A stretch of DNA of 64,000 nt from Nitratireductor sp. GISD-1A_MAKvit (GTDB taxonomy: Bacteria > Pseudomonadota > Alphaproteobacteria > Rhizobiales > Rhizobiaceae), in assembly GCF_040819555.1 (NCBI RefSeq), contig NZ_CP161920.1, positions 62,001 through 126,000 on the forward strand, written 5' to 3'. Position 1 is the first letter of the stretch; every line of letters starts with the position of its first letter. The position numbers were made by a program, and so were the translations under genes. Under the pieces are notes generated by a model. It saw only the letters and a list, made by a program, of their open reading frames with translations, ran no database searches and was not told the DNA's origin. Below are positions 1-64,000 of the stretch, piece after piece.

Positions 1-2
1 AA

Positions 3-167
3 CAGCGCGAAGCGCTCTACCACGAAGTCTATGCGGACGTGCGCGAAAAGAACTACCTCGTACCGCTGTTCAATCTTCAGGACATTTACGGCCTTTCCGA
101 GCGCATGGAATGGCAGCCACGCGTCGATGCCAAACTGCTCGTCTCCGAAATGTCGGTAATCGAGTGA
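3..167 (+). CDS. ABC transporter periplasmic binding protein, SBP_bac_5 family (C-terminal fragment)
   Basis: Only the last 54 codons are in the window; the start lies upstream. Reading from base 3 gives an uninterrupted frame ending in TGA at 165-167, with the aromatic and acidic C-terminal pattern (ALYHEVYADVREKNYLVPL) of Dpp/Opp-type solute-binding proteins. It would work in the periplasm, delivering a peptide or similar ligand to the permeases encoded just downstream. The 113-base spacer before the first permease holds two perfect hairpins, a usual arrangement for keeping binding-protein mRNA in excess. The family call rests on a short tail plus context, so the substrate is unknown. Confidence 0.75.
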   Translation, partial: QREALYHEVYADVREKNYLVPLFNLQDIYGLSERMEWQPRVDAKLLVSEMSVIE

Positions 168-182
168 CAAGCTCCAGCGCCG

Positions 183-255
183 GCCGGATCACTGGGGGGC
201 TACAGTGATCCGGCTGCCTGAAAGCCGGGCGCGGGAAAACCAGACCGCGCCCGGC
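183..255 (+). promoter_or_regulatory. Two tandem strong hairpins between binding-protein and permease genes
   Basis: The first hairpin has a perfect 12-bp stem: 183-194 (GCCGGATCACTG) pairs with 203-214, loop 195-202. The second has a perfect 11-bp stem: 224-234 (GCCGGGCGCGG) pairs with 245-255, loop 235-244. Neither is followed by a T run, so a simple intrinsic terminator is unlikely. They probably stabilise the upstream binding-protein message or partly attenuate transcription into the permease genes. Confidence 0.7.
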
Positions 256-280
256 AGCATTCTCAAAGCGTGAGGGGCAA

Positions 281-1201
281 ATGAGGGGATACCTGCTGAA
301 CAGGTTGCTTCAATCGGTGCTGGTGGTGCTGGGCGTAACGACAGTCGTGTTTCTCGTTACCCGCGTCTTCGGCGATCCGGTCAGCCTGATGCTTCCACTT
401 TCCGCGTCTGCCGAGCAAAAGGCCGCATTCGCTCAGCAGATCGGCCTGGACAAGCCGTTGCTTACCCAGTTCATCCACTTCGCCGGCGACCTTGTTACAC
501 TGGATTTTGGCGAAAGCCTCTGGCAGCGTCGACCGGTTGTGGAGGTTATCGCGGATCGATTGCCGAACTCCCTATTGCTGGTTTCGGTCGCCCTCGTTTC
601 AGCCACGTTGCTGGCCATCCCGCTTGGAACAATCGCCGCCCTGAGACCGGACGGATTTTTGGACAAAACCATCGTGGGTGCGGGGCTTCTGGGCCTCTCC
701 ATGCCCCAGTTCTGGGTCGGGCTCCTTCTTATCGTTGTCTTCTCGGTGAACCTCAAACTCCTGCCCACCTCCGGCATGGCAACCCCGGCGCACATCATCC
801 TGCCCGCCATAACACTGGCGCTGACACCATTGGCTCGACAGACCATGCTTATCCGGTCGTCGATGATCGATGAGCTGAACAAGCAATATGTGAAAACGGC
901 TCGCGCCAAGGGCATGCCATTCGGGCGTGTTCTGGGGGCGCATGCGCTGCGAAACACCTGGATCCCGTTCCTTACCCTTGCAGGCTGGGAGTTCGTTCTC
1001 ACACTCGCCGGATACTCGGTGGTCGTTGAAACGGTCTTTTCCTGGCCGGGCCTCGGATTGACCGCAATTCAGGCCATCCAGCGGGGTGACCTCTTTCTTG
1101 TGCAGGGCGTTGTCTTCACCATCGCCGTTCTGATCGTGGTCGTGAACGTCGTGCTCGACATCGTGTTCAGGATGATCGATCCGCGCATAAGGCTGGGTTG
1201 A
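281..1201 (+). CDS. ABC transporter permease, DppB/OppB type
   Basis: A 306-residue inner-membrane permease with six predicted hydrophobic segments and the N-terminal pattern of the DppB/OppB group (RLLQSVLVVLGVTTVVFL, then FGDPV). The cytoplasmic EAA-like loop that docks the ATPase is visible as KTARAKGMPFGRVLGAHALRN near residues 206-226. The ATG at 281 follows GTGAGGGGCAA. It pairs with the DppC-type permease that starts 1 base after its stop. The complex would import di- or oligopeptides or related amides; the actual substrate cannot be read from the sequence. Confidence 0.9.
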   Translation: MRGYLLNRLLQSVLVVLGVTTVVFLVTRVFGDPVSLMLPLSASAEQKAAFAQQIGLDKPLLTQFIHFAGDLVTLDFGESLWQRRPVVEVIADRLPNSLLLVSVALVSATLLAIPLGTIAALRPDGFLDKTIVGAGLLGLSMPQFWVGLLLIVVFSVNLKLLPTSGMATPAHIILPAITLALTPLARQTMLIRSSMIDELNKQYVKTARAKGMPFGRVLGAHALRNTWIPFLTLAGWEFVLTLAGYSVVVETVFSWPGLGLTAIQAIQRGDLFLVQGVVFTIAVLIVVVNVVLDIVFRMIDPRIRLG

Positions 1202-1202
1202 A

Positions 1203-2153
1203 ATGACTGGCGCAGACATCACCTCAAACACGCGGAAACCAGGCCTCTGGCAGGAATGCATCGCCCCCCTTGCCCTTGAACTGTGGCGTGACAAGACAGG
1301 CCTCGTGAGCTTTGTCGTGCTGACGGCGATCATCGCCATGGCGGTGTTTGCTCCCTTGATCGCACCGCACGACCCCGCAGCGCAGAGCATCGCGCACCGA
1401 CTCACCCCGCCGGTCTGGCTGGAACGCGGAGTATGGGCCCATCCCCTCGGCACAGACCATTTGGGGCGGGACGTTCTCTCCCGGATCATCTGGGGGGCAA
1501 GGCTCACTCTTCTGATCGGAGCCTGCGTGGTGCTTTTTGGCGGCGCACTCGGCACTACTGTTGGCCTGTGGGCCGGATACCGCGGAGGGCGAACCGACAA
1601 CATCCTGATGCGCATTGTCGATATTCAGGTTTCCTTTCCCGGAATTCTGCTCATTCTCCTGATCGTATCTGTGATGGGAGCGAGCGTTCTAACCATCATC
1701 GTGGTGCTGTCCCTGACCAACTGGATGGTATTCGCGCGCTTCGTGCGCGGCACCGTCGCCTCTTTGCGCCAGTCCGCCTATGTGGAAGCGGCCGAAATCG
1801 TCGGCTGCCACCCGGCGAGAATCCTCTTTCGGCACATTTTGCCAAACCTCATAACACCACTGCTTGTGCTCTCCATCCTCGAGTTCACGAACATCGTGCT
1901 CGCAGAGGCCGCCATTTCGTTCCTTGGTCTGGGCATACAACCGCCAGCCACAAGCTGGGGGCTCGATATCGCAAGTGGTCGCGATTACATTTTCATCGCC
2001 TGGTGGCTGGTGACCTTTCCCGGCCTGTGCATCGTCGGCCTCGTTCTTTCTCTCAACATGTTCTCCAACTGGGTACGGGTAACGACAGACCCGCAGGAAC
2101 GGGAGAAACGTTTCGCCAGAAGCCAGGCCGCCCGCCGTGGAGGTCTGCAATGA
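1203..2153 (+). CDS. ABC transporter permease, DppC/OppC type
   Basis: A 316-residue partner permease. It has the DppC hallmarks: a long cytoplasmic N-terminus, the motif HPLGTDHLGRDVLSR near residues 80-94, and an EAA loop (YVEAAEIVGCHPARILFRHIL) around residues 193-213. It forms the transmembrane heterodimer with the product of 281-1201. Its TGA overlaps the next ATG (ATGA), so translation of permease and ATPase is coupled. The C-terminus carries an Arg-rich cytoplasmic tail. Confidence 0.9.
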   Translation: MTGADITSNTRKPGLWQECIAPLALELWRDKTGLVSFVVLTAIIAMAVFAPLIAPHDPAAQSIAHRLTPPVWLERGVWAHPLGTDHLGRDVLSRIIWGARLTLLIGACVVLFGGALGTTVGLWAGYRGGRTDNILMRIVDIQVSFPGILLILLIVSVMGASVLTIIVVLSLTNWMVFARFVRGTVASLRQSAYVEAAEIVGCHPARILFRHILPNLITPLLVLSILEFTNIVLAEAAISFLGLGIQPPATSWGLDIASGRDYIFIAWWLVTFPGLCIVGLVLSLNMFSNWVRVTTDPQEREKRFARSQAARRGGLQ

Positions 2154-3148
2154 CCGGCAATGCTCCCGCTCTCTTGAAGGTGCAGGACCTCGAAGTGCAA
2201 TTTGCCACCCGCGCCGGCGTGGTTCAGGCACTTCGCGGTGTTTCGCTCTCGGTGCGCGCTGGTGAAACCCTTGGACTGGTCGGCGAATCCGGGTCGGGCA
2301 AAAGCGTAACCTCTCAGGCGATCATGGGATTGATCGATCCCCCGGGATATATCACCGGCGGAGACATTTTGTGGCGAGGGCAATCGCTTGTCGGCGCAAA
2401 GGGCAGTTCGCTTGGCCGTTCGGTTTGGGGCAAGGAGATTTCCACCGTATTTCAGGATCCCATGACCTCCCTGAATCCGCTGATGACGGTTGGCGCACAG
2501 ATCTGCGAGGTGTTGCGGCATCACCTGAAAATGTCTTCTGCGCAGGCAAGGCGGCGCGCGGAGGAATTGCTCGACGCAGTGGGAATTTCCGCACCACGGC
2601 GCAGACTGGATGAGTACCCCCACGAATTGTCCGGCGGCATGCGCCAGCGGGTGATGATCGCGACGGCCATTGCCTGCGAACCGTCCCTGTTGATTGCCGA
2701 TGAGCCAACCACCGCGCTGGACGTCACGATCCAGGCACAGATCATCGAGCTGCTGACGCGGCTGCAACGCGAACTGGGTCTGGCGATCATATTCATCACG
2801 CACGACCTTGGTGTGATCGCAGGGCTCTGCCATCGCACGGCTGTCATGTATGCGGGACGGATCGTCGAAACCGGAACAACCGACTATATATTCGATCACC
2901 CTGCTCACCCCTATACGCAGGGGCTCTTGCGCTCCACACCGAGTCTCGACACCTCGGAAGGAGATCTTCTTTACATCGACGGCATGCCTCCGCGGCTGAT
3001 CAACCCGCCTGAGGGCTGCGCTTTCCGTCCGCGCTGCCCGATCAACAGCGACGTTTGTGGCAAGACGCCAACACTGGCGATCACCGATGGAGGAACAGCT
3101 GCATGCTGGCATGCCATGACACCGGCCTGGGAGGGCATGAAGTCATGA
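2150..3148 (+). CDS. ABC transporter ATP-binding protein, DppD/OppD type
   Basis: A 332-residue nucleotide-binding subunit. Walker A is GESGSGKS, the ABC signature is LSGGMRQR, Walker B is [12 protein letters not shown], and an H-loop follows (IFITHDLG). The C-terminus has the oligopeptide_HPY cysteine pattern (CAFRPRCPINSDVC), which in some Dpp ATPases binds an iron-sulfur cluster. I chose the ATG at 2150 because it overlaps the permease stop as ATGA and matches the usual family N-terminus. The open frame continues far upstream, but that part lies inside the permease gene in another frame. It heterodimerises with the next product. Confidence 0.9.
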   Translation: MTGNAPALLKVQDLEVQFATRAGVVQALRGVSLSVRAGETLGLVGESGSGKSVTSQAIMGLIDPPGYITGGDILWRGQSLVGAKGSSLGRSVWGKEISTVFQDPMTSLNPLMTVGAQICEVLRHHLKMSSAQARRRAEELLDAVGISAPRRRLDEYPHELSGGMRQRVMIATAIACEPSLLIADEPTTALDVTIQAQIIELLTRLQRELGLAIIFITHDLGVIAGLCHRTAVMYAGRIVETGTTDYIFDHPAHPYTQGLLRSTPSLDTSEGDLLYIDGMPPRLINPPEGCAFRPRCPINSDVCGKTPTLAITDGGTAACWHAMTPAWEGMKS

Positions 3149-4149
3149 CAGCAATGCCCAGCCCAGTGCCTCAGCAAGGCGCCCCGGTTCTCAGCCTCCG
3201 GAATTTGGGCGTTCAATACGAAATTGGTGGTAGCGGGCTCTTGTCGCGACCCAACGTCATCACCGCACTAGAGAACATAAGCTTCGATCTTTATCCCGGT
3301 GAAACCATCGGCCTGGTGGGGGAGTCCGGCTCCGGCAAGACCACGCTCGGTCGCGCAATACTAAGACAGGTCAAAGCCGCAACCGGATCCATAACCTTCA
3401 ATCAGCAGGACATTACCAATGTGGACGGGAGGCCCCTGCGCCGACTGCGCAGGGGCATGCAGGTCATTCTTCAGGATCCCTACGCCTCCCTCAACCCCCG
3501 CATGCGCGTAGCCGACATCATCGCCGAACCTTTGCTTGTTCACAGAGTGGCCCGCAGCCGCCGCGAAGCCATGGAAACCGTGTCCTACCTGCTGGATCGT
3601 GTCGGATTGCCGGCCAATGCCGGCGAACGGTACCCCCACGCATTCTCCGGAGGTCAGCGCCAGCGCATCGGCATAGCACGCGCGCTTGCACTGAAACCGA
3701 AACTCATTGTCGCCGATGAGCCGGTATCCGCACTCGATGTCTCGGTGCGTGCTCAGGTGGTGAATCTGATGCGCGAAATCCAGCGGGAGATGCAGCTCAG
3801 CTACATCTTCATTGCCCACGATCTATCGATCGTTCGCCATATCTCACACCGCGTGGCGATCCTCTACGCCGGCCAGATGGTGGAGTTCGCAGAAAAGAAC
3901 ACTCTCTACAAAACGCCGCTGCATCCCTATACCGAGGCTCTTCTTTCTGCCGTCCCGCTCGCCAACCCCGCCAAACAGCGCCGGCGTCAGCGCATCGTCT
4001 GCGACGGCGAAGTGCCTGACATTCTGAACCCGCCATCCGGTTGCCGTTTCCAGAGTCGTTGCCCGCTTTCCAGCGATCGCTGTCGGACACAGGCACCACC
4101 ATTCGAACAGAAGACGCCGGGGCACTGGGCCGCCTGCTGGAATCGCTGA
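3145..4149 (+). CDS. ABC transporter ATP-binding protein, DppF/OppF type
   Basis: A 334-residue second ATPase. Walker A is GESGSGKTTLG, the signature is FSGGQRQR and Walker B is LIVADEPVSALD. The C-terminal cysteine motif CRFQSRCPLSSDRC is present. The ATG at 3145 overlaps the TGA of the previous gene. It completes a B-C-D-F cassette whose binding protein is the fragment at the left edge. An in-frame upstream extension to 3055 exists but lies within the previous gene and lacks support. Confidence 0.9.
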   Translation: MTAMPSPVPQQGAPVLSLRNLGVQYEIGGSGLLSRPNVITALENISFDLYPGETIGLVGESGSGKTTLGRAILRQVKAATGSITFNQQDITNVDGRPLRRLRRGMQVILQDPYASLNPRMRVADIIAEPLLVHRVARSRREAMETVSYLLDRVGLPANAGERYPHAFSGGQRQRIGIARALALKPKLIVADEPVSALDVSVRAQVVNLMREIQREMQLSYIFIAHDLSIVRHISHRVAILYAGQMVEFAEKNTLYKTPLHPYTEALLSAVPLANPAKQRRRQRIVCDGEVPDILNPPSGCRFQSRCPLSSDRCRTQAPPFEQKTPGHWAACWNR

Positions 4150-4157
4150 GGCTGGGT

Positions 4158-4892
4158 ATGAGTGTATTTTCAGTCGTGGATCCATGGCCGCTGGTTGCCG
4201 CCATCATTGCCATCATTTGCGCCGGAGCCATTCAGGGTTCCACCGGATTTGGCTTCAACATGCTGGCTGCGCCAATTCTCGTGGTCATCGATCCGGTTTT
4301 CGTTCCCGCTCCCATGCTGCTGATGGCTCTTCTTGTCAGCGCTGGAGGCATGGTTCGCGAATTCAGTGCGGTCGACCGAATCGGCCTGCGCTTCGCTCTT
4401 GGCGGGCGCCTGATCTCTTCTGCGCTGGCTGTCGTGTGCCTCGGCCTTCTGGATGAAGAAACCTTTGCAATGGTCTTCGCGGTTCTGGTTCTGATCGCGG
4501 TCGGGTTGAGCATCGCCGGTCTCAAGCTGCAGGCCTCGCCGCGCAATCTCTTCGCAGCGGGCAGCGTTTCCGGCTTCATGGGAACCCTGACCTCCATCGG
4601 TGCTCCACCCATGGCCATGGTGTATCAATTGAGCACCGGCCCGGTGATGCGCGCAACATTGAGCGCCTACTTCGTTTTCGGTGCAGCCATTTCGCTCGTG
4701 GCGCTGGCCATCACGGGACACATCACGAAGACCGATATTCTTCTGGCGCTTGCCCTCACGCCCATCGCCTTCATCGGCTTCTTCTTCTCCAACTGGCTAA
4801 AGAAATTCGTCGACCGTGGCCGGGTTGGAAAAGTGATCCTGATCACCTCCACTGCATCGGCGATCCTGCTCGTCTTCAAATATCTCTACTAG
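4158..4892 (+). CDS. TSUP (TauE/SafE) family membrane permease
   Basis: A 244-residue polytopic membrane protein with about eight hydrophobic segments and the TSUP-type N-terminal pattern GAIQGSTGFGFNMLAAP. A second similar region follows (SVSGFMGTLTSIGAPPMAM), reflecting the internal duplication of this family. TSUP proteins export or import sulfur-containing or organic anions such as sulfite, sulfoacetate or taurine. I chose the ATG at 4158, 8 bases after the ATPase stop; an in-frame ATG at 4041 lies inside that gene. Its place between a peptide importer and an amidase suggests export of an anionic breakdown product, which is inference only. Confidence 0.85.
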   Translation: MSVFSVVDPWPLVAAIIAIICAGAIQGSTGFGFNMLAAPILVVIDPVFVPAPMLLMALLVSAGGMVREFSAVDRIGLRFALGGRLISSALAVVCLGLLDEETFAMVFAVLVLIAVGLSIAGLKLQASPRNLFAAGSVSGFMGTLTSIGAPPMAMVYQLSTGPVMRATLSAYFVFGAAISLVALAITGHITKTDILLALALTPIAFIGFFFSNWLKKFVDRGRVGKVILITSTASAILLVFKYLY

Positions 4893-4906
4893 GAATCGAA
4901 AACGTC

Positions 4907-5671
4907 ATGAACCAGTCAGCGAAGAAGCGCGTCATCCTGATCACCGGCACCGCCAGCGGCATCGGCGCAGCCTGCGCCCGCACTCTGGCTGCGCCTGACA
5001 CGGCTCTCGTTCTCACCACCCGTTCGAATGAAGAAAGCATGGAGAAGGTGGCGGACGAGTGCCGGCAAAAAGGGGCTTCAGCAAGCACGATCCGGGTCGA
5101 CCTCACCAGCGAGGATGCGGCGGAAACCCTTGTGAACCATGCATTGGACACACATGGAGGGCTCGACCAGATCGTTTCCAATGCCGGCAAGGGTGACAAA
5201 CGTCGCTTCGGCGAGTTTGATCGCGCCGATCTTCATCAGGCGTTCGAACTCAACACCGTTCCATTCCTTGAACTGGTCAATCGCGCAACGCCCCATCTGG
5301 AAAAATCCACGCAGGCACGCATCGTCTTCATCAGCTCGTTTGTCACCTACAATATCGGCGTGAATGACACGATCTTCCCCCTTACGGCAGCATCAAAGGC
5401 AGCGACCGAGGGGCTCGCGGGAACGCTTGCATACCAGCTTGCCTCGAAGGGCATCACCGTCAACGGCGTGGCTCCCGGTTACACCCGCAAGGAAGGCGGC
5501 CATGCTGCGATTTCTCCCGAGGCATGGAAGGCGGCGGCAAAGGCCACCCCTTCCGGTCGCATTGCGGAGCCAGCCGACATTGCCGCAGCAGTTGCGTTTT
5601 TCCTCAGTGAAGGGGCGTCCCATGTCACGGGCCAGATCCTGCGCGTCGATGGAGGCCTGTCGCTGGTATGA
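4907..5671 (+). CDS. SDR family oxidoreductase with atypical active site
   Basis: A 254-residue Rossmann-fold SDR. The nucleotide-binding motif is TGTASGIG (residues 13-20), the NAG motif is at 92-94, and the C-terminus is the usual GQILRVDGG. At the catalytic YxxxK site the Lys is present (K164), but the residue four before it is Thr (T160, in PLTAASKAA) where Tyr is expected; Y148 is the nearest tyrosine. Catalysis may be altered or lost, or another residue may serve. The stop overlaps the amidase ATG at 5668, so it probably acts in the same pathway. The substrate is unknown. Confidence 0.85.
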   Translation: MNQSAKKRVILITGTASGIGAACARTLAAPDTALVLTTRSNEESMEKVADECRQKGASASTIRVDLTSEDAAETLVNHALDTHGGLDQIVSNAGKGDKRRFGEFDRADLHQAFELNTVPFLELVNRATPHLEKSTQARIVFISSFVTYNIGVNDTIFPLTAASKAATEGLAGTLAYQLASKGITVNGVAPGYTRKEGGHAAISPEAWKAAAKATPSGRIAEPADIAAAVAFFLSEGASHVTGQILRVDGGLSLV

Positions 5672-7104
5672 GCCGAAAACTGCACACCCTGTCTGTGAAA
5701 GAGCTCGGCGCAGGCTTTGCGGCGGGCAGTTTCTCGCCGGTCGACGTGCTTGAAAGCACGCTGGATGCGGCTGCGCGCGTCAATCCACACATCAATGCTT
5801 TTTGCCATATCGACACCGACGGAGCGTTGCAGCAGGCCGAGGCTGCCGCACGCCGCTGGGAACGCGGTGCGCAGCTGCGGCCGCTGGATGGCATTCCCGT
5901 ATCCGTGAAAGATCTCATCCTCACCCGTGGCATGCCGACATTGCGAGGCTCGCGCACCACCAATCCCGACCAGCCATGGGATGAAGACGCACCAGCAGTG
6001 GCCCGGCTGCGCGCTGCCGGGGCGGTCCTTTATGCAAAGACGACCACAACCGAATTCGGCGGCAGCGCATTCTCGCGAAGCCCGCTCACCGGCGCGACCC
6101 GCAATCCGTGGAATCTGGAATATGGCTGCTCGGGCTCAAGCATGGGTGCCGCAGCACACCTGGCTGCAGGCATCGGACCGCTGGCGCTCGGCAACGATGC
6201 GTCGGGATCGATCCGTATGCCGGCCAGTGTGACAGGCATTTTCGGCCTCAAGCCCAGTTTCGGGATCGTGGCGAACCACCCACCCGCCTCCGCCGGCATT
6301 CTTGGCCACACCGGTCCGCTCTCCCGCACGGTTGCTGACGCCGCCGCCATGCTGGCAGTAATCGCCGGACCTGATCCGCGCGATGCCCATGCACTTCCCG
6401 CCATCGATCTTGACCTGTCTTCCATCGAAGCCGGAGTGGAAGGCCTGCGCATCGCCTATTCCCCCACACTGGGTCTTCAAGAACCGGACAAGGATGTACG
6501 CAGAGCGACAGACAGCGCTGTTGAAAGGCTTCGTAGCCTTGGTGCGACGGTGGAACAGGTCGCCCCCCACCTCCCCGGATTGCTCGACGCATACAACATT
6601 CTGCGCATCTGCAACCGCGCTGCTTCCTACCGAGCCGCCGGGGGAGATCCCGCGAAAATGGACCCCGTCGTGGCGAGAGTGCTCAGGCAGGCCGACCGGT
6701 TCACCACAAGCGACTACATCAAAGCCGAAAAGACCCGCGCCGAACTGCAGGTACGCATGCAGCTCTTCCATCGTAGTTGGGATCTTCTCATCACGCCGAC
6801 GCTGGCCATTCCGCCCTACCCCGTCGACACTGACAACGGGCCTGAAGACGAACACTGGTACATGTTGAACGGCCACTTCTGGTCGCCCTACACCTTCCCC
6901 TTCAACATGACCCATCAGCCAGCGGCCACCCTGCCTTGCGGCCTTTCTGACAAGAATGGCCGGGCGGCAGAGGAGCTTCCTATTGGTCTTCAGATCGTCG
7001 CGGCTCCATGGCGCGACGATCTCGTGTTGCGGGTGGCATCTGCCCTGGAAGCAGACCAGCCCTTCCCCCTTTCTCCTATAGCCCGCGAGGAGACAGGAAT
7101 ATGA
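5668..7104 (+). CDS. Amidase, amidase-signature family
   Basis: A 478-residue amidase with the Ser-cisSer-Lys triad readable as K81 (VSVKDLI), S158 (GCSGSSMGAAA) and S181 (NDASGSIRMPA). The glycine-rich stretch is slightly unusual (SSMG where many members have SSGG). Such enzymes hydrolyse carboxamides or aryl- and acyl-amides to acid plus ammonia or amine in the cytoplasm. The ATG overlaps the SDR stop, and the gene is followed without a gap by an M81 peptidase and a peptide importer. A role in dismantling an imported amide or peptide is likely. Confidence 0.9.
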   Translation: MSRKLHTLSVKELGAGFAAGSFSPVDVLESTLDAAARVNPHINAFCHIDTDGALQQAEAAARRWERGAQLRPLDGIPVSVKDLILTRGMPTLRGSRTTNPDQPWDEDAPAVARLRAAGAVLYAKTTTTEFGGSAFSRSPLTGATRNPWNLEYGCSGSSMGAAAHLAAGIGPLALGNDASGSIRMPASVTGIFGLKPSFGIVANHPPASAGILGHTGPLSRTVADAAAMLAVIAGPDPRDAHALPAIDLDLSSIEAGVEGLRIAYSPTLGLQEPDKDVRRATDSAVERLRSLGATVEQVAPHLPGLLDAYNILRICNRAASYRAAGGDPAKMDPVVARVLRQADRFTTSDYIKAEKTRAELQVRMQLFHRSWDLLITPTLAIPPYPVDTDNGPEDEHWYMLNGHFWSPYTFPFNMTHQPAATLPCGLSDKNGRAAEELPIGLQIVAAPWRDDLVLRVASALEADQPFPLSPIAREETGI

Positions 7105-8604
7105 GGATCGCCATTGCCGGGTTTCAGCACGAGACCAACAGCTTTGTCGCCAGCAGAGCCGACTTCAATGCCTTCCAGAATCCCGGCGGGTGGCCGGCCT
7201 TTTCGGAGGGGCAGGCGGTTCTCGACACATTGAGGCACTCCGCAGCGCCGATGGCAGGTGCGATTGAGGCTGCGGAACGGCATGGATGCGCACTGGCACC
7301 TCTTCTGTGGTGCATTGCGCTGCCATCCGGCCCCAGTGGACGACGATGCCTTCGAGACCATCGCGAAGAAGATTACGGACGGCTTCCAAAAAGCTTTGGC
7401 AGAAGGGCCTCTGGACGGGCTCTATCTCGACCTTCATGGCGCAATGGTCACGCCGAACCATCATGACGCTGAGGGTGAACTTCTGCGCCGGCTGCGCGCC
7501 ATCGCTCCAGAGCCATTTCCGATCGTCTGCTCGCTGGACCTCCACGCGAATGTGTCCGGCACAATGGTAGAGCAGGCATCCCTGATCGATGCCTACCGCA
7601 CCTATCCACATGTCGACATGGCCGAAACAGGGGCCCGGACCATGAACCGTCTTGTCGCCATGATCACCTCTGGCACCAGACCGAAGAAACTGTTCCGTCC
7701 CATCCCCTTCCTTGTGACGCTTGACGCGCAATGCACCCTGACCGAGCCAATGCGCGGCATTGCTGCAGCCGGACGGGCGCTTGAAAATGAAGACGGTGTA
7801 GACTGTGTCGCTCAGTGTTTCGGCTTTCCACTTGCCGACATCGAGGATGCCGGCCCGAGCCTTCTTTTATATGGACCGGGTGAGAAAACGTTGACGAATG
7901 TGGCCGACCGGCTGGAGGCCACATGGATTGAAAAGGAGCAAGCCTTCGGCCGCCAGCTTCCTTCCGCAGGTGAAGCTGTCCGGCAGGCAATGATCGGCTG
8001 CGAGGAGCCCGGACCCGTTGTCATCGCAGACACGCAAGACAACCCCGGCGGGGGCGGCACCGGCGATACCACGGGAATGATTCACGCGCTTCTTGAAGCC
8101 CATGCCACGGGAGCCGTGGTGGTACACATCGCCGACCCCGAAGCGGCAGAGGCCGCGCACTGTGCCGGCACCGGTGGGAAGATCGACACTTCACTGGGAG
8201 GCAAACAGGAGCCGGCTTTCGGCCCCCCGGTACCCGGCCCCTTCACCGTGCAGGCGCTGGGGAGTGGCAGCTTCATCGGCATCGGGCCAATGTACCGGGG
8301 CAACCGGATCGAGCTCGGGCCGGTGGCATTGCTTGAAAGAGAGGGCATCAGGATCATCGTCGCTCCACGGAAGATGCAGGCCTCCGAACCCGCTCTGCTT
8401 CACCACCTCGGACTGGATCCCGCAGAAATTCCTGTTCTGGTCGTGAAAAGTTCGGTCCACTTTCGTGGCGCCTATCAGGACATGGCCAGCAGGATCATTC
8501 CCGCCATCGCTCCAGGGCCTGTCACCGCCCGTCTTGATCATCTCAGCTACCGGCATGCCAAAAGACGCATCGCCGGCGCGAGGAAAGAGAACATCAATGC
8601 TTGA
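7101..8604 (+). pseudogene. mlrC: M81 family metallopeptidase (MlrC, microcystinase C-like), frameshifted as read
   Basis: The N-terminal part (MRIAIAGFQHETNSF) starts at the ATG at 7101. The rest, with zinc-site-like motifs YLDLHGAMVT, SLDLHANV and YRTYPHVDMAETG, reads in the next frame. The frames join if one C is removed from the CCCC run at 7331-7334, giving PSGP then VDDDAFE and a protein of about 500 residues, normal for the family. MlrC-type enzymes cleave linear peptides; family members break down the tetrapeptide from microcystin. Because no other damage is seen, a base-calling error is more likely than true decay. The ATG overlaps the amidase stop. Confidence 0.8.
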
Positions 8605-9517
8605 ATTTGCTGCCAAGAGGCTGGGGCTGGGCGTTCTGGTCCTCCTGATCATTTCTGTGATCACTTTCGTTCTGTCCCATGTGGCCATCGATCCGGCCAT
8701 GGGGCTGGCCGGTGACAGCGCCACCGCAAGCGATATTGAAGCCATTCGCCAGCGATACGGTTTCGACCGTTCGCTGGTGGTGCAGTATTTCGATTATCTT
8801 GGCCGCCTCGTTCAAGGCGATCTCGGACAGTCTTATCTTTCCGGACGGCCCGTTTCCGAAATGCTGGCGGAGCGTTTCCCGGCGACGGCGCTTCTGGCAA
8901 TCCTTTCCATCGGCTTTGCACTGGCAATCGCCGTTCCGCTTGGCGTTGTCGCTGCGCTGAAACCGAACACGCTGATCGACAGAGCCGCACTTTTTCTTGC
9001 CGTATGCGGCCAGGCCATTCCCAATTTCTGGGCCGGCCTTCTGCTCATCCTTCTTTTCGGTGTCACGCTCCAATGGCTTCCAATCTCGGGCAGCACCAGC
9101 TTCCGGCATTTCATTCTTCCAGCCATCGCGCTGGGCTCCTACGCGATGCCAGCGCTGATGCGTCTGGTTCGGGCCGGAATGGTCGAGGTCTTGCGTTCCG
9201 ATTACATCCGAACCGCCCGCGCCATGGGCATCAGGCGACGCACCATCCTGTTCAAGTACGGGCTGCGCAACGCGATCCTGCCGGTCATCTCTCTTATCGC
9301 AGTGCAGTTCGGTTTCATGCTTGGCGGATCAATCGTCATTGAATCCATCTTCGCGATCAATGGGATCGGTTATCTTGCCTGGCAGTCGATGAGCCGCGCC
9401 GACATGCCGGTGATTCAGGCGATCGTGCTGATCATCTCGATGATCTATGTCGTTCTGACGCTGGCCGCTGACCTGTTGAACTCCCTGATGGACCCACGGA
9501 TCCGGATAAGCCGATGA
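8597..9517 (+). CDS. ABC transporter permease, DppB/OppB type (second cassette)
   Basis: A 306-residue permease with the DppB-type N-terminus (AAKRLGLGVLVLLIISVITF), about six hydrophobic segments and an EAA loop, RTARAMGIRRRTILFKYGLRN. The ATG at 8597 overlaps the end of the M81 gene by 8 bases, which ties peptidase and transporter into one transcription unit. The frame extends upstream inside the peptidase gene, but that extension is not protein-like. It is clearly diverged from the first cassette's permease, so it is not a recent duplicate. Confidence 0.9.
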   Translation: MLEFAAKRLGLGVLVLLIISVITFVLSHVAIDPAMGLAGDSATASDIEAIRQRYGFDRSLVVQYFDYLGRLVQGDLGQSYLSGRPVSEMLAERFPATALLAILSIGFALAIAVPLGVVAALKPNTLIDRAALFLAVCGQAIPNFWAGLLLILLFGVTLQWLPISGSTSFRHFILPAIALGSYAMPALMRLVRAGMVEVLRSDYIRTARAMGIRRRTILFKYGLRNAILPVISLIAVQFGFMLGGSIVIESIFAINGIGYLAWQSMSRADMPVIQAIVLIISMIYVVLTLAADLLNSLMDPRIRISR

Positions 9518-10413
9518 CCGAGACGATCATGTCCAGCGAAACCGAGGCGCTTGAACTCAAGGCAACCCGCAGGAAAGCGCGCCGCCGCGCCGTGCTCAGG
9601 CATCGCGGTCTGATGTTCGGGATTACAGTGGTCGTAGCAGTTGCGCTGGTGGCTGTTTTCGCCCCGCTGCTCGCCCCCTACGATCCCTTCGCGCAAAACC
9701 TCTCGCTGCGCCTTGCGCCTCCCTTCTGGCACGAGAATGCCTCGCCAGAGCACCTTCTGGGGACAGATCAGCTCGGCCGCGATTATCTCAGTCGCCTCAT
9801 CTATGGCGCGCGCATTTCCATGGGCATCGGATTCGGCGCCATCCTCATTTCCGGCCTGATCGGCTGCACGCTCGGCCTCCTTGCAGGATATTTCGGTGGC
9901 AGGGTCGATGCCGTGATTTCGACCATCATCACGGTCCGCCTCTCCATGCCCATCATCCTTGTGGCTCTCGCAGTGGTGGCGGTTGCCGGTGCATCTCTGT
10001 GGATCGTCATTCTGGTCATCGGCCTTTTGCTCTGGGACCAGTTTGCCGTGGTGGCCCGCACCGCCACGCTGCAAATCCGCCCGCTCGAATATATTCGTTC
10101 CGCGCAGGCCATCGGCTGCTCGCTGCCGCATATTCTCATTCGCGAGATCCTGCCCAACATACGTGCCCCGCTGATCGTCGTGGCCACGGTTGAGCTGGCG
10201 CATGCCATTTTGCTCGAAGCGGCCCTTTCCTTTCTCGGGCTCGGTGTTCAGGCGCCTCTTCCCTCATGGGGACTGATGCTGTCGGAGGCCAAGACCTTCA
10301 TGTTCTTCAGCCCGTGGATCATCACCCTGCCGGGTGTCTGCCTTTTCATCCTCACGCTGGCCATCAACCTTCTGGGCGACGGCCTGCGCGACGTAACGGC
10401 GCGGGGGCGCTAA
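9514..10413 (+). CDS. ABC transporter permease, DppC/OppC type (second cassette)
   Basis: A 299-residue permease with a basic N-terminus (RRKARRRAVLRHRG), the motif HLLGTDQLGRDYLSR and an EAA loop (YIRSAQAIGCSLPHILIREIL). The ATG overlaps the previous stop as ATGA. It forms the membrane pore with the preceding permease. No binding-protein gene belongs to this cassette within the window, so it may share the binding protein at the left edge or one encoded elsewhere. Confidence 0.9.
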   Translation: MTETIMSSETEALELKATRRKARRRAVLRHRGLMFGITVVVAVALVAVFAPLLAPYDPFAQNLSLRLAPPFWHENASPEHLLGTDQLGRDYLSRLIYGARISMGIGFGAILISGLIGCTLGLLAGYFGGRVDAVISTIITVRLSMPIILVALAVVAVAGASLWIVILVIGLLLWDQFAVVARTATLQIRPLEYIRSAQAIGCSLPHILIREILPNIRAPLIVVATVELAHAILLEAALSFLGLGVQAPLPSWGLMLSEAKTFMFFSPWIITLPGVCLFILTLAINLLGDGLRDVTARGR

Positions 10414-11417
10414 TGTCTTTGCTTTCGGTGAAAAACCTCCATGTGCGTCTGCGTACCGACGCCGGGCTGCTTCACGCGGTGCGTGGTGTCGATCTCTCCG
10501 TCGAACCTGGCCAGACCCTTTGCCTTGTGGGTGAAAGCGGCTGCGGAAAATCAATGACGGCCCTGGCGATGCTCGGTCTATTGCCACCTTCCGCCGTGTG
10601 GGAAGCCGATGAGATTGAGATCGCCGGCACCGATTTGCGTGGCGCAACGCAGGCGACCCTCTCCAGCCTGCGCGGCAACCGCGTCTCGATGATTTTCCAG
10701 GAGCCCATGACGGCGCTCAATCCAACCTTCACGATAGGTGATCAGCTTTGCGCCGTTCATCGCAGGCATCGCGGGTCCGGACGGCTGGAAGCGCGCCGCC
10801 GTGCGATCTATCTGCTGGAGCGGGTCGGCATCACCAATGCACGCGGTCGTCTTGGCCAATATCCGCACGAACTCTCGGGGGGGCTGCGCCAGCGAGTTCT
10901 GATTGCCATGGCTCTTATGTGTGAGCCGGAGTTGATCATCTGCGACGAACCCACAACGGCCCTTGATGTGACCACCCAGGCGCAGATCCTGGCCCTGCTC
11001 GCCGAACTTCGAGAAGAACTGGGCATGGGCATGATTTTCATCACCCATGATCTCGGCGTGGTATCGCGCATTGGCGACCACATCAACGTCATGTATGCCG
11101 GGCGCACGGTTGAAAAGGGTACGCGCGATGCTGTTCTTGGCCGTGCGGGCCATCCCTATACACAAGGTCTCGTGAGAAGCGTTCCCAGACCCGGCAAGAC
11201 CGAAAAGCAGACGCCGCTCGGCACGATTCCCGGCACCGTTCCCTCCTTTTACATGCCCGATCCACTGTGCCCGTTTCGTGGTCGATGTGAACGCAAAACG
11301 ACCGTCTGCGATCAAGTTCCGCCGCCCCTGGTTCAGGGGATGCATGACGGGAACGGGGCGCACGCGATTTTCTGTCACAACACACAACCAGCGCTCACCG
11401 CGGAGATTTCCACATGA
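10413..11417 (+). CDS. ABC transporter ATP-binding protein, DppD type (second cassette)
   Basis: A 334-residue ATPase. Walker A is [11 protein letters not shown], the signature is LSGGLRQR, Walker B is [12 protein letters not shown], and the H-loop is FITHDLG. The cysteine motif at the C-terminus is present ([14 protein letters not shown]). The ATG at 10413 overlaps the preceding TAA by one base (TAATG), and the end overlaps the next ATG. The upstream in-frame extension lies within the permease gene and was not used. Confidence 0.9.
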
Positions 11418-12415
11418 GAAGCGCAACACCTCTACTACGCGCCAGAAACGTGGTGCAGAACTACCGCGTGAAAACGGGGTTCCTGCGCGGCTATGGCCAG
11501 TTGCAGGCATTGAAGGGCATTGACCTTACCATCGAACGCGGCGAGATCGTCGGTCTGGTGGGAGAATCGGGATGCGGGAAATCCACGCTTGCCCGCATTC
11601 TGCTTGGCCTTGAGTCTCCCGCTTCCGGAACAGTGGAGATCGACGGCGAGCCAATCGCCAAAGCAGCCAACCGGGAACGCGCGCGCCGCATCCAGCCAGT
11701 GTTTCAGGATCCCTATGGATCGCTCAATCCCAGCATGAGTGTCCGCGACATCATCGCCCTGCCGCTTCGCGTGCATCGCTTGAGCACGGGCGAGGAATGC
11801 ACACGACGCGTCACACGGCTTGCCGATCAGGTGGGGCTGCCGGCACGTCTGCTGGACGCGGTTCCCAGCGAACTCTCCGGAGGTCAGCGCCAGCGTGTTG
11901 CCATAGCACGCGCGCTCATTATCGAACCCGAGCTGCTGATTTGCGACGAGCCGACATCGGCGCTCGACGTCTCTGTGCAGGCGCAGATTTTGAACCTTCT
12001 TCTTGAACTGCGTCGGGAAACCGGTGTGGCCATGCTCTTCATCAGCCACGACCTTGCTGTTGTGGAGCATATGACAGATCGGATGTACGTGATGTATCTC
12101 GGCAGGGTCGTTGAGGCGGGACCGACCGACAGCGTTTTCGCTTCACCTGCCCATCATTATACGAAAGCCCTTCAGGAGGCGGTGTTTTCTCCCGACGACG
12201 AGGCCGGGCTACCGCCCATTCATCTCAAGGGCAATCCGCCCAGCCCTCTTTCGCCTCCGCCCGGCTGTGCGTTTCATCCAAGATGCGTCGAAGCCCTGGA
12301 TCTGTGCAATATAGAAGCCCCTGCCCTCGCCCCGCTCTCACCAGGCCACGATTGTGCGTGTCACTATCCTCAAGTGAGCAAATCCGGGGTAGGCTCGACC
12401 GGGATCGAGCGATAA
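11414..12415 (+). CDS. ABC transporter ATP-binding protein, DppF type (second cassette)
   Basis: A 333-residue ATPase. Walker A is [11 protein letters not shown], the signature is LSGGQRQR and Walker B is LLICDEPTSALD. The C-terminal cysteine motif reads CAFHPRCVEALDLC. It is translationally coupled to the previous gene (ATGA). Only 11 bases separate its stop from the LysR gene, so the regulator is probably the last gene of the same transcript. Confidence 0.9.
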   Translation: MRSATPLLRARNVVQNYRVKTGFLRGYGQLQALKGIDLTIERGEIVGLVGESGCGKSTLARILLGLESPASGTVEIDGEPIAKAANRERARRIQPVFQDPYGSLNPSMSVRDIIALPLRVHRLSTGEECTRRVTRLADQVGLPARLLDAVPSELSGGQRQRVAIARALIIEPELLICDEPTSALDVSVQAQILNLLLELRRETGVAMLFISHDLAVVEHMTDRMYVMYLGRVVEAGPTDSVFASPAHHYTKALQEAVFSPDDEAGLPPIHLKGNPPSPLSPPPGCAFHPRCVEALDLCNIEAPALAPLSPGHDCACHYPQVSKSGVGSTGIER

Positions 12416-12426
12416 AGAGGGCTGTG

Positions 12427-13333
12427 ATGAACCAACGGCAAATTCAGGCATTCCGGCTGGTCATGCGGCACGGATCGATTACGACAGCAGCGCACGCTCT
12501 AAGCGTCTCGCAACCGGCTGTCAGCCGACTTGTCGCGGAACTCGAACGCAGTATCGGCTTTCCACTTCTCATCCGTGAAGGTGGCAAGATCACCCCGACG
12601 GCCGAAGCGATCGAGTTCGAGCGAGAAGTTGATCACATGTATTTCGGCCTCGAACGACTCAGCCAGATCGCGAGGGAGATCAAGGAGCTAAGGCGTGCGA
12701 GCCTTTATATCGCCACCATGCCCATGGTCAGCTTCGAGATCCTTCCGCGCGCCCTCAAGGGATTTCTTTCGCGGCATGAAGGCATTCGCGTCACTCACAA
12801 TGTTCACACCTCCGCGCGGATCGTCGATCTTGTTTCGTCGCGTCAGATCGAGTTGGGAATTGCGCAGACCCATGTCAAAAGGCCGAATGTCGATATTCTG
12901 GCATCCTACCGAACCTATTGTGTCTGCGTGGTTACCCACGACCATCCTCTTGCAGATCGTCCCACGCTGTCGCCGGTGGATCTGCAGGATGAAAAGATGG
13001 TGGCGCTCGCGCATCATACACTCACCGCCAATTACGTGACCCGCGCCTTTGCCGAAGCAAACATTCAGCCCGACGTGACAGTCGAGAGTCAGCCATCTTA
13101 TGCCGCCTGTAGCCTCGCGGGCCGCCGGTCTTGGCGTCGCCATTGTGGACTCCATGACCGTGGGTGTGTTCAGGGATGTCCTGAAGGTTATCCCCTTCGA
13201 ACCGAAAATACCCTTCGACTTTCATCTGATCAAACCGGTGGGGGTAAAACTCTCACGGGCGGCGGAAGCTTTTGCAGAGCATATCACCGAAACCTTGAAG
13301 TCTCTGGAGGGCGCCCACGCGCTAACTCCATAA
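12427..13333 (+). pseudogene. LysR-type transcriptional regulator, frameshifted as read
   Basis: The N-terminal winged HTH is clear (ITTAAHALSVSQPAVSRLVAEL, residues about 20-41), followed by the periplasmic-binding-like effector domain. The frame breaks near 13120: one frame ends in CSLAGRRSW, the next continues AAGLGVAIVDSMTVGVF. Removing one G from GGG at 13119-13121 restores a continuous protein of about 301 residues, the normal LysR length. The ATG at 12427 gives the canonical MNQRQIQAFRL start. Its likely targets are the upstream transporter-hydrolase genes or the DapA/DadA pair just downstream. The indel looks like sequence error. Confidence 0.85.
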
Positions 13334-13546
13334 GCCTGCAGCATCAGCATAAGTTTTCAGCATGCAGGTCAATCATATTTGTATTTGATTTTATGCCCCC
13401 TTTTCCGCTCCATAGAGCATCACCAGTCGACGGTGCGGAGGAGAGATAAGTGCCTGTTGCAATTAATAAATTGCTTTTCTCGGCACTGGTGAAACACCGG
13501 AGCTCCGACAAAACCAGTCGACAACCGCTTTCAGGAGGTCCTTTTC

Positions 13547-14488
13547 ATGGCTCATGTAAAACCCAAAGGTTCGTTCGTGGCGCTTGTCACGCCCATGAAC
13601 GAAGATGGCAGTATTGACTTCGAGGGTTTCCGCACCCTGCTGAGCTGGCACGAACAGAACGGCACCGAGGCCGTTCTGATCATGGGATCGACCGGCGAAG
13701 TTTCCATGCTCACACCCGAGGAGCGTCGCGCAATCATTTCGCAGACCGCGAAAATGAAAACCGGAAAAATGCTGTTTTACTATGGCTGCACCGGAAACAA
13801 CACGCAGTCGACGATAGACTATGTGCGCTATGCGAAAGCCGAGGGAGGCGATGGCGCGATCATTGCGGCGCCTGCCTATATCTGTGCGGACAATGCCGCG
13901 ATCTCCGACTATGTGCGCGAGGTCTGTGACGCCGAAGACTTCGCCATCGGCTTCTACAACAACCCGCCACGCGTGAAGACCGACCTGCACTGGACGGACC
14001 TTCTCGAACTCGCGAAGCATCCCAATATGGTGGTGTTGAAGGAATCAACGACGCGGGTCGGACAGGTCGCGCAGATGTGCGCCGGGAAACCTGACCTTTC
14101 CATCATGTGCTGCTGTTCGCCCAACCTTGGCCTTGTCATTCCGACCATGGCCCTCGGCGGGCACGGGACCGCCAACATGACCGGAAATATCATTCCGCAG
14201 GAGATGGCAGTGATTTCGAAACCCTGGGAGACTGGCGAGGATGCTTTTGCCTGTCGGGAAGCCTGGCTGACCAATCTGCCCATGCTCCATTTTGCCTATT
14301 CGGCGATCAATCCTGTCGCGGTGAAGACGCTCATGCGCGCGGTTGGCCTTCCGTCGGGTCCGCTGCGCAAACCACTGAAGCCGCTGGAAGCTGCTGCCTT
14401 GCAGGCGGGCATTGACGCCTTCCATTCGCTGGGCATCGGCGAGCGCTACGGGCTGAAGCCCCAGCCACGCATTCTCGCCGCGGAGTGA
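13547..14488 (+). CDS. DapA family (dihydrodipicolinate synthase/N-acetylneuraminate lyase) protein
   Basis: A 313-residue TIM-barrel class I lyase. The Schiff-base lysine is K165 (VVLKEST), the catalytic Tyr is Y137 (FYNNPPR) with R142, and the substrate loop is GSTGE (residues 47-51, GTTGE in DapA). An excellent ribosome site, AGGAGG, lies 8 bases before the ATG. It sits in a catabolic context next to a D-amino-acid dehydrogenase-like gene, so it may be a pyrroline-hydroxycarboxylate deaminase or another aldolase rather than the lysine-pathway enzyme. The 213-base upstream region is moderately AT-rich near 13375-13400 and probably holds its promoter, but I see no firm -35/-10 pair. Confidence 0.85.
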   Translation: MAHVKPKGSFVALVTPMNEDGSIDFEGFRTLLSWHEQNGTEAVLIMGSTGEVSMLTPEERRAIISQTAKMKTGKMLFYYGCTGNNTQSTIDYVRYAKAEGGDGAIIAAPAYICADNAAISDYVREVCDAEDFAIGFYNNPPRVKTDLHWTDLLELAKHPNMVVLKESTTRVGQVAQMCAGKPDLSIMCCCSPNLGLVIPTMALGGHGTANMTGNIIPQEMAVISKPWETGEDAFACREAWLTNLPMLHFAYSAINPVAVKTLMRAVGLPSGPLRKPLKPLEAAALQAGIDAFHSLGIGERYGLKPQPRILAAE

Positions 14489-14549
14489 CCAGACGAATAC
14501 GCTCACCAAGCAGAATGCGAAGTGAAGCAATGCGAGAGGGGGTGTAGCG

Positions 14550-15776
14550 GTGCGCATCATCGTCATAGGTGCAGGTGTGGTGGGAACCACAAGCGCCTGG
14601 TATCTCCTCAAGGATGGTCACGATGTGACTGTCGTCGAACGCAATGCGCATTCGGCGATGGAGACAAGCTATGCCAACGCCGGCGGGATCTGTCCCGGTT
14701 TCGCCGGTCCCTGGGCGGCTCCGGGAATGCCCTGGAAAGCACTGCGATGGCTCTTCCAGGACAGCGCCCCACTGAAAGTTCGTCCGCGTTTCGATCCTGC
14801 TCAATGGAAGTGGCTGGCCCAGTTTACCGCGAACTGCACACGATCGCGTTTTGCGCAAAACAAGGCCCGAATGCAGGCTATGGCCCACTATTCCAAGCGC
14901 TGCCTTACCGAGCTTGTCGAGGAGACAGGCATCGAATACGACGCAGCGCACAAAGGCATCCTCCATCTCTTTACCACCGATGCAGAGATGACCATTGGGC
15001 ATGCCTCATCGCGTGTTCTCACCGAGATGGGGATCGAGCACCGGCTTCTCCAGCCCTCGGAGATCGTGCAGATCGAGCCTGCGCTGGGGCTTCGCAGTCA
15101 GACCTTCTCAGGCGGAATTCATCTTACAACCGACGAAACGGGGGATTGCAGGCTGTTCACTCAGGCGCTTGCGATCCTGGCGGAACAGCGTGGCGCCCGG
15201 TTTCTGTACAACACCGACGCTACGCGCCTGCTCATCAAGAACGGTCGCATCCACGGTCTGGAGACGCCCCAAGAGACATTGGAGGCCGACGCCTATGTGG
15301 TTGCCGCCGGCCCGTTTTCCCGGTCCCTGCTCGCCAGCGCCGGCCTCTCGGCCCCGATATATCCGGTGAAGGGCTATTCGCTGACGTGCACCATTTCCGA
15401 CAATCAGGCGGCCCCCGTTTCATGTGTCATGGACGAGCATTCCAAGGTCATGATCACGCGGCTGGGCTCTCGTCTAAGAGCAGCCGGCATGGCGGAACTC
15501 GCCGGTTTCGACCCGACGCCAACACCGTCAGCCAGGCGCTTGCTCCTGGAGCGCGTGAAAACGCTCTTTCCCAACGCCAGCGACTATGACAAGGCAGAAT
15601 GGTGGTGCGGGTTTCGACCCATGACCCCAGACGGCCCGGCCCGTCTGGGGCAATCGGTGATCGATAACTTGTTCATCAATATCGGTCACGGTTCAAACGG
15701 CTGGACACAGGCCTGCGGAACATCGCGCGTGCTTGCCGATCTGATGGCCGGACGAACGCCGCAGGTTTCGGCCTGA
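14550..15776 (+). CDS. FAD-dependent D-amino acid dehydrogenase/oxidase (DadA-like)
   Basis: A 408-residue DAO-fold flavoprotein. The FAD-binding dinucleotide motif is at the very start (VIGAGVVGTTSAWYLLKDG, residues 4-22), followed by VVERN. The C-terminus shows the family pattern CGFRPMTPDGPARLG then GHGSNGWTQACG. The start is GTG at 14550. It would oxidise a D-amino acid or cyclic imino acid and pass electrons to the respiratory chain. Paired with a DapA-type lyase, it could belong to a hydroxyproline-like route, but no racemase is present here, so this is a suggestion only. Confidence 0.85.
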   Translation: MRIIVIGAGVVGTTSAWYLLKDGHDVTVVERNAHSAMETSYANAGGICPGFAGPWAAPGMPWKALRWLFQDSAPLKVRPRFDPAQWKWLAQFTANCTRSRFAQNKARMQAMAHYSKRCLTELVEETGIEYDAAHKGILHLFTTDAEMTIGHASSRVLTEMGIEHRLLQPSEIVQIEPALGLRSQTFSGGIHLTTDETGDCRLFTQALAILAEQRGARFLYNTDATRLLIKNGRIHGLETPQETLEADAYVVAAGPFSRSLLASAGLSAPIYPVKGYSLTCTISDNQAAPVSCVMDEHSKVMITRLGSRLRAAGMAELAGFDPTPTPSARRLLLERVKTLFPNASDYDKAEWWCGFRPMTPDGPARLGQSVIDNLFINIGHGSNGWTQACGTSRVLADLMAGRTPQVSA

Positions 15777-15796
15777 TCCACTCGAACGTCCAGCGC

Positions 15797-17593
15797 TCAG
15801 GCTTCCAGCGCCACATAATGATCGCGCGTGACCTCCACGAGGCGCGCTTCCCCCGATTTTCCGTGGCCGGTCATCGGGTCGAAGTAACGCGACTGATCCT
15901 TTCTGGCCACCGGCTGTAAAACATTGTCACGCAGGCGATAGCCCTGATCTGTTTCCGAGAGGACCGGTACAGCGTTCATGAGCCGGCAGGTGTAGGGATG
16001 ATGTGGCTGTTCGAAGAGCCGTCTTGTGGGAGCCTGCTCCATGATCTGGCCCCGGTACATCACCAGAACGCGATCACACAGGGATTCGACCACCCCCAGA
16101 TCGTGACTGATGAACAGACAGGAAAAACCAAAGCGCTCCTTGAGTTTCCGCAATAGTTTCAGGATCTGGGCCTGCACTGTCACATCAAGCGCAGAGACAG
16201 GTTCATCCGCCACCACCACCGAAGGACGCGTCACCAGCGCCCGCGCGATCGCTACGCGTTGCCGCTGTCCGCCGGAAAGCTCATGAGGATAGCGTTCTCC
16301 ATACCCGCCGCCCAGGCCGACGGCATCCAGCATCTCAGCAACTCTCTCTCGCTTCTCTGCGCGATCGATGTTCGGAAGATGACGCATGCCCTCGGCGATC
16401 AGCTCTGCGACTCGCATACGCGGATCAAGAGATGAAAACGGGTCCTGGAACACGATCTGGAGCTCTCGTCGCACCGCCCGCAGCGGTTCACCGCTCAGGC
16501 CGAGTATCTCTTGTCCCCGGAAGGTTACCGTCCCCGACGAAGGGTCCTTCAGGCGGATCAGCGCACGGCCGAGCGTGCTTTTGCCGCTGCCGGATTCTCC
16601 AACCAGTCCCAGCATCTCGCCTTCATGCAGATCGAGCGAGACACCGGCCACCGCGCATTTCTGCCCGGGGCGGGCGAAGGGCCAGGGAGACGGGATTTCA
16701 TAGTGCACCTTGATATCGCGCGCACTCAGAAGAGGCACCGACGGTTCCGGTTCCGCGGGTTTGCCTGCCTCCTCCTGCGGACCATGTGGAAGAGAGGCAA
16801 GGAGCTTGATGGTGTAGGGATGTTCCGGGGCGGTCAGGAGCCTGTCCGACGACCCCTGTTCCACGATCAACCCTTTTTCCATGACGGTCACCTGATGGGC
16901 ATAGCGTGCCACGAGACCGAGATCGTGACTTATCAGCATGACAGAGGCACCGAACTCGCCCACCACATCGCGCATGATGTCCAGCACGTCTTTCTGGACG
17001 ATGGCATCAAGCGCGGTGGTCGGCTCGTCGGCAAGCAGCAGCTTGGGACGAAGCATCATCACGGACGCGATCATGATGCGTTGCCGCATGCCACCCGAGA
17101 ATTCGTGCGGGTAGCGTTTCAAACAGTCTTCCGGATCGGGGATCCGCACTGCCTTCAGCATCTCGATCGCACGGTCCCGGATTTCCTCATCATCGAGATT
17201 ACTGTGCAGACGCAGCCCTTCGGAAAGCTGCTTTCCGATGCGAATCGCGGGGTTGAGCGATACCAGCGGCTCCTGAAAGATCATGCCGATTTCCGCGCCG
17301 CGGACCGCGCGCATCTGGCGGTCGCTCAGCGAAGCGAGATCCCGCCCCTGAAACAGCACCTGCCCACCAGCGATCTGCGCCGGAGGTGGGAGGAGCCGCA
17401 GAACCGAGCGTGCCAGCATGGTCTTGCCGCTTCCCGACTCGCCAACCACAGCATGTATCTGCCCGGGTTCAATAGTGAGGTTGGCCTCGTGTACGGCCGT
17501 CATGGGCTCCTTGAAGGGAAAGACGATCTTGAGATCGCGTATCTGCAACAGAGGCATGGTGGGAGAGTGTGTCACGGCGGGCCTCTTGATCAA
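15797..17593 (-). CDS. Dual ATP-binding protein of a peptide-type ABC transporter (fused DppD-DppF)
   Basis: A 598-residue fusion of two complete ATPase domains. The first has GESGSGKTMLA, FSGGMRQR and [11 protein letters not shown]; the second, beginning near residue 290, has GESGSGKSTLG, LSGGQRQR and VVADEPVSALD. The architecture resembles GsiA/YejF. Its start at 17593 overlaps the stop of the DppC-type permease. The C-terminal tail after the second domain holds YRLRDNVLQPV and does not show the cysteine motif of the separate ATPases. It powers the third peptide importer in the window. Confidence 0.9.
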   Translation of the reverse strand: MIKRPAVTHSPTMPLLQIRDLKIVFPFKEPMTAVHEANLTIEPGQIHAVVGESGSGKTMLARSVLRLLPPPAQIAGGQVLFQGRDLASLSDRQMRAVRGAEIGMIFQEPLVSLNPAIRIGKQLSEGLRLHSNLDDEEIRDRAIEMLKAVRIPDPEDCLKRYPHEFSGGMRQRIMIASVMMLRPKLLLADEPTTALDAIVQKDVLDIMRDVVGEFGASVMLISHDLGLVARYAHQVTVMEKGLIVEQGSSDRLLTAPEHPYTIKLLASLPHGPQEEAGKPAEPEPSVPLLSARDIKVHYEIPSPWPFARPGQKCAVAGVSLDLHEGEMLGLVGESGSGKSTLGRALIRLKDPSSGTVTFRGQEILGLSGEPLRAVRRELQIVFQDPFSSLDPRMRVAELIAEGMRHLPNIDRAEKRERVAEMLDAVGLGGGYGERYPHELSGGQRQRVAIARALVTRPSVVVADEPVSALDVTVQAQILKLLRKLKERFGFSCLFISHDLGVVESLCDRVLVMYRGQIMEQAPTRRLFEQPHHPYTCRLMNAVPVLSETDQGYRLRDNVLQPVARKDQSRYFDPMTGHGKSGEARLVEVTRDHYVALEA

Positions 17594-18414
17594 TTGTTGC
17601 GGGGGTCGAGTTCATCGCGCAGGGCATCGCCAAAGAGATTGACGCCCAGCAAGGCAAATGAGATGCAGATGCCCGGAAGAATCCCGAGCCACGGGAAACG
17701 CATGAGATAACCACGCGCTTCCGCCAGCATGTTGCCCCAGGTAGGCGCCGGCGGTGGAACACCCAGACCGAGAAATGCCAGCGAGCTTTCTGCAAGGAGA
17801 ACCCAGCCGAACATTGTCGTAGCGAGCACGATCAAGGGCCCCATACTGTTGGGCAGAACGTGGCGAAAAAGGGTGAAGAACGTTCCGTTTCCGAGAGCAA
17901 CGGACGCCTCGACATATTCCTTCTCACGCAGTGAGAGCACCGTTCCACGCACGAGGCGTGTCACCGAAGGCAGATAGGCCAGTGCAAGTGCGAGAACGAC
18001 ACCATATTTGTTCGGCCCGATCGCCACCATCAATGCCAGAGCAAGCAGGATGCCCGGAAAGGCCATCAGCGCTTCAATCACCATCATCACCAGACGATCG
18101 AACCAGCCGCGCCAGTAACCGCAGAAGGCCCCTATGATCACACCGCCGGTGACGGCCACAGCCACTGTAAGAAACGAGACCGTGACCGAAACGCCTGCCC
18201 CCGCCAGAAGGCGCGAAAGCAGATCGCGGCCGAACATGTCCGTTCCCAGCGGGTGCAGTTGCGAGGGACCTTCGAAACGCGCGAGATAATCCTGAGCATT
18301 GGGGTCATGCGGCGTGTAGATGGCGCCTATGCCGGCCACCAGCAAGACAAAACCCAGCATAAGGCCACCGGCCAGGCCGTTGGGGCGAGACAGAATTTTC
18401 TTCAGTTTTTTCAT
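17590..18414 (-). CDS. ABC transporter permease, DppC/OppC type (third cassette)
   Basis: A 274-residue permease with HPLGTDMFGRDLLSR near residues 51-65 and an EAA loop (YVEASVALGNGTFFTLFRHVL). Both ends overlap neighbours by 4 bases, so permease, permease and ATPase are translationally coupled. It forms the channel with the DppB-type protein transcribed just before it. The shorter length than the other DppC proteins reflects a short cytoplasmic N-terminus. Confidence 0.9.
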   Translation of the reverse strand: MKKLKKILSRPNGLAGGLMLGFVLLVAGIGAIYTPHDPNAQDYLARFEGPSQLHPLGTDMFGRDLLSRLLAGAGVSVTVSFLTVAVAVTGGVIIGAFCGYWRGWFDRLVMMVIEALMAFPGILLALALMVAIGPNKYGVVLALALAYLPSVTRLVRGTVLSLREKEYVEASVALGNGTFFTLFRHVLPNSMGPLIVLATTMFGWVLLAESSLAFLGLGVPPPAPTWGNMLAEARGYLMRFPWLGILPGICISFALLGVNLFGDALRDELDPRNN

Positions 18415-19355
18415 TTCAGGGTCACACGCGGGTCGAAGAAACCATAGAGAAGATCAACCACCAGATTGACCACGACATAAACGCCGGCAATGAGCAGAAG
18501 CGCGCCCTGAAGCATCGGATAGTCGCGCGCATAGATGGAATCCACCACCAGCTTGCCGATGCCCGGAAGGCTGAAGACCGTCTCTGTGACAGCCGCGCCT
18601 CCAAGCAGGGAGGCCATGACAAGGCCCAGCATCGTCAGAGCGGGTGCAAATGCGTTCTTGAAGACATGGCGGGCCAGAACCGCCCCCTCCGAAAGGCCCT
18701 TGGCCCGCGCATGGGTCACATATTCCAGGCGCAGAACCTCAAGCGTGCCCGATCGCATCATGCGGGTCAGAACCGCAATTTCGGTGAGCGCCAGCGAAAT
18801 GACGGGCATGATCAGGTAGAGAACACCGACACCGAAATCCGTGCTCAGTTCCACATAACCAACCGTGGGCAGCCACTGAAGGTAGACTCCGAAAAAGAGA
18901 AGCAACATCAGCCCCACCCAGAAACTGGGAAGGGAGAGTTTGAATATGGCCATGAGCACAATGGCAAAATCGATCTTCGTGTTCTGCTTCCAGGCGGCAA
19001 CCATTCCTGCGGGAACGGCGATCAAAACTGCAAAGGATACGGCCCAGAACACCAGGGTGGCAGTAACGCTGAAGCGCTCCAGAAGTGCAGGCAGTACAGG
19101 CTCGTGTGTGCGGATGGAAACACCCAGATCGCCCGTGGCCAGATTGCCCAACCAGATGAAAAACTGCACGGGAATGGGTTGCTCGAGCCCCAGATCCTCA
19201 CGCATTTGCTGAACGACGGCAGGGTCGTCAAGCTCGTAGAGCATCAGTTCCGCAGGGTCTCCCGGGATGAGACGGATAAGGGTGAAAACGATGATCAAAA
19301 CGAGGAAAACGGTCGGAATGGCCGTTAGCACCCGTTTCAGTGCGTAGCTCCACAT
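18411..19355 (-). CDS. ABC transporter permease, DppB/OppB type (third cassette)
   Basis: A 314-residue permease. I chose the ATG at 19355 (MWSYALKRVLTAIPTVFLVL), because the upstream in-frame extension to 19415 encodes a Pro/His-rich stretch that overlaps the intergenic hairpin. The pattern IRLIPGDPAELM near residue 30 and the EAA loop (YVTHARAKGLSEGAVLARHVF) identify the DppB group. It follows the binding-protein gene after a 76-base spacer holding a hairpin. Confidence 0.9.
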   Translation of the reverse strand: MWSYALKRVLTAIPTVFLVLIIVFTLIRLIPGDPAELMLYELDDPAVVQQMREDLGLEQPIPVQFFIWLGNLATGDLGVSIRTHEPVLPALLERFSVTATLVFWAVSFAVLIAVPAGMVAAWKQNTKIDFAIVLMAIFKLSLPSFWVGLMLLLFFGVYLQWLPTVGYVELSTDFGVGVLYLIMPVISLALTEIAVLTRMMRSGTLEVLRLEYVTHARAKGLSEGAVLARHVFKNAFAPALTMLGLVMASLLGGAAVTETVFSLPGIGKLVVDSIYARDYPMLQGALLLIAGVYVVVNLVVDLLYGFFDPRVTLK

Positions 19356-19392
19356 GAGAGTACCCCAAGGATGATGATGTCGGGCAGAGAGT

Positions 19393-19421
19393 GGAGAGGG
19401 CGCCGGCTGGCGCACCTCTCC
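19393..19421 (-). promoter_or_regulatory. Hairpin downstream of the binding-protein gene (third ABC cassette)
   Basis: Bases 19393-19404 (GGAGAGGGCGCC) pair with 19409-19421, with one bulged base and a 4-base loop. It lies 11 bases past the binding-protein stop and before the permease start on the - strand. There is no T run, so transcript protection or partial attenuation is more likely than full termination. Confidence 0.65.
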
Positions 19422-19431
19422 GAAAGGATGG

Positions 19432-20986
19432 CTACTTCAGTTCCACTCCCCAGAAGATCTCCTTACCCGCACCCCACGGTGTGAAGCCTTCAAGATTGTT
19501 TCGTACCGCATAGAACTTGTCGCGGTGGCCAAGACCGATGGCCGGAACCTCTTCGATGAAGCGACGATGCAGCTCGTCAATGATGGCCTGGCGCTCTTCG
19601 CGGTCCGAAACCACCATGGCCTTTTCGACCAGTGCAATCGCCTCGGGATCCTTCCAGACCTTGCGAGACTGTTCGCCTGTGATCATCTCGAAGCTCAGGG
19701 CGGGGTCGAGCCGCGGGGAGTAGCTGAACGATTGCATCTGATATTCACCGGAGGTGTAGGCATCGAGCTGGGTTCCCCACTCGAGCACCTTCAGCTCGGC
19801 GTTGATGCCCACTTTCTTGAGCATGGACTGGGCGATGAGCGCGCGCTCATAATAGGCTCCCGACCTCTTGTTGGTCAGAATCTCGATCGGCTGGCCTTCA
19901 TAGCCGGCCTCCTGAAGCAGCGCCTTGGCCTTTTCCGGGTCATAGGGCAGCTGTTCCCACTGAACGTCGGAGAAAAACGATGAGGCCGGCGGCAATGGTG
20001 AAGGGTTGGCGCGGCCGCGGCCCTTCCGAGATCACCGCCACAACCTGTTCGCGATTGATGGCATGCGCCATGGCCTGGCGGATCCGCCTGTCCTTCAGGA
20101 GTGGGTCGTTCGAGTTCAGGAGGAGTGTATCCCAAAGGGCCGTTTCAGCGTTCACGATCTGCGTGTTCGGAGCCGCTTCCATCTCCACCAGATCCGCGGG
20201 CTGAACCGTTAGAAGATCGATGTCGCCAGCGAGATAAGCAGCCTTCGAGACAGAGGGCTCGGGCAAAATCTGCAGTCGAACCCTGTCGAAGAGAACTTTC
20301 TTGGCACCTGCATAACCATCCTGCGGGTCGGAGCGGCTTGCATAATCGTCAAATTTTTCGAGATCGATGTAGCGACCGTATTTGACTTCCCCGAACCTGA
20401 AGGGCCCGGTCGCCACCGGTTCCACCCACTTCCCGTCTGCATCGACAGAATCCGGGTGAAGCACTGCCGTGTTCCCGCAGTCGAAACGCGCAAGATTGCC
20501 CAGGAAGGTCGCGCTTGGGCTCGCAAGACGATAGATGACGGTGTGCGCATCGGGCGCTTCCATGGAAACGACTTCCGGCCCGTTTTCACCGCTGAAATAG
20601 CTCCGGCAGCGCCATTTCGTTTGCGGGTCCATAAAGCGATCCCACGACCATTTGACATGCTCGGAAGTCATGACTTCCCCGTTGTGAAACGGGACGCCCT
20701 CACGCAGTTTGAACGTGTAGGTGAGACCGTCTTCGCTCACGGTCCAGGAGTCGGCCAGCATCGGCTTGATGGAGAAGTCCCCCGCATAGGCCACAAGCCC
20801 CTCAACCACATGCATGTGAATGGTGTCGGTATTGCCATCGCGATCCACACCGGGATTGGTGCCGCGTATGTCCTGGATAAAGGCCGCCTTGAGCACGGTT
20901 TCGGCCTGCGCGATGCCGCTGGAGGAGAGCAGCAAGGCGGACGCGAATGCCGCCAATACGTGTTTTCCTACGGGTTTCTTGTGCAT
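19432..20986 (-). pseudogene. ABC transporter periplasmic peptide-binding protein, SBP_bac_5, frameshifted as read
   Basis: The ATG at 20986, preceded by GGAGAACCGAC, opens with a Sec signal peptide (LAAFASALLLSSSGIAQA). The body carries the SBP_bac_5 pattern: DSWTVSEDGLTYTFKLR, FHNGE, then AMAHAINREQ. After VISEG the frame changes, and the last third (DVQWEQLPYDPEKAKALL onward) is in the next frame. Removing one base from the CCC run at 20021-20023 joins them as ISEGRGRANPSPLPP and gives about 517 residues, normal for the family. It is the ligand receptor for the permeases downstream. The single indel in an otherwise intact operon suggests sequence error. Confidence 0.85.
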
Positions 20987-21057
20987 GTCGGTTCTCCCAT
21001 TATGCGAGCTGTTGTTGTCGTTGTGGTTTCGAGCTCAATTGATTGCGAGGTTCGGGT

Positions 21058-22176
21058 TCAAAGGGTGTAGGTCGCGTATTCGCCCTCTTTATATGGCGAT
21101 TGGCGGACCCGCATCGTCCTGGCTGAAGCATCCATGAGGATCGTGGCGACCGTCGCAGATATCGACTGGCTCCTGTTGCGCGACACAGGAGAGCGGAGCA
21201 CGCCAGCCGGATGACCGAAAGCGTCGGAGAAAGCCTCTTCGAAATCAGCCTGGGTGATCTGATCTCCGGCCCTGTCAAGCCGGGTCCGCACGCGGCGGTC
21301 GCGGTATAGCGTATCCATGCCGTTCAACAGGCCCTTGTCCACCACCTTGGCCTGCGCTGCCGGCGACAAGAAATGATTGGCATGGACGAGCAGACCATTG
21401 TCGGGAACGAGCCAGAATATTTCCTCAGGCGTGGTTTCCAGGTCGAATGCCTCGCCTCCATCCCCCGCATAACTGATGATCATGTTGTTGGAGACGGTGC
21501 GCGGTGAGGAAGCCACCGCCTGCAGGGCAGCGGGATATGTTTCAGCTTCGAGCACGAGGCGCCGGATAACGGATAGCGGGATTCCCGGTTTGGCCCAGCT
21601 CTCTCCGGCAATCTGCAGATTGTTGCCGGTGATGGCGATCCCTGCGTCGTTGAAACCGGCGCGGGCAAGGCCTCCAGCCTCGACATAGGTCATAAGGTCT
21701 GGTCCGTCTTCACGACGAACAACCAGGACAACCGTCGTCTCTTCGCATTCGGGCCGCCAGTCCCAGTTCTGCCCATGGATCAGCCGTCCTTCGGCAGTGC
21801 GCTCAGGCATTGCAACCGCTGCCGTGCAGCCATCATCAAGCGCCTTTCGGTCCTCTGCTTCAAGGTTCATTCCGGCCGCATTCAGGATCTCGCTGCGCCC
21901 GTTGATCAGAAGAACGTCGGTCAGGTCGACACCCGCGCCTCGCGCCACCGCAATCAGCTCGCGATGCTGCTCCGGGCAGGTCTGTTCCAGCGTTTCGGCC
22001 AGCAGGCTGCCTGCTTTGACCACGGCATCCCAGGTGCATCCTTTTGCTGCGAGAAATGTCTGATATCGCTCGACACCGCACTTGATCTGCGCGTCGGCAG
22101 CCCGGCCATAGGCCTCGCCGCGCACTTCGGCCGGGCCTTCGACCTCTATCTGGGGAGGAGGCGTGACACTGCTCAT
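21058..22176 (-). CDS. C45 family autoproteolytic acyltransferase/hydrolase
   Basis: A 372-residue Ntn-hydrolase. The conserved C117 (DDGCTAAVAM) is the residue that becomes the N-terminal nucleophile after self-cleavage, and the following strand GRLIHGQNWDW is typical of isopenicillin-N acyltransferase-like proteins. The protein would be cytoplasmic, as no signal peptide is seen. Family members hydrolyse or transfer acyl groups on amides. The ATG overlaps the alpha/beta hydrolase stop, and the gene runs into a peptide importer, so the pair probably processes an acylated peptide or amide taken up by that importer. Confidence 0.85.
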   Translation of the reverse strand: MSSVTPPPQIEVEGPAEVRGEAYGRAADAQIKCGVERYQTFLAAKGCTWDAVVKAGSLLAETLEQTCPEQHRELIAVARGAGVDLTDVLLINGRSEILNAAGMNLEAEDRKALDDGCTAAVAMPERTAEGRLIHGQNWDWRPECEETTVVLVVRREDGPDLMTYVEAGGLARAGFNDAGIAITGNNLQIAGESWAKPGIPLSVIRRLVLEAETYPAALQAVASSPRTVSNNMIISYAGDGGEAFDLETTPEEIFWLVPDNGLLVHANHFLSPAAQAKVVDKGLLNGMDTLYRDRRVRTRLDRAGDQITQADFEEAFSDAFGHPAGVLRSPVSRNRSQSISATVATILMDASARTMRVRQSPYKEGEYATYTL

Positions 22177-23033
22177 TTTGAAGCCTGATCCCCCTGATTC
22201 TGAAGGACACTGCGGAAGAACCGGATTGTGTAGGGAACAATGCCTTCCATATTGTGGGCGACCCCCGGCACAATGTCCTGTGTGACGGTCACTCCTTCTT
22301 TCTCAAGCGAGGCACGCAGACTGTTGTTCCGGTCAACACGGGTCAGACCGGCATCATTGGCTCCCTCCATATACCGCCGGCCGCCTTCCCTGTGCTGGAT
22401 CTCCCACGTCTCAACATCAGCACCACCAACGGCGAGGTGCACCTTGACTGCACGAAGCGCGGGCACATTGAGATCCCGGCCAAACAGCTCTCGCATATTG
22501 CGAATGCCGACCCACCAGTCCCTGTCGCGGTCGAGCAGGGTGACGGAGCCCGGCGAGCCGATGGAAACCGCTTTGAGTTTCTCGGGGTGGAGGATCAGAA
22601 ACCGATGCGTGAAGTGCCCTCCGCCGGAAAACCCGAACAGCATGAAGGGCGGAAAGCGACAGCCGAGCATCTCCTCGACTTCTGCCACCATCGAAAGCAA
22701 CACCAGATCATAGCGTATGTCGCCTTCCAGTATGTATTTGTAGCCGTCTGCATCCCCGTCTCCGCGCACCCCCACTGGAAAGAGCGGAGCGAGCACGACC
22801 GTGTTGTTGTAGTGGCCGAAACCGGCAAAGGCCTCGCGATACTGAAACTGCATGCGTGCGGTACCGTGCACCGCGACCAGCAGCTCGGGATTTCCGACCG
22901 TATCGATGTCTTCGGGAACATAGAGACTGTAGCTGAAGCGCGGGTCCGCCTTGCAGGAAAAGATTGTTGTCCGTCCTCGCTGATAAAGCGCCTTGCGGCG
23001 ATCCTCCGCGGAATGTGTCGATTGCGCTAGCAC
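22173..23033 (-). CDS. Alpha/beta hydrolase
   Basis: The nucleophile elbow GFSGGGHF is clear (the serine lies about residue 136 from the chosen start). The oxyanion motif VHGTAR comes earlier, and a late Asp (GGADVETW) and His (GVAHNMEG) complete a likely triad. I chose the GTG at 23033 because AAGGAG stands 6 bases before it; the frame extends 10 codons further to 23063 without such a site. No signal peptide is seen. It heads the operon hydrolase - C45 hydrolase - binding protein - permeases - ATPase. The substrate is unknown; an ester or amide in the imported compound is likely. Confidence 0.8.
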   Translation of the reverse strand: MLAQSTHSAEDRRKALYQRGRTTIFSCKADPRFSYSLYVPEDIDTVGNPELLVAVHGTARMQFQYREAFAGFGHYNNTVVLAPLFPVGVRGDGDADGYKYILEGDIRYDLVLLSMVAEVEEMLGCRFPPFMLFGFSGGGHFTHRFLILHPEKLKAVSIGSPGSVTLLDRDRDWWVGIRNMRELFGRDLNVPALRAVKVHLAVGGADVETWEIQHREGGRRYMEGANDAGLTRVDRNNSLRASLEKEGVTVTQDIVPGVAHNMEGIVPYTIRFFRSVLQNQGDQASK

Positions 23034-23091
23034 ACACGTCTCCTTCTTCAAAACTGACGGCACGCTAATTGGGAACTTTTATCGAGTCAAT

Positions 23092-23103
23092 ATTGGCGCC
23101 AAT
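23092..23103. promoter_or_regulatory. 12-bp perfect palindrome, candidate operator of the divergent GntR regulator
   Basis: ATTGGCGCCAAT is a perfect inverted repeat in the 275-base region between the hydrolase operon (- strand) and the GntR gene (+ strand). Surrounding DNA is AT-rich, as expected for divergent promoters. Assignment to the adjacent regulator is by position only. Confidence 0.4.
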
Positions 23104-23308
23104 TTAAAAACATCATATGTTGGCAAATATGCCGTTCCAGCTTGCGCCGACACAGGGGGATAGCGCATTTTGCCTCGACCGCAGGGGCGGCAAAACCCGA
23201 CGAACAAGTGTGTCTGCCGTGTGGAAATGCAGCAGGCTTGCAGGTATAAACGCGCTGAAATTGGAACTCGTCTTGCGAACGCCTTCCCCACAAACCATAG
23301 GTGAGACA

Positions 23309-23971
23309 TTGCCGGAAACCGCAAAATCGCCGAAAAACGCCGACAGGGAGCACGTTCAGCTCTCTGAGCGGATTGTCAGAGACATCAACATCGGCGAATA
23401 CGGTCCGGGTGAATGGCTGAAGCAGATCGACCTGGAACAGCGATATGGCGTGACCCGCATCGCGGTGCGGCGGGTTCTCGACGAGCTGGTAGCCAAACGC
23501 CTGGTCGAGCACATTCCAAATCGCGGATACCGGGTCTACGCGCTCAGTCCAAAACAGCGTCGCGAGGTGTCGGAGATACGCACGCTTCTGGAAACGGCAG
23601 CGGCGCCGGGCATTGTGGAACAGGCGACTGAGAAAGACATCGCGGAGCTCACGACGCTGGCGGAAGGTTTCAAGGAAGCAGCCTACAATGGCACTATCCT
23701 TGAGCAGAACGAGGCCAATCTCCGTTTCCACCTGAGGCTTCTCGAGCTCTGCTCCAACAAATCTCTGGTGGAGCTGATTACCGAGTTGAGACAGCGTGGT
23801 CCGGCGGCACCGGTTACCCGCTGGCACACGGTGGCACAGCTTGAAAAGGCATCCAACGACCATTTCCTGATTGTGGAGGCAATCAGGAACAGGGATGTGG
23901 AGGCAATGAAAGAGGTCATCACAAGCCACATCAACGACAAGGGTCCCGACCGGGCTGCGACCGGCGACTGA
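23309..23971 (+). CDS. GntR family transcriptional regulator, FadR/FCD subfamily
   Basis: The winged HTH (LKQIDLEQRYGVTRIAVRRVL) is followed by a helical FCD ligand domain (EIRTLLETAAAPGIVEQA to HLRLLELCSNKSL). I chose the TTG at 23309 after AGGTGAGACA, because the frame extending back to 23117 encodes a Cys/Arg-rich stretch unlike the family; the true start is uncertain. From 23309 the protein has 220 residues, typical for FCD regulators. It is divergent from the hydrolase/peptide-importer operon and most likely represses it until an organic-acid or amino-acid ligand binds. Confidence 0.8.
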   Translation: MPETAKSPKNADREHVQLSERIVRDINIGEYGPGEWLKQIDLEQRYGVTRIAVRRVLDELVAKRLVEHIPNRGYRVYALSPKQRREVSEIRTLLETAAAPGIVEQATEKDIAELTTLAEGFKEAAYNGTILEQNEANLRFHLRLLELCSNKSLVELITELRQRGPAAPVTRWHTVAQLEKASNDHFLIVEAIRNRDVEAMKEVITSHINDKGPDRAATGD

Positions 23972-25148
23972 AACCCGTTGGCGACACCGGCTGAACCACG
24001 GGACCCGCACATCTCTGACGGGTCAGGGATGAAGCGCTAACTGCTTTCCCTCGCATGGTCCGGGGCCGCGATCGAACCCCGCTCGATGTACCGGGGCCCC
24101 GTTTGACCACAGCCCGCCCCTCCGCGTCGTATCCCTCAATGCGCTCGAGAAGCATGGTCGCGGCAGCCTCTCCCATGGCAAGACGGGGCTGAGCCATCGT
24201 TGTGATGCCGGGGGAAAGAAAACTCATCCATTCGAGATCGTCAAAACAGACAAGCGAGAGTTCCCGCGGCACGGCCAGCCCCGCTGCGGATACCGCACCG
24301 ATCACGCCTTCAGACATGGTGCCGTCTGTGGCAAACACGGCGCTCGGACGGTCAGCATTCTCGAACAGCGCCTTGACCGCCGCCTGTGCAGCACCTGCCG
24401 AATAGGCGCCCACCCGGCAGATGAGCGAAGGGGCGACTTCCAGCTCTGCTTGTCGGTGCGCGCGCAGATATCCGAGCAGGCGCTGCCAGCTCGGATACAG
24501 CGTGTCCGTCGACAGCACCTCACCGGCAAGACCGCGCCTTATGAACCCATTCAGACCGCCTTCCTGTTCTTCGAGCAGCTCGCTTACCAGCCCGATACGT
24601 GTGTGGCCGGCCGAAATCAGTGCAGCAACGGCCCGTTCAGAGGCAGCAATATTGTCGACCGTAACCCGGTCCACCGCCATCCCGGCCACACCACGGTCGA
24701 GAAGGACGAGTGGTAGGCCCGCTGCCTGAAGGTCGCGCAGATGGTGCGCGCGCAGAGTATCGCAGGGAGAAACGATCAGCCCGTCAACCTGTTTCTCCAT
24801 CAACAGATTGACCGCGCGGATCTCCTTGTCGAGTCTTTCATCCGAGTTCACGATCAACAGACCGAAATCCCTGCTTTCGACCACATCGGCTATGCCACGC
24901 AGAATCGAGGCATAAAACGGGTTCTGGATGTCTCCGGCAACGACGCCGATGGTGCGTGTCTTGCCCGTAATGAGACTGCGGGCGAGTGCATTGGTGCGAT
25001 AGCCGAGCTTGCGCGCCGCCTGCATCACCTGCTCGCGCGTTTCCTCTTTTGCATAACCGTAGCGACCGAGAACCCGGCCCGCGGTGGCAGTCGAAACACC
25101 CGCCAACCGCGCCACGTCTGCTATCGTTGCCTTCGATTTTTTCGCCAC
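23931..25148 (-). CDS. LacI family transcriptional regulator (C-terminus altered by a probable indel)
   Basis: The N-terminal LacI HTH (TIADVARLAGVSTATAGRVL) is followed by a sugar-binding-type core (IGVVAGDIQNPFYASILRG, SVCFDD-like LVCFDDLEWMS). I chose GTG at 25148 with GGAAGGGA upstream; GTG at 25172 is also possible. The last part reads abnormally and runs 41 bases into the GntR gene. Adding one G to GGGG at 24093-24096 gives KRGPRYIERGSIAAP and a stop at 24037, the usual LacI ending. It is likely the repressor acting on TGnGAACGTTCTCA-like sites at 28009 and 28965. Confidence 0.85.
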   Translation of the reverse strand: MAKKSKATIADVARLAGVSTATAGRVLGRYGYAKEETREQVMQAARKLGYRTNALARSLITGKTRTIGVVAGDIQNPFYASILRGIADVVESRDFGLLIVNSDERLDKEIRAVNLLMEKQVDGLIVSPCDTLRAHHLRDLQAAGLPLVLLDRGVAGMAVDRVTVDNIAASERAVAALISAGHTRIGLVSELLEEQEGGLNGFIRRGLAGEVLSTDTLYPSWQRLLGYLRAHRQAELEVAPSLICRVGAYSAGAAQAAVKALFENADRPSAVFATDGTMSEGVIGAVSAAGLAVPRELSLVCFDDLEWMSFLSPGITTMAQPRLAMGEAAATMLLERIEGYDAEGRAVVKRGPGTSSGVRSRPRTMRGKAVSASSLTRQRCAGPVVQPVSPTGFSRRSQPGRDPCR

Positions 25149-25236
25149 CGCTTGCCGTTCCCTTCCGCCCACACCTTTCTGCTTTAACTACGCGTGATTG
25201 CAGAAATCACCACCGGCAGCGAGTCCGAAATGCTTC

Positions 25237-26172
25237 TCATGCGGCATTGTGCAGGGCGATCGCCGTGAAGACATCGAGATGAGCACCGCCAACATTCTTG
25301 AAAACCGTGATCTCGTCCGCTGTGCGCCGCCCCTGCACCCTGCCCTGTGCAAGATCGAAATGGTCGCCCGCGATTTGTGCCGCGTTGATCGCTCCGCTGG
25401 CGAGCGCCGGCCCCAGATCGCCCGTGTTTTCCATGCCGCAGCGTGTGTCGACAAACACGCGACCGCGCGTGAGCGCCTCATCATCGGTTTCCCGCAGACT
25501 GGTCATGTAGGCACCGACAAGGTCCAGATGCGTACCCGGTTTCAGCAGAGCCCCCCTGATGAGAGTGCGGTCAGACATGGTCACACACGTAATCACATCC
25601 GCACTTGCCGCAGCTTCGTCGATATCAGCGACCGACTGCGCGTCCACCCCGTTTCGGCGCAGGCTATCGGCCACTTCTTCCGCCTTGCGCACGGTACGGT
25701 TCCAGATCAGGACCCGCTTCAGCGAAGGTCGCGCGGCCAGGTGGGCAGCGGCAAAATGCGGCGCGAGCGCTCCTGCGCCCACCACCAGCAGCACCTGCGC
25801 ATCCTCGCGGGAAAGCAGCAGGGAGCCAAGAGCGGAATCGCCCGCCGTCTTGCGCGCGGTCATGGCTGCTCCGTCAGCCACCAGCACCGGCGCGCCGGTT
25901 TCGCCGTCAAACATGGCGACCAGACCCTGCACATTGGGTTGCGGCGGGGAAAGCCTTTCATTGCCGGGAAAAACGCCAACCATCTTCACAGCGATCGGCC
26001 CCCCCGGCACCCAGCCTGGAAGCGTGATGAACTGGTTGCCCGTGTCTGCCGGGTCGTTCTGTACCACGACGTCCGACACAGGCATCGCGCCGCGATGGGC
26101 CTGCAGGAGAGCGTCGATCAGTTTGGGCCAGGGCAGGGCAGCATGGACGGCTGCAGCGTCGAAGACCTTCAT
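25237..26172 (-). CDS. Ornithine cyclodeaminase/mu-crystallin family protein
   Basis: A 311-residue NAD(P)-binding enzyme. The family's substrate-site motif AVKMVGVFPGN (residues about 67-77) and the Rossmann motif VVGAGALAPHFAAAHL (about 125-140) are present, followed by HLDLVGAYMTSLRE. The ATG at 26172 has GAGGAAA upstream; the longer frame runs into the next gene. Members cyclise ornithine to proline, reduce pyrroline- or piperideine-2-carboxylate, or oxidise opines. Sitting next to FrlB-like and kinase genes, it could process the amino acid freed from a sugar-amino-acid conjugate. This role is inferred. Confidence 0.85.
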   Translation of the reverse strand: MKVFDAAAVHAALPWPKLIDALLQAHRGAMPVSDVVVQNDPADTGNQFITLPGWVPGGPIAVKMVGVFPGNERLSPPQPNVQGLVAMFDGETGAPVLVADGAAMTARKTAGDSALGSLLLSREDAQVLLVVGAGALAPHFAAAHLAARPSLKRVLIWNRTVRKAEEVADSLRRNGVDAQSVADIDEAAASADVITCVTMSDRTLIRGALLKPGTHLDLVGAYMTSLRETDDEALTRGRVFVDTRCGMENTGDLGPALASGAINAAQIAGDHFDLAQGRVQGRRTADEITVFKNVGGAHLDVFTAIALHNAA

Positions 26173-26200
26173 TACATTTCCTCGTTGGGCCCACCGGGGC

Positions 26201-26905
26201 TCAATTGTTGACGGCGAGCGTGACCAGATGACAGGGTGTGACGGTCTGCGACAGGGCGAGGGGAAGCCCCGCTCTGTCAAAAACCAGTTTCTCGATCCGA
26301 TAGACAGGCTGCGTGGTCGAAACACCTAGCACTCCGGCTTCGTCGGCGCGGGCGAAGCCTACGTCGATCTGCCGCTCGGCGCTCGCCGGCTCTGCTCCAT
26401 AAGCACTGCGAAGGCTGGCAAAGAAACTCCCGCCCGCCGTTACGGGTTCAAGCACATCGGCAAAACGCTCGGCGTCCACATACAGGTTTTCCAACGTCAT
26501 CGGTTGATCGTTCATTTCGAGCAGACGCACGAAACGATACAGCCGCGTCGCCTGAAGCCGCGCCGCAGTGGTTGGAGAAGTTGCGTTCTCTTCACACTCC
26601 AGCACGCGGTGCCCCGCTTTGTGCCCCTGCCCCTCGATCACATCGCTAAAACCCGAAAGCGAGATGGTCTGTTGCACCTTGCGCGGAGCAACCAGCGTGC
26701 CCCTGCCCTGCTGACGCACCAGACGCCCCTCCGCGCATAGCTCTGCGACTGCCCTGCGCAGAGTGATCCGACTGACGCCGTATTTCGCGCAGAGGTCGAA
26801 TTCGGACGGCAGAAAGCTGCCTTCAGCAAGACGTCCTGCCTCTATCTCGGACAGAAGCTTGCGCCGCACCTGTTCGTAGAGCGGCAGGAGGTCTTCTTGC
26901 GCCAT
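26201..26905 (-). CDS. GntR family transcriptional regulator, HutC/UTRA subfamily
   Basis: A 234-residue regulator with N-terminal winged HTH (FDLCAKYGVSRITLRRAVAEL) and a C-terminal UTRA sensor domain (RFVRLLEMNDQPMTLENLYVD, ending VYRIEKLVFDRAGLPLALS). It starts 7 bases after the FrlB-like gene, as the second gene of that operon. HutC-type regulators sense phosphosugars or amino acids; FrlR of the fructoselysine operon belongs to this group. A near-palindromic site, TATGACGACATA, lies in the divergent promoter region. Confidence 0.88.
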   Translation of the reverse strand: MAQEDLLPLYEQVRRKLLSEIEAGRLAEGSFLPSEFDLCAKYGVSRITLRRAVAELCAEGRLVRQQGRGTLVAPRKVQQTISLSGFSDVIEGQGHKAGHRVLECEENATSPTTAARLQATRLYRFVRLLEMNDQPMTLENLYVDAERFADVLEPVTAGGSFFASLRSAYGAEPASAERQIDVGFARADEAGVLGVSTTQPVYRIEKLVFDRAGLPLALSQTVTPCHLVTLAVNN

Positions 26906-26912
26906 TGTGGCC

Positions 26913-27917
26913 TCAATAGTCGGTGAGCTTCTTCATGTAGCGGCGACCGTCGAGCATGACCTGCTGACGATGGTCAGCAACCTTATAGATGAAGCGCCAA
27001 AGCGTGTCGAAGAAGATGAGCGGAACGACATTTCCTTGGAACCGCGGGTCTATTCCCGCAAGGTCAAGCTCCGCCGCATCCAGAACCAGTATGTTCTCGG
27101 CCCTGCCGAAACGGTGCAGGAACGCCTCGGCGCGCTCATCCAGTGCCCGGGTCGAATCGATACCCTTCATCAGCACGAAGCACCGGGTCTCGTCCAGGAC
27201 TTCAAACGGGCCATGGAAGAACTCGTTCGAGTGTATGGCCTGGCTGTTGATCCACTGCATCTCCATCAAAACACAGATGGCAAAGGAATAGGCCGCACCA
27301 TAGCTCGCCCCGGATGCCATCGTGTAGATCACATCCTGCTTCGCGAAATGTTCGGCATACCGGTCCCAAAGGGGTGCATAGGTTTCCTGTGCGCGGTCGA
27401 TTACCGCCTGCAGACCGGAAAGACTCTCGATCAGAACACCCGTCAGGTCTTCTCCACCGGATGCGGCCACGAGCCCCATCACGATCTGGTAGATGATGGA
27501 GTAATTGCTGTCCTTCGCGTCGATCGGAACGCCCGTCGTGTAGGGCGCCTCGAACTTCACCGGATGATCGACGGCCGCACCGAGCGGTGAATCGGGATCA
27601 ACCGTCAGACCAATAGTGACAGCTCCCTTCTCCCTTGCGAATTTCGCGGCTGCCGTTGTTTCCCTTGTCGTTCCCGTCATGGAGCAGAGAATCACGAGCG
27701 TATCCGGTCCAAGGCGTTTGGGCTGACGGGCAACGAATTCAGCGGCGTTGAAGACGTCCGAGGGCAGCGATGCATGCTGATCGAACATGAACTTGGCCGG
27801 ATGCATGATCGACAGCGACCCCCCACAGGCCACAAAGAAAACATGGCGCAGCGCCGTCACGTCGATCGACGACAATGCGGCCGAAACGGCCGGATGGTAG
27901 CGGTCGGGTAGAGACAT
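26913..27917 (-). CDS. frlB: SIS-domain sugar isomerase, FrlB (fructosamine-6-phosphate deglycase)-like
   Basis: A 334-residue double-SIS protein: first SIS with HVFFVACGGSLSIMHPA and CSMTGTTRETTAA, second with VIYTMASGASYGAAYS. The active-site segment HSNEFFHGPFEVLDE matches the FrlB pattern better than GlmS. FrlB-type enzymes split 6-phosphofructosyl-amino acids to glucose 6-phosphate and the free amino acid. An FrlD-type kinase is divergently encoded 123 bases away, supporting an Amadori-compound pathway. The exact amino acid partner cannot be told from sequence. Confidence 0.82.
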   Translation of the reverse strand: MSLPDRYHPAVSAALSSIDVTALRHVFFVACGGSLSIMHPAKFMFDQHASLPSDVFNAAEFVARQPKRLGPDTLVILCSMTGTTRETTAAAKFAREKGAVTIGLTVDPDSPLGAAVDHPVKFEAPYTTGVPIDAKDSNYSIIYQIVMGLVAASGGEDLTGVLIESLSGLQAVIDRAQETYAPLWDRYAEHFAKQDVIYTMASGASYGAAYSFAICVLMEMQWINSQAIHSNEFFHGPFEVLDETRCFVLMKGIDSTRALDERAEAFLHRFGRAENILVLDAAELDLAGIDPRFQGNVVPLIFFDTLWRFIYKVADHRQQVMLDGRRYMKKLTDY

Positions 27918-27937
27918 CGGATATCATCCTTTTCGTA

Positions 27938-27949
27938 TATGACGACATA
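27938..27949. promoter_or_regulatory. Near-palindrome TATGACGACATA, candidate HutC-type GntR operator
   Basis: The 12-mer differs from its own reverse complement at only two positions and lies 20 bases upstream of the FrlB-like start, where it could block the - strand promoter. Link to the GntR gene at 26201-26905 is by position and by the usual behaviour of that family. Confidence 0.35.
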
Positions 27950-28008
27950 AGACATATTAATTTTTCAATTCAAGTGTCAAGGAGCCATTGACAAGGCGGG
28001 AGATTTAT

Positions 28009-28022
28009 TGCGAACGTTCTCA
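28009..28022. promoter_or_regulatory. LacI-family operator-like site upstream of the FrlD-type kinase
   Basis: TGCGAACGTTCTCA is nearly a perfect palindrome with the central CG typical of LacI-family operators (core GAACGTTC). It lies 19 bases before the kinase start. A TTGACA at 27988-27993 could be the -35 element, but no clear -10 follows at 17 bases. The same 11-mer AACGTTCTCAT recurs upstream of the TRAP gene at 28969-28979. Confidence 0.5.
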
Positions 28023-28040
28023 TAGTGTCATGAAAATGAG

Positions 28041-28952
28041 TTGTCGGTGTTACAGTCTGCTCCTAAAATCCTAGCCTTCGGTGACAACGTCGTGGACTGC
28101 TACCACGACCAGCAGCGAATGTTCCCCGGTGGAAACTGCGTCAATCACGCGGTGTTTGCGCGACGCTTCGGGGCCCGCACCGCCTATGCAGGCGCCGTAT
28201 CCGACGACGCCGCAGGGCGGGCCATCCGCGATGCCTTCATTGCGGAAGGTGTCGAGACCTCCCTCCTTCGCATTGTGCCCGGGCAAACCGCCTATTGCGT
28301 GATCACGAATGAAGATGGCGAGCGCGTTTTTACCGGCGCAAATCTCGGGGTCTCAGTCATCGCTCCTTCGCCCGACGATCTTGCCTGGATGAATGATGCG
28401 GACGCCGTTCATACCGGTCGCTCCAGCCATGTGGATTCCTGGCTGGAACATTTCGCCTCGCTTACACGCGTTTCCTACGACTTCGCCACGATCAATGAGG
28501 AAGATCGTATTGCCAGCATCGCCCCGCACTGCTTTCTGGCCGGGTTTTCGGGTAGCCACCTGGAGCGGGACGAAGCCATCGCCCTGACGCAGATGACGTT
28601 ACGCCACGGGGCTTCATGGGCAGTGATCACCCGCGGAGAAAACGGTGCCCTGCTGGCTGGCCCTGACGGCGTGATCGAGGCTCCGGCGGTGCCGGTCCAA
28701 CCCATCGACACCCTGGGTGCTGGCGATACTTTCATCGCTCGCACCCTTGTGGGCCTGCTGCGTGGTGAGGCTCCGGTTACTTTCCTCCGTGAGGCAGCAG
28801 AGGCGGCAGCCGCAACCTGCCTGGCACAGGGGGCCTTTGGCCACGGTGCCCCGATGGAGGTGGATCTGACCACATTGCAGACGATCGATGAGATCTACGC
28901 CACCACGCGCCCGGCCCCTGGGCCGGACACCGAACTCCCGGCAACAACATAA
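28041..28952 (+). CDS. frlD: PfkB family sugar kinase, FrlD (fructosamine 6-kinase)-like
   Basis: A 303-residue ribokinase-fold protein. The N-terminus (ILAFGDNVVDCY then MFPGGNCVNHAVFA) is characteristic of FrlD kinases, and the catalytic motif is DTLGAGDTFIA near residue 230. It would phosphorylate fructosyl-amino acids at C6 for the FrlB-like enzyme encoded divergently. The start is uncertain: TTG at 28041 or GTG at 28047 fit the frame, while two nearby ATGs (28030 and 28036) are out of frame. A small indel near the start cannot be ruled out. Confidence 0.82.
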   Translation: MSVLQSAPKILAFGDNVVDCYHDQQRMFPGGNCVNHAVFARRFGARTAYAGAVSDDAAGRAIRDAFIAEGVETSLLRIVPGQTAYCVITNEDGERVFTGANLGVSVIAPSPDDLAWMNDADAVHTGRSSHVDSWLEHFASLTRVSYDFATINEEDRIASIAPHCFLAGFSGSHLERDEAIALTQMTLRHGASWAVITRGENGALLAGPDGVIEAPAVPVQPIDTLGAGDTFIARTLVGLLRGEAPVTFLREAAEAAAATCLAQGAFGHGAPMEVDLTTLQTIDEIYATTRPAPGPDTELPATT

Positions 28953-28963
28953 GAAACGGACTT

Positions 28964-28987
28964 GCGAAAACGTTCTCATGTTTTCGC
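28964..28987. promoter_or_regulatory. Inverted repeat with second LacI-type half-site upstream of TRAP genes
   Basis: GCGAAAAC (28964-28971) and GTTTTCGC (28980-28987) form a perfect 8-bp inverted repeat. Within it, CGAAAACGTTCTCA (28965-28978) matches the operator-like site at 28009 at most positions. It lies about 75 bases before the TRAP binding-protein start, in the only spacer of the kinase-TRAP unit. It could be an internal operator or an RNA hairpin. Confidence 0.45.
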
Positions 28988-29060
28988 TCCACAAGTCCCG
29001 GAAGTGCCTGAAACAACGACTGGAACCACACAGGGCAAAGACCCGCAAAAGGAGGAACCC

Positions 29061-30059
29061 ATGAACCAGCTGACTTCAACTTTCCGGCTGCTCACCGCCG
29101 CCGCAGCCATGACAACCATGCTTACGGGAGTGGCACTGGCTCAGGAAATCAGCATTCGCATTGCCACGGTGAATTCGCCCACCAGCGAATCATGGAAAGG
29201 CGTGATGGCGACGGCAGAGCGCGTCACCGAACGCACCGACGGCCGCGTCAAATTCGAGGGTTTCCCTTCGGGTCAGCTGGGCACCACCACGGATTCGATC
29301 GAACAGGCCAGCCAGGGTCTGCCGGTCATGACCTTCACCTCCGCCTCATTCCTGTCCAGCTTCGGGGTACCGGAGCTTTCGATCGTCGAGGGGCCCTTCA
29401 TTGTCTCCAGCACCGAAGAAGCCGAAACGCTCGCCTTCTCCGATCTGATGCAGGGTTACTATGACCGACTTGCCGAGATGGCCGGCATTCGCGTTGTCGC
29501 CATCAACTGGTTCGATGGTCCACGCCACATGATCGGCACTGCCGGCTATTCATCACCCGAGGACCTGAAGGGTGTGCGCATGCGGGTGCCGCCGGTTGAA
29601 ACCTGGCTGAAGACATTTGAACCGCTGGGCGTGGTGGCCACCACGGTTGAAGCCGCAGAGGTCTACTCTGCCCTTTCACAGGGAGTGGTCTCCGCAGCGG
29701 AAAGCCCCCTCACCGGACTACGCGCCTCAAAATGGCCCGAAGTGGCCAAGGAGATTACGCTGACCGGACACTTCAATCTCTTCACCGGCTGGGTGATGAG
29801 CGAAGCCGCGTTTCAGCAGATCAGTGAGCAGGACCGCGCCATCCTTCTGGAGGAATTTCGCAAGGGTGGCCAGAATCTGACCCAGGTCTCCGCAGATCTC
29901 GAAGCAGAAATCCGCTCCGAATTCGAAAGCCAGGGCGTTACGTTCCACGAGGCGGACCTGGATGCCTACCGCAAAGCGACAGCGAGCTTCTATACGAGCT
30001 TTCCGAACTGGCCCGATGGCCTTTACGATAAGGTTCGCGCGGCAGCGACTGGCAACTGA
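29061..30059 (+). CDS. dctP: TRAP transporter solute-binding protein, DctP family
   Basis: A 332-residue periplasmic protein with a Sec signal peptide (LLTAAAAMTTMLTGVALAQ) and the DctP fold features: FEGFPSGQLGTTTDSIEQ, GPFIVSS, and the ligand-arginine region LKGVRMRVPP near residue 170. The ATG follows a strong GGAGGAACCC. It captures a carboxylate-bearing ligand for the DctQM permease. Placed with FrlB/FrlD-type genes, it may bind a sugar-amino acid or related acid, which would be unusual for Amadori import. Confidence 0.9.
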   Translation: MNQLTSTFRLLTAAAAMTTMLTGVALAQEISIRIATVNSPTSESWKGVMATAERVTERTDGRVKFEGFPSGQLGTTTDSIEQASQGLPVMTFTSASFLSSFGVPELSIVEGPFIVSSTEEAETLAFSDLMQGYYDRLAEMAGIRVVAINWFDGPRHMIGTAGYSSPEDLKGVRMRVPPVETWLKTFEPLGVVATTVEAAEVYSALSQGVVSAAESPLTGLRASKWPEVAKEITLTGHFNLFTGWVMSEAAFQQISEQDRAILLEEFRKGGQNLTQVSADLEAEIRSEFESQGVTFHEADLDAYRKATASFYTSFPNWPDGLYDKVRAAATGN

Positions 30060-30066
30060 TTGCCAG

Positions 30067-30096
30067 GGGCCGGGTGCCTTCTGCGTCGCCCGGCCC
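30067..30096 (+). promoter_or_regulatory. Hairpin downstream of the TRAP binding-protein gene
   Basis: GGGCCGGG (30067-30074) pairs perfectly with CCCGGCCC (30089-30096). It begins 7 bases after the binding-protein stop and precedes the small permease gene. No T run follows, so it likely protects the upstream message, as in the other transporter operons here. Confidence 0.6.
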
Positions 30097-30128
30097 ATCG
30101 TTCATCCAGTAGGGAGGCTGGCGAAACG

Positions 30129-30600
30129 ATGAAATTTCTGCGTGCCTTGATAGGCTTTGCTGGCATCACCCTGCCGGCGCTGCTTCTGGCAGCGCTGGTT
30201 GCCATTGTGGTGGCGGACGTGGCCGCACGAAACCTCTTCGCCATATCAATTCTCTGGGCGCAGGAATTCGCGGTCATTCTGCTTGGAGCCACCGTCTGGC
30301 TCGGCCCTGTCTGGCGCGGCCATGCGAAATCAGCTTTTCGGCGTCTCCCTCTTCGTGGACCTGCTACCGCCCCGCCTCGCTTTTGCCGCCCGCCTTCTGG
30401 CAGACATGCTGGTTCTGCTGATCGCTGCTCAGGTCATCCGCGCCGCATTTGCGCAGATCACAACTGCCCGCTTCACGGTATTCCTCTCGCTCGGCTGGCC
30501 AAAATGGATCATGGCTGCGCTGCTGGCAGCGGGCATGACCATGGTCGTTCTTAGTCGCTTGCTGGAGATGGCCGTCAACATCAGGAACCAGCGTCCGTGA
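30129..30600 (+). pseudogene. dctQ: TRAP transporter small permease, DctQ family, frameshifted as read
   Basis: The ATG at 30129 gives MKFLRALIGFAGITLPALLL and a second helix; the DctQ-type stretch VWLGPVWRGHAK is followed by a frame change. The next frame continues NQLFGVSLFVDLLPPRLAFA, the conserved DctQ loop and helices. Removing one A from AAA at 30327-30329 yields a continuous 156-residue, four-helix protein. Its stop overlaps the GTG of the large permease. With neighbouring TRAP genes intact, a sequence error is the simplest explanation. Confidence 0.85.
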
Positions 30601-31871
30601 CCATCGTCGCCATCACCTTTGTCCTGCTTCTCGTGCTCGGCCTGCCGATTGGCTTTGTCATGCTCGGCGCGTCCATGGCCTATTTCGCTCTCAACCCGAT
30701 GATGACGAGCCTTGTCGCACAGCGCATGTCTTCGGGGCTGGAATCCTTTCCTCTGCTGGCGATTCCGCTTTTTGTCGTAGCCGGGGCAGCAATGGCGCGT
30801 GGCGGCATTGCCGAGCGGCTCTATGCCTTTTGTGAAACTCTGGTGGGCCACTGGCGCGGTGGGCTGGCGCAGGTTGCCGTTCTGAACTCGGTTTTCATGG
30901 GTGCGATGTCGGGTTCTGCAAACGCAGATGCCGCCATCGATGCACGCACCATCGTGCCGGTGATGCGGTCCCGTGGCTACTCCAACGCCTACGGGTCTGT
31001 GGTAAGCGCCGCTTCGTCAATGATCGCTCCGATCATGCCCCCCTCCATAGCCTTGATCGTCTATGGATTGTTGACGAACACCTCGATAGGCCGCCTATTT
31101 GTCGGCGGTGTCATTCCGGCCATTCTGATCGCGGTCGTTTTGATGCTTACAGTGCGATGGACCGCCAAGCAGATGCAGCTTGAACCGGTTCGCGAAACGC
31201 GGGCCGACCGGCACGAAATCCTCCTGAAAGGACGAGCGGCACTGTGGGGACTTGCGATGCCGCTCATGCTGCTTCTGGGTCTGCGGAGTGGCTGGTTCAC
31301 GCCGACCGAACTGGGCGCCGTCGCGGCCGTTTATGCATTTCTCGTCGGTGTCTTGATCTACCGCGGGCTGACGCTCAGCGACACGATGGCATTGCTGTCG
31401 GAATCAGCCGCCACCACGGCCGGTGTTCTTTTCATTGTCGCTTCCGCATCGGTGTTCTCTCTGATCCTCAGTCTGGAACAGGTGCCTCAGCAGCTTGTCA
31501 CCGCCCTTCTGTCGATATCCGAAAACAAATATGTCGTTCTTCTGGTTCTCAACATAGCGTTGCTTCTGCTCGGAACGGTGTTCGAAGGGCTTGCCATCAT
31601 TGTCATCCTCGGCCCGCTTCTGGTCCAGGTCGCACAGGGCCTCGGTGTCGATCCGGTGCATCTCGGTGTGGTGCTGGTCTTCAACACCACGATCGGCTCC
31701 CTCACCCCTCCTGTCGGCACGGTAATGTTTACCGTCTGCTCGATCACCCGCTGCTCGGTGGAAGACTTTACGAAGGCTTTCGTCCCTTTCCTCGCCTCAG
31801 CGATTGGCGCCCTCTTTCTGCTCACCTATGTGCCTGCGCTGGTGACGTTTCTTCCCAACCTGGTGTTCTGA
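30597..31871 (+). CDS. dctM: TRAP transporter large permease, DctM family
   Basis: A 424-residue membrane protein of about 12 hydrophobic segments. DctM motifs include VLGLPIGFVMLGASM, AMARGGIAERL, GSANADAAIDARTIVPVM and NTTIGSLTPPVGTVMF. It is the sodium-coupled translocation subunit, partner of the DctQ and DctP proteins encoded upstream. The GTG at 30597 overlaps the DctQ stop. It is the last gene of this unit and converges on the aldolase gene 89 bases away. Confidence 0.92.
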   Translation: MTIVAITFVLLLVLGLPIGFVMLGASMAYFALNPMMTSLVAQRMSSGLESFPLLAIPLFVVAGAAMARGGIAERLYAFCETLVGHWRGGLAQVAVLNSVFMGAMSGSANADAAIDARTIVPVMRSRGYSNAYGSVVSAASSMIAPIMPPSIALIVYGLLTNTSIGRLFVGGVIPAILIAVVLMLTVRWTAKQMQLEPVRETRADRHEILLKGRAALWGLAMPLMLLLGLRSGWFTPTELGAVAAVYAFLVGVLIYRGLTLSDTMALLSESAATTAGVLFIVASASVFSLILSLEQVPQQLVTALLSISENKYVVLLVLNIALLLLGTVFEGLAIIVILGPLLVQVAQGLGVDPVHLGVVLVFNTTIGSLTPPVGTVMFTVCSITRCSVEDFTKAFVPFLASAIGALFLLTYVPALVTFLPNLVF

Positions 31872-31877
31872 CAAACC

Positions 31878-31902
31878 AAAAAACCGCAGTCGCGTCCTGC
31901 GG
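31878..31902 (-). terminator. Intrinsic terminator of the aromatic (hpa-like) operon
   Basis: Read on the - strand, CCGCAG (from 31902-31897) pairs with CTGCGG (31889-31884) around a 7-base loop and is followed directly by TTTTTTGG. It lies 58 bases past the aldolase stop at 31961, the right place to end the - strand transcript. Confidence 0.75.
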
Positions 31903-31960
31903 GTTCGATCGGCCTCCATTCTTCGGCCTCAGAAACAATCCTCGCGGAACTACTGTGGCA

Positions 31961-32722
31961 TCACTTCATCTGGACAGCGAGCGTATCTGCCGCTTTGACC
32001 AAAAGCCCCAGATCCACACCGCTGGCAACAAACTGATAGCCCCAGTCGCGGTAGCGCTTCGCATCCTCCGGATTGGTGGCGAGGATGCCCGCCGGCTTTC
32101 CCATCTCCCTCAGCTGGTCCACCGCCCCACGCAATGCCCTCTGCACGTCCTCTTGGCCGGGATTGCCCAGATGACCGAGCGATGCTGCGAGATCGGACGG
32201 ACCGATGAAGACACCATCGACCCCGTCGACGCAGGCGATTTCACCCAGCGCCTCCAGCGCTTCTCCCGTCTCGATCTGCACGAGGAGACAGACTTCGCGA
32301 TTGGCAATATTGAAATAATCCTTGGCTCGACCGTAGCGGCTTGCGCGCGTGCTGCCGGCCACCCCGCGGATGCCCTCCGGTGGATAGCGCGTGGCAGCGA
32401 CTGCGGCGCGTGCTTCGTCAGCATTTTGCACGAATGGCACAAGAACCGTCTGCGCACCAATGTCGAGCACGCGTTTGATCAGCACCTTGTCATTCCAGGC
32501 CGGACGCACGATGGCTTCGGCAGAACCCCTGGACGCCGCCTGCAACAGCGGATAAAGCCCCGCCACTTCCACCGGCGAGTGCTCGCTGTCGAAGAGCAGC
32601 CAGTCGAAACCGGCATCCGCCAGCGCCTCGGCAGCGATGGGGCTGCACAGGCTGCTCCACAGACCGATCAGCGTGTCGCCGGCCAGAAGCCGCTTCTTGA
32701 ATGTGTTTTCCAGGCTCCTCAC
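31961..32722 (-). CDS. hpaI: HpcH/HpaI family aldolase
   Basis: A 253-residue class II pyruvate aldolase. Family motifs: GLWSSLCSPIAAEALADAGFDWLLFDSEHSPVE in two halves near residues 17-49, then VPFVQNADEA, QIETGEALE (metal Glu) and GVFIGPSDLAASLG (metal Asp). It would cleave the hydrated ring-cleavage product to pyruvate and a semialdehyde. I chose the GTG at 32722, giving the usual family N-terminus; the longer frame lies inside the upstream hydratase gene. It is the last gene of the operon. Confidence 0.88.
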   Translation of the reverse strand: MRSLENTFKKRLLAGDTLIGLWSSLCSPIAAEALADAGFDWLLFDSEHSPVEVAGLYPLLQAASRGSAEAIVRPAWNDKVLIKRVLDIGAQTVLVPFVQNADEARAAVAATRYPPEGIRGVAGSTRASRYGRAKDYFNIANREVCLLVQIETGEALEALGEIACVDGVDGVFIGPSDLAASLGHLGNPGQEDVQRALRGAVDQLREMGKPAGILATNPEDAKRYRDWGYQFVASGVDLGLLVKAADTLAVQMK

Positions 32723-32730
32723 AGCGGGCC

Positions 32731-33513
32731 TCAGACGAACTGGACGGCAACGCTGCCGAGCGGGCCGAAATCCGCATGCAGCGTATCGCCCTTCTGCGCC
32801 CAGACAGGCCGCGTGAAGGAGCCCGACAGCATCATGTGGCCAGGCTCCAGCGTGATATCGAAGGGCGCGAGCTTGTTGGCGAGCCACGCAATCGCCATCG
32901 CCGGATGACCGAGCACACCGGCGGCAAGACCTGTCTCCTCGATCTCTGAATTACGATAGAAGACCGCACCGACCCAGCGCAGGTCCACCTCGTCGGGCCG
33001 CACGGGCCGGCCACCGAGCACGATGCCGGCAGCGGCGCCATTGTCGGCAACCGTATCGAAAATCTTGCGCGGCTCGGTAACACGCGCATCGATGATCTCG
33101 ATGGACGGCACCACATATTCCGTGGCGCGCAGCACGTCGATCAAACCCACATTCGGTCCCTTGAGCGGTTCCTTCAGAATGAAAGTCAGCTCCGGCTCGA
33201 CGCGCGGAACGCAGAAATTCTCAAAGGGAACCTTCGCGCCGTCATTCAGGATCAGATCATCGAAGAGATAGCCGTAATCCGGTTCATCGATCTTCGAGCT
33301 GGCCTGCATTGCCTTGGAGGTGAGTCCGATCTTGTGACCGATGATTTTAGCGCCTGCCTTGACCCGTTCCTCGGCCACCGCCGAGGAGATGGCGTAGGAA
33401 TCTTCGATCTGGATATCGGGGAACATCTCCGAGGGGCGGCGACCCTGCACCTTGGTGCGATGGCTTTCGAGCAGGGAGCGAACCGCTTGTGCGCGCTGTT
33501 CTTCGCTAAGCAT
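32731..33513 (-). CDS. hpaH: 2-oxo-hept-4-ene-1,7-dioate hydratase (HpaH-like)
   Basis: A 260-residue member of the fumarylacetoacetase/hydratase group (HpaH/MhpD). Visible motifs are GHKIGLTSKAMQ, EPELTFIL (metal-binding Glu pair) and VPSIEIIDARV. It adds water to the 2-oxo-4-ene diacid made from a meta-cleavage product. It precedes the aldolase by 8 bases and follows the aldehyde dehydrogenase. The order dehydrogenase-hydratase-aldolase matches the homoprotocatechuate route. Confidence 0.88.
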   Translation of the reverse strand: MLSEEQRAQAVRSLLESHRTKVQGRRPSEMFPDIQIEDSYAISSAVAEERVKAGAKIIGHKIGLTSKAMQASSKIDEPDYGYLFDDLILNDGAKVPFENFCVPRVEPELTFILKEPLKGPNVGLIDVLRATEYVVPSIEIIDARVTEPRKIFDTVADNGAAAGIVLGGRPVRPDEVDLRWVGAVFYRNSEIEETGLAAGVLGHPAMAIAWLANKLAPFDITLEPGHMMLSGSFTRPVWAQKGDTLHADFGPLGSVAVQFV

Positions 33514-33586
33514 TATGAATGTCCTCTGAAGCGATTTCAGGAAAAGTGGGAACCGGCGTTCCGTCCGGAACTGCGCAAAACAAAGG

Positions 33587-35041
33587 TCAGAGTTTTACGC
33601 AGACATTGCGCAGTTCGGTGTAGAATTCGAGCGAGTGAACGCCGCCCTCACGGCCGATGCCCGAGCGTTTGGAGCCGCCAAAGGCGGTGCGCAGGTCGCG
33701 CAGGAACCAGCAATTGACCCAGGTGATGCCTGCATCGATGCGGCCCGCCACGCGGTGGCCACGCGACAGATTGGTCGTCCAGATCGAGGTCGCCAGCCCA
33801 TAGGGGCTGTCATTCGCCAGCTGGATCGCCTCTTCCTCATCATCGAAAGGCGTGATGTGCGTGCAGGGACCGAATATCTCGTCTCGCACAACGGGCGAAT
33901 CTTCCGGGAGGCCGGTCCAAACCGTCGGCTCCACCCAGCTTCCGCCTTCATAGCCCTGAATGGAGGGCACGCCGCCACCGGCGAGAATCTCCGCGCCACC
34001 GGTCTTCGCCTTCTCATAGTAGGAGAGCACCTTGCGGCGATGCTCCTCGCTGATGAGCGGCCCCATGGTCGTTTTCTGGTCGAACGGGTCGCCATAGGCA
34101 TAGGCTCTCGCTCTTGCCGCGAGTTTCTCGGCCACCTGATCGAAGATGCCGCGCTGCACGTAAAGGCGCTCGGTGCCAAGGCACACCTGCCCCGTATTGG
34201 CGAAACAGGACCGGCCAAGCCCCTCTATGGTGATGTCGATGTCCGCATCGTCGAACACGATGCCGGGATTCTTGCCGCCAAGCTCCAACGAAACGGGGCG
34301 CACGCCACGCGAGGCCGCCGCCATGATGGCTTCGCCCGTCGCCGTTTCACCGGTGAAGGTGATCGCGTCCACGTCGGGGTGGCTGGACAGAAATTCACCC
34401 GTGCTGCCGCCGCCAAAGCCATGCACCACATTGTAAACGCCTTCGGGAATGCCCGCTTCGTTCATCACCTCGCCGAGCAGCGTTGCGGTGGCCGGTGTCT
34501 CTTCCGATGGTTTCACAACGACGGTGTTGCCACAGGCAAGCGCCGGCGCGACCTTCCAGGTCATCAGGAGCAGCGGCAGGTTCCATGGACAGACGACGCC
34601 GATGACGCCGCGCGGCATGCGGATCGCATAATTGAGCGCCCCTGCTCCGTCCGGCGTCGCCATCTCGAAGGCTTCGGTCGCGACGCTGGCGATCTGGTCG
34701 GCGAAAACGTTGAAATTGGCTGCGCCGCGCGGGATGTCGATATGGCTGGCGATGGAAACAGGCTTGCCCGTATCCATGATCTCGGCGCGCAGAAACTCAT
34801 CGAAACGCGCATTGATGCCATCGGCCACCTTACGCAGAAGCGCAATGCGTTCCTGCACGCTCAACCGCGCCCATGGCCCCGTGAGCGCCTTTTTTGCCGC
34901 CGAAACGGCCGCGTCCACATCCTGCTCGCCGGCAGCGGAGACAAGCGACTGCACCTCGCCCGTGGCGGGAAAACGGTTTTCGAACAGGTCGCCGGTGCCA
35001 TCGACAAAGCGGCCATTGATGAAATTCTGAATACGCTTCAC
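33587..35041 (-). CDS. hpaE: 5-carboxymethyl-2-hydroxymuconate semialdehyde dehydrogenase (HpaE-like ALDH)
   Basis: A 484-residue aldehyde dehydrogenase. The catalytic Cys lies in NTGQVCLGTERL, the general-base Glu in SLELGGKNPG, and the cofactor loop in FTGETATGEAI. The GTG at 35041 has AAGGACGAG upstream and gives the usual start (MKRIQNFINGRFVDG). Its role would be to oxidise the semialdehyde from extradiol cleavage to the dicarboxylate, using NAD(P). Similarity to HpaE is by overall pattern and by gene order, so other aromatic semialdehydes are possible. Confidence 0.85.
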   Translation of the reverse strand: MKRIQNFINGRFVDGTGDLFENRFPATGEVQSLVSAAGEQDVDAAVSAAKKALTGPWARLSVQERIALLRKVADGINARFDEFLRAEIMDTGKPVSIASHIDIPRGAANFNVFADQIASVATEAFEMATPDGAGALNYAIRMPRGVIGVVCPWNLPLLLMTWKVAPALACGNTVVVKPSEETPATATLLGEVMNEAGIPEGVYNVVHGFGGGSTGEFLSSHPDVDAITFTGETATGEAIMAAASRGVRPVSLELGGKNPGIVFDDADIDITIEGLGRSCFANTGQVCLGTERLYVQRGIFDQVAEKLAARARAYAYGDPFDQKTTMGPLISEEHRRKVLSYYEKAKTGGAEILAGGGVPSIQGYEGGSWVEPTVWTGLPEDSPVVRDEIFGPCTHITPFDDEEEAIQLANDSPYGLATSIWTTNLSRGHRVAGRIDAGITWVNCWFLRDLRTAFGGSKRSGIGREGGVHSLEFYTELRNVCVKL

Positions 35042-35066
35042 GTAATCTCGTCCTTCTTGCGGAAAC

Positions 35067-35751
35067 TCAGAGTTCGGGATCGCCTGCGGTGAGGAAATCC
35101 CACATGCGCTCAAAGATGCGGCCGGCCTTCGTGGCCCGCTCGCTTGCCCCTTCGGCGGAAAATGTCGGCGGCTCGTCGCCAAGCCCGGCTGCCAGCGCTT
35201 CCAGTTCGATGCGGCATGCATCTTCCAGATACCAGGCAAGCACCACCGCCTCCTCCAGCGTGTCGCCCGCCGTCACCGCGCCGTTGCCGCGCATCAGCAC
35301 GGCGCGCGCATCGCCCATGGCGGAGAAGACACCCCTCGCCTTTTCATCGTCACGCACCAGCTGCGGGTCGTCCCAGAGCGGCGGTTCCGGCGCGAAATAG
35401 GCGCCAAAGCCGTGACGTGCCTTCGGAGACCTGCCAAGCGCTGCAAGCGCCATCATTTTCGGCGACATGAAGCGCGCCACGCCGCCGACCGTCGGCCGGT
35501 TGCGATAGATTTCCTGATGAATGCGCACCTCGCCCAAAACGCCATCGGGCAGCGGACCGCTGACCGGCACCACCGTGCAGGCCCTCGCCCGGCGCAACCA
35601 GCCCCATCGGTTGGGGCGGACAGACAAGAAAGCGCTCTGCATCGATGCGCGCCGAGCAATGGCCATAGGCGTGGGCGAGACCATGCCTGCCCAGCGCCCG
35701 CGCCGCCACGCGCACCCTGCGCGCCAGATCGTCCATATCGGTCTGTGTCAC
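35067..35751 (-). pseudogene. Class II aldolase/adducin family protein, frameshifted as read
   Basis: The start (MTQTDMDDLARRVRVAARALG, with GLAHAYGHCSAR) reads from 35751 to VAPGE; the remainder (ACTVVPVSGPLPDGVLGEVRIHQEIYR to the end) is in the next frame. Removing one base from CCC at 35582-35584 joins them as VAPGEACTVVPV, giving 227 residues. Members cleave or decarboxylate substrates; some decarboxylate dihydroxylated aromatic or ring-cleavage acids. Here the usual HpaG/HpaF isomerase-decarboxylase is missing, so this protein may fill a decarboxylation step. That role is inference. The indel is likely a read error. Confidence 0.8.
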
Positions 35752-35754
35752 GGC

Positions 35755-36612
35755 TCAGTCCTCGAACGCGGCGATGTTGGGCTTCGCACCCCAATGGCAG
35801 AAGCCGACAGGCTCGAAGGCGAACTGCCGGTCGCGCCAAAGGGGTTCGTCGTGGATTTCGCAGACACCGGTCGAATATTCGAAAGTCATGCCATCAGGGC
35901 CGCTGAAATAGAGGAACTGCGCAGACGAAGTGGGATGGCGTCCCGGACCGAAAGTGATGTTGATCTGCCGGTCGCGAATGAAGTTGGTCGAGCGCTGGAT
36001 GTCGTCGGTCGATTCCACCTGATGATTGATGTGCTGAATGCCGGCCTTGTGGTAGGGGAAGAGCGCGATCGTGTGGTGTATCGAGCCAAGCCGCATCAGC
36101 GGTGCATCGCCGATGCGGTCGGAAACGCGCGCGTTGCAGACCGTGGTCCAGAATTTCTCATCCCGCTCCAGATCGCTGGAGCACAGGCCCACATGGCTGA
36201 AGCCGGTAATGCCGGCATCGCGGGTGCCGTGATAGCGCTGGCCGGAAAAGGCCGGGCGCACGACAAATTCGATGCTGTTGCCGGTCGGGTCGCGGAACCG
36301 GATGAACTCACGCACGTGGCGCGCCTCGCATTCCTCGCGGGTGCCGTAATAGACCTCCTGCTTCAACCCTTCGAGCGTGGCGGCCGCAGCATGCAGATCG
36401 GCAGACGAGCCGAGTTCGAATGCGGTCACCTGGTCTTCCGGATCACCTTCGAAGTAGCACAGCGTGTGGTCGCGGCTGTCGGATTTGAAATGCACCGCAC
36501 CCTTGCGATGTTCGGACACTTCCAGCCCTAGAATGTTTTGCGCAAACCAGACCGCCCCCTCCAGGTCGCGCGTGCCGAGACGGCAATAGACCACGTCCTT
36601 CAACTCGATCAT
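35755..36612 (-). CDS. VOC family extradiol ring-cleavage dioxygenase
   Basis: A 285-residue two-domain type I extradiol dioxygenase. The 2-His-1-carboxylate iron site is readable as H140 (FSHVGLCSS), H197 (INHQVES) and E245 (MTFEYSTG), with the supporting stretch HHTIALFP. It would open a catechol-type ring beside the hydroxyls using O2. The gene ends 3 bases before the class II aldolase start and follows a paralogue lacking the metal ligands. Together with HpaE/H/I homologues this defines a meta-cleavage pathway; the actual catechol is unknown. Confidence 0.88.
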   Translation of the reverse strand: MIELKDVVYCRLGTRDLEGAVWFAQNILGLEVSEHRKGAVHFKSDSRDHTLCYFEGDPEDQVTAFELGSSADLHAAAATLEGLKQEVYYGTREECEARHVREFIRFRDPTGNSIEFVVRPAFSGQRYHGTRDAGITGFSHVGLCSSDLERDEKFWTTVCNARVSDRIGDAPLMRLGSIHHTIALFPYHKAGIQHINHQVESTDDIQRSTNFIRDRQINITFGPGRHPTSSAQFLYFSGPDGMTFEYSTGVCEIHDEPLWRDRQFAFEPVGFCHWGAKPNIAAFED

Positions 36613-36629
36613 GTCGCTTCTCCTGTCGG

Positions 36630-37484
36630 TTACGCGCCCGAAAACTCGGGCTCATTGGTGGGAGAACCCCACGCGCAGTGGGAAAGGGCCGTATCGGGAA
36701 ACTGGCGCGGCGTGCGCTCGGGCTCCGCCTCGCTCATGCCCGTGGAATAGCTGAACAGCACATCGCCCGGCCCGCGGGTGGCAACGAAGATTTTCTCCGA
36801 TGCCGGCTGACGGCCCGGACCATGGACGACGGGCATCTGCCGCGCCTGCAGGAAATAATGGTTCTGCATCACGTTGTTGATCGACTCCACGGCGAAGTCG
36901 ACACCCAGTATGCCGTCGCGGGCCGACGGATAGAGCGCGATGCGGTGATGCGCGCCGTCGATGCGGATATAGGAGGCATCGCCGGCCCAGTCGGAGACGG
37001 CTCCGCCCAGAACGCGCGTCCAGAAATCCTCATTGGCAGCTATGTCGGTACAGGCCAACGACACGGAAGAGATTTCCGTGATGCCCGCATCGCGCGGACC
37101 ATGATAGCGCCAGCCGGATGTGAGCGGACGCCAGACGAGTTCGACCGTCACGCCGTTGGGCGCGGTGGCGGCAATCCCTTTCTTGATCTTGCGTGCTGCG
37201 CAGGCCGTCTCGTCGAGCGCGGTCACGGCAAATCCTTCTCCGCGCAGCCGTTCGGCCATTGCTGTCAGGTCTTCGTCGCGGGCGACGGTCAGGGCGACCG
37301 CGTCCCCCTTCTCGGCTGCGCTGAAACAGAGCGAATAAGCCCGCGCATCGGAGCGGAAATAGGCGCGCTCCTCATCCCGTGCAAACTCCTGCAGCCCGAC
37401 AATTTCGGTGGCGAAGGCAGACGCCTTTTTCAGGTTGTCGGTGGCCAATCGCACATAGCGAAGATCGCGATAGGGTCCGCTCAC
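36630..37484 (-). CDS. VOC family extradiol dioxygenase paralogue lacking all metal ligands
   Basis: A 284-residue protein that aligns without gaps to its downstream neighbour over the C-terminal domain (SGWRYHGPRDAGIT versus SGQRYHGTRDAGIT; FSYSTG versus FEYSTG). At the three iron-ligand positions it has S140, F197 and S245 instead of His, His and Glu. It cannot bind iron in the usual way, so it may be a structural or regulatory subunit of a heteromeric dioxygenase, a substrate-binding protein or a different enzyme. The fold, length and hydrophobic core are intact, and it is kept in the operon 17 bases ahead of the active copy. Confidence 0.85.
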   Translation of the reverse strand: MSGPYRDLRYVRLATDNLKKASAFATEIVGLQEFARDEERAYFRSDARAYSLCFSAAEKGDAVALTVARDEDLTAMAERLRGEGFAVTALDETACAARKIKKGIAATAPNGVTVELVWRPLTSGWRYHGPRDAGITEISSVSLACTDIAANEDFWTRVLGGAVSDWAGDASYIRIDGAHHRIALYPSARDGILGVDFAVESINNVMQNHYFLQARQMPVVHGPGRQPASEKIFVATRGPGDVLFSYSTGMSEAEPERTPRQFPDTALSHCAWGSPTNEPEFSGA

Positions 37485-37546
37485 AATATTTCTCCAGGTT
37501 CCAATGCGGAGCGCTTCACGCGCCCCGCCGTTTCATGTCGATGGCC

Positions 37547-38515
37547 TCAAAGCCCCGATGCTTCGGCTTCCAGCTTTTCGAGCATCGGGGCTTTGGTGCG
37601 CCATTCCTTGTACCAGTTGTCGATGGCCTCGCCGAAGAAGGCGCGGTCGATCGTGATGACCGGCACTTCCGTGCCTTTCAGCTTTTCGAGATAGTCGGCA
37701 TCGATTTCGGCGTAGGAGCCCACCAGCGTGTCGAGATGGGCGCTGAGCACGTCTTCGATGATCGCCTGATCCTCGGCGGGGACGGCACCCCATTTGCGCC
37801 CGGAGCCAACGGCGATCATGGGGAACATCATGTGGTTGGATTCGATGATCGTGCCCGCATGCTCGTAATATTTGCTGTTCCAGGTGCCTTCGAAGTCGAT
37901 CTGCATGCCATCGACCTGCCCGTTGGCGAAGGCATCATAAAGCGCCGGCAAAGGCATGGGTGTCGGAGCAGCCCCCACCTTGACCCAGAAGTCGAGCTCG
38001 GGCGCGAAGGGCACTGTGCGGATTTTCTTGCCCGAAAGCCCACCGACATCCTTCACCTCGCCGCGCATGACGATCTGGCGCAGGCCGGCCATCGCGTAGC
38101 CGAAACCTTTGAGGCCGAACTTGTTGACCCCGTCGAGCAATTCGCCAGCGGTCTCGCCCTTCAGGAGCTTTTGCGCGCCGGCAACGTCCTTGACGATATA
38201 GGGTGCGAGGAAAATGCCGTAGTTCGGATCGCGGTTGGCAAACTCACCGAGCGTGAGGAAAGCAAAGTCCAGCGCACCCGTCTGCAATTGCTGGAGCATC
38301 TGCGCTTCGTTTCCAAGCTGACCGCTCGGGAAGATCAGAAGCTCGACGCGTCCGTCGGTCTTTTCCTTGAGTTCATCGGCGATCGTGTTGGCCGTCACCG
38401 TCCACTGATGCGGCGGCGGCGTGATGAGACCGAGCCGGTACTCGGCGGCGCCAGCGACCTGCGTCGCCAGCATGACACCGGCAATGGCAAGCGCGCCCGC
38501 TATCTGTTTCAGCAT
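37547..38515 (-). CDS. dctP: TRAP transporter solute-binding protein, DctP family (aromatic cluster)
   Basis: A 322-residue DctP protein with signal peptide (MLKQIAGALAIAGVMLATQVAGA). Family features are LLIFPSGQLGNEAQML, a LKG-type ligand loop (LSGKKIRTVPF) and a DGMQIDFEGTWNSKYYE segment. The ATG at 38515 has GGGAGGAAAAA upstream; the longer frame lies inside the dehydrogenase gene. It is expected to bind the aromatic or aliphatic acid that feeds this operon. A 14-bp perfect hairpin overlaps its stop codon. Confidence 0.9.
   Translation of the reverse strand: MLKQIAGALAIAGVMLATQVAGAAEYRLGLITPPPHQWTVTANTIADELKEKTDGRVELLIFPSGQLGNEAQMLQQLQTGALDFAFLTLGEFANRDPNYGIFLAPYIVKDVAGAQKLLKGETAGELLDGVNKFGLKGFGYAMAGLRQIVMRGEVKDVGGLSGKKIRTVPFAPELDFWVKVGAAPTPMPLPALYDAFANGQVDGMQIDFEGTWNSKYYEHAGTIIESNHMMFPMIAVGSGRKWGAVPAEDQAIIEDVLSAHLDTLVGSYAEIDADYLEKLKGTEVPVITIDRAFFGEAIDNWYKEWRTKAPMLEKLEAEASGL
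37549..37594 (-). promoter_or_regulatory. 14-bp perfect hairpin at the 3' end of the TRAP binding-protein gene
   Basis: AAAGCCCCGATGCT (37549-37562) and AGCATCGGGGCTTT (37581-37594) are perfectly complementary, with an 18-base loop. The structure spans the last codons and the stop on the - strand. No T run follows. It likely shields the binding-protein message from 3' decay. Confidence 0.65.
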
Positions 38516-38529
38516 GTTTTTTCCTCCCG

Positions 38530-39480
38530 TTAGCGATGCTTGGAGCTGCTCCGGCTTCCCGTGCCGGACAGCAGATTGAGAATTTCGGGAACCTGCGCAT
38601 CCCGCAGGGCGGCAAGCGCTTCGGGATCCGCCAGATCGGGGCTTTGCGCGACACCGTCGATGAGAGCGGCGCGAGTATCCGCGCCGAGCTGGGGCGCGCC
38701 GAGCGAGGCCCACCACTTTTCCACCTCCGGCCCCAGATCGTCGAAGAACTTCGCCAGGCCGGCATCGCCGCCGGCCAGATGAAAGATCGCCGTCGGTCCG
38801 GTCACGCACCAGCGTGCGGCAAGCCCTTTGGTCACCGCCTTTTCAATGTCGTCAACCGACGCAACGCCTTCTGCCGCCAGATGGACCGCCTCGCGCCACA
38901 GCGCAGCCTGAAGACGGTTGACCAGATGGCCGGGCATTTCCCGTTTGAGCCGCAACACCGTCTTGCCCAGACCCGTATAAACGGCGTCGGCCAGATCCAT
39001 CGCCACCGCGCTCGTCTTTGCGCCCGCACAGATTTCCACCACCGGCATGAGGTATGGCGGATTGCAGGGATGGCCGATCACAAGGCGTTCGGGATGGGAC
39101 AGAGCATTCTGAATAGCGCTCGGCGACAGACCCGATGTGCTGGATGCGATCACCGCATCTGCCGGCACATGCCGCTCGACTTCGGCAAGCACCTCTCTCT
39201 TGAGTTCCAGCCGCTCCGGAAGCGCCTCCTGCACGAAGGCGACGGCCCTCTCAACGTGGTCGAGCCGCGCAATGTGCGAGGGCGGCGCCTCTGTACAGTC
39301 GCCTCCAAGCCGTTTGAGAACGGGCAGAGCCTTTTTCCAGAGAAGCGCGAGGCGACCGGCTGTCTCGGGTGCAGGATCGTAGACCTGCACCGGGTGCCCT
39401 GCTGCAGCAAATGCAGCCGCCCACCCGCAGCCTATGGTTCCCCCTCCGACGATCAGAACAGGTGCTTTCGTTTCAGCCAT
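38530..39480 (-). CDS. 3-hydroxyacyl-CoA dehydrogenase family NAD-binding protein
   Basis: A 316-residue dehydrogenase with N-terminal Rossmann motif (VLIVGGGTIGCGWAAAFA), the SSTSGLSPSAIQ strand, a GHPCNPPYLMPVVE active-site His segment, and a C-terminal helical domain. The HxxNPP pattern is that of the short carnitine/L-gulonate dehydrogenase and lambda-crystallin subgroup, so a free hydroxy acid may be the substrate rather than an acyl-CoA. The ATG at 39480 overlaps the DctM stop, placing it between the two TRAP membrane genes and the binding protein. It probably oxidises the imported hydroxy acid. Confidence 0.85.
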   Translation of the reverse strand: MAETKAPVLIVGGGTIGCGWAAAFAAAGHPVQVYDPAPETAGRLALLWKKALPVLKRLGGDCTEAPPSHIARLDHVERAVAFVQEALPERLELKREVLAEVERHVPADAVIASSTSGLSPSAIQNALSHPERLVIGHPCNPPYLMPVVEICAGAKTSAVAMDLADAVYTGLGKTVLRLKREMPGHLVNRLQAALWREAVHLAAEGVASVDDIEKAVTKGLAARWCVTGPTAIFHLAGGDAGLAKFFDDLGPEVEKWWASLGAPQLGADTRAALIDGVAQSPDLADPEALAALRDAQVPEILNLLSGTGSRSSSKHR

Positions 39481-40751
39481 CACAGAAGCTCCTTCAGGCC
39501 CGTTGCCAGCCATGGGAAGAAGGCCAGGAGAACCAGAACCGCGGCGACAGCCAGAAAGAACGGCGTGACCAGCCATGCGATGCGCTCCGCCTTCACTCCG
39601 CCCATCAGTGCGGCAGCAAAGAGCCCCGTCCCCACTGGCGGCGTGAGCAGGCCCAGTGTCAGGTTCAGACAGACGATGACGCCGAACTGGAACGGGTCGA
39701 TGCCATACACATCCGTCGCGACCGGCAGCAGAACCGGGACCACGAGGATGATGGCGGGGATCGGGTCCGTGACCATGCCAAGCATCAGGAGAAGCAGGTT
39801 GAGAAGCAGCAGGAAGACGATGGGCGAAGTGGTGATGAGCTGCAGCCCATCCGCCACCCGCGCCGGCAGGTTTTCAAAGGTGATGACCCAGCTGAAAACC
39901 TGCGCCGCCGCTATGAGAAAGAGCACCACGGCAGCACTGCGCGCGGCATTGGCAAAGGCCGGGAAAATGTCGGCGACGCTCATCTCGCGATAGACGAAAA
40001 GCCCCGTCAGCATCGCCGCAAGCGTGGCGATGGCGGCAGCTTCGGTCGGCGTTGCCAGCCCGCCGAGAATGCTGCCGATGATGACAGCAGGAATGGCGAG
40101 CGCGGGAAGCGCATCGAACAGTGCCGCGCAGCGTTTTTTCATCGTCAGCCGTTCCGAACGCGGAAAGGCATAGAGCCTGGCAAAGACGGCAATCACGACA
40201 ATGAAGGCGATGAACATCATCGCGCCTGGCACGATGCCTGAAATGAACAGGTCGCCAATCGGCATCTGCGCGACCACGCCAAAAATGATGAACAGCATGG
40301 ACGGCGGGATGATCGGAGCCAGAAGACCGCCGGCCGCCGTGATGCCCACTGACACATCGCGCGGATAGCCGGCCTTTTCCATCTCCGGCACGGCGATCTT
40401 CGACATGATGGTGATCTGCGCCACGGTCGAACCGAGGATGGACGCCATCAGCATGTTGGCGACAAGATTGACGTAGGCAAGACCGCCGCGCACCGAGCCC
40501 AGCAATGCGAGCGACAGGCTCATGAGACGCCGGCCAATGCCGCCGGCATTCATGAATTCGCCAAGCAGAATGAACATGGGCAGAGCCAGGAGGCCGTAAT
40601 TTTCGAGCCCGCCGAAGAGCTGCTGGGCATAGGACTGGAGCAGCACCGTGTTGCCGCTGACAGCGATGAACACCAGCGCAGTCGCCGCCAGGACAAAGGC
40701 AATGGGCAGGCCAACCAGCAGAAACGCAAGGAATGAGCCGGCAATCGTCAT
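39480..40751 (-). CDS. dctM: TRAP transporter large permease, DctM family (aromatic cluster)
   Basis: A 423-residue membrane protein with about 12 hydrophobic segments and motifs LLVGLPIAFVLAATAL, GEFMNAGGIGRRLMSL and NLTLGLLTPPVGTGLF. I chose the ATG at 40751, which overlaps the DctQ stop; the upstream in-frame extension lies in that gene. It carries the solute across the inner membrane, coupled to sodium or protons. Confidence 0.92.
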   Translation of the reverse strand: MTIAGSFLAFLLVGLPIAFVLAATALVFIAVSGNTVLLQSYAQQLFGGLENYGLLALPMFILLGEFMNAGGIGRRLMSLSLALLGSVRGGLAYVNLVANMLMASILGSTVAQITIMSKIAVPEMEKAGYPRDVSVGITAAGGLLAPIIPPSMLFIIFGVVAQMPIGDLFISGIVPGAMMFIAFIVVIAVFARLYAFPRSERLTMKKRCAALFDALPALAIPAVIIGSILGGLATPTEAAAIATLAAMLTGLFVYREMSVADIFPAFANAARSAAVVLFLIAAAQVFSWVITFENLPARVADGLQLITTSPIVFLLLLNLLLLMLGMVTDPIPAIILVVPVLLPVATDVYGIDPFQFGVIVCLNLTLGLLTPPVGTGLFAAALMGGVKAERIAWLVTPFFLAVAAVLVLLAFFPWLATGLKELL

Positions 40752-41323
40752 CCTTCGACCTCCCCGCTCCGCAGCCGCGCCACAAGATTGGCCCATGCGT
40801 GAATTGCACCGCATAGAAAGAACACCGGCAGGATCAACAAGAACCAGACCTTGCGCATGCCGATTGTCGTCGTTGGCTCCTGATAGATGAAGTTGAAGCT
40901 CTGCTGGCTGAACGTTTCGACCGAGCCGGCGGAAAGCACACCCACCGGGTCGAACCAGTTCCAGAGAATGACGCCAAAGATGCCGAAGAAAACCAACAGT
41001 GCGACATCCACCCCGATCAGGAGCGCTCTGCGGCATTTGGCCGGCATCATGTCGGTGAGAAGTGTCATGGATATGTGATTGCGGTTGCGGATGCCAATGG
41101 AGGCACCGATCAGTGCTGCCCAGATCATCACATAGATCGCCAGCTCATCCACCCAGATCAGAGGCGAACCCAGGCTGCGCGTCACCACATTCAAAAGCAG
41201 CAACCCAAAAACGGCACAGAGCAGAAGCCCGGCACAGTACCACTCGATGGACGCCAGGCGGGCACTGACCCGCGCCAGCGCACCAATCCGCTCGTCTCGT
41301 TCTTCAGACAATACGCTCGACAT
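40748..41323 (-). CDS. dctQ: TRAP transporter small permease, DctQ family (aromatic cluster)
   Basis: A 191-residue protein with four hydrophobic segments and the DctQ pattern WVDELAIYVMIWAALIGASIGIRNRNHISM. It is slightly long, owing to a polar N-terminus (SEERDERIGALARV) and an extended loop between helices three and four. It is the first gene of the - strand operon, 158 bases from the divergent GntR gene with two AT-rich palindromes in between. Confidence 0.9.
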   Translation of the reverse strand: MSSVLSEERDERIGALARVSARLASIEWYCAGLLLCAVFGLLLLNVVTRSLGSPLIWVDELAIYVMIWAALIGASIGIRNRNHISMTLLTDMMPAKCRRALLIGVDVALLVFFGIFGVILWNWFDPVGVLSAGSVETFSQQSFNFIYQEPTTTIGMRKVWFLLILPVFFLCGAIHAWANLVARLRSGEVEG

Positions 41324-41374
41324 CGGCAGAAACCGCCACCTCCTCCGGGCTCCCTTCCCAATTGGCGTGAATAA

Positions 41375-41418
41375 AATATCGATATTATTTGCAAGTCAAT
41401 AAAAATATCGATATTTTT
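41375..41418. promoter_or_regulatory. Pair of ATATCGATAT palindromes, candidate GntR operator
   Basis: AATATCGATATT (41375-41386) is a perfect 12-bp palindrome, and AAAAATATCGATATTTTT (41401-41418) a perfect 18-bp one. Their centres are 29 bases apart, about three helical turns. They lie 52 bases upstream of the TRAP operon start and 64 bases before the GntR start, in an otherwise GC-rich region. The adjacent FCD-type GntR protein is the natural candidate to bind both. Confidence 0.6.
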
Positions 41419-41481
41419 GCCATCAATGAAACGCGCTTGTCCAAGTCGGCGCGGGCCGGTTAACTGGAGGAAACGAGCGGA

Positions 41482-42195
41482 ATGGCAGAGATCCTCGTCA
41501 ATATGCGGTACGACGGACCGGAACGAACGATCGCCGAGCGGGCCTACAGGCTGCTGCGGGAAGACATCATTTCAGGCGCGCTCGCACCGGGCCTGAAACT
41601 CAAGATCGAAATGCTCCGCACGCGCTATGGGCTGGGCGCTGCTCCTATCCGCGAGGCGCTTGCGCGGCTTTCCAGCGACCATCTGGTCAAGCTGGAGGGG
41701 CAGCGCGGATGCGAAGTGGTCCCCATGTCCGTCGGGGATGCACGCGACATTGCAAATATGCGCAAGCTGCTTGAGGTCGAAGCCCTGCGCATATCGATCG
41801 TCAACGGCGATGAGGAATGGGAAAACGGTCTTGCAGCCGCGTTTCATCGGCTGGAGCGGCTGGAACGGACGATAGATCAGGGCATTGACGATCTGGCCGC
41901 ATGGGAGACCCTCAATCATCAGTTTCACAGGGCGCTGGTTGCGGCCTGCGATTCCCCATGGCTCCTGCGCATGCGCCAGCTCATGTTCGACCAGCATGAG
42001 CGATATCGACGCCTCTCCCGCGTCAAAACCGTCGCCACCCGAGACATCAGCCTTGAGCACCGCGCCCTCTTCGAAGCCGCACTTGACCGCGATGCCGACA
42101 AGGCCGTCACCGTTATGGAAACACATATCGGACGGACCACGGATGCGGTCGTACAGGCATTCGCAAGGCACGAACCGGCAGAGACAGGCGGTTAG
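41482..42195 (+). CDS. GntR family transcriptional regulator, FadR/FCD subfamily (aromatic cluster)
   Basis: A 237-residue regulator with winged HTH (LKIEMLRTRYGLGAAPIREALARL) and an FCD sensor domain whose likely metal or ligand residues fall in ETLNHQFHRALVAACDSPWL and LEHRALFEAALDRDADKAV. It is divergent from the TRAP/meta-cleavage operon and most likely represses it in the absence of substrate or a pathway acid. GGAGGAAACGAGCGGA precedes the ATG. Confidence 0.88.
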   Translation: MAEILVNMRYDGPERTIAERAYRLLREDIISGALAPGLKLKIEMLRTRYGLGAAPIREALARLSSDHLVKLEGQRGCEVVPMSVGDARDIANMRKLLEVEALRISIVNGDEEWENGLAAAFHRLERLERTIDQGIDDLAAWETLNHQFHRALVAACDSPWLLRMRQLMFDQHERYRRLSRVKTVATRDISLEHRALFEAALDRDADKAVTVMETHIGRTTDAVVQAFARHEPAETGG

Positions 42196-42271
42196 GCTCG
42201 GAGACGTTTTCTGGTGAGGCTCGTCAACGCTTCCGGATCCGAGGCTGGTCGAGCCGAAAACCCAATCTCAT

Positions 42272-42979
42272 TCACTCGGATCTTACAGTGCCGATCGTAC
42301 CAACCGCACTGAAGGAGTAGCCGATACCGTATACGGATTTTATCGGCGCTGCTTTGTCGGTGTGGTTGGAGATCTTTCGGCGCAGGCGGCTCGCCACGGC
42401 ATCCAGATGACGGTTTTCGAACGTGGTTTGCCGTCGGGACAGGATGCTGGCCAGTTCCTCCCGGGAGCACGGTTTTCCGGCATTCTCCATCAGAGCCTCG
42501 ACGAAAGTCTTTTCGGTCGCGGTCAATTTGATTGCCCGCCCTTCAGGTGTCTGCAAAATCCAGCTCACCGCATCGAGAGTCCATTCGTGCGACGCTTCCC
42601 TTTGGGCCCGCTCCTGAGGCAGGCGGCGCAACAGACTGTGGATCGCCGCCGCGATCTCCCGCAAGGCGGTGTGCTTGACCAGATAGATATCCGCACCGCT
42701 CTCAAAACCGCGGACGCGGCTCTCGGTGTCACCATGCGCGGTAAGCATGATGATGCCGCAGTTCAACTTTGCGCGAATTTCCCTGGCCAGGCAGTAGCCG
42801 TCACCGTCGGGAAGCGATAGGTCGAGGATGACGACGTCCGGCAGGTCTTCTCTCCGCAACGCGGTTTCAAGCTCGGCTGCAGTGGCAACCCCGCTGGCCT
42901 CGAAACCCTGGAGGCACATGTAATCCACCAGATCACAGCGCAGGGATTCGTCATCTTCGATTACAAGAATCCGGTTCAT
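42272..42979 (-). CDS. Response regulator, OmpR/PhoB family
   Basis: A 235-residue two-domain regulator. The receiver has acidic D9/D10, phospho-acceptor D53 (VVILDLSLPDGDG), T80 and K102. The C-terminal winged helix includes LTATEKTFVEALMEN and IKSVYGIGYSF. The ATG at 42979 gives MNRILVIEDD; the longer frame lies in the kinase gene. It follows the kinase by 10 bases. OmpR-type proteins bind direct repeats near 10-bp spacing; such repeats lie upstream of the autotransporter gene. Confidence 0.9.
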   Translation of the reverse strand: MNRILVIEDDESLRCDLVDYMCLQGFEASGVATAAELETALRREDLPDVVILDLSLPDGDGYCLAREIRAKLNCGIIMLTAHGDTESRVRGFESGADIYLVKHTALREIAAAIHSLLRRLPQERAQREASHEWTLDAVSWILQTPEGRAIKLTATEKTFVEALMENAGKPCSREELASILSRRQTTFENRHLDAVASRLRRKISNHTDKAAPIKSVYGIGYSFSAVGTIGTVRSE

Positions 42980-42989
42980 TCCCGTTCTC

Positions 42990-44447
42990 TCACTCCCACA
43001 ACCCAATCTCCGTGCGATGGGAACCGGCGGCCATTCCGGGGGTGGGAAGGCGTATGGTAGCAACGGTTCCTCCTCCGTCGCGCGGCCGCAGATCAAGCGC
43101 CCCATTGTGATACCGGACGAGCTTCCTGCAGGTGTAAAGCCCCAGTCCGCTGCCTGCGGTTTTTCGCGTGTTGGATGCACGGAAGAATCGTCGGCCCACA
43201 TGGCTCAGTTCTCCTGCGGGTACACCAATTCCCCGATCTGCCACCTCAATAACCAAAAGTTTGTTGCGCCCCAGAAATGCCAGCTCAACCGGCAGATCGG
43301 ACGGCGAATATTTGAGTGCGTTGTCAACAAGGTTGATGATGACGGTTCGCAGCATCTCCACATCCCCCCAATACTCGGGCACCTCCTCTGCAGGTTTGAA
43401 CTGCAGCCTTGTCCCTCGCCCCATATCGTCGAAATACTGCCGAATCTCCTGCGTCAGGCCGGACAGATCAATCTTCTCGACCTTCATTCTGCTCTCAAGC
43501 ATTTGCTCGGTGGAAAGAAAGCGGTCAATGAGTATTGTCATTCTGGAGACAGCTGCGTCGATGCTGGCAAGGCGTTTGGTCACGGCTGCGGGCGGCTTCG
43601 CTATCATGATGCCCAGCATCTCGGTGGCATAGCGTATGGCTGCTAGCGGCGTGCGGAACTCGTGGCTCACCATATGCATGAACTGGCGCTGTTCTTCACG
43701 GGCGGCCTTTTCCTCATCAAGGCTGGCAGAAAGCTCGCCCTCCAGCCGGCGACGCTCGGAAACTTCTACTGCGAGCGCTGCGTTCCTGTCGCGCAGGTCG
43801 ATGGACAGCCGTTCCCCGACCATGAAAAGCATGCAGATGAACAGCCCCACAATGAACAAATGCCCCTGAAAGAAATACCAGCTGTTCACATCACTCAGGA
43901 TCGGCGCGTTGGCGAACAGGTCGGGTTGCCAGAAAACAAGCGCGCTCTGGAGCAGGCTGGCGCCAATATATTCCAGCAGAAGCGCGATCGTGATCCAGCG
44001 CAGGAATACCGGCTGCCCCCGGTCGACATGGAGTATGCGGATCATCAGCCCCATCATGGCAAGGGTGAAAACGGTGGAGGCATGAATGCGAAGGGACAGA
44101 TCCTGTGGCGCCACGATCATGGCAAGGCTCCAGAGCGCCATATGCGCAGCCAGAATGATCAGTCCAACCCTGAGACAACCCGAATGTCCGAGAAACCTCG
44201 CCATACCGTCCGCCAACAAGACCAGTCCGAGCTTGATTGTCACGTTGTCGACGAATAGTTGCAGCGGATGGGGATCAGGTCCACGCAGCGCCAGGAGCAT
44301 CAATCCCAGAGCAATGGCGCTGAAGCCGGCTGCGATGAGTTTCAGTTCGTAAAGATAACGCCAGGATCGCCATACGAGAAGCCAGGCAAGGGCCTGCAAG
44401 GCGGTCGTGCAGACTTCGAGCAGCAATAGCGTCTTCAGATCCAGCAT
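42990..44447 (-). CDS. Membrane sensor histidine kinase
   Basis: A 485-residue kinase. The first 215 residues form about seven hydrophobic segments with no periplasmic sensor domain, resembling a 7TM-type integral sensor. A coiled-coil stretch (about 216-255) leads to the dimerisation/phospho-acceptor H262 (MVSHEFRTPLAAI), then the N box NLVDNALKYSPS and G boxes DRGIGVP and GSGLGLYTC. It phosphorylates the response regulator encoded next. A membrane-embedded or envelope signal is likely. The autotransporter gene is divergent, 261 bases away. Confidence 0.9.
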   Translation of the reverse strand: MLDLKTLLLLEVCTTALQALAWLLVWRSWRYLYELKLIAAGFSAIALGLMLLALRGPDPHPLQLFVDNVTIKLGLVLLADGMARFLGHSGCLRVGLIILAAHMALWSLAMIVAPQDLSLRIHASTVFTLAMMGLMIRILHVDRGQPVFLRWITIALLLEYIGASLLQSALVFWQPDLFANAPILSDVNSWYFFQGHLFIVGLFICMLFMVGERLSIDLRDRNAALAVEVSERRRLEGELSASLDEEKAAREEQRQFMHMVSHEFRTPLAAIRYATEMLGIMIAKPPAAVTKRLASIDAAVSRMTILIDRFLSTEQMLESRMKVEKIDLSGLTQEIRQYFDDMGRGTRLQFKPAEEVPEYWGDVEMLRTVIINLVDNALKYSPSDLPVELAFLGRNKLLVIEVADRGIGVPAGELSHVGRRFFRASNTRKTAGSGLGLYTCRKLVRYHNGALDLRPRDGGGTVATIRLPTPGMAAGSHRTEIGLWE

Positions 44448-44557
44448 GGGGCCGTGTTGGCCTATTTTGCCGGCTACCGCAAGTTTCTTTCAAAATAATA
44501 TTCCCACTTCGGAAGAGTTTAACGTCGAAAATTTCTCCCTTCGGCCTTCGGTCGCAA

Positions 44558-44586
44558 GAATTGGTCAGAATTGGTCAGAATTGGTA
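44558..44586. promoter_or_regulatory. Three tandem 10-bp repeats, candidate response-regulator binding site
   Basis: GAATTGGTCA occurs at 44558-44567 and 44568-44577, followed by GAATTGGTA at 44578-44586. The exact 10-bp period puts all copies on one DNA face, as is usual for OmpR-family regulators. The array lies between the divergent kinase gene and the autotransporter gene. Confidence 0.55.
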
Positions 44587-44708
44587 GCTGGAATCACTGG
44601 CAGGACTCTTCGTATCTGATGTGATCATGCCCGAAAACGATGTTCTTCATCAGGGCTCACCGGCAGGTTGAGCAGAGTCTCGGGCGATCTGGTGTTGGGT
44701 ACGGGGGA

Positions 44709-47700
44709 ATGCCGTTGTCGAGATATCCATTGTTCAGCGGGGCGGTCAGCAAGATTTTCAGAGCGTGTAGCGACACGCTCCCCACAGCGGTTCGGGGAGT
44801 TGCGGTTGCTGCTCTGGCAGGCGCGGCACTCATGTCTGGCATCCATCCGGCCAAGGCCGATTGGACCAACCCCTCCGTGTCGCTCTCTTTCAACGGGCAG
44901 GACGGAAAGTGTATCGCCGGTCCCTACGCCAATAGTGTGTACACAGAGGTTGCCGTCAACTGGTCGGCCTACAATACCGATCCCATTCCTGGCAGGGCGA
45001 TCGAGCTTGCTATATGGGAGGAACGCGTCAGCAAAGTTTCTGCCACCGGCTCCGTTATTGCGAATGCGCCGACGGGGCAATCAACGTGGAGCGGTGTCGT
45101 CAACGTCCATCGGGATCATCTGATCACAGGGACCAGCGATGCCTATCTCGGGCTGCGGGATCGCTGGGATGACGGGGCAATCTGGTCAGACGAACAAAGC
45201 CCGGTCAACTCAGCTGATCGGGTCGCTCCAGAAAACGGAATCAGAGCCTATACCGCCATCGATATGGCGAACGACCCGGACTGCGTGGCCAATCCCGAAA
45301 TCACGGTCATTGGCAACGCACAGCCAATTGTGGACGGCGCTACATCCACATCCACATCAAACTGGACCGCATTCGGTTCAACCATTTCCGCGAGCACTTA
45401 TCCCATCAACCGGGTTTTCGAGATCCGGAATGAGGGCACGGGTACGTTGAGCGTATCCAATGCCAGCCTCTCAGGCGCAAATGCCTCGCAATTCACGATT
45501 GTCTCACCACCTCCATCATCGATCGCATCCGGCGGTTCGGGCACCTTCACTGTTCGCTTCTCTCCAGTGGGAGCGCCGGGCTCGAGGAACGCCACGGTGA
45601 CGCTTAGAAACAATGATGCAGATGAAGACCCCTTCACATTTGCCATATCGGGCACCGCGACCAACACAGCGCCCACGGCCAATGCGGGCGCCAACCAGAC
45701 GGTGAACTCCGGTGCGGCAGTAACACTGAATGGCTCGGCATCATCTGCCAATGATAGCGGACAGACATTGTCCTATTCATGGAGCAGGGTCAGCGGTCCT
45801 CCCGTGCCCCTGTCAGGGGCCTCCTCGGCCACGCCGTCTTTCACCGCGCCTACGCTCTCCCCGGGGGGGGCGAATGTGACGCTGGTGTTCCGGCTTACCG
45901 TTAATGATGGGTCGCAGGCGGCCAACGATACCGTGACCGTTACCGTTACACCGCCTCCCAATACCCCGCCCACTGCAAATCCAGGGCCCAACCAGACAGT
46001 CGGCTCCGGTGATGCAGTATCGCTCAATGGCTCGGCCTCATCGGCGAATGATTCCGGACAGGGCCTGACTTATGCCTGGAGCCAGACCAGCGGAAACCCG
46101 GTAACACTGACGAATGCATCTACCGCGACCCCTTCCTTCACCGCGCCAACACTGTCGCCCGATGCAGGGAATGCGATCCTGACTTTCGAGCTGACGGTCG
46201 ATGACAGTATGGAGACCGCATCGGATACGGTGACCATTACTGTCACACCGCCGCCCAACACCGCGCCCACCGCGAATGCAGGGCCTGATCAGACAGTCGC
46301 CTCCGGTGATGCGGTTTCGCTGGATGGTTCAGGATCATCAGCAAATGATACAGGCCAGACGCTGACCTATGCGTGGAGCCAGACCAGCGGCCCCGCAGCG
46401 CCGCTGACGAATGGAACCAGTGCGGCCCCTTCTTTCACCGCACCGACACTCACGGCCGGTGCGCCGGATGCACTTCTTGTCTTTGAGCTTTCAGTGGATG
46501 ACGGCATGGCCACGGCGACAGATTCCGTTACCATCATCGTTGAAGCCCCGCCAAACACACCGCCGACAGCCAATGCCGGTACGGATCAGACTGTTGCCTC
46601 AGGCGCATCCGTGGCACTGGAGGGGACGGCCTCGTCGGCCAATGATACCGGGCAAACATTGACCTATTCATGGGTGCAGACCAGCGGCGCTTCGGTGAGT
46701 CTGAGCGGAAGTTCAACTGCTACGCCATCCTTCACCGCCCCGACCCTCGCAATCGGCGATGCTGATGAAGTTCTGACATTCGACCTTACGGTGAATGACG
46801 GGGTGGCGGGCGCAACGGACTCAGTAACCGTCACCGTGACAGCACCAGGCAACACAAGGCCAACGGCAAATGCCGGCACAGATCAGACTGTTGCCTCTGA
46901 TGCGTCCGTATCGCTGGATGGAACGGGCTCCTCCGACCCCGACAGCGGTCAAACCCTGACCTACGCCTGGAGCCAGACCAGCGGGCCATTCGTGACATTG
47001 ACGGGGGCATCGACGGCGACCCCGTCCTTCACCGCCCCGACGCTGGCAATCGGCGATGCAGACGCGGTTCTTGTTTTTGAGCTTACGGTTGGCGACGGCA
47101 TCGATAATGCTTCGGATTCGGTGTCCGTGACCGTGCGCGCACCCGGCAACACTCCGCCCACAGCAGATGCGGGCGGAGACCAGACGACGGGCTCCAACAG
47201 TTCGGTCACGCTCAGCGGCTCCGCATCCTCACCCAATGATAGCGGACAGACCCTGAGTTATTCTTGGTCCCAAACCAGCGGCCCTTCCGTGATCCTTTCA
47301 GGGGCGACGACAGCCACACCATCCTTCACGGCCCCAACGCTGGCGATCGGCGATGCAGACGCAGTTCTTGTTTTTGAGCTTGAGGTCAATGACGGTTTCT
47401 CGTCTGACGTGGATTCGGTGACCGTGACCGTAACCGCACCACCCGATACCCCCGCCACGGCGGATGCCGGAGCCGACCAGTCAGTCGCATCGGGCGCAGC
47501 GGTTTCATTGGATGGATCGGGATCATCGGCCAATGATAGCGGGCAGGCTTTGACCTATTCCTGGACGCAGACCAGCGGGCCATCAGTCACGCTGGCGGGG
47601 GCCACAAGTGCAACGCCATCATTCATGGCACCGATCCTTGCCATCGGCGCAGCGGATGAAGTGCTGGTTTTCGAGCTCTCCGTGAATGACGGTTTTTCGG

Positions 47701-49544
47701 GAGCGGTCGATTCGGTTGCGATTACGGTTTCGGCACCCGGCAACACACCACCGACCGCGAATGCCGGTTCTGACGAGACAGTTGCTTCCGGCGCGTCCGT
47801 CACGCTGGATGGCACATCCTCTTCATCGAATGACGCGGGACAGGCGCTGACTTACACCTGGAGCCAGACCAGCGGCCCCTCGGTCGCGCTGACAGACACG
47901 TCGAGTGGTTCTCCATCCTTCACGGCGCCAGCCCTTCCAATCGGCGGTGCGGATCAGGTTCTGATCTTCCAGCTTGAAGTTGACGATGGCTTCGCGACCG
48001 CGACGGACACTGTGAGTATTACCGTTTCAGCTCCGGGCAACACGCCCCCGACAGCTGATGCCGGTTCTGATCAGGCGGTTCTCTCGGCAGCGTCCGTCAC
48101 ACTGGACGGATCAGGGTCTTCATCCAATGATGCTGGGCAACCTCTCAGCTATGCATGGACACAGACGGGTGGCCCTGCGGTGACACTTACCGGTGCGGCC
48201 GGCGTTTCCCCCACATTTAACGCTCCAACGCTCGCGATCAATGACCCTGATGTCGTTCTGACTTTTGACCTGGAGGTGGATGACGGCTTTGCTTCTGCGA
48301 CGGACCAGGTCAGGATTACCGTGGCAGCACCTGGTGACATCATCCGGCCCGATGTAACTGTGACCGCGCCGGACACTGAAGTCGTGGCGGGCGAGAGTGT
48401 CGTCGTAGAAATCCTCTTTTCCGAACCCGTTTTTGGCTTTTCCAGCGCCGGCATCTCGGTCCTGAACGGGCACGTCCGATCCCTGAGCGGAGCAGCCACC
48501 TTGTATCACGCGACGATCGTCGCTTCGGGACAGGGGGATCTTTCGGTGTCGGTGCCATCAGGTGTTGCCAGCGATGCTGCCGGAAATACGAATTTCGCTT
48601 CAGGAACGATTGTGGTTTCCGATGCCACGGTTCGGGAAACGCAGCAGCAAATGGCGCGCTTCATGCAGGCGCGCGCCACCCAGCTGATCAGCGGACAGCC
48701 CGACCTCATTGCACTGTATCGCAAAAGTGGGAGCGGCTCGCTCAGTGCCCGGGGAACATCGGAAGACGGCATCCTCAGCCTCGCGACGCGCCCGTCCGAT
48801 CCCGTATGGGCAGAATTGTCGGCAAGCTGGTCCAAAAACGCGGGCACGACGAACCGCTATACACATCTTAGCACCGGAACCCATTTCGAATTAACGCGGC
48901 ACCTTGCTGCCGGGGCCATGTTTCAGGTCGATTACCTGGAACATGAAACCGACGATGCCTCCATTTCCGGCGCCGGCTGGCTCGCCGGCCCTTACCTGGT
49001 TGGACGCCTACCCGGGCATCCACTTTACTTCAGTGCACAGGCACTGCTCGGCGAAAGCCGGAACAGTCACGCCCCCTTCGGAACCTACACGGATACGGTA
49101 TACACGCAGCGTGGCCTTTTCCGCGCAACCGTTGCAGGTGATGTCACACTCGGTCTCATCACCCTGACCCCGAGCCTCGACGCGGTCCATCTTTTTGATC
49201 GGCAACGCTCCTATACCGACACTCTGGGCAACCTCATTCCCGAACAGTCGATCTCCATGAACTCGCTCAAAGTGAGCCTTGATGCCGCGATGCCGATCGA
49301 CGTCCCCGTTGGTTCATTGACGTTGCGAGGCGGAATTCCCCTCACATTTTCCAGCACGTCTGGCAGTGGCGAAGCCGCGTCATCGATCTCTGCCAGCGAC
49401 GGGACCCGACTGGGTTTCCGGCTCGGTGTTGACTATCTCTTCGAGAATGGCGGCAAGCTCACATTTGACTTCGATTATGACGGACTGGGAAAGGACGAGT
49501 ACGAGCAATACGGTGCCGGATTGAAGTACAGGATTGCATTTTGA
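44709..49544 (+). CDS. Autotransporter with nine PKD-like repeats
   Basis: From the ATG at 44709 the product has 1,611 residues; an ATG at 44640 in the same frame lacks a ribosome site. A long signal peptide (VRGVAVAALAGAALMSGIHPAKA) leads to an unrecognised domain, a HYDIN/choice-of-anchor-type Ig domain (ending TFAISGTA), and nine 99-residue PKD-like repeats. A bacterial Ig-like domain (DVTVTAPDTEVVAGE) follows, then a C-terminal beta-barrel of roughly 290 residues ending in RIAF, the terminal Phe typical of outer-membrane proteins. It should be exposed on the surface as an adhesin or structural stalk. The divergent two-component system is a plausible regulator. Confidence 0.85.
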   Translation: MPLSRYPLFSGAVSKIFRACSDTLPTAVRGVAVAALAGAALMSGIHPAKADWTNPSVSLSFNGQDGKCIAGPYANSVYTEVAVNWSAYNTDPIPGRAIELAIWEERVSKVSATGSVIANAPTGQSTWSGVVNVHRDHLITGTSDAYLGLRDRWDDGAIWSDEQSPVNSADRVAPENGIRAYTAIDMANDPDCVANPEITVIGNAQPIVDGATSTSTSNWTAFGSTISASTYPINRVFEIRNEGTGTLSVSNASLSGANASQFTIVSPPPSSIASGGSGTFTVRFSPVGAPGSRNATVTLRNNDADEDPFTFAISGTATNTAPTANAGANQTVNSGAAVTLNGSASSANDSGQTLSYSWSRVSGPPVPLSGASSATPSFTAPTLSPGGANVTLVFRLTVNDGSQAANDTVTVTVTPPPNTPPTANPGPNQTVGSGDAVSLNGSASSANDSGQGLTYAWSQTSGNPVTLTNASTATPSFTAPTLSPDAGNAILTFELTVDDSMETASDTVTITVTPPPNTAPTANAGPDQTVASGDAVSLDGSGSSANDTGQTLTYAWSQTSGPAAPLTNGTSAAPSFTAPTLTAGAPDALLVFELSVDDGMATATDSVTIIVEAPPNTPPTANAGTDQTVASGASVALEGTASSANDTGQTLTYSWVQTSGASVSLSGSSTATPSFTAPTLAIGDADEVLTFDLTVNDGVAGATDSVTVTVTAPGNTRPTANAGTDQTVASDASVSLDGTGSSDPDSGQTLTYAWSQTSGPFVTLTGASTATPSFTAPTLAIGDADAVLVFELTVGDGIDNASDSVSVTVRAPGNTPPTADAGGDQTTGSNSSVTLSGSASSPNDSGQTLSYSWSQTSGPSVILSGATTATPSFTAPTLAIGDADAVLVFELEVNDGFSSDVDSVTVTVTAPPDTPATADAGADQSVASGAAVSLDGSGSSANDSGQALTYSWTQTSGPSVTLAGATSATPSFMAPILAIGAADEVLVFELSVNDGFSGAVDSVAITVSAPGNTPPTANAGSDETVASGASVTLDGTSSSSNDAGQALTYTWSQTSGPSVALTDTSSGSPSFTAPALPIGGADQVLIFQLEVDDGFATATDTVSITVSAPGNTPPTADAGSDQAVLSAASVTLDGSGSSSNDAGQPLSYAWTQTGGPAVTLTGAAGVSPTFNAPTLAINDPDVVLTFDLEVDDGFASATDQVRITVAAPGDIIRPDVTVTAPDTEVVAGESVVVEILFSEPVFGFSSAGISVLNGHVRSLSGAATLYHATIVASGQGDLSVSVPSGVASDAAGNTNFASGTIVVSDATVRETQQQMARFMQARATQLISGQPDLIALYRKSGSGSLSARGTSEDGILSLATRPSDPVWAELSASWSKNAGTTNRYTHLSTGTHFELTRHLAAGAMFQVDYLEHETDDASISGAGWLAGPYLVGRLPGHPLYFSAQALLGESRNSHAPFGTYTDTVYTQRGLFRATVAGDVTLGLITLTPSLDAVHLFDRQRSYTDTLGNLIPEQSISMNSLKVSLDAAMPIDVPVGSLTLRGGIPLTFSSTSGSGEAASSISASDGTRLGFRLGVDYLFENGGKLTFDFDYDGLGKDEYEQYGAGLKYRIAF
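45663..48335 (+). repeat. Nine in-frame tandem repeats of 297 bp (99 residues)
   Basis: Repeat starts, judged by the codon opening NTPPTANAG-like segments, fall at 45663, 45960, 46257, 46554, 46851, 47148, 47445, 47742 and 48039; every spacing is exactly 297 bases. Each unit carries QTVASG, LDGSGSSANDSGQTLTYSW, QTSGP, ATPSFTAP, FELTVNDG and DSVTVTV. Copies have diverged in sequence but not in length, which suggests strong selection on the fold. They encode PKD/cadherin-like beta-sandwiches. Confidence 0.9.
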
Positions 49545-49742
49545 TTGTGCTGCACGACGTTCGAGCACTGCATTCCGCACTGACCGCCCGCCTCCTCTGG
49601 CGGACGGAACTCAATCGTGGTGTCTGGAAACAGACCCGTTCATTCGTTCCCGTGTCGCCATCCAAAGGCAGCTTCTTTTGCAAACCGGGCAAGCGCGGCC
49701 GCGCGGGATCACAGACACCGCGTTTAACCCGGGAAAATCGGT

Positions 49743-49762
49743 CTCCGATCCTTGGATCGGAG
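49743..49762. terminator. Candidate hairpin terminator between autotransporter and SDR genes
   Basis: CTCCGATCC (49743-49751) pairs perfectly with GGATCGGAG (49754-49762) around a 2-base loop. On the - strand it lies 5 bases after the SDR stop and is followed by ACCGATTTTCC, a weak T run. It could serve both converging transcripts. The rest of the 223-base spacer shows no gene. Confidence 0.5.
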
Positions 49763-49767
49763 CAACT

Positions 49768-50631
49768 CTACAACATTGTTCGCCCGCCCGTGACCTCAAT
49801 GACCGCCCCGGTCGTGTAACTCGCTTCATCTGAAGCGAGCCAAACGAACGCACCGGCAAGTTCGGCAGGCTGTCCTGGCCGTCCCATCGGGGTGTTCGCG
49901 CCAAAATTCTCAACCTTCTTTTGCGGCAAAGTTGAAGGAATCAGCGGAGTCCAGATCGGCCCGGGAGCGACAGCGTTCACACGCACCCCATCCTTTGCGA
50001 TCATCCCGGACAGGCCTGCCGTGAAATTCGAGATCGCCCCCTTCGTCATTGCATAGATCAGCAATGATGGAGAAGGGTCGGTCGCATTGATCGACGACGT
50101 GTTGATGATGGAGCTCCCTTCCTTCAAATGCGGAAGCGCCGCCTTGCACAGGTGGAACATCCCGAAAATGTTGGTCGCGAGGGTGCGCTGCAATGTTTCC
50201 GTCGTTATCTCCTCCAGCTTGTCGAAGCTGGACTGATAGGCTGCATTGTTGATCAGAATGTCGAGGCGTCCGAACCGTTCGACGGTCTCGTCGATCAGCT
50301 TCTGACAATGAGCCTCATCGCCGATGTCACCCGGCAGGAGCAACGCCTGTCGGCCAGCCTCTTCCACCCAGCGGGCCGTTTCCTGCGCTTCATCCGTTTC
50401 GTCCAGATAGGCGATCGCCACATCGGCTCCTTCACGGGCATAGGCAATGGCCACTGCGCGTCCGATCCCTGAATCGCCACCCGTGATCAGTGCTGTGCGA
50501 CCAGCGAGCCGACCGCTGCCACGGTAGCTTTCCTCTCCATGATCGGGCCTGGGATGCATCCCTGCCGTGTATCCGGGGCGCTCCTGCATCGGCGTATCGA
50601 AGGGTGGTTTCTCTTTGTGCAGATCATCCAT
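49768..50631 (-). CDS. SDR family oxidoreductase, YhdG/GSP39-type stress dehydrogenase
   Basis: A 287-residue SDR with a polar N-terminal extension (about 40 residues, ERPGYTAGMHPRPDHGEESY) typical of the general-stress SDR group. It has TGGDSGIGRAVA, NNAA, the catalytic S-Y-K (INTSSINA, YAMTK) and the usual PGPIWTPLIPS loop. It likely reduces or oxidises a sugar or aldehyde with NAD(P). An EcfG-type promoter (GGAAC, 16 bases, CGTT) lies 63 bases upstream, which fits membership in the general stress response. Confidence 0.88.
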   Translation of the reverse strand: MDDLHKEKPPFDTPMQERPGYTAGMHPRPDHGEESYRGSGRLAGRTALITGGDSGIGRAVAIAYAREGADVAIAYLDETDEAQETARWVEEAGRQALLLPGDIGDEAHCQKLIDETVERFGRLDILINNAAYQSSFDKLEEITTETLQRTLATNIFGMFHLCKAALPHLKEGSSIINTSSINATDPSPSLLIYAMTKGAISNFTAGLSGMIAKDGVRVNAVAPGPIWTPLIPSTLPQKKVENFGANTPMGRPGQPAELAGAFVWLASDEASYTTGAVIEVTGGRTML

Positions 50632-50693
50632 ATCGCGATCTCCTTTGTCCGGGTCGGCACCGCACTGTGCCTTCCATGGTCATTCGCCCTCAC

Positions 50694-50718
50694 AACGGGA
50701 AGACCGGATAGGAGTTCC
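50694..50718 (-). promoter_or_regulatory. EcfG (general stress sigma) promoter-like sequence upstream of the SDR
   Basis: On the - strand GGAAC (50718-50714) is followed after exactly 16 bases by CGTT (50697-50694). The expected start site would give a leader of about 55 bases before the SDR ATG at 50631. Match to the alphaproteobacterial EcfG consensus is by inspection. Confidence 0.6.
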
Positions 50719-50823
50719 GTTCAGATGGGCAGCGTTCGAACAAATCCCCGGGCAACGGGCCGGGTGGAAAAATTCTGGAACATTTGCCGCAAACGCGAAT
50801 TGAGACGGGGAGAGGAGGTCATC

Positions 50824-51561
50824 TTGAGATTGTTCAATCGCAGACGTTTTCTTCTGGGTACCGCCGGAATCTTCACCGCCTCACTGGCAGGATATGCTGG
50901 CGCGAGAGACTATCAGGGTGGCGTGCCATGGGAACAGGGAAAGGCGCTCCCCCCCGACCGCTACAACCCCGCCAAGCGTTTCCTCACAGATGCCGAACGC
51001 CGTTTTGTCACCGCTGCCGTGGACCGGTTGATCCCGGCCGATGACTTTCCGAGCGCCTCCCAGCTTGGCGTCGTGGACTTCATCGATCACCAACTGGCCG
51101 GCTCCTACGGCCGCGGCGATATCTTCTATCTGCAGGAGCCCTTCCTCGAAGGCACGGATAGTCAGGGTTACCAGTCACGCGCGCCATCATGGCTCTATCG
51201 CCGCGCGATCAGGGAGATCGAAGGCGCAATCGCTTCGAACCATGATGGCAAGAGTTTTGCCGAGCTGGACGAGGCAACGCAGGACAGCATTCTGACAGAT
51301 CTGGAAAATGGCGACCTTGCGCTTCCCACCGCAAGCGCCTCCACCTTTTTCTCGCTGCTGCTGCAAAACACCAAAGAGGGCTATTTCGGCGACCCGATCC
51401 ATGGCGGAAACCGCGACATGGAAGCCTGGCGCATGATCGGCTTTCCCGGCGCGCGCTATGACTATCGGCCCTATGTTGCACGACACAATGAACGTCTGGA
51501 GTTCGAACCGGTCTCCGTGGCCGGTTTCGCGAGCCGTATCACACCAAATTCAACCGAGTGA
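50824..51561 (+). CDS. Gluconate 2-dehydrogenase subunit 3-like protein (Tat-exported small subunit)
   Basis: A 245-residue small subunit beginning at TTG 50824, placed by GAGGAGG 5 bases upstream. A twin-arginine signal (NRRRFLLGTAGIFTASLAGYA) sends the folded complex to the periplasm. The mature part has FLTDAERRFVTAAVDRLIPADDFPSA and GYFGDPIHGGNRDMEAWRMIGFPG, both typical of the family. It chaperones and anchors the FAD subunit encoded 3 bases downstream. The frame extends upstream but carries no recognisable sequence. Confidence 0.88.
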   Translation: MRLFNRRRFLLGTAGIFTASLAGYAGARDYQGGVPWEQGKALPPDRYNPAKRFLTDAERRFVTAAVDRLIPADDFPSASQLGVVDFIDHQLAGSYGRGDIFYLQEPFLEGTDSQGYQSRAPSWLYRRAIREIEGAIASNHDGKSFAELDEATQDSILTDLENGDLALPTASASTFFSLLLQNTKEGYFGDPIHGGNRDMEAWRMIGFPGARYDYRPYVARHNERLEFEPVSVAGFASRITPNSTE

Positions 51562-51564
51562 GAC

Positions 51565-53329
51565 ATGACACGCAGACTACCGAAAAGGGATGTCGTCATT
51601 GTTGGCATGGGCTGGACCGGTGCCATCATGGCACAGGAGTTGACCGAGGCAGGTCTCGATGTCCTCGCTCTGGAGCGGGGCGTCTGGCGCAACACGTCGA
51701 CGGATTATGCCGTCACCAACGCACAGGACGAAGTGCGGTATCGATACCGGCACGCCCTGTTTGAATCCCTGCAGCGCGAGACACTGACCTTTCGCAACAA
51801 CACGAATGAGAAGGCCCTGCCGATGCGTCGGCTCGGCTCCTTCCTTCCCGGCACCAATGTCGGAGGCTCCGGGGTTCACTGGAACGGGGTGACATGGCGC
51901 TTTCTGCCATCCGATTTTCTGGCCCGCTCCCACAACGAGGAGCGTTACGGCCCGTTACCGGACACCATGACCGTGCAGGACTGGGGCGTCACCTATGAGG
52001 ATCTTGAACCGCATTACCGAACCTTCGAGGAGCTTTGTGGCATTGGGGGCAAGGCCGGCAATCTAAACGGCCGCATCGAGCCCGGGGGGAACCCCTTCGA
52101 AGGTGCGCGTTCCAGCGAATACCCAAATCCGCCCATGGATATGGTGTACGCGCCGATGCTCTTCGCCAATGCCGCCAGCGAGCTTGGCTATGCACCCTTC
52201 CCCGCTCCATCCGCCAATATGAGCCGGGCGTACACCAATCCGCTGGGCGTCTCACTAGCTCCCTGCACCTATTGCGGTTTTTGCGAAAAATTCGCCTGCG
52301 GGAACTACTCCAAGGCGACGGCTGAAACCACCATCCTGCCCGTCTTGATGCGCAAGCCGAATTTCACGCTGCGCACCGAAGCCATGGTGTTGCGCGTTCT
52401 AAAAAGTCGAGACGGTCGGCGAGCAACGGGGGTAGAATATATCTCGCCCGAAGGCGAGATATTCGAACAGCCAGCCGACATCGTCATCCTGGCCGCCTAT
52501 ATCAACCACAATGTTCACCTGCTTTTGGTGTCGCAGATCGGTGAACCCTACAATCCCGAGACGGGGCGCGGTCTGGTTGGCAAGAACTATGCGTACCAGA
52601 CCATGTCGGGCGTCGACCTGTTTTATGACGACGACACGAACTTCAACCCCTTCATCGGGGGCCGGTGCGCTCGGCATGGTGATTGACGAGTTCAACGGGG
52701 ACAATTTCGACCATACCGGTCTCGGCTTCATCGGTGGCGGCTATCTCGCCCAGATGCAGACCAATGGCCGACCCATTGAATCCCAGCCGACGCCCGAAGG
52801 AACCCCCTCATGGGGCGCGGACTACAAGAGGGCGGTGCGCGAAAGCTACAACCATTCCACATCCATATTCGCCCATGGGGCGGTGATGAGCCATCGTGGC
52901 AATTATCTCGACCTCGACCCCACCTATACGGATGCCTATGGCCGGCCGCTTCTGCGCATGACATTCGACTTCACCGACAATGAATATCGCATGTCGAACT
53001 ACCTGACCGACCGGCTGGTGGAGATCGCACGGGCGATGAACCCGCGGGAGATGAAGGTCAACCGGCGAAAGGGGCCCTATTCGATCGTGCCCTATCAGTC
53101 GACCCACAATACGGGCGGTCACATCATGGGCGACAACCCGCGCGAAAGCGTCACCAACCGCTACAACCAGAGCTGGGATCTGCCCAATCTGTTTGTGACG
53201 GGAGCGGGAAACTTTCCGCAAAACCCCGGCTACAATCCCACCGGCACGGTGGCAGCGCTCGCCTATCACACCGCCCAAGCGATCAGGACGCAATATCTGC
53301 GCAACCCCGGACCATTGGTGCAGGCATGA
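51565..53329 (+). pseudogene. GMC-type FAD dehydrogenase large subunit, frameshifted as read
   Basis: A gluconate/sorbitol-type dehydrogenase subunit. FAD motif: VVIVGMGWTGAIMAQEL; a cysteine cluster at C234, C237, C240 and C245 (CTYCGFCEKFAC) matches the 3Fe-4S motif of FAD-glucose dehydrogenases. The frame breaks after NFNPFIGG; the next frame continues GAGALGMVIDEFNG and includes the active-site segment STHNTGGHIMGDNP and NPGYNPTGT. Removing one G from GGGGG at 52657-52661 gives about 587 residues. It oxidises a sugar acid, polyol or similar in the periplasm and passes electrons to the cytochrome c subunit. The indel is probably a read error. Confidence 0.88.
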
Positions 53330-54576
53330 CTCATCTCAAAACGAAGATCACCCTTGCATCGGCGTTTGCTGCGACAGCGGGGCTAGCGCTCTTTTCAGGC
53401 GAAGCAAATGCCACCGACAACAACGACTGGACCATGCGCCAGAAGGGGTATTATCTCACCCGGGCCGGCGATTGCGGGGCCTGCCATACGGTGGATGAGA
53501 ACAGGCCCATGGCCGGCGATTACGCGCTGCCGACGCCCTTCGGAACGATCTACTCCGCCAACCTCACCCCGGATGACGAAACGGGGCTCGGGCGGTGGTC
53601 GGAAGACGATTTCTACCGCGCCATGAACGAAGGCATCAGCCGCGATGGATCGCGCCTTTATCCGGCCTTTCCCTATACGCATTTCACCATAGTGACCCGC
53701 GAGGACAGCGACGCCATCTTCGCTTATCTCAATTCCCTTGAGCCCGTTCGTCAGGAAGTGCGGGAACCGGAAATTCCATGGCCATTGAACTGGCGGGCCA
53801 GCATGATCGGCTGGAACTTGCTCAACTTTGAGGACCGGAACTTCGAGCCGAACCCCGAGCGCTCGGAAGAATGGAACCGCGGCAAATATCTGGTCGAAGG
53901 GCTGGCACATTGCGGCATGTGCCACTCGCCCAAGAACCTGATCGGCGCGGTCAAGGAGGGCGAGCATCGCTTTACCGGCGGGTTTGCCGAAGGCTGGTGG
54001 GCGCCATCGCTGACCGGTTCCAAGCGCGACGGCATCGGTGACTGGTCGAAGCAGGAACTCGTGGAGTTTCTGCGCTACGGTCGCAATGACCGAACCGCTG
54101 CCTTCGGGCCCATGACGGACGTAATAGAGAAATCGACCAGCCATCTCACCGAAAGCGATGTTTCCGCCATAGCCGAATATATCAAGTCCTTGCCAGCCCA
54201 TGAGGAAACACCGGTCGAACCCTTGCGTGAGGACCAGAAACCGATGGTGCTGGGACAGCGCATTTATGAAACGCAGTGCTCGGCCTGCCATGCACCCGAG
54301 GGAGAGGGCGTGCCAAGGCAATTTGCGCCTTTGAAGGGCTCTTCGCTGGTCCATTCACATGACCCGACCACCCTCGTCAGGGCAGTGCTTGAAGGCGCGA
54401 AGGCGGTGCCGACGGAGCGTTACCCGACACCTCAGGCCATGCCGGCCTTCGACTGGAAGCTCAGCGATGAGGAGATTGCCGCGGTGCTCACTTACGTGCG
54501 CAACAGTTTCGGCAACGCCGCTCCCGCCGTCTCGGTCGATTTCGTGAAAGACGTCCGGGAAAACACCGACCGCTGA
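53326..54576 (+). CDS. Triheme cytochrome c subunit of the flavoprotein dehydrogenase
   Basis: A 416-residue exported cytochrome with signal peptide (ITLASAFAATAGLALFSGEANA) and three CxxCH heme sites: CGACH, CGMCH and CSACH. Length and spacing match the membrane-associated cytochrome subunit of gluconate/alcohol dehydrogenases. It overlaps the end of the GMC gene (ATGA) and transfers electrons to ubiquinone or a terminal oxidase. The 11-base gap to the converging AI-2E permease gene has no obvious terminator. Confidence 0.92.
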   Translation: MTHLKTKITLASAFAATAGLALFSGEANATDNNDWTMRQKGYYLTRAGDCGACHTVDENRPMAGDYALPTPFGTIYSANLTPDDETGLGRWSEDDFYRAMNEGISRDGSRLYPAFPYTHFTIVTREDSDAIFAYLNSLEPVRQEVREPEIPWPLNWRASMIGWNLLNFEDRNFEPNPERSEEWNRGKYLVEGLAHCGMCHSPKNLIGAVKEGEHRFTGGFAEGWWAPSLTGSKRDGIGDWSKQELVEFLRYGRNDRTAAFGPMTDVIEKSTSHLTESDVSAIAEYIKSLPAHEETPVEPLREDQKPMVLGQRIYETQCSACHAPEGEGVPRQFAPLKGSSLVHSHDPTTLVRAVLEGAKAVPTERYPTPQAMPAFDWKLSDEEIAAVLTYVRNSFGNAAPAVSVDFVKDVRENTDR

Positions 54577-54587
54577 GCCATCGCCGT

Positions 54588-55637
54588 TCAGGCGCTTGTG
54601 GCTCGTTTGAGCTCCTCGATATCGCGGCAGTTGGAAAGAAACAGCGCCAGCGGCTGCAAGGGGCCAATCCGAACGCAGACGATCATGATCACGAGAGTCA
54701 TGGGCACCGCGATCAAGGCGCCTGCAAGCCCCCACACCCAGCCCCAGAAGAGAAGCGCGACCAGAACGACAAGAGGCGAAAGCGCGAGCTGATTTCCCTG
54801 CAGTCTGGGATCCACATAGTTGCCCATGATCTGTTCGATCACGATCAGGCCACCCCCGAATGCCAGCGCCCACATAGGATCATGCTGCAGAAAGGCAAAC
54901 CCTGCCGGCAGGATGCCGCCAATGAAGGAACCCACATTGGGAATGTAGTTCAGCAGGAAGGCGAGCAAGCCCCAGGTGAGGGCGAAGTCCACATTCCAAA
55001 GCCAGCTCCACAGGGCATAAAGACAGCCGGTGACAACACCCATCAGCGTGCGGACCGCAAGGTAACCGCGCACCCTGACAGCTATCGCCGTGACCGTGGC
55101 ACCGTAGGCATCTCCATCATGATTGCCCGCGACAGCCCGCAGTTTCCGTGACAAAGCCGGCCCCTCGATCAACATCAACAAGGCCAGAAACACGAGAAGC
55201 GACAAGATGCCAATGAGGTTCGATGTGGACACCACCGCGCCAGAAACGAAACTGAACACCGGGTCCATAAGACGTCCCGAGAACCCGCCATTGCCATCTG
55301 CAACGGCCGGAAGGTCGATCCAGCGCCCAAGTTGGTCGAGCATTGCGCGGGCAGGCTCCTCATAGGCCGGCAACCCCGCCGTAATCTGTCGAGCCGCGAA
55401 CACCACCCCACCAAAAAACACTCCGAGCAACAGCAGCATAACCACGAGTGCCGCCAGGTGTCCCAGCCAGCGCAGATTGCCGGGCAGACGCCTGCGCAAA
55501 CCATTGTCCACCGGCCAGATTGCCAGCGCCACGAAGAAGGCCAATGCCACGGTGGACGTCATCCACCCGGTTGTGTGCAGCATCGACACCACCATCAGCG
55601 CCACGACGATGCCCACAAACCAGATGAGCGCGCGCAT
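54588..55637 (-). CDS. AI-2E family transporter (PerM-like permease)
   Basis: A 349-residue membrane protein. AI-2E family features: paired N-terminal helices, a cytoplasmic region, then GLLAFLLNYIPNVGSFIGGILPA and a C-terminal helix with LVALLFWGWVWGLAGALIAVPMT. I chose the ATG at 55637, preceded by GAGGAAAAA; an ATG 24 bases upstream lacks such a site. It is the third gene of the Ku-ligase unit, 46 bases after the ligase. The substrate is unknown; members move small solutes or ions. Confidence 0.85.
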   Translation of the reverse strand: MRALIWFVGIVVALMVVSMLHTTGWMTSTVALAFFVALAIWPVDNGLRRRLPGNLRWLGHLAALVVMLLLLGVFFGGVVFAARQITAGLPAYEEPARAMLDQLGRWIDLPAVADGNGGFSGRLMDPVFSFVSGAVVSTSNLIGILSLLVFLALLMLIEGPALSRKLRAVAGNHDGDAYGATVTAIAVRVRGYLAVRTLMGVVTGCLYALWSWLWNVDFALTWGLLAFLLNYIPNVGSFIGGILPAGFAFLQHDPMWALAFGGGLIVIEQIMGNYVDPRLQGNQLALSPLVVLVALLFWGWVWGLAGALIAVPMTLVIMIVCVRIGPLQPLALFLSNCRDIEELKRATSA

Positions 55638-55683
55638 TTTTTCCTCGCCCGATCCCCTCATGTCTCTTCACAGCCGTGTTCCA

Positions 55684-57196
55684 TCATTCAACAACCACCT
55701 GTCGTGCTTCCTTGTCTTCCCGCAGCCCCTTGAACACGGCATGACGAACAAAGCCGTCCGAGGTGAATTCGGCGAACGCGATTTCCGCCACGAGATTGGG
55801 CGTCACGTAGTGCGCCGAACCGGCAATGCTGTCTGGGACCTTTTCGAAAGGCGAGGTCTTGCGTGCCCTTGCCTCGAAAAGCCGTGCGAGGTCCTGCATC
55901 GTGTCATCGTCAAATCCGGTGCCGACACGGCCCCGATAGACAAGACGTTTGCTCTCGAATGCGCCTAGCAGCAGAGAAGCGAACGGGCGCCCTTTCTTGT
56001 CCGAGGGAGAATATCCTCCGATGACCAGTTCCTGACGTCGCGAACACTTCACCTTCAACCAGCTCTTGTGGCGGCCCCGGACGATAGGGATCCTCCGCAT
56101 TCTTGACGATGATCCCTTCATGGCCACCCTTGCACAGCTTCGTCAAAACCTCGCCGGCGTCGTCGGTTGTATGAGCGGAATAAAGAAGCGTTCCTTCATG
56201 ATCTTTCAGAAGCCGTTCCAGACGCTTCTTGCGTTCACGCAAAGGTTTATCGGTCAGGTCCAGCCCCTCTTTCACGAGCAGGTCGAACACGAAACAGGAG
56301 ACTTGTTCCCCGGACGACAGGGCCCTCTGCAAGGTCGAAAAATCGGTATGGCCCTCAGCGTTGAACGCGACGATCTCGCCATCCAGAAGCGTGTTTGACG
56401 TATCGAGTTCAGCCGCAGCTGCAGCCAGATCGGGGAAGCGGTCTGTCCAGTCCTTGCCATTGCGCGTGAAGATGCGCGTGCTTTCACGGTCGATGGCCAA
56501 AAGCGCCCGGTATCCGTCATACTTCATCTCCGTCAGCCAGCCGCTCCCGCCCGGCACACGCTCCACCAGCGTCGCCAGTTGCGGCTCGCGCCATCCAGGC
56601 ATGGCGTCGGAAGCCTCTGCAATCTCCTTTAAAGACCGCTTGGTCTCTACACTGCGCTCATGAACCTTGAGCACATCTTCTGCTTTCGATGCAGCGTCGT
56701 CATCGGCCTTGATAAGAAGCCAGTTCTCGCGTTCACTCTTGTCGTCGCGCTTCATGCGCACCAGCGACCATTTTCCGCCAAGCCTTTCGCCATGCAGGAG
56801 AAAGGTGAGTTTTCCCTTCTTCAACCCTTCGCCGGGTTCGCCCTCCGGCTCCCAATGCCCGCGATCCCAAAGCATGACGGTCCCGCCGCCATATTCGCTC
56901 TCGGGAATGATTCCTTCGAATGTGCCATAGGAAAGGGGGTGGTCCTCGGTGCGCACGGCCAACCGCTTTTCCGAAGGGTCGAGACTGGGCCCTTTTGTAA
57001 CAGCCCAGCTCTTCAAGACCCCTTCCCATTCGAGCCGGAAATCATAATGGAGCCGGCTCGCATCGTGTTTCTGCACGACGAAGCTCAGCGCCTCTCCGTT
57101 CTTCGCCGACTGCCTGTGTTGCGGTTCGGTTGTCTTGGAGAAATCCCGTTTAGCGCGGTATTCGCGGAGCAATTTTTGTGGTGAACGAGTAGCCAT
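55684..57196 (-). pseudogene. ligD: ATP-dependent DNA ligase, LigD type (PE + ligase), frameshifted as read
   Basis: The N-terminal phosphoesterase domain (FVVQKHDASRLHYDFRLEW, HPLSYGTFEGIIPESEYGGG) is followed by a ligase domain with nucleotidyl-lysine near residue 225 (EMKYDGYRAL) and LDGEIVAF. After DPYRPG the frame breaks; the OB-fold continues in the next frame (RHKSWLKVKCSRRQELVIGGYSPSD). Removing one base from CCCC at 56075-56078 restores about 503 residues. The start is ATG 57196. There is no primase-polymerase domain, so it is the two-domain form. It seals Ku-bound double-strand breaks. A read error is the likely cause of the break. Confidence 0.88.
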
Positions 57197-57202
57197 GGCC
57201 AA

Positions 57203-58054
57203 TCAGGCGCTCTTCTTCCGCGAGGACGATCTGCGCCCGCCCCTGGAAGAGGATTTCGCCTTTTCTTCCGACGATTTGACACTCTTTTTGAGCGCCTCCA
57301 TGAGGTCGACGACGTTCTCACCCTTCTGCGTGCTTTTCGTCTTTTTTGGCGCGCCCGTCTTTCTGCGCTTTCCGGCCTTTTCTTTCACGAGGGCGTGGAT
57401 CGCTTCGGAATATCGGTCCTTGAATGCGCCGGCATCGAAGGGAGCCGACTTGTTCTCAATCAGGTCCGTTGCGACGGAAAGCAGCTCCTTTTCGGCTTTT
57501 TTGTCGGAAATACTGCTGAAAAAGGGATCGGTTTTCCTGATCTCGTCCTCGTAATGCAGGGTTTCCAGCAAAAGGCCGGAGCCGCAGGGACGAACGGCGA
57601 CGAGATATTCCCGACCACGCATGGCCAATTGTCCGATGCCGGCCTTCTTCGTCTCTCGCAACGCATCGCGCACGACGCGGAATGCATCTTCCGCCAGTTC
57701 GTCGGACGGGCTCAGGAAATAGGGTTTGTCGAAATAGATTGGCGGGATCTCGGCGATATCGACGAACTGAACCAGTTCCAGCGTTTTCCTGGATTCCAGC
57801 TTGATGTCCTCGATCTCGTCAGGATCGATCATCACATACTCGTTCTTCTCAATCTCATAGCCCTTCCAGATATCGTCCGTATCCACCGGCCCGACCCCCG
57901 GAACCACTTTTTCATAGCGAATGCGCTTTCCCGAAGGCTTGTGGACCTGGCGAAACGATATGCGGCCTTTTCGATTGGTTGCAGAAAACATCTCGACCGG
58001 GATCGCGACCAGCGAGAGGCGCAACTGACCTTTCCAGATGGGACGGCTTGCCAT
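57203..58054 (-). CDS. ku: Ku protein, non-homologous end joining
   Basis: A 283-residue bacterial Ku. The core starts with SRPIWKGQLRLSLVAIPVEMFSA in two parts and has QVHKPSGKRIRYEKVVPGVG, YEIEKNEYVMIDPDEI, and PYFLSPSDELAEDAF. The C-terminal 60 residues are Lys/Arg/Ser-rich (KRRKTGAPKKTKSTQKG then SSRGGRRSSSRKKSA), a DNA-binding tail. It binds broken ends as a dimer and recruits the ligase encoded 6 bases downstream. An EcfG-type promoter lies 53 bases upstream. Confidence 0.93.
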   Translation of the reverse strand: MASRPIWKGQLRLSLVAIPVEMFSATNRKGRISFRQVHKPSGKRIRYEKVVPGVGPVDTDDIWKGYEIEKNEYVMIDPDEIEDIKLESRKTLELVQFVDIAEIPPIYFDKPYFLSPSDELAEDAFRVVRDALRETKKAGIGQLAMRGREYLVAVRPCGSGLLLETLHYEDEIRKTDPFFSSISDKKAEKELLSVATDLIENKSAPFDAGAFKDRYSEAIHALVKEKAGKRRKTGAPKKTKSTQKGENVVDLMEALKKSVKSSEEKAKSSSRGGRRSSSRKKSA

Positions 58055-58106
58055 GTTCGATCACTCTGTCCTTGCGGTGTTCCTCACCAGTCTCCTGTCA
58101 GTGGCG

Positions 58107-58132
58107 AACGAACCAGACCGGCCTTCCGTTCC
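58107..58132 (-). promoter_or_regulatory. EcfG (general stress sigma) promoter-like sequence upstream of ku
   Basis: On the - strand GGAAC (58132-58128) is followed after exactly 17 bases by CGTT (58110-58107). The predicted leader is about 45 bases before the Ku ATG at 58054. The sequence lies in the divergent region shared with the cytochrome oxidase cluster. Confidence 0.6.
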
Positions 58133-58191
58133 ATTTCTTCACCAACGGGACCCCGAGCGGAACAAAGTCGGAGGCGAAGCATTCGGAGTGT

Positions 58192-58722
58192 ATGGGCCAC
58201 ATGCTTTCCAGCCATATGGCAATCCACATTGCCGCCATGAACGGGCTTGCACCGCTTGCCGTCTGGTTGCTGCCGGCGAGGCTGCGCAGCCGGATTTCCG
58301 TGCCCATCGGGCTTTTCGCAGCGACCGTCATCCAGCTCGCGCTTCTGTGGGGGTGGCATGCGCCCTTCGCCATGCAATGGGCAGGAACATCCTCCGTTCC
58401 ATCCGCCCTCATGCACCTCACGCTTTTCCTGTCCGCCTTGGCGTTCTGGGATGCGGTTTTCTCCGATGCGCGAAGCCGCCCGTGGAACGCTCTTCTGGCA
58501 TTGCTCGTGACCGGCAAGCTGTTCTGCCTTCTGGGCGTACTATTGGTCTTCTCCCCCCGCGCACTCTATGCCGCGCCCCTCGGCGACCAGCAGCTCGCCG
58601 GCCTGCTGATGCTGATTGCATGCCCGGCAACCTATGTTCTTGGCAGCATCATCCTTGTGCGTGATTGGTACGCGCGAACCGAGATAGCCGGAGGCTGGCA
58701 TTTCCCCGAGGGAGAGCGCTGA
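58192..58722 (+). CDS. ctaG: CtaG-type cytochrome c oxidase assembly protein
   Basis: A 176-residue membrane protein with five hydrophobic segments. The N-terminal HML..HMAIHIAAMNGLAPL and C-terminal LGDQQLAGLLMLIACPATYVLG patterns are those of the caa3_CtaG group. It is shorter than the usual 250 or so residues. I chose ATG 58192, preceded by GGAG; a longer frame runs back into the ku gene. It probably delivers copper to subunit II, encoded two genes downstream. Confidence 0.78.
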   Translation: MGHMLSSHMAIHIAAMNGLAPLAVWLLPARLRSRISVPIGLFAATVIQLALLWGWHAPFAMQWAGTSSVPSALMHLTLFLSALAFWDAVFSDARSRPWNALLALLVTGKLFCLLGVLLVFSPRALYAAPLGDQQLAGLLMLIACPATYVLGSIILVRDWYARTEIAGGWHFPEGER

Positions 58723-58724
58723 CC

Positions 58725-59822
58725 GTGCGACTGCCGCTGGACCTCAGATGGAGACGGGGCCTGCTGTGGCTCGTCATATTTCTCGCAGCCGGTCTCCTGG
58801 GCGGGGCTCTTTTCATACTCTCGGGCATTTACAACGTCTCGGCATCCGTGCGGCATTTCCTGATTACCGAGAAAATCATCAACTTCACCCTGGACCGGTC
58901 CATTGCGTTTCATAGCGACGATGATCAACCTGAGAACGTCCACACCGATGGCATGGCGCGGCTTGGCGCCCGCCATTTCGAACTTGGCTGCGCGCCCTGT
59001 CATGGTCGCCCGGAAGACCCGCCCAACCCCGTGGCACTCAAAATGTACCCGGCACCACCTGACCTGGCGGCACGGGTCGATGCACGGGAGGATACAGAAC
59101 TTGCATGGATCGTCGAGAACGGCCTGAAATTCACGGGCATGCCGGCCTGGACTGGAGAGGGACGTGGCGACGAGGTCTGGCCGCTGGTCGCTTTCCTGCG
59201 CCGTTTGCCCGGCATGACCGCTCCGGACTATGCTCGCCTTGCAGGCCGGACCCGAACATCGGCGATGGATGAAGCGACCCGTTGCATTGCCTGTCACGGC
59301 GATGCGGAGGCCCCTCCGATTGCGCCGATGGTTCCCAACCTGTCAGGGCAGTCGCAACCCTATCTGGAGCGGGCACTTCTGGAGTATCGCCGGGGCGTTC
59401 GTCAAAGCGGGATGATGGAACCGATCGCCGCTGAAATGAGCGATGAGAGCATAAAGCGCCTGTCACGCTATTTCGCCAGCCAGCCAGCCCCCGCCCCAAG
59501 CGAGGGCGCAGACACAGACACGGAACTCGGAAAAGAGATCGCTCATTCCGGCATTCCCCAAAAGCAGATACCGGCCTGCCTCTCCTGCCACGGTGAGGCA
59601 GCCTCTCCCAGCTTCCCGAAGCTTGCCGGCCTCTCGGCAGACTACATCACGCAACAATTGGCCCTGTTCAGATCTGGCAAGCGGAGCGGCACCGCATACA
59701 GCAGCATCATGGCGATGATCGCGGCGCGACTGACACCCGAACAGATGGATCAGGCGGCCCGCTACCTGTCTGGTCCGATTGCGGAGAAGGGCACACCGCA
59801 GATCACGGAGGCCAGACCGTGA
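58725..59822 (+). CDS. Triheme cytochrome c, membrane-anchored
   Basis: A 365-residue protein with an N-terminal membrane helix (GLLWLVIFLAAGLLGGALFIL) and three CxxCH sites: CAPCH, CIACH and CLSCH. The GTG at 58725 is 2 bases after the CtaG stop with GGGAGAG upstream. It likely brings electrons to the oxidase encoded downstream. The stop overlaps the subunit II GTG. Confidence 0.88.
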   Translation: MRLPLDLRWRRGLLWLVIFLAAGLLGGALFILSGIYNVSASVRHFLITEKIINFTLDRSIAFHSDDDQPENVHTDGMARLGARHFELGCAPCHGRPEDPPNPVALKMYPAPPDLAARVDAREDTELAWIVENGLKFTGMPAWTGEGRGDEVWPLVAFLRRLPGMTAPDYARLAGRTRTSAMDEATRCIACHGDAEAPPIAPMVPNLSGQSQPYLERALLEYRRGVRQSGMMEPIAAEMSDESIKRLSRYFASQPAPAPSEGADTDTELGKEIAHSGIPQKQIPACLSCHGEAASPSFPKLAGLSADYITQQLALFRSGKRSGTAYSSIMAMIAARLTPEQMDQAARYLSGPIAEKGTPQITEARP

Positions 59823-60808
59823 AACGTTTGGCGAGGATGTTGGTGGTGTCTGTCGCTGCGCTTGCAAGCGGCTGTGCGGGAGTGCAGTCGGCGCTTCAGC
59901 CGGCCGGGCGCGAGGCTGTCGAGGTAAACCAGCTGTTCATCACCGTCACGGTGGTGAGCATTATCGTGACGGCGGTGGTGCTGATCGCGCTCGCGCTGGC
60001 CATGTGGGGGCCCGAACGCTGGCGTTCCAGGCTCGGCAAAGACTGGCTCATCATTGGCGGCGGTATCGTCTTTCCCGTGATCGTCCTGTCAGCCCTGCTT
60101 GCCTACGGGCTTGTCGTCATGAATGCGGGGGCCTCGCGGGCCAATCGCGCCGAGGGACAGGCCATCACGATCACCGGAAAACAATGGTGGTGGGAGGTCA
60201 TTTACACCACGGATGACGGCAAACGCGTGGTGAGCGCCAATGAGCTTCGTCTGCCCGTGGGCAAACCGGTGGCCCTTCATCTGAAGTCGAGCGACGTCAT
60301 TCACAGCTTCTGGGCGCCACGACTGGCAGGCAAGCTGGACATGATCCCGGGACGGACCAACACGCTCACCGTCGAGGCGACGGAGGCCGGAATAAGCCGC
60401 GGGCAATGCGCCGAGTATTGCGGCGGCGCCCACGCGTTGATGTCATTTTATGTGGTGGCGATGCCGCCGGCGGAGTTTGACGCCTGGCTGGAAAGCGAAG
60501 CCGAAGACGCCACCGAACCACAGGGTGATCTCGCCCGGCGCGGGCAGTCACATTTCATGGAAAACGGTTGTGGTGGCTGCCACACCATTCGCGGCACATC
60601 TGCCACAGGCATGATCGGCCCGGACCTGACGCATCTGGCCTCCCGCCACTCGCTGGGTGCGGCAACGCTACCCAACAATGCGCGCATGATCGCCCGGTGG
60701 ATTGGCGAACACCAGCACATAAAGCCGGACAACCACATGCCTCCCTACGAGAACCTTTCCGAAGACGAGCTGTTTGCCATTTCCGCCTATCTGGAGGGGC
60801 TGGATTGA
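59819..60808 (+). CDS. ctaC: Cytochrome c oxidase subunit II with fused cytochrome c domain
   Basis: A 329-residue lipoprotein (lipobox LASGC near residue 18) with two helices. The CuA domain has ligands in VIHSFW and QCAEYCGGAHALM (C-x-E-x-C-x3-H-x2-M). A C-terminal cytochrome c domain follows (NGCGGCHTIRG, Met in PDNHMPPY). This is the caa3-type arrangement. GTG start overlaps the preceding stop as GTGA. Confidence 0.92.
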   Translation: MKRLARMLVVSVAALASGCAGVQSALQPAGREAVEVNQLFITVTVVSIIVTAVVLIALALAMWGPERWRSRLGKDWLIIGGGIVFPVIVLSALLAYGLVVMNAGASRANRAEGQAITITGKQWWWEVIYTTDDGKRVVSANELRLPVGKPVALHLKSSDVIHSFWAPRLAGKLDMIPGRTNTLTVEATEAGISRGQCAEYCGGAHALMSFYVVAMPPAEFDAWLESEAEDATEPQGDLARRGQSHFMENGCGGCHTIRGTSATGMIGPDLTHLASRHSLGAATLPNNARMIARWIGEHQHIKPDNHMPPYENLSEDELFAISAYLEGLD

Positions 60809-60809
60809 G

Positions 60810-61004
60810 ATGGTCGATTTCGCGCAACTCAGCCTGCCGGTCAATCTGTTGCTCTTCGCTGCCTGTGCCAGCGTGGCGCGGCAGGCCGGGCGCCGCCTGA
60901 CTGCGCTCATTCATGCAGAACCTGTCGAGAGACGGAATGATTCTACCTCGCATCCGGGGGGCGGTCCCCTTCTCCTGTACACACCGCGGAGCAACGGCGC
61001 ATGA
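60810..61004 (+). CDS. Small ORF of unknown function between oxidase subunits II and I
   Basis: A 64-residue ORF from ATG 60810, 1 base past the subunit II stop, with GGAGGGG upstream; its TGA overlaps the subunit I ATG (61001). One hydrophobic segment (LSLPVNLLLFAACASVA) is followed by a basic and polar tail. The N-terminus loosely resembles the start of some cation antiporters, so it may be a remnant. Tight coupling on both sides supports translation. No function is known. Confidence 0.5.
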   Translation: MVDFAQLSLPVNLLLFAACASVARQAGRRLTALIHAEPVERRNDSTSHPGGGPLLLYTPRSNGA

Positions 61005-63539
61005 GCAGTGAACCGAATTCCCTCCCTCACCCTGAGCCGCGCCCGGAAGCAGAGCTTGATGAGCTCAAACGCATCTGGGCGACACCGGGCGGTTTCAGGA
61101 TCTTCACCGCCGTCAACAACTCGGTTATCGGCCTCTACTATATCGGCGCAGCTTTTCTGTTTTTTTTGCTTGCCGGCGTGCTGGCACTCCTGATGCGCAC
61201 ACAGCTGGCGGTGCCGGAAAACGACTTCCTCAGCCAGGATCTCTACAACCAGATTTTCACCGTCCACGGCACGACAATGATGTTCCTCTTCGCGGTGCCG
61301 GCAGTGGAGGCTCTGGGCGTGATGCTTCTGCCGCAGATGCTTGCGGCCCGTGACCTGCCCTTCCCACGTCTCAGCGCCTTTGCCGTCTGGGGCCTATGTG
61401 GTCGGTGGTCTCGTCTTCTTTTCCACCCTGTTCTACGACCTCGCCCCCAAGGGCGGCTGGTTCATGTACACACCGTTGACGCTCAAGGAGTTCTCTCCCG
61501 GCGACAACGCCGATTTCTGGCTTCTGGGCATCGGTTTCATCGAGATTTCCGCAATTGCCGGCGCCATCGAGATCGTGGTCGGTACGCTGCGCACCCGCCC
61601 GCCCGGCATGTCGCTCACAAAGATGCCTGTCTTCGCATGGTCCATGCTGATCTTTGCGGCCATGATCATCTTCGCCTTCCCGGCCGTCATTCTCGCCACG
61701 ATGCTGCTGGAGATCGAGCGCGCCTTCGGCTGGCCTTTCTTTTCGGTTGCCAATGGCGGAGACCCGCTTTTGTGGCAGCACCTGTTCTGGTTTTTCGGAC
61801 ACCCCGAGGTCTATATCATTTTCCTGCCGGCGGCAGGTCTCGTTTCCATGATCGTGCCGACCATGGCCCGACGACCGCTGATCGGCTACAGGCTCATCGT
61901 GGTTGCCCTGGTGGGAACGGGTTTCTTTTCCTTTGGCCTTTGGGTGCACCACATGTTCACCACGGGCATTCCCTCCCTCAGCCTCGCCTTCTTTTCCGCT
62001 GCCAGCATGGCGGTCGCGATCCCGTCGGGCATTCAGGTCTTCTCCTGGATCGCCACGATGGCCGCGAGCAAAGGCCGCTTCCGCATCAACACCCCGTCCC
62101 TCTTCGTCATCGGCTTCCTTGTCATTTTCACCATAGGCGGCCTCACCGGTGTCATGGTCGCGCTGGTGCCTGTCGATTTTCAGGTCCACGACACCTATTT
62201 CGTCGTGGCCCATTTCCACTATGTGCTCATTGGCGGGATGGTGTTTCCGCTCTTCGCCACCTTCTACTACTGGATGCCTGTCGCGACCGGCCGAATGCTG
62301 TCTGAAAAGATCGGCCGGTGGGTTTTCTGGCTGATGTTTTCCGGGTTCCACATCGCCTTTTTCCCCATGCACATCACTGGCCTGCGCGGCATGCCGCGTC
62401 GGGTGTGGACCTATCCAGAAGGGGTGGGCTGGGACAGCCTCAACATGATCTCCACCATCGGGGCCTATATCTTTGCCGCAGGCGTGGCACTTTTCGTAAT
62501 GGACCTCATTCGCAGCGTTCTCGCCCGCGCCAATGCCCCGGAAAATCCCTGGGGCGCCGGCACGCTGGAATGGCTTCCCAATGGCATCTACTCCGCGCGC
62601 AGCATTCCCTATGTAACCAGCCGCGAGCCGCTCTGGGATCGCCCCAGCCTGCCGCGTGAGGTGCGCGACGGGCAGCATTTCCTGCCCAATGCGCCGACCG
62701 GCGGGCGCGAGACCATCGTCACCTCGGCGATCGATGCGCGGCCGCAATACATCATCCGTATGCCTGGCCCAGGTTGGGAGCCAGTGATTGCCGCAGTCTT
62801 TACCGCCGCATTTTTCCTGCTTCTCACGGTTAAATTCGTTGTGACCGCCATCATCTGCGGCATTATCGCCATCGCGACCTGTCTGATCTGGGTCTGGGGT
62901 CTCGATCCCGGCCCCTCCCGGGAGAAAGTCGATATTGGTGGCGGAATAATGCTTCCCACCTATGCAACGGGGCCGCTTTCCCACTCCTGGTGGGCAATGG
63001 TGGTGCTGGTCTTCGTCGCCGCGTCCCTCTACATCGCCTTCGTTTTCTCCTACCTCTATCTTTGGGTTGTTTCTCCGGAAGTCTGGGCACCTTCGGGCTC
63101 GCCTGCCCTGCCCTCCATCCCCTGGGCCGTCGCCAGCGGTGGGCTCGTGATCGCAGGCACGCTCGCAATCCGAAAGGCCAGCCGCAGACTGCCGGCACGG
63201 GGCACTCCTCGGGCCCAGTCAGTTCTCCTTTGCGGCATCGCAGCGCTCACCCTCGTCGGTGCCATCGCAACCGAGCTGTGGGGACATTGGCAAAGCGGTT
63301 TGCGCCCCACCGAGAACACCTATGGCGCACTGGTTTACATGCAAAGCGTTCTGAACGGCCAGTTGGCCTTCGCGCTCCTCGTCATGATCGGGTTCGCCAT
63401 GGCGCGCATATTGGCCGGCAAGCTGGACAGTGAACGGCGCGTGAGCTTCGACAATGCAGCGGTCCTTTACCACTACGCTGCCGCGCAACTGCTGTTTGGG
63501 CTGTTCGTGGTTCACGGTTTTCCAAGGTTGGCAGGATAG
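61001..63539 (+). pseudogene. ctaD: Cytochrome c oxidase subunit I/III fusion, frameshifted as read
   Basis: The first frame has VHGTTMMFLFAVPAVEALG; after LSAFAVWG the next frame continues AYVVGGLVFFSTLFYDLAPKG. It includes FFGHPEVYIIFLPA (CuB His, crosslinked Tyr and proton-channel Glu), HHMFTTG and HDTYFVVAHFHYV (heme and CuB ligands). Removing one G from GGGG at 61389-61392 gives about 845 residues. From about residue 610 a subunit III-like part follows (LSHSWWAMVVLVFVAASLYIA). The fusion is known from caa3 oxidases. An essential respiratory gene in an intact operon suggests read error. Confidence 0.9.
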
Positions 63540-63553
63540 AACGGAGCCAGACG

Positions 63554-63937
63554 ATGAAGCGGGACAGCCGCCACAACGACGATGATCGCAAACCGTCCAC
63601 CCCCGGGACTTTGCTCTTCATCCTGCTTGGACCACTCATTTGGGCAGCGCATTTCACGCTCTCTTATGGAAGTCACACATTGCTGTGTCGGCTTGAGGCG
63701 CAAGCAGCCACAACGACGCTGTTTGTCACCGCGACAAGCCTCGTCGCGGTAGCACTCTTGTCATGGTTTCTGATCAAACCAGATGCGTTTTCACGGTCTC
63801 TTGGCATTGCGGACAGGAAAGAACACGCGCAACCCCTCAAGATGATCGCGATGCTTCTGGCCGGGTTGTCCATCATGGCGGTCCTTTGGGGCGGATTGAC
63901 CGTCAGCTTTCTCTCCGCCTGCGTTCAAGGCCGATAG
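63554..63937 (+). CDS. Small membrane protein of unknown function, oxidase cluster
   Basis: A 127-residue protein with a charged N-terminus (KRDSRHNDDDRK) and three hydrophobic segments: LLFILLGPLIWAAHFTLSYG, LFVTATSLVAVALLSWFLI and MLLAGLSIMAVLWGGLTV. It starts 14 bases after the oxidase stop. The motif PLIWAAHF recurs in small proteins near alternative oxidases in Rhizobiales, as I recall it. It may assist assembly; this is a guess from position. Confidence 0.75.
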   Translation: MKRDSRHNDDDRKPSTPGTLLFILLGPLIWAAHFTLSYGSHTLLCRLEAQAATTTLFVTATSLVAVALLSWFLIKPDAFSRSLGIADRKEHAQPLKMIAMLLAGLSIMAVLWGGLTVSFLSACVQGR

Positions 63938-64000
63938 CCCCGCCATGACCGCAACAAGCGCGAGCCTGTACGGGCATCGAGGAACAAGTTGCAAGGTCCG

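Follow-up and report, generated by a model that had tools for sequence, protein, structure and literature searches.

A metal-ligand-less VOC paralogue encoded beside a type I extradiol dioxygenase in Alphaproteobacteria: a candidate non-catalytic subunit

Two adjacent genes of Nitratireductor sp. GISD-1A_MAKvit raise the question of what a paralogue without metal ligands does beside an intact type I extradiol dioxygenase of the VOC superfamily. Both genes are located on the minus strand of the analysed stretch of 64,000 nucleotides (designated here as the window, to which all coordinates refer), which derives from a genome of 4.1 Mb in two contigs. The upstream gene (36630..37484, GTG start), designated here as the dead copy, encodes a protein of 284 aa with Pfam Glyoxalase and BphC_D1 matches, and its stop codon is followed after 17 nt by the ATG of the intact, or active, copy (35755..36612; 285 aa). 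The deduced proteins share 38% identity over 287 alignment columns, and no others encoded by this genome are matched by the HpaD profile at an E-value of 1e-8. The closest named relatives are three Nitratireductor records, in which the dead protein is 90-92% identical.

A sequence-only reading of the window had described two neighbouring VOC genes, the dead copy being the first, with shared RYHGxRDAGIT and FxYSTG motifs; order, strand and motifs were all confirmed in both paralogues. The same reading had assigned the iron ligands to H140, H197 and E245, replaced by S140, F197 and S245 in the dead copy. The assignments at columns 140 and 245 were correct, whereas that at 197 was not, the true pair being H194 and G194. 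H194 of the active copy (within 'GIQH') aligns with a conserved histidine of PDB chains 3b59 and 3hpv, which we take to be an iron ligand of both, and column 197 was rejected as a ligand column because 14 of the 21 intact relatives that lack a dead neighbour have phenylalanine there. The proposed loss of all three ligands nevertheless holds after this correction: the dead copy carries S140, G194 and S245 (codons near 37067-37065, 36905-36903 and 36752-36750, minus strand) and the active copy H140, H194 and E245 (near 36195-36193, 36033-36031 and 35880-35878, minus strand). The active copy also possesses H180, H226 and Y235, the last two being the presumed counterparts of the acid-base His and of the Tyr in known extradiol enzymes. 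In the dead copy, H179 and H180 are retained, and H226 and Y235 are replaced by Q and A, respectively. Judged from these residues, the dead copy is a paralogue within the family and no working member of it.

Fold predictions based on 12-row alignments yielded a two-domain VOC fold for both the dead (pLDDT 71.0) and the active copy (pLDDT 70.4), the models being unreliable in the last 30-odd residues and in the linker near 122-131. For the active copy, the moderate-confidence model displayed the two-domain arrangement of paired beta-alpha-beta-beta-beta units, and its best PDB match was the extradiol dioxygenase 2zi8. The dead copy was likewise related by fold and homology to type I extradiol dioxygenases; its best match (3b59) is titled a glyoxalase, and the others among the best 50 Foldseek matches are ring-cleaving dioxygenases. 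The best 50 matches of each model were VOC-fold proteins, nearly all of the type I extradiol class, and the LigB-class fold of AmnAB was not among them. The active copy scored below the curated cut-offs of the NCBIfam HpaD, BphC, C23O and HsaC models, with a best score of 85.3 bits against a cut-off of 366.45 (BphC).

The comparison set comprised 30 dead copies, defined from residues as copies without the full HHE set, the active partner of each, and 21 intact copies that have no dead copy beside them. Some rows are near-copies, as in the case of G654 and the Tistrella plasmid record, and 26 pairs remain after these are dropped. The HHE set was present in all 30 paired and all 21 unpaired active copies. 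Conversely, 29 of the 30 dead copies lack all three ligands and one retains H140; none carries H194 or E245. The residues found instead are S, A or G (or the single H) at 140, G, S, E, A, Y or N at 194, and S, T, V, A or G at 245. H226 is lost from every dead copy and Y235 from 29, and five residues (H179, H180, M206, Y210 and W272) are invariant in all 30. Four pairs that were found later exhibit the same loss of ligands.

The dead type is patchily distributed. It was detected in 9 of 397 genomes of the order to which the window belongs with a single-protein query (E-value of 1e-20) and, with a profile search at 1e-40, in 5 of 151 genomes of the family, 7 of 385 of the class and 5 of 398 of the phylum. 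The profile search at 1e-40 also returned 6 of 195 genomes in the order of G1013, 4 of 7 in that of G564, 3 of 3 in that of G429, 2 of 10 in the family of G131 and none of 54 in the order of G1001; in the family search with the profile at 1e-40, no dead-type match was obtained in two other genomes of the window's genus. These samples overlap, each takes in the genome of the window or that on which it was centred, and in the larger searches scoring was limited to the best 6 to 16 candidates per genome, so that misses are possible. Five named genome records carry the pair, which is also plasmid-borne, as read in detail in Tistrella mobilis pTM2 and one Pseudosulfitobacter pseudonitzschiae plasmid, and 38 of the 44 matching plasmid records belong to Pseudosulfitobacter. 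Active copies without a dead neighbour were observed on plasmids of Cupriavidus, Paraburkholderia and Caballeronia. All pair-bearing genomes from the genome surveys fall within the class of the window, and Tistrella and Pseudosulfitobacter are also alphaproteobacterial. The pair is real and conserved in many Alphaproteobacteria. A metagenome-assembled genome labelled Mesoflavibacter (L025) carries a pair nearly equal to that of G771, a member of the window's class (dead-copy dN of 0.008), and this label is therefore suspect and probably wrong. No fused dead-active protein was present among the matches read.

The two genes are tightly linked. With the active start placed at the homologous codon, it lies between -4 and +49 nt from the dead stop codon in 29 of the 30 pairs, and in 16 of them the genes overlap by 4 nt. 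In the exception, G224 (L080 9341-10177 and 11931-12779), 1744 nt, in which a class II aldolase gene and a regulator are located, separate the active copy from a dead-clade copy with H140, E194 and T245, an arrangement that possibly represents an intermediate state. Sporadic, unlinked occurrence of the ligand-less form had been put forward in the sequence-only reading as grounds for abandoning a joint function; unlinked occurrence was not seen, although the distribution is indeed patchy.

Frequent degradation in relatives, named in the same reading as a further ground, was not seen either. None of the matches listed in the surveys contained an internal stop codon, and in 13 comparisons dN/dS ranged from 0.08 to 0.33 for the dead copy and from 0 to 0.14 for the active copy, the values being rough in the three comparisons in which dead-copy dS is at least 0.75, with the closer ones in agreement. 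The dead copy is not a pseudogene, because such ratios contradict that status. A single decayed remnant of the pair was identified on a Leisingera plasmid (L114 8915-9557), where a weak match to the tail of the dead copy (E-value of 0.003) is followed by a frame-broken, truncated active copy.

Phylogenetic analysis of 71 rows placed 26 dead copies in one clade (100/99) and their 26 partners in another (100/95), with the 19 other intact copies outside both. When six other VOC dioxygenase-like rows were added as an outgroup, 20 dead copies (99/94) and the partner clade (100/96) were recovered, and the dead clade, with long branches, fell outside all intact copies. In the 71-row analysis, a grouping of dead copies with their partners was not rejected (p-AU 0.331), and any date for the duplication is therefore tentative. 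Three tandem pairs from this subfamily, with all ligands in both copies (G602, G691 and G768; L038, L041 and L045), account for six of the 21 unpaired rows and represent a separate duplication according to the trees. The mean distance between dead copies is ~2.7 times that between partners, and 49 columns are conserved among the former compared with 122 among the latter.

Tree distances of dead and active copies are strongly correlated across the 26 pairs (Mantel r of 0.906; none of 9999 permutations as high), and the two trees share 17 of 23 splits (maximum of 3 in 2000 null replicates). At the 14 of 15 control loci with a long enough gene for 2-hydroxymuconic semialdehyde (HMS) dehydrogenase, the dead-active correlation was 0.917, compared with 0.907 between the dead copy and HMS dehydrogenase and 0.705 between the dead copy and the class II aldolase; given both, the partial dead-active correlation was 0.73. 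As the HMS dehydrogenase control performs nearly as well, much of the mirror-tree signal is attributable to operon co-inheritance, and the mirror tree was set aside as proof of binding. Co-inheritance is clear, but by itself is no proof of contact.

A further signal was found in the columns that each paralogue has lost. Of the 115 columns conserved in unpaired active copies, both members of the pair retain 42 and both have lost 6. Another 41 have disappeared from dead copies but not from their partners, which is what would be expected of a fast-changing paralogue that no longer catalyses. Five columns show the opposite pattern, being lost in partners and kept in dead copies: 43 (mostly R to K), 176, 206, 210 and 282. 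Y210 is present in 21 of 21 unpaired copies and 30 of 30 dead copies, yet in only 3 of 30 active partners, and M206 in 19 of 21, 30 of 30 and 5 of 30, respectively. In the dead copy of the window, the M206-x3-Y210 element (36855..36869, minus strand) places the two residues one turn apart in a predicted helix spanning 202-214. Because this pattern was noticed before it was tested, all 278 columns were included in the test. Column 210, with nine changes in partners and none in dead copies (p of 7.1e-5), passes the Bonferroni limit of 1.8e-4; column 216, with eight changes to none (p of 2.1e-4), lies just above it (Benjamini-Hochberg q of 0.029), and columns 206 and 282 were individually not significant after correction over the 278 columns. 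Parsimony assigns 1760 changes to the dead copies and 932 to the partners, i.e. about twice as many per column, and a nine-to-zero imbalance in the opposite direction at column 210 is therefore unlikely to have arisen by chance. The 206/210 rule also holds for both members in all four later-found pairs, one of which (L118) probably stems from the same species as L024, since their identity values are equal.

In our reading, columns 206-216 would form a subunit contact that every chain of a homo-oligomer needs, but only the dead chain of a hetero-oligomer. The reciprocal loss of Y210 and M206 points to a division of labour within a heteromer. The earlier proposal had left the choice between a heteromeric dioxygenase and a new binding role; it is partly supported, the heteromer being made the more likely of the two by the loss of these residues from active partners.

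The gene pair forms part of a minus-strand operon. Downstream of the active copy lies a class II aldolase/adducin family gene (35067..35751), encoding a candidate decarboxylase of the ring-cleavage product, followed by genes for HMS dehydrogenase (33587..35041; TIGR03216, 816.1 bits, cut-off of 693.25), an HpaH-type hydratase (32731..33513; TIGR02312, 357.8 bits, cut-off of 351.5) and an HpcH/HpaI family aldolase (31961..32770; TIGR02311, 320.7 bits, below the cut-off of 368.8). The class II aldolase gene is split over two frames in the window, with a break near 35585, and forms one 228-aa frame in the three other Nitratireductor records; the split is due either to a recent frameshift or to a sequencing error. 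Upstream of the dead copy, the minus strand encodes the TRAP transporter solute-binding protein DctP (37547..38521) and a 3-hydroxyacyl-CoA dehydrogenase-like oxidoreductase (ORF bounds 38530..39576, the true start probably being further in). These are followed by a TRAP large permease ORF (39480..41036, start uncertain), a TRAP small permease (40748..41323) and, divergently on the plus strand, an FCD/GntR-type regulator (41482..42195), all three named by position in Tistrella pTM2 and Nitratireductor L021. In the pTM2 operon, DctP (L026 8950-9922) is annotated in two pieces, possibly reflecting a frame break. A second TRAP-like set (28962-31871, plus strand), comprising a solute-binding protein and small and large permease ORFs named from reading of the translations only, converges on the end of the operon.

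Twenty-two neighbourhoods, selected for holding the pair, were compared using labels taken from best BLAST matches to three annotated plasmid operons and the window. Ten are of the TRAP type seen in the window (L021, L024, L025, L026, L080, L088, L089, L090, L110 and L111), three carry HMS dehydrogenase and HpaH-type genes with no transporter recognised (L081, L095 and L113), two have ABC transporter genes (L083 and L084) and six contain, within the stretch read, a Rieske oxygenase set together with an amidohydrolase (L027, L085, L086, L087, L096 and L112); in L082, nothing except LysR-type and partial hydrolase matches was recognised. The types of transporter, decarboxylase and oxygenase thus vary among these neighbourhoods. 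A candidate decarboxylase was present in 21 of the 22, being of the class II aldolase type in 15 and an amidohydrolase in 6. A class II aldolase-type gene also accompanies five of seven unpaired active copies (L028, L029, L092, L094 and L097), and none was recognised around the other two (L031 and L093). The dead copy thus goes with a particular clade of active enzyme, and not with a particular composition of the pathway. The step shared throughout appears to be cleavage of the ring with subsequent release of CO2; together with the parallel of CmtC and CmtD known from the literature, this suggests, by analogy, a carboxylated catechol as the substrate.

Taken together, these data are best explained by the two genes encoding subunits of a heteromeric type I extradiol dioxygenase, which we regard as probable. 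In this heteromer, the downstream protein would carry the Fe site and perform ring cleavage, and the upstream protein, an old duplicate without a metal site, would be retained within that oligomer in a structural or regulatory role. The two proteins would bind each other, and the dead subunit would supply in trans the contact surface lost by its partner, namely the M206/Y210 face and perhaps Q216 and a C-terminal Glu, the last of which cannot be placed because it falls in the unreliable end of the models. A carboxylated catechol would be cleaved and its product then decarboxylated. A stronger version, held here only tentatively, is that the pair represents the first obligate heteromeric dioxygenase of the VOC superfamily, with the iron site in one paralogue and the contact face (M206/Y210 helix, Q216 and C-terminal Glu) in the other, neither being complete alone; that face would then act on the active site of the partner or hold the oligomer together. 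Counting against a heteromer are the existence of close unpaired relatives of the active enzyme, the patchiness of the pair, the separated genes of G224 with H140 kept, and the three and five partners that retain Y210 and M206, respectively.

The main rival, which we consider rather unlikely, is that the dead protein functions separately and not as an oxygenase, i.e. as a binder, a sensor, a chaperone for substrate or product, or a metal-free enzyme of the next step. Metal-free VOC folds exist as binding proteins, the small residues (S/A/G) at the ligand columns of most dead copies may leave a pocket, and the co-inheritance signal needs no binding; the lack of a tautomerase in the Tistrella operon table points weakly the same way, that table being incomplete and genes of ~60 codons falling below the ORF limit. 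However, the residues at the lost-ligand columns differ from one dead copy to another, which is not the picture of a conserved new pocket, five of the seven unpaired-active neighbourhoods have the same class II decarboxylase type without a dead copy, and a separate role leaves the partner-only loss of Y210 and M206 unexplained. The idea of a second enzyme with another metal site or cofactor could draw on H179 and H180, present in every dead copy, and on E at 194 in 6 of the 30, but no conserved set of His, Asp or Glu replaces H140, H194 and E245 among the 30, and the loss of H226 from all of them and of Y235 from 29 runs counter to it; a second metal site was rejected on these grounds and this alternative is improbable. 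As for a decaying duplicate kept by operon linkage only, the greater divergence and fewer conserved columns of the dead copies and the Leisingera remnant agree with it, but it is contradicted by the dN/dS values and the stop-free matches, by five invariant residues in 30 copies and by the maintenance of one clade across rearranged operons, and we give it hardly any credence.

The proposed heteromer would differ from the type I extradiol dioxygenases BphC, XylE/C23O, HsaC and HpaD, whose known forms are homo-oligomers of one chain. These share the two-domain fold and the ligand set of the active copy (H140/H194/E245), but the pair in the window has a ligand-less second chain encoded next door. 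CmtC, a 2,3-dihydroxy-p-cumate dioxygenase, is encoded in the cmt operon with a class II aldolase-family decarboxylase, a hydrolase, a hydratase and an aldolase, a gene set resembling that of the lone-copy plasmid locus of Caballeronia; the likeness to CmtC is one of neighbouring genes. In their place, the operon of the window encodes a TRAP transporter, HMS dehydrogenase and HpaH/HpaI-type enzymes, and we know of no ligand-less partner gene in the cmt operon. Both genes of the pair are annotated as 'VOC family protein' in Tistrella and Pseudosulfitobacter, a shared label that hides a possible two-subunit enzyme, of which the active gene may fail when expressed alone. As the enzyme occurs both with and without a dead partner, the reason for that partner is testable. 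Extradiol-type ring cleavage by two different subunits is performed by LigAB (type II) and PnpCD/HapCD (cupin type), whose folds are unrelated to that of the window pair and whose partner subunits are no VOC paralogues. The closest parallel is 2-aminophenol 1,6-dioxygenase (AmnAB/CnbCaCb; type II, LigB class), in which one operon encodes an active subunit together with a paralogue that lacks metal ligands; in the pair described here, active and ligand-less paralogues are likewise encoded and conserved together, and as the folds are unrelated, the parallel is functional and not one of membership. Extradiol dioxygenases with a dead subunit are known in the LigB/AmnAB class and, to our knowledge, none has been described in the VOC class. 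If the heteromeric reading is true, the VOC class would also have reached the dead-subunit arrangement of the LigB class.
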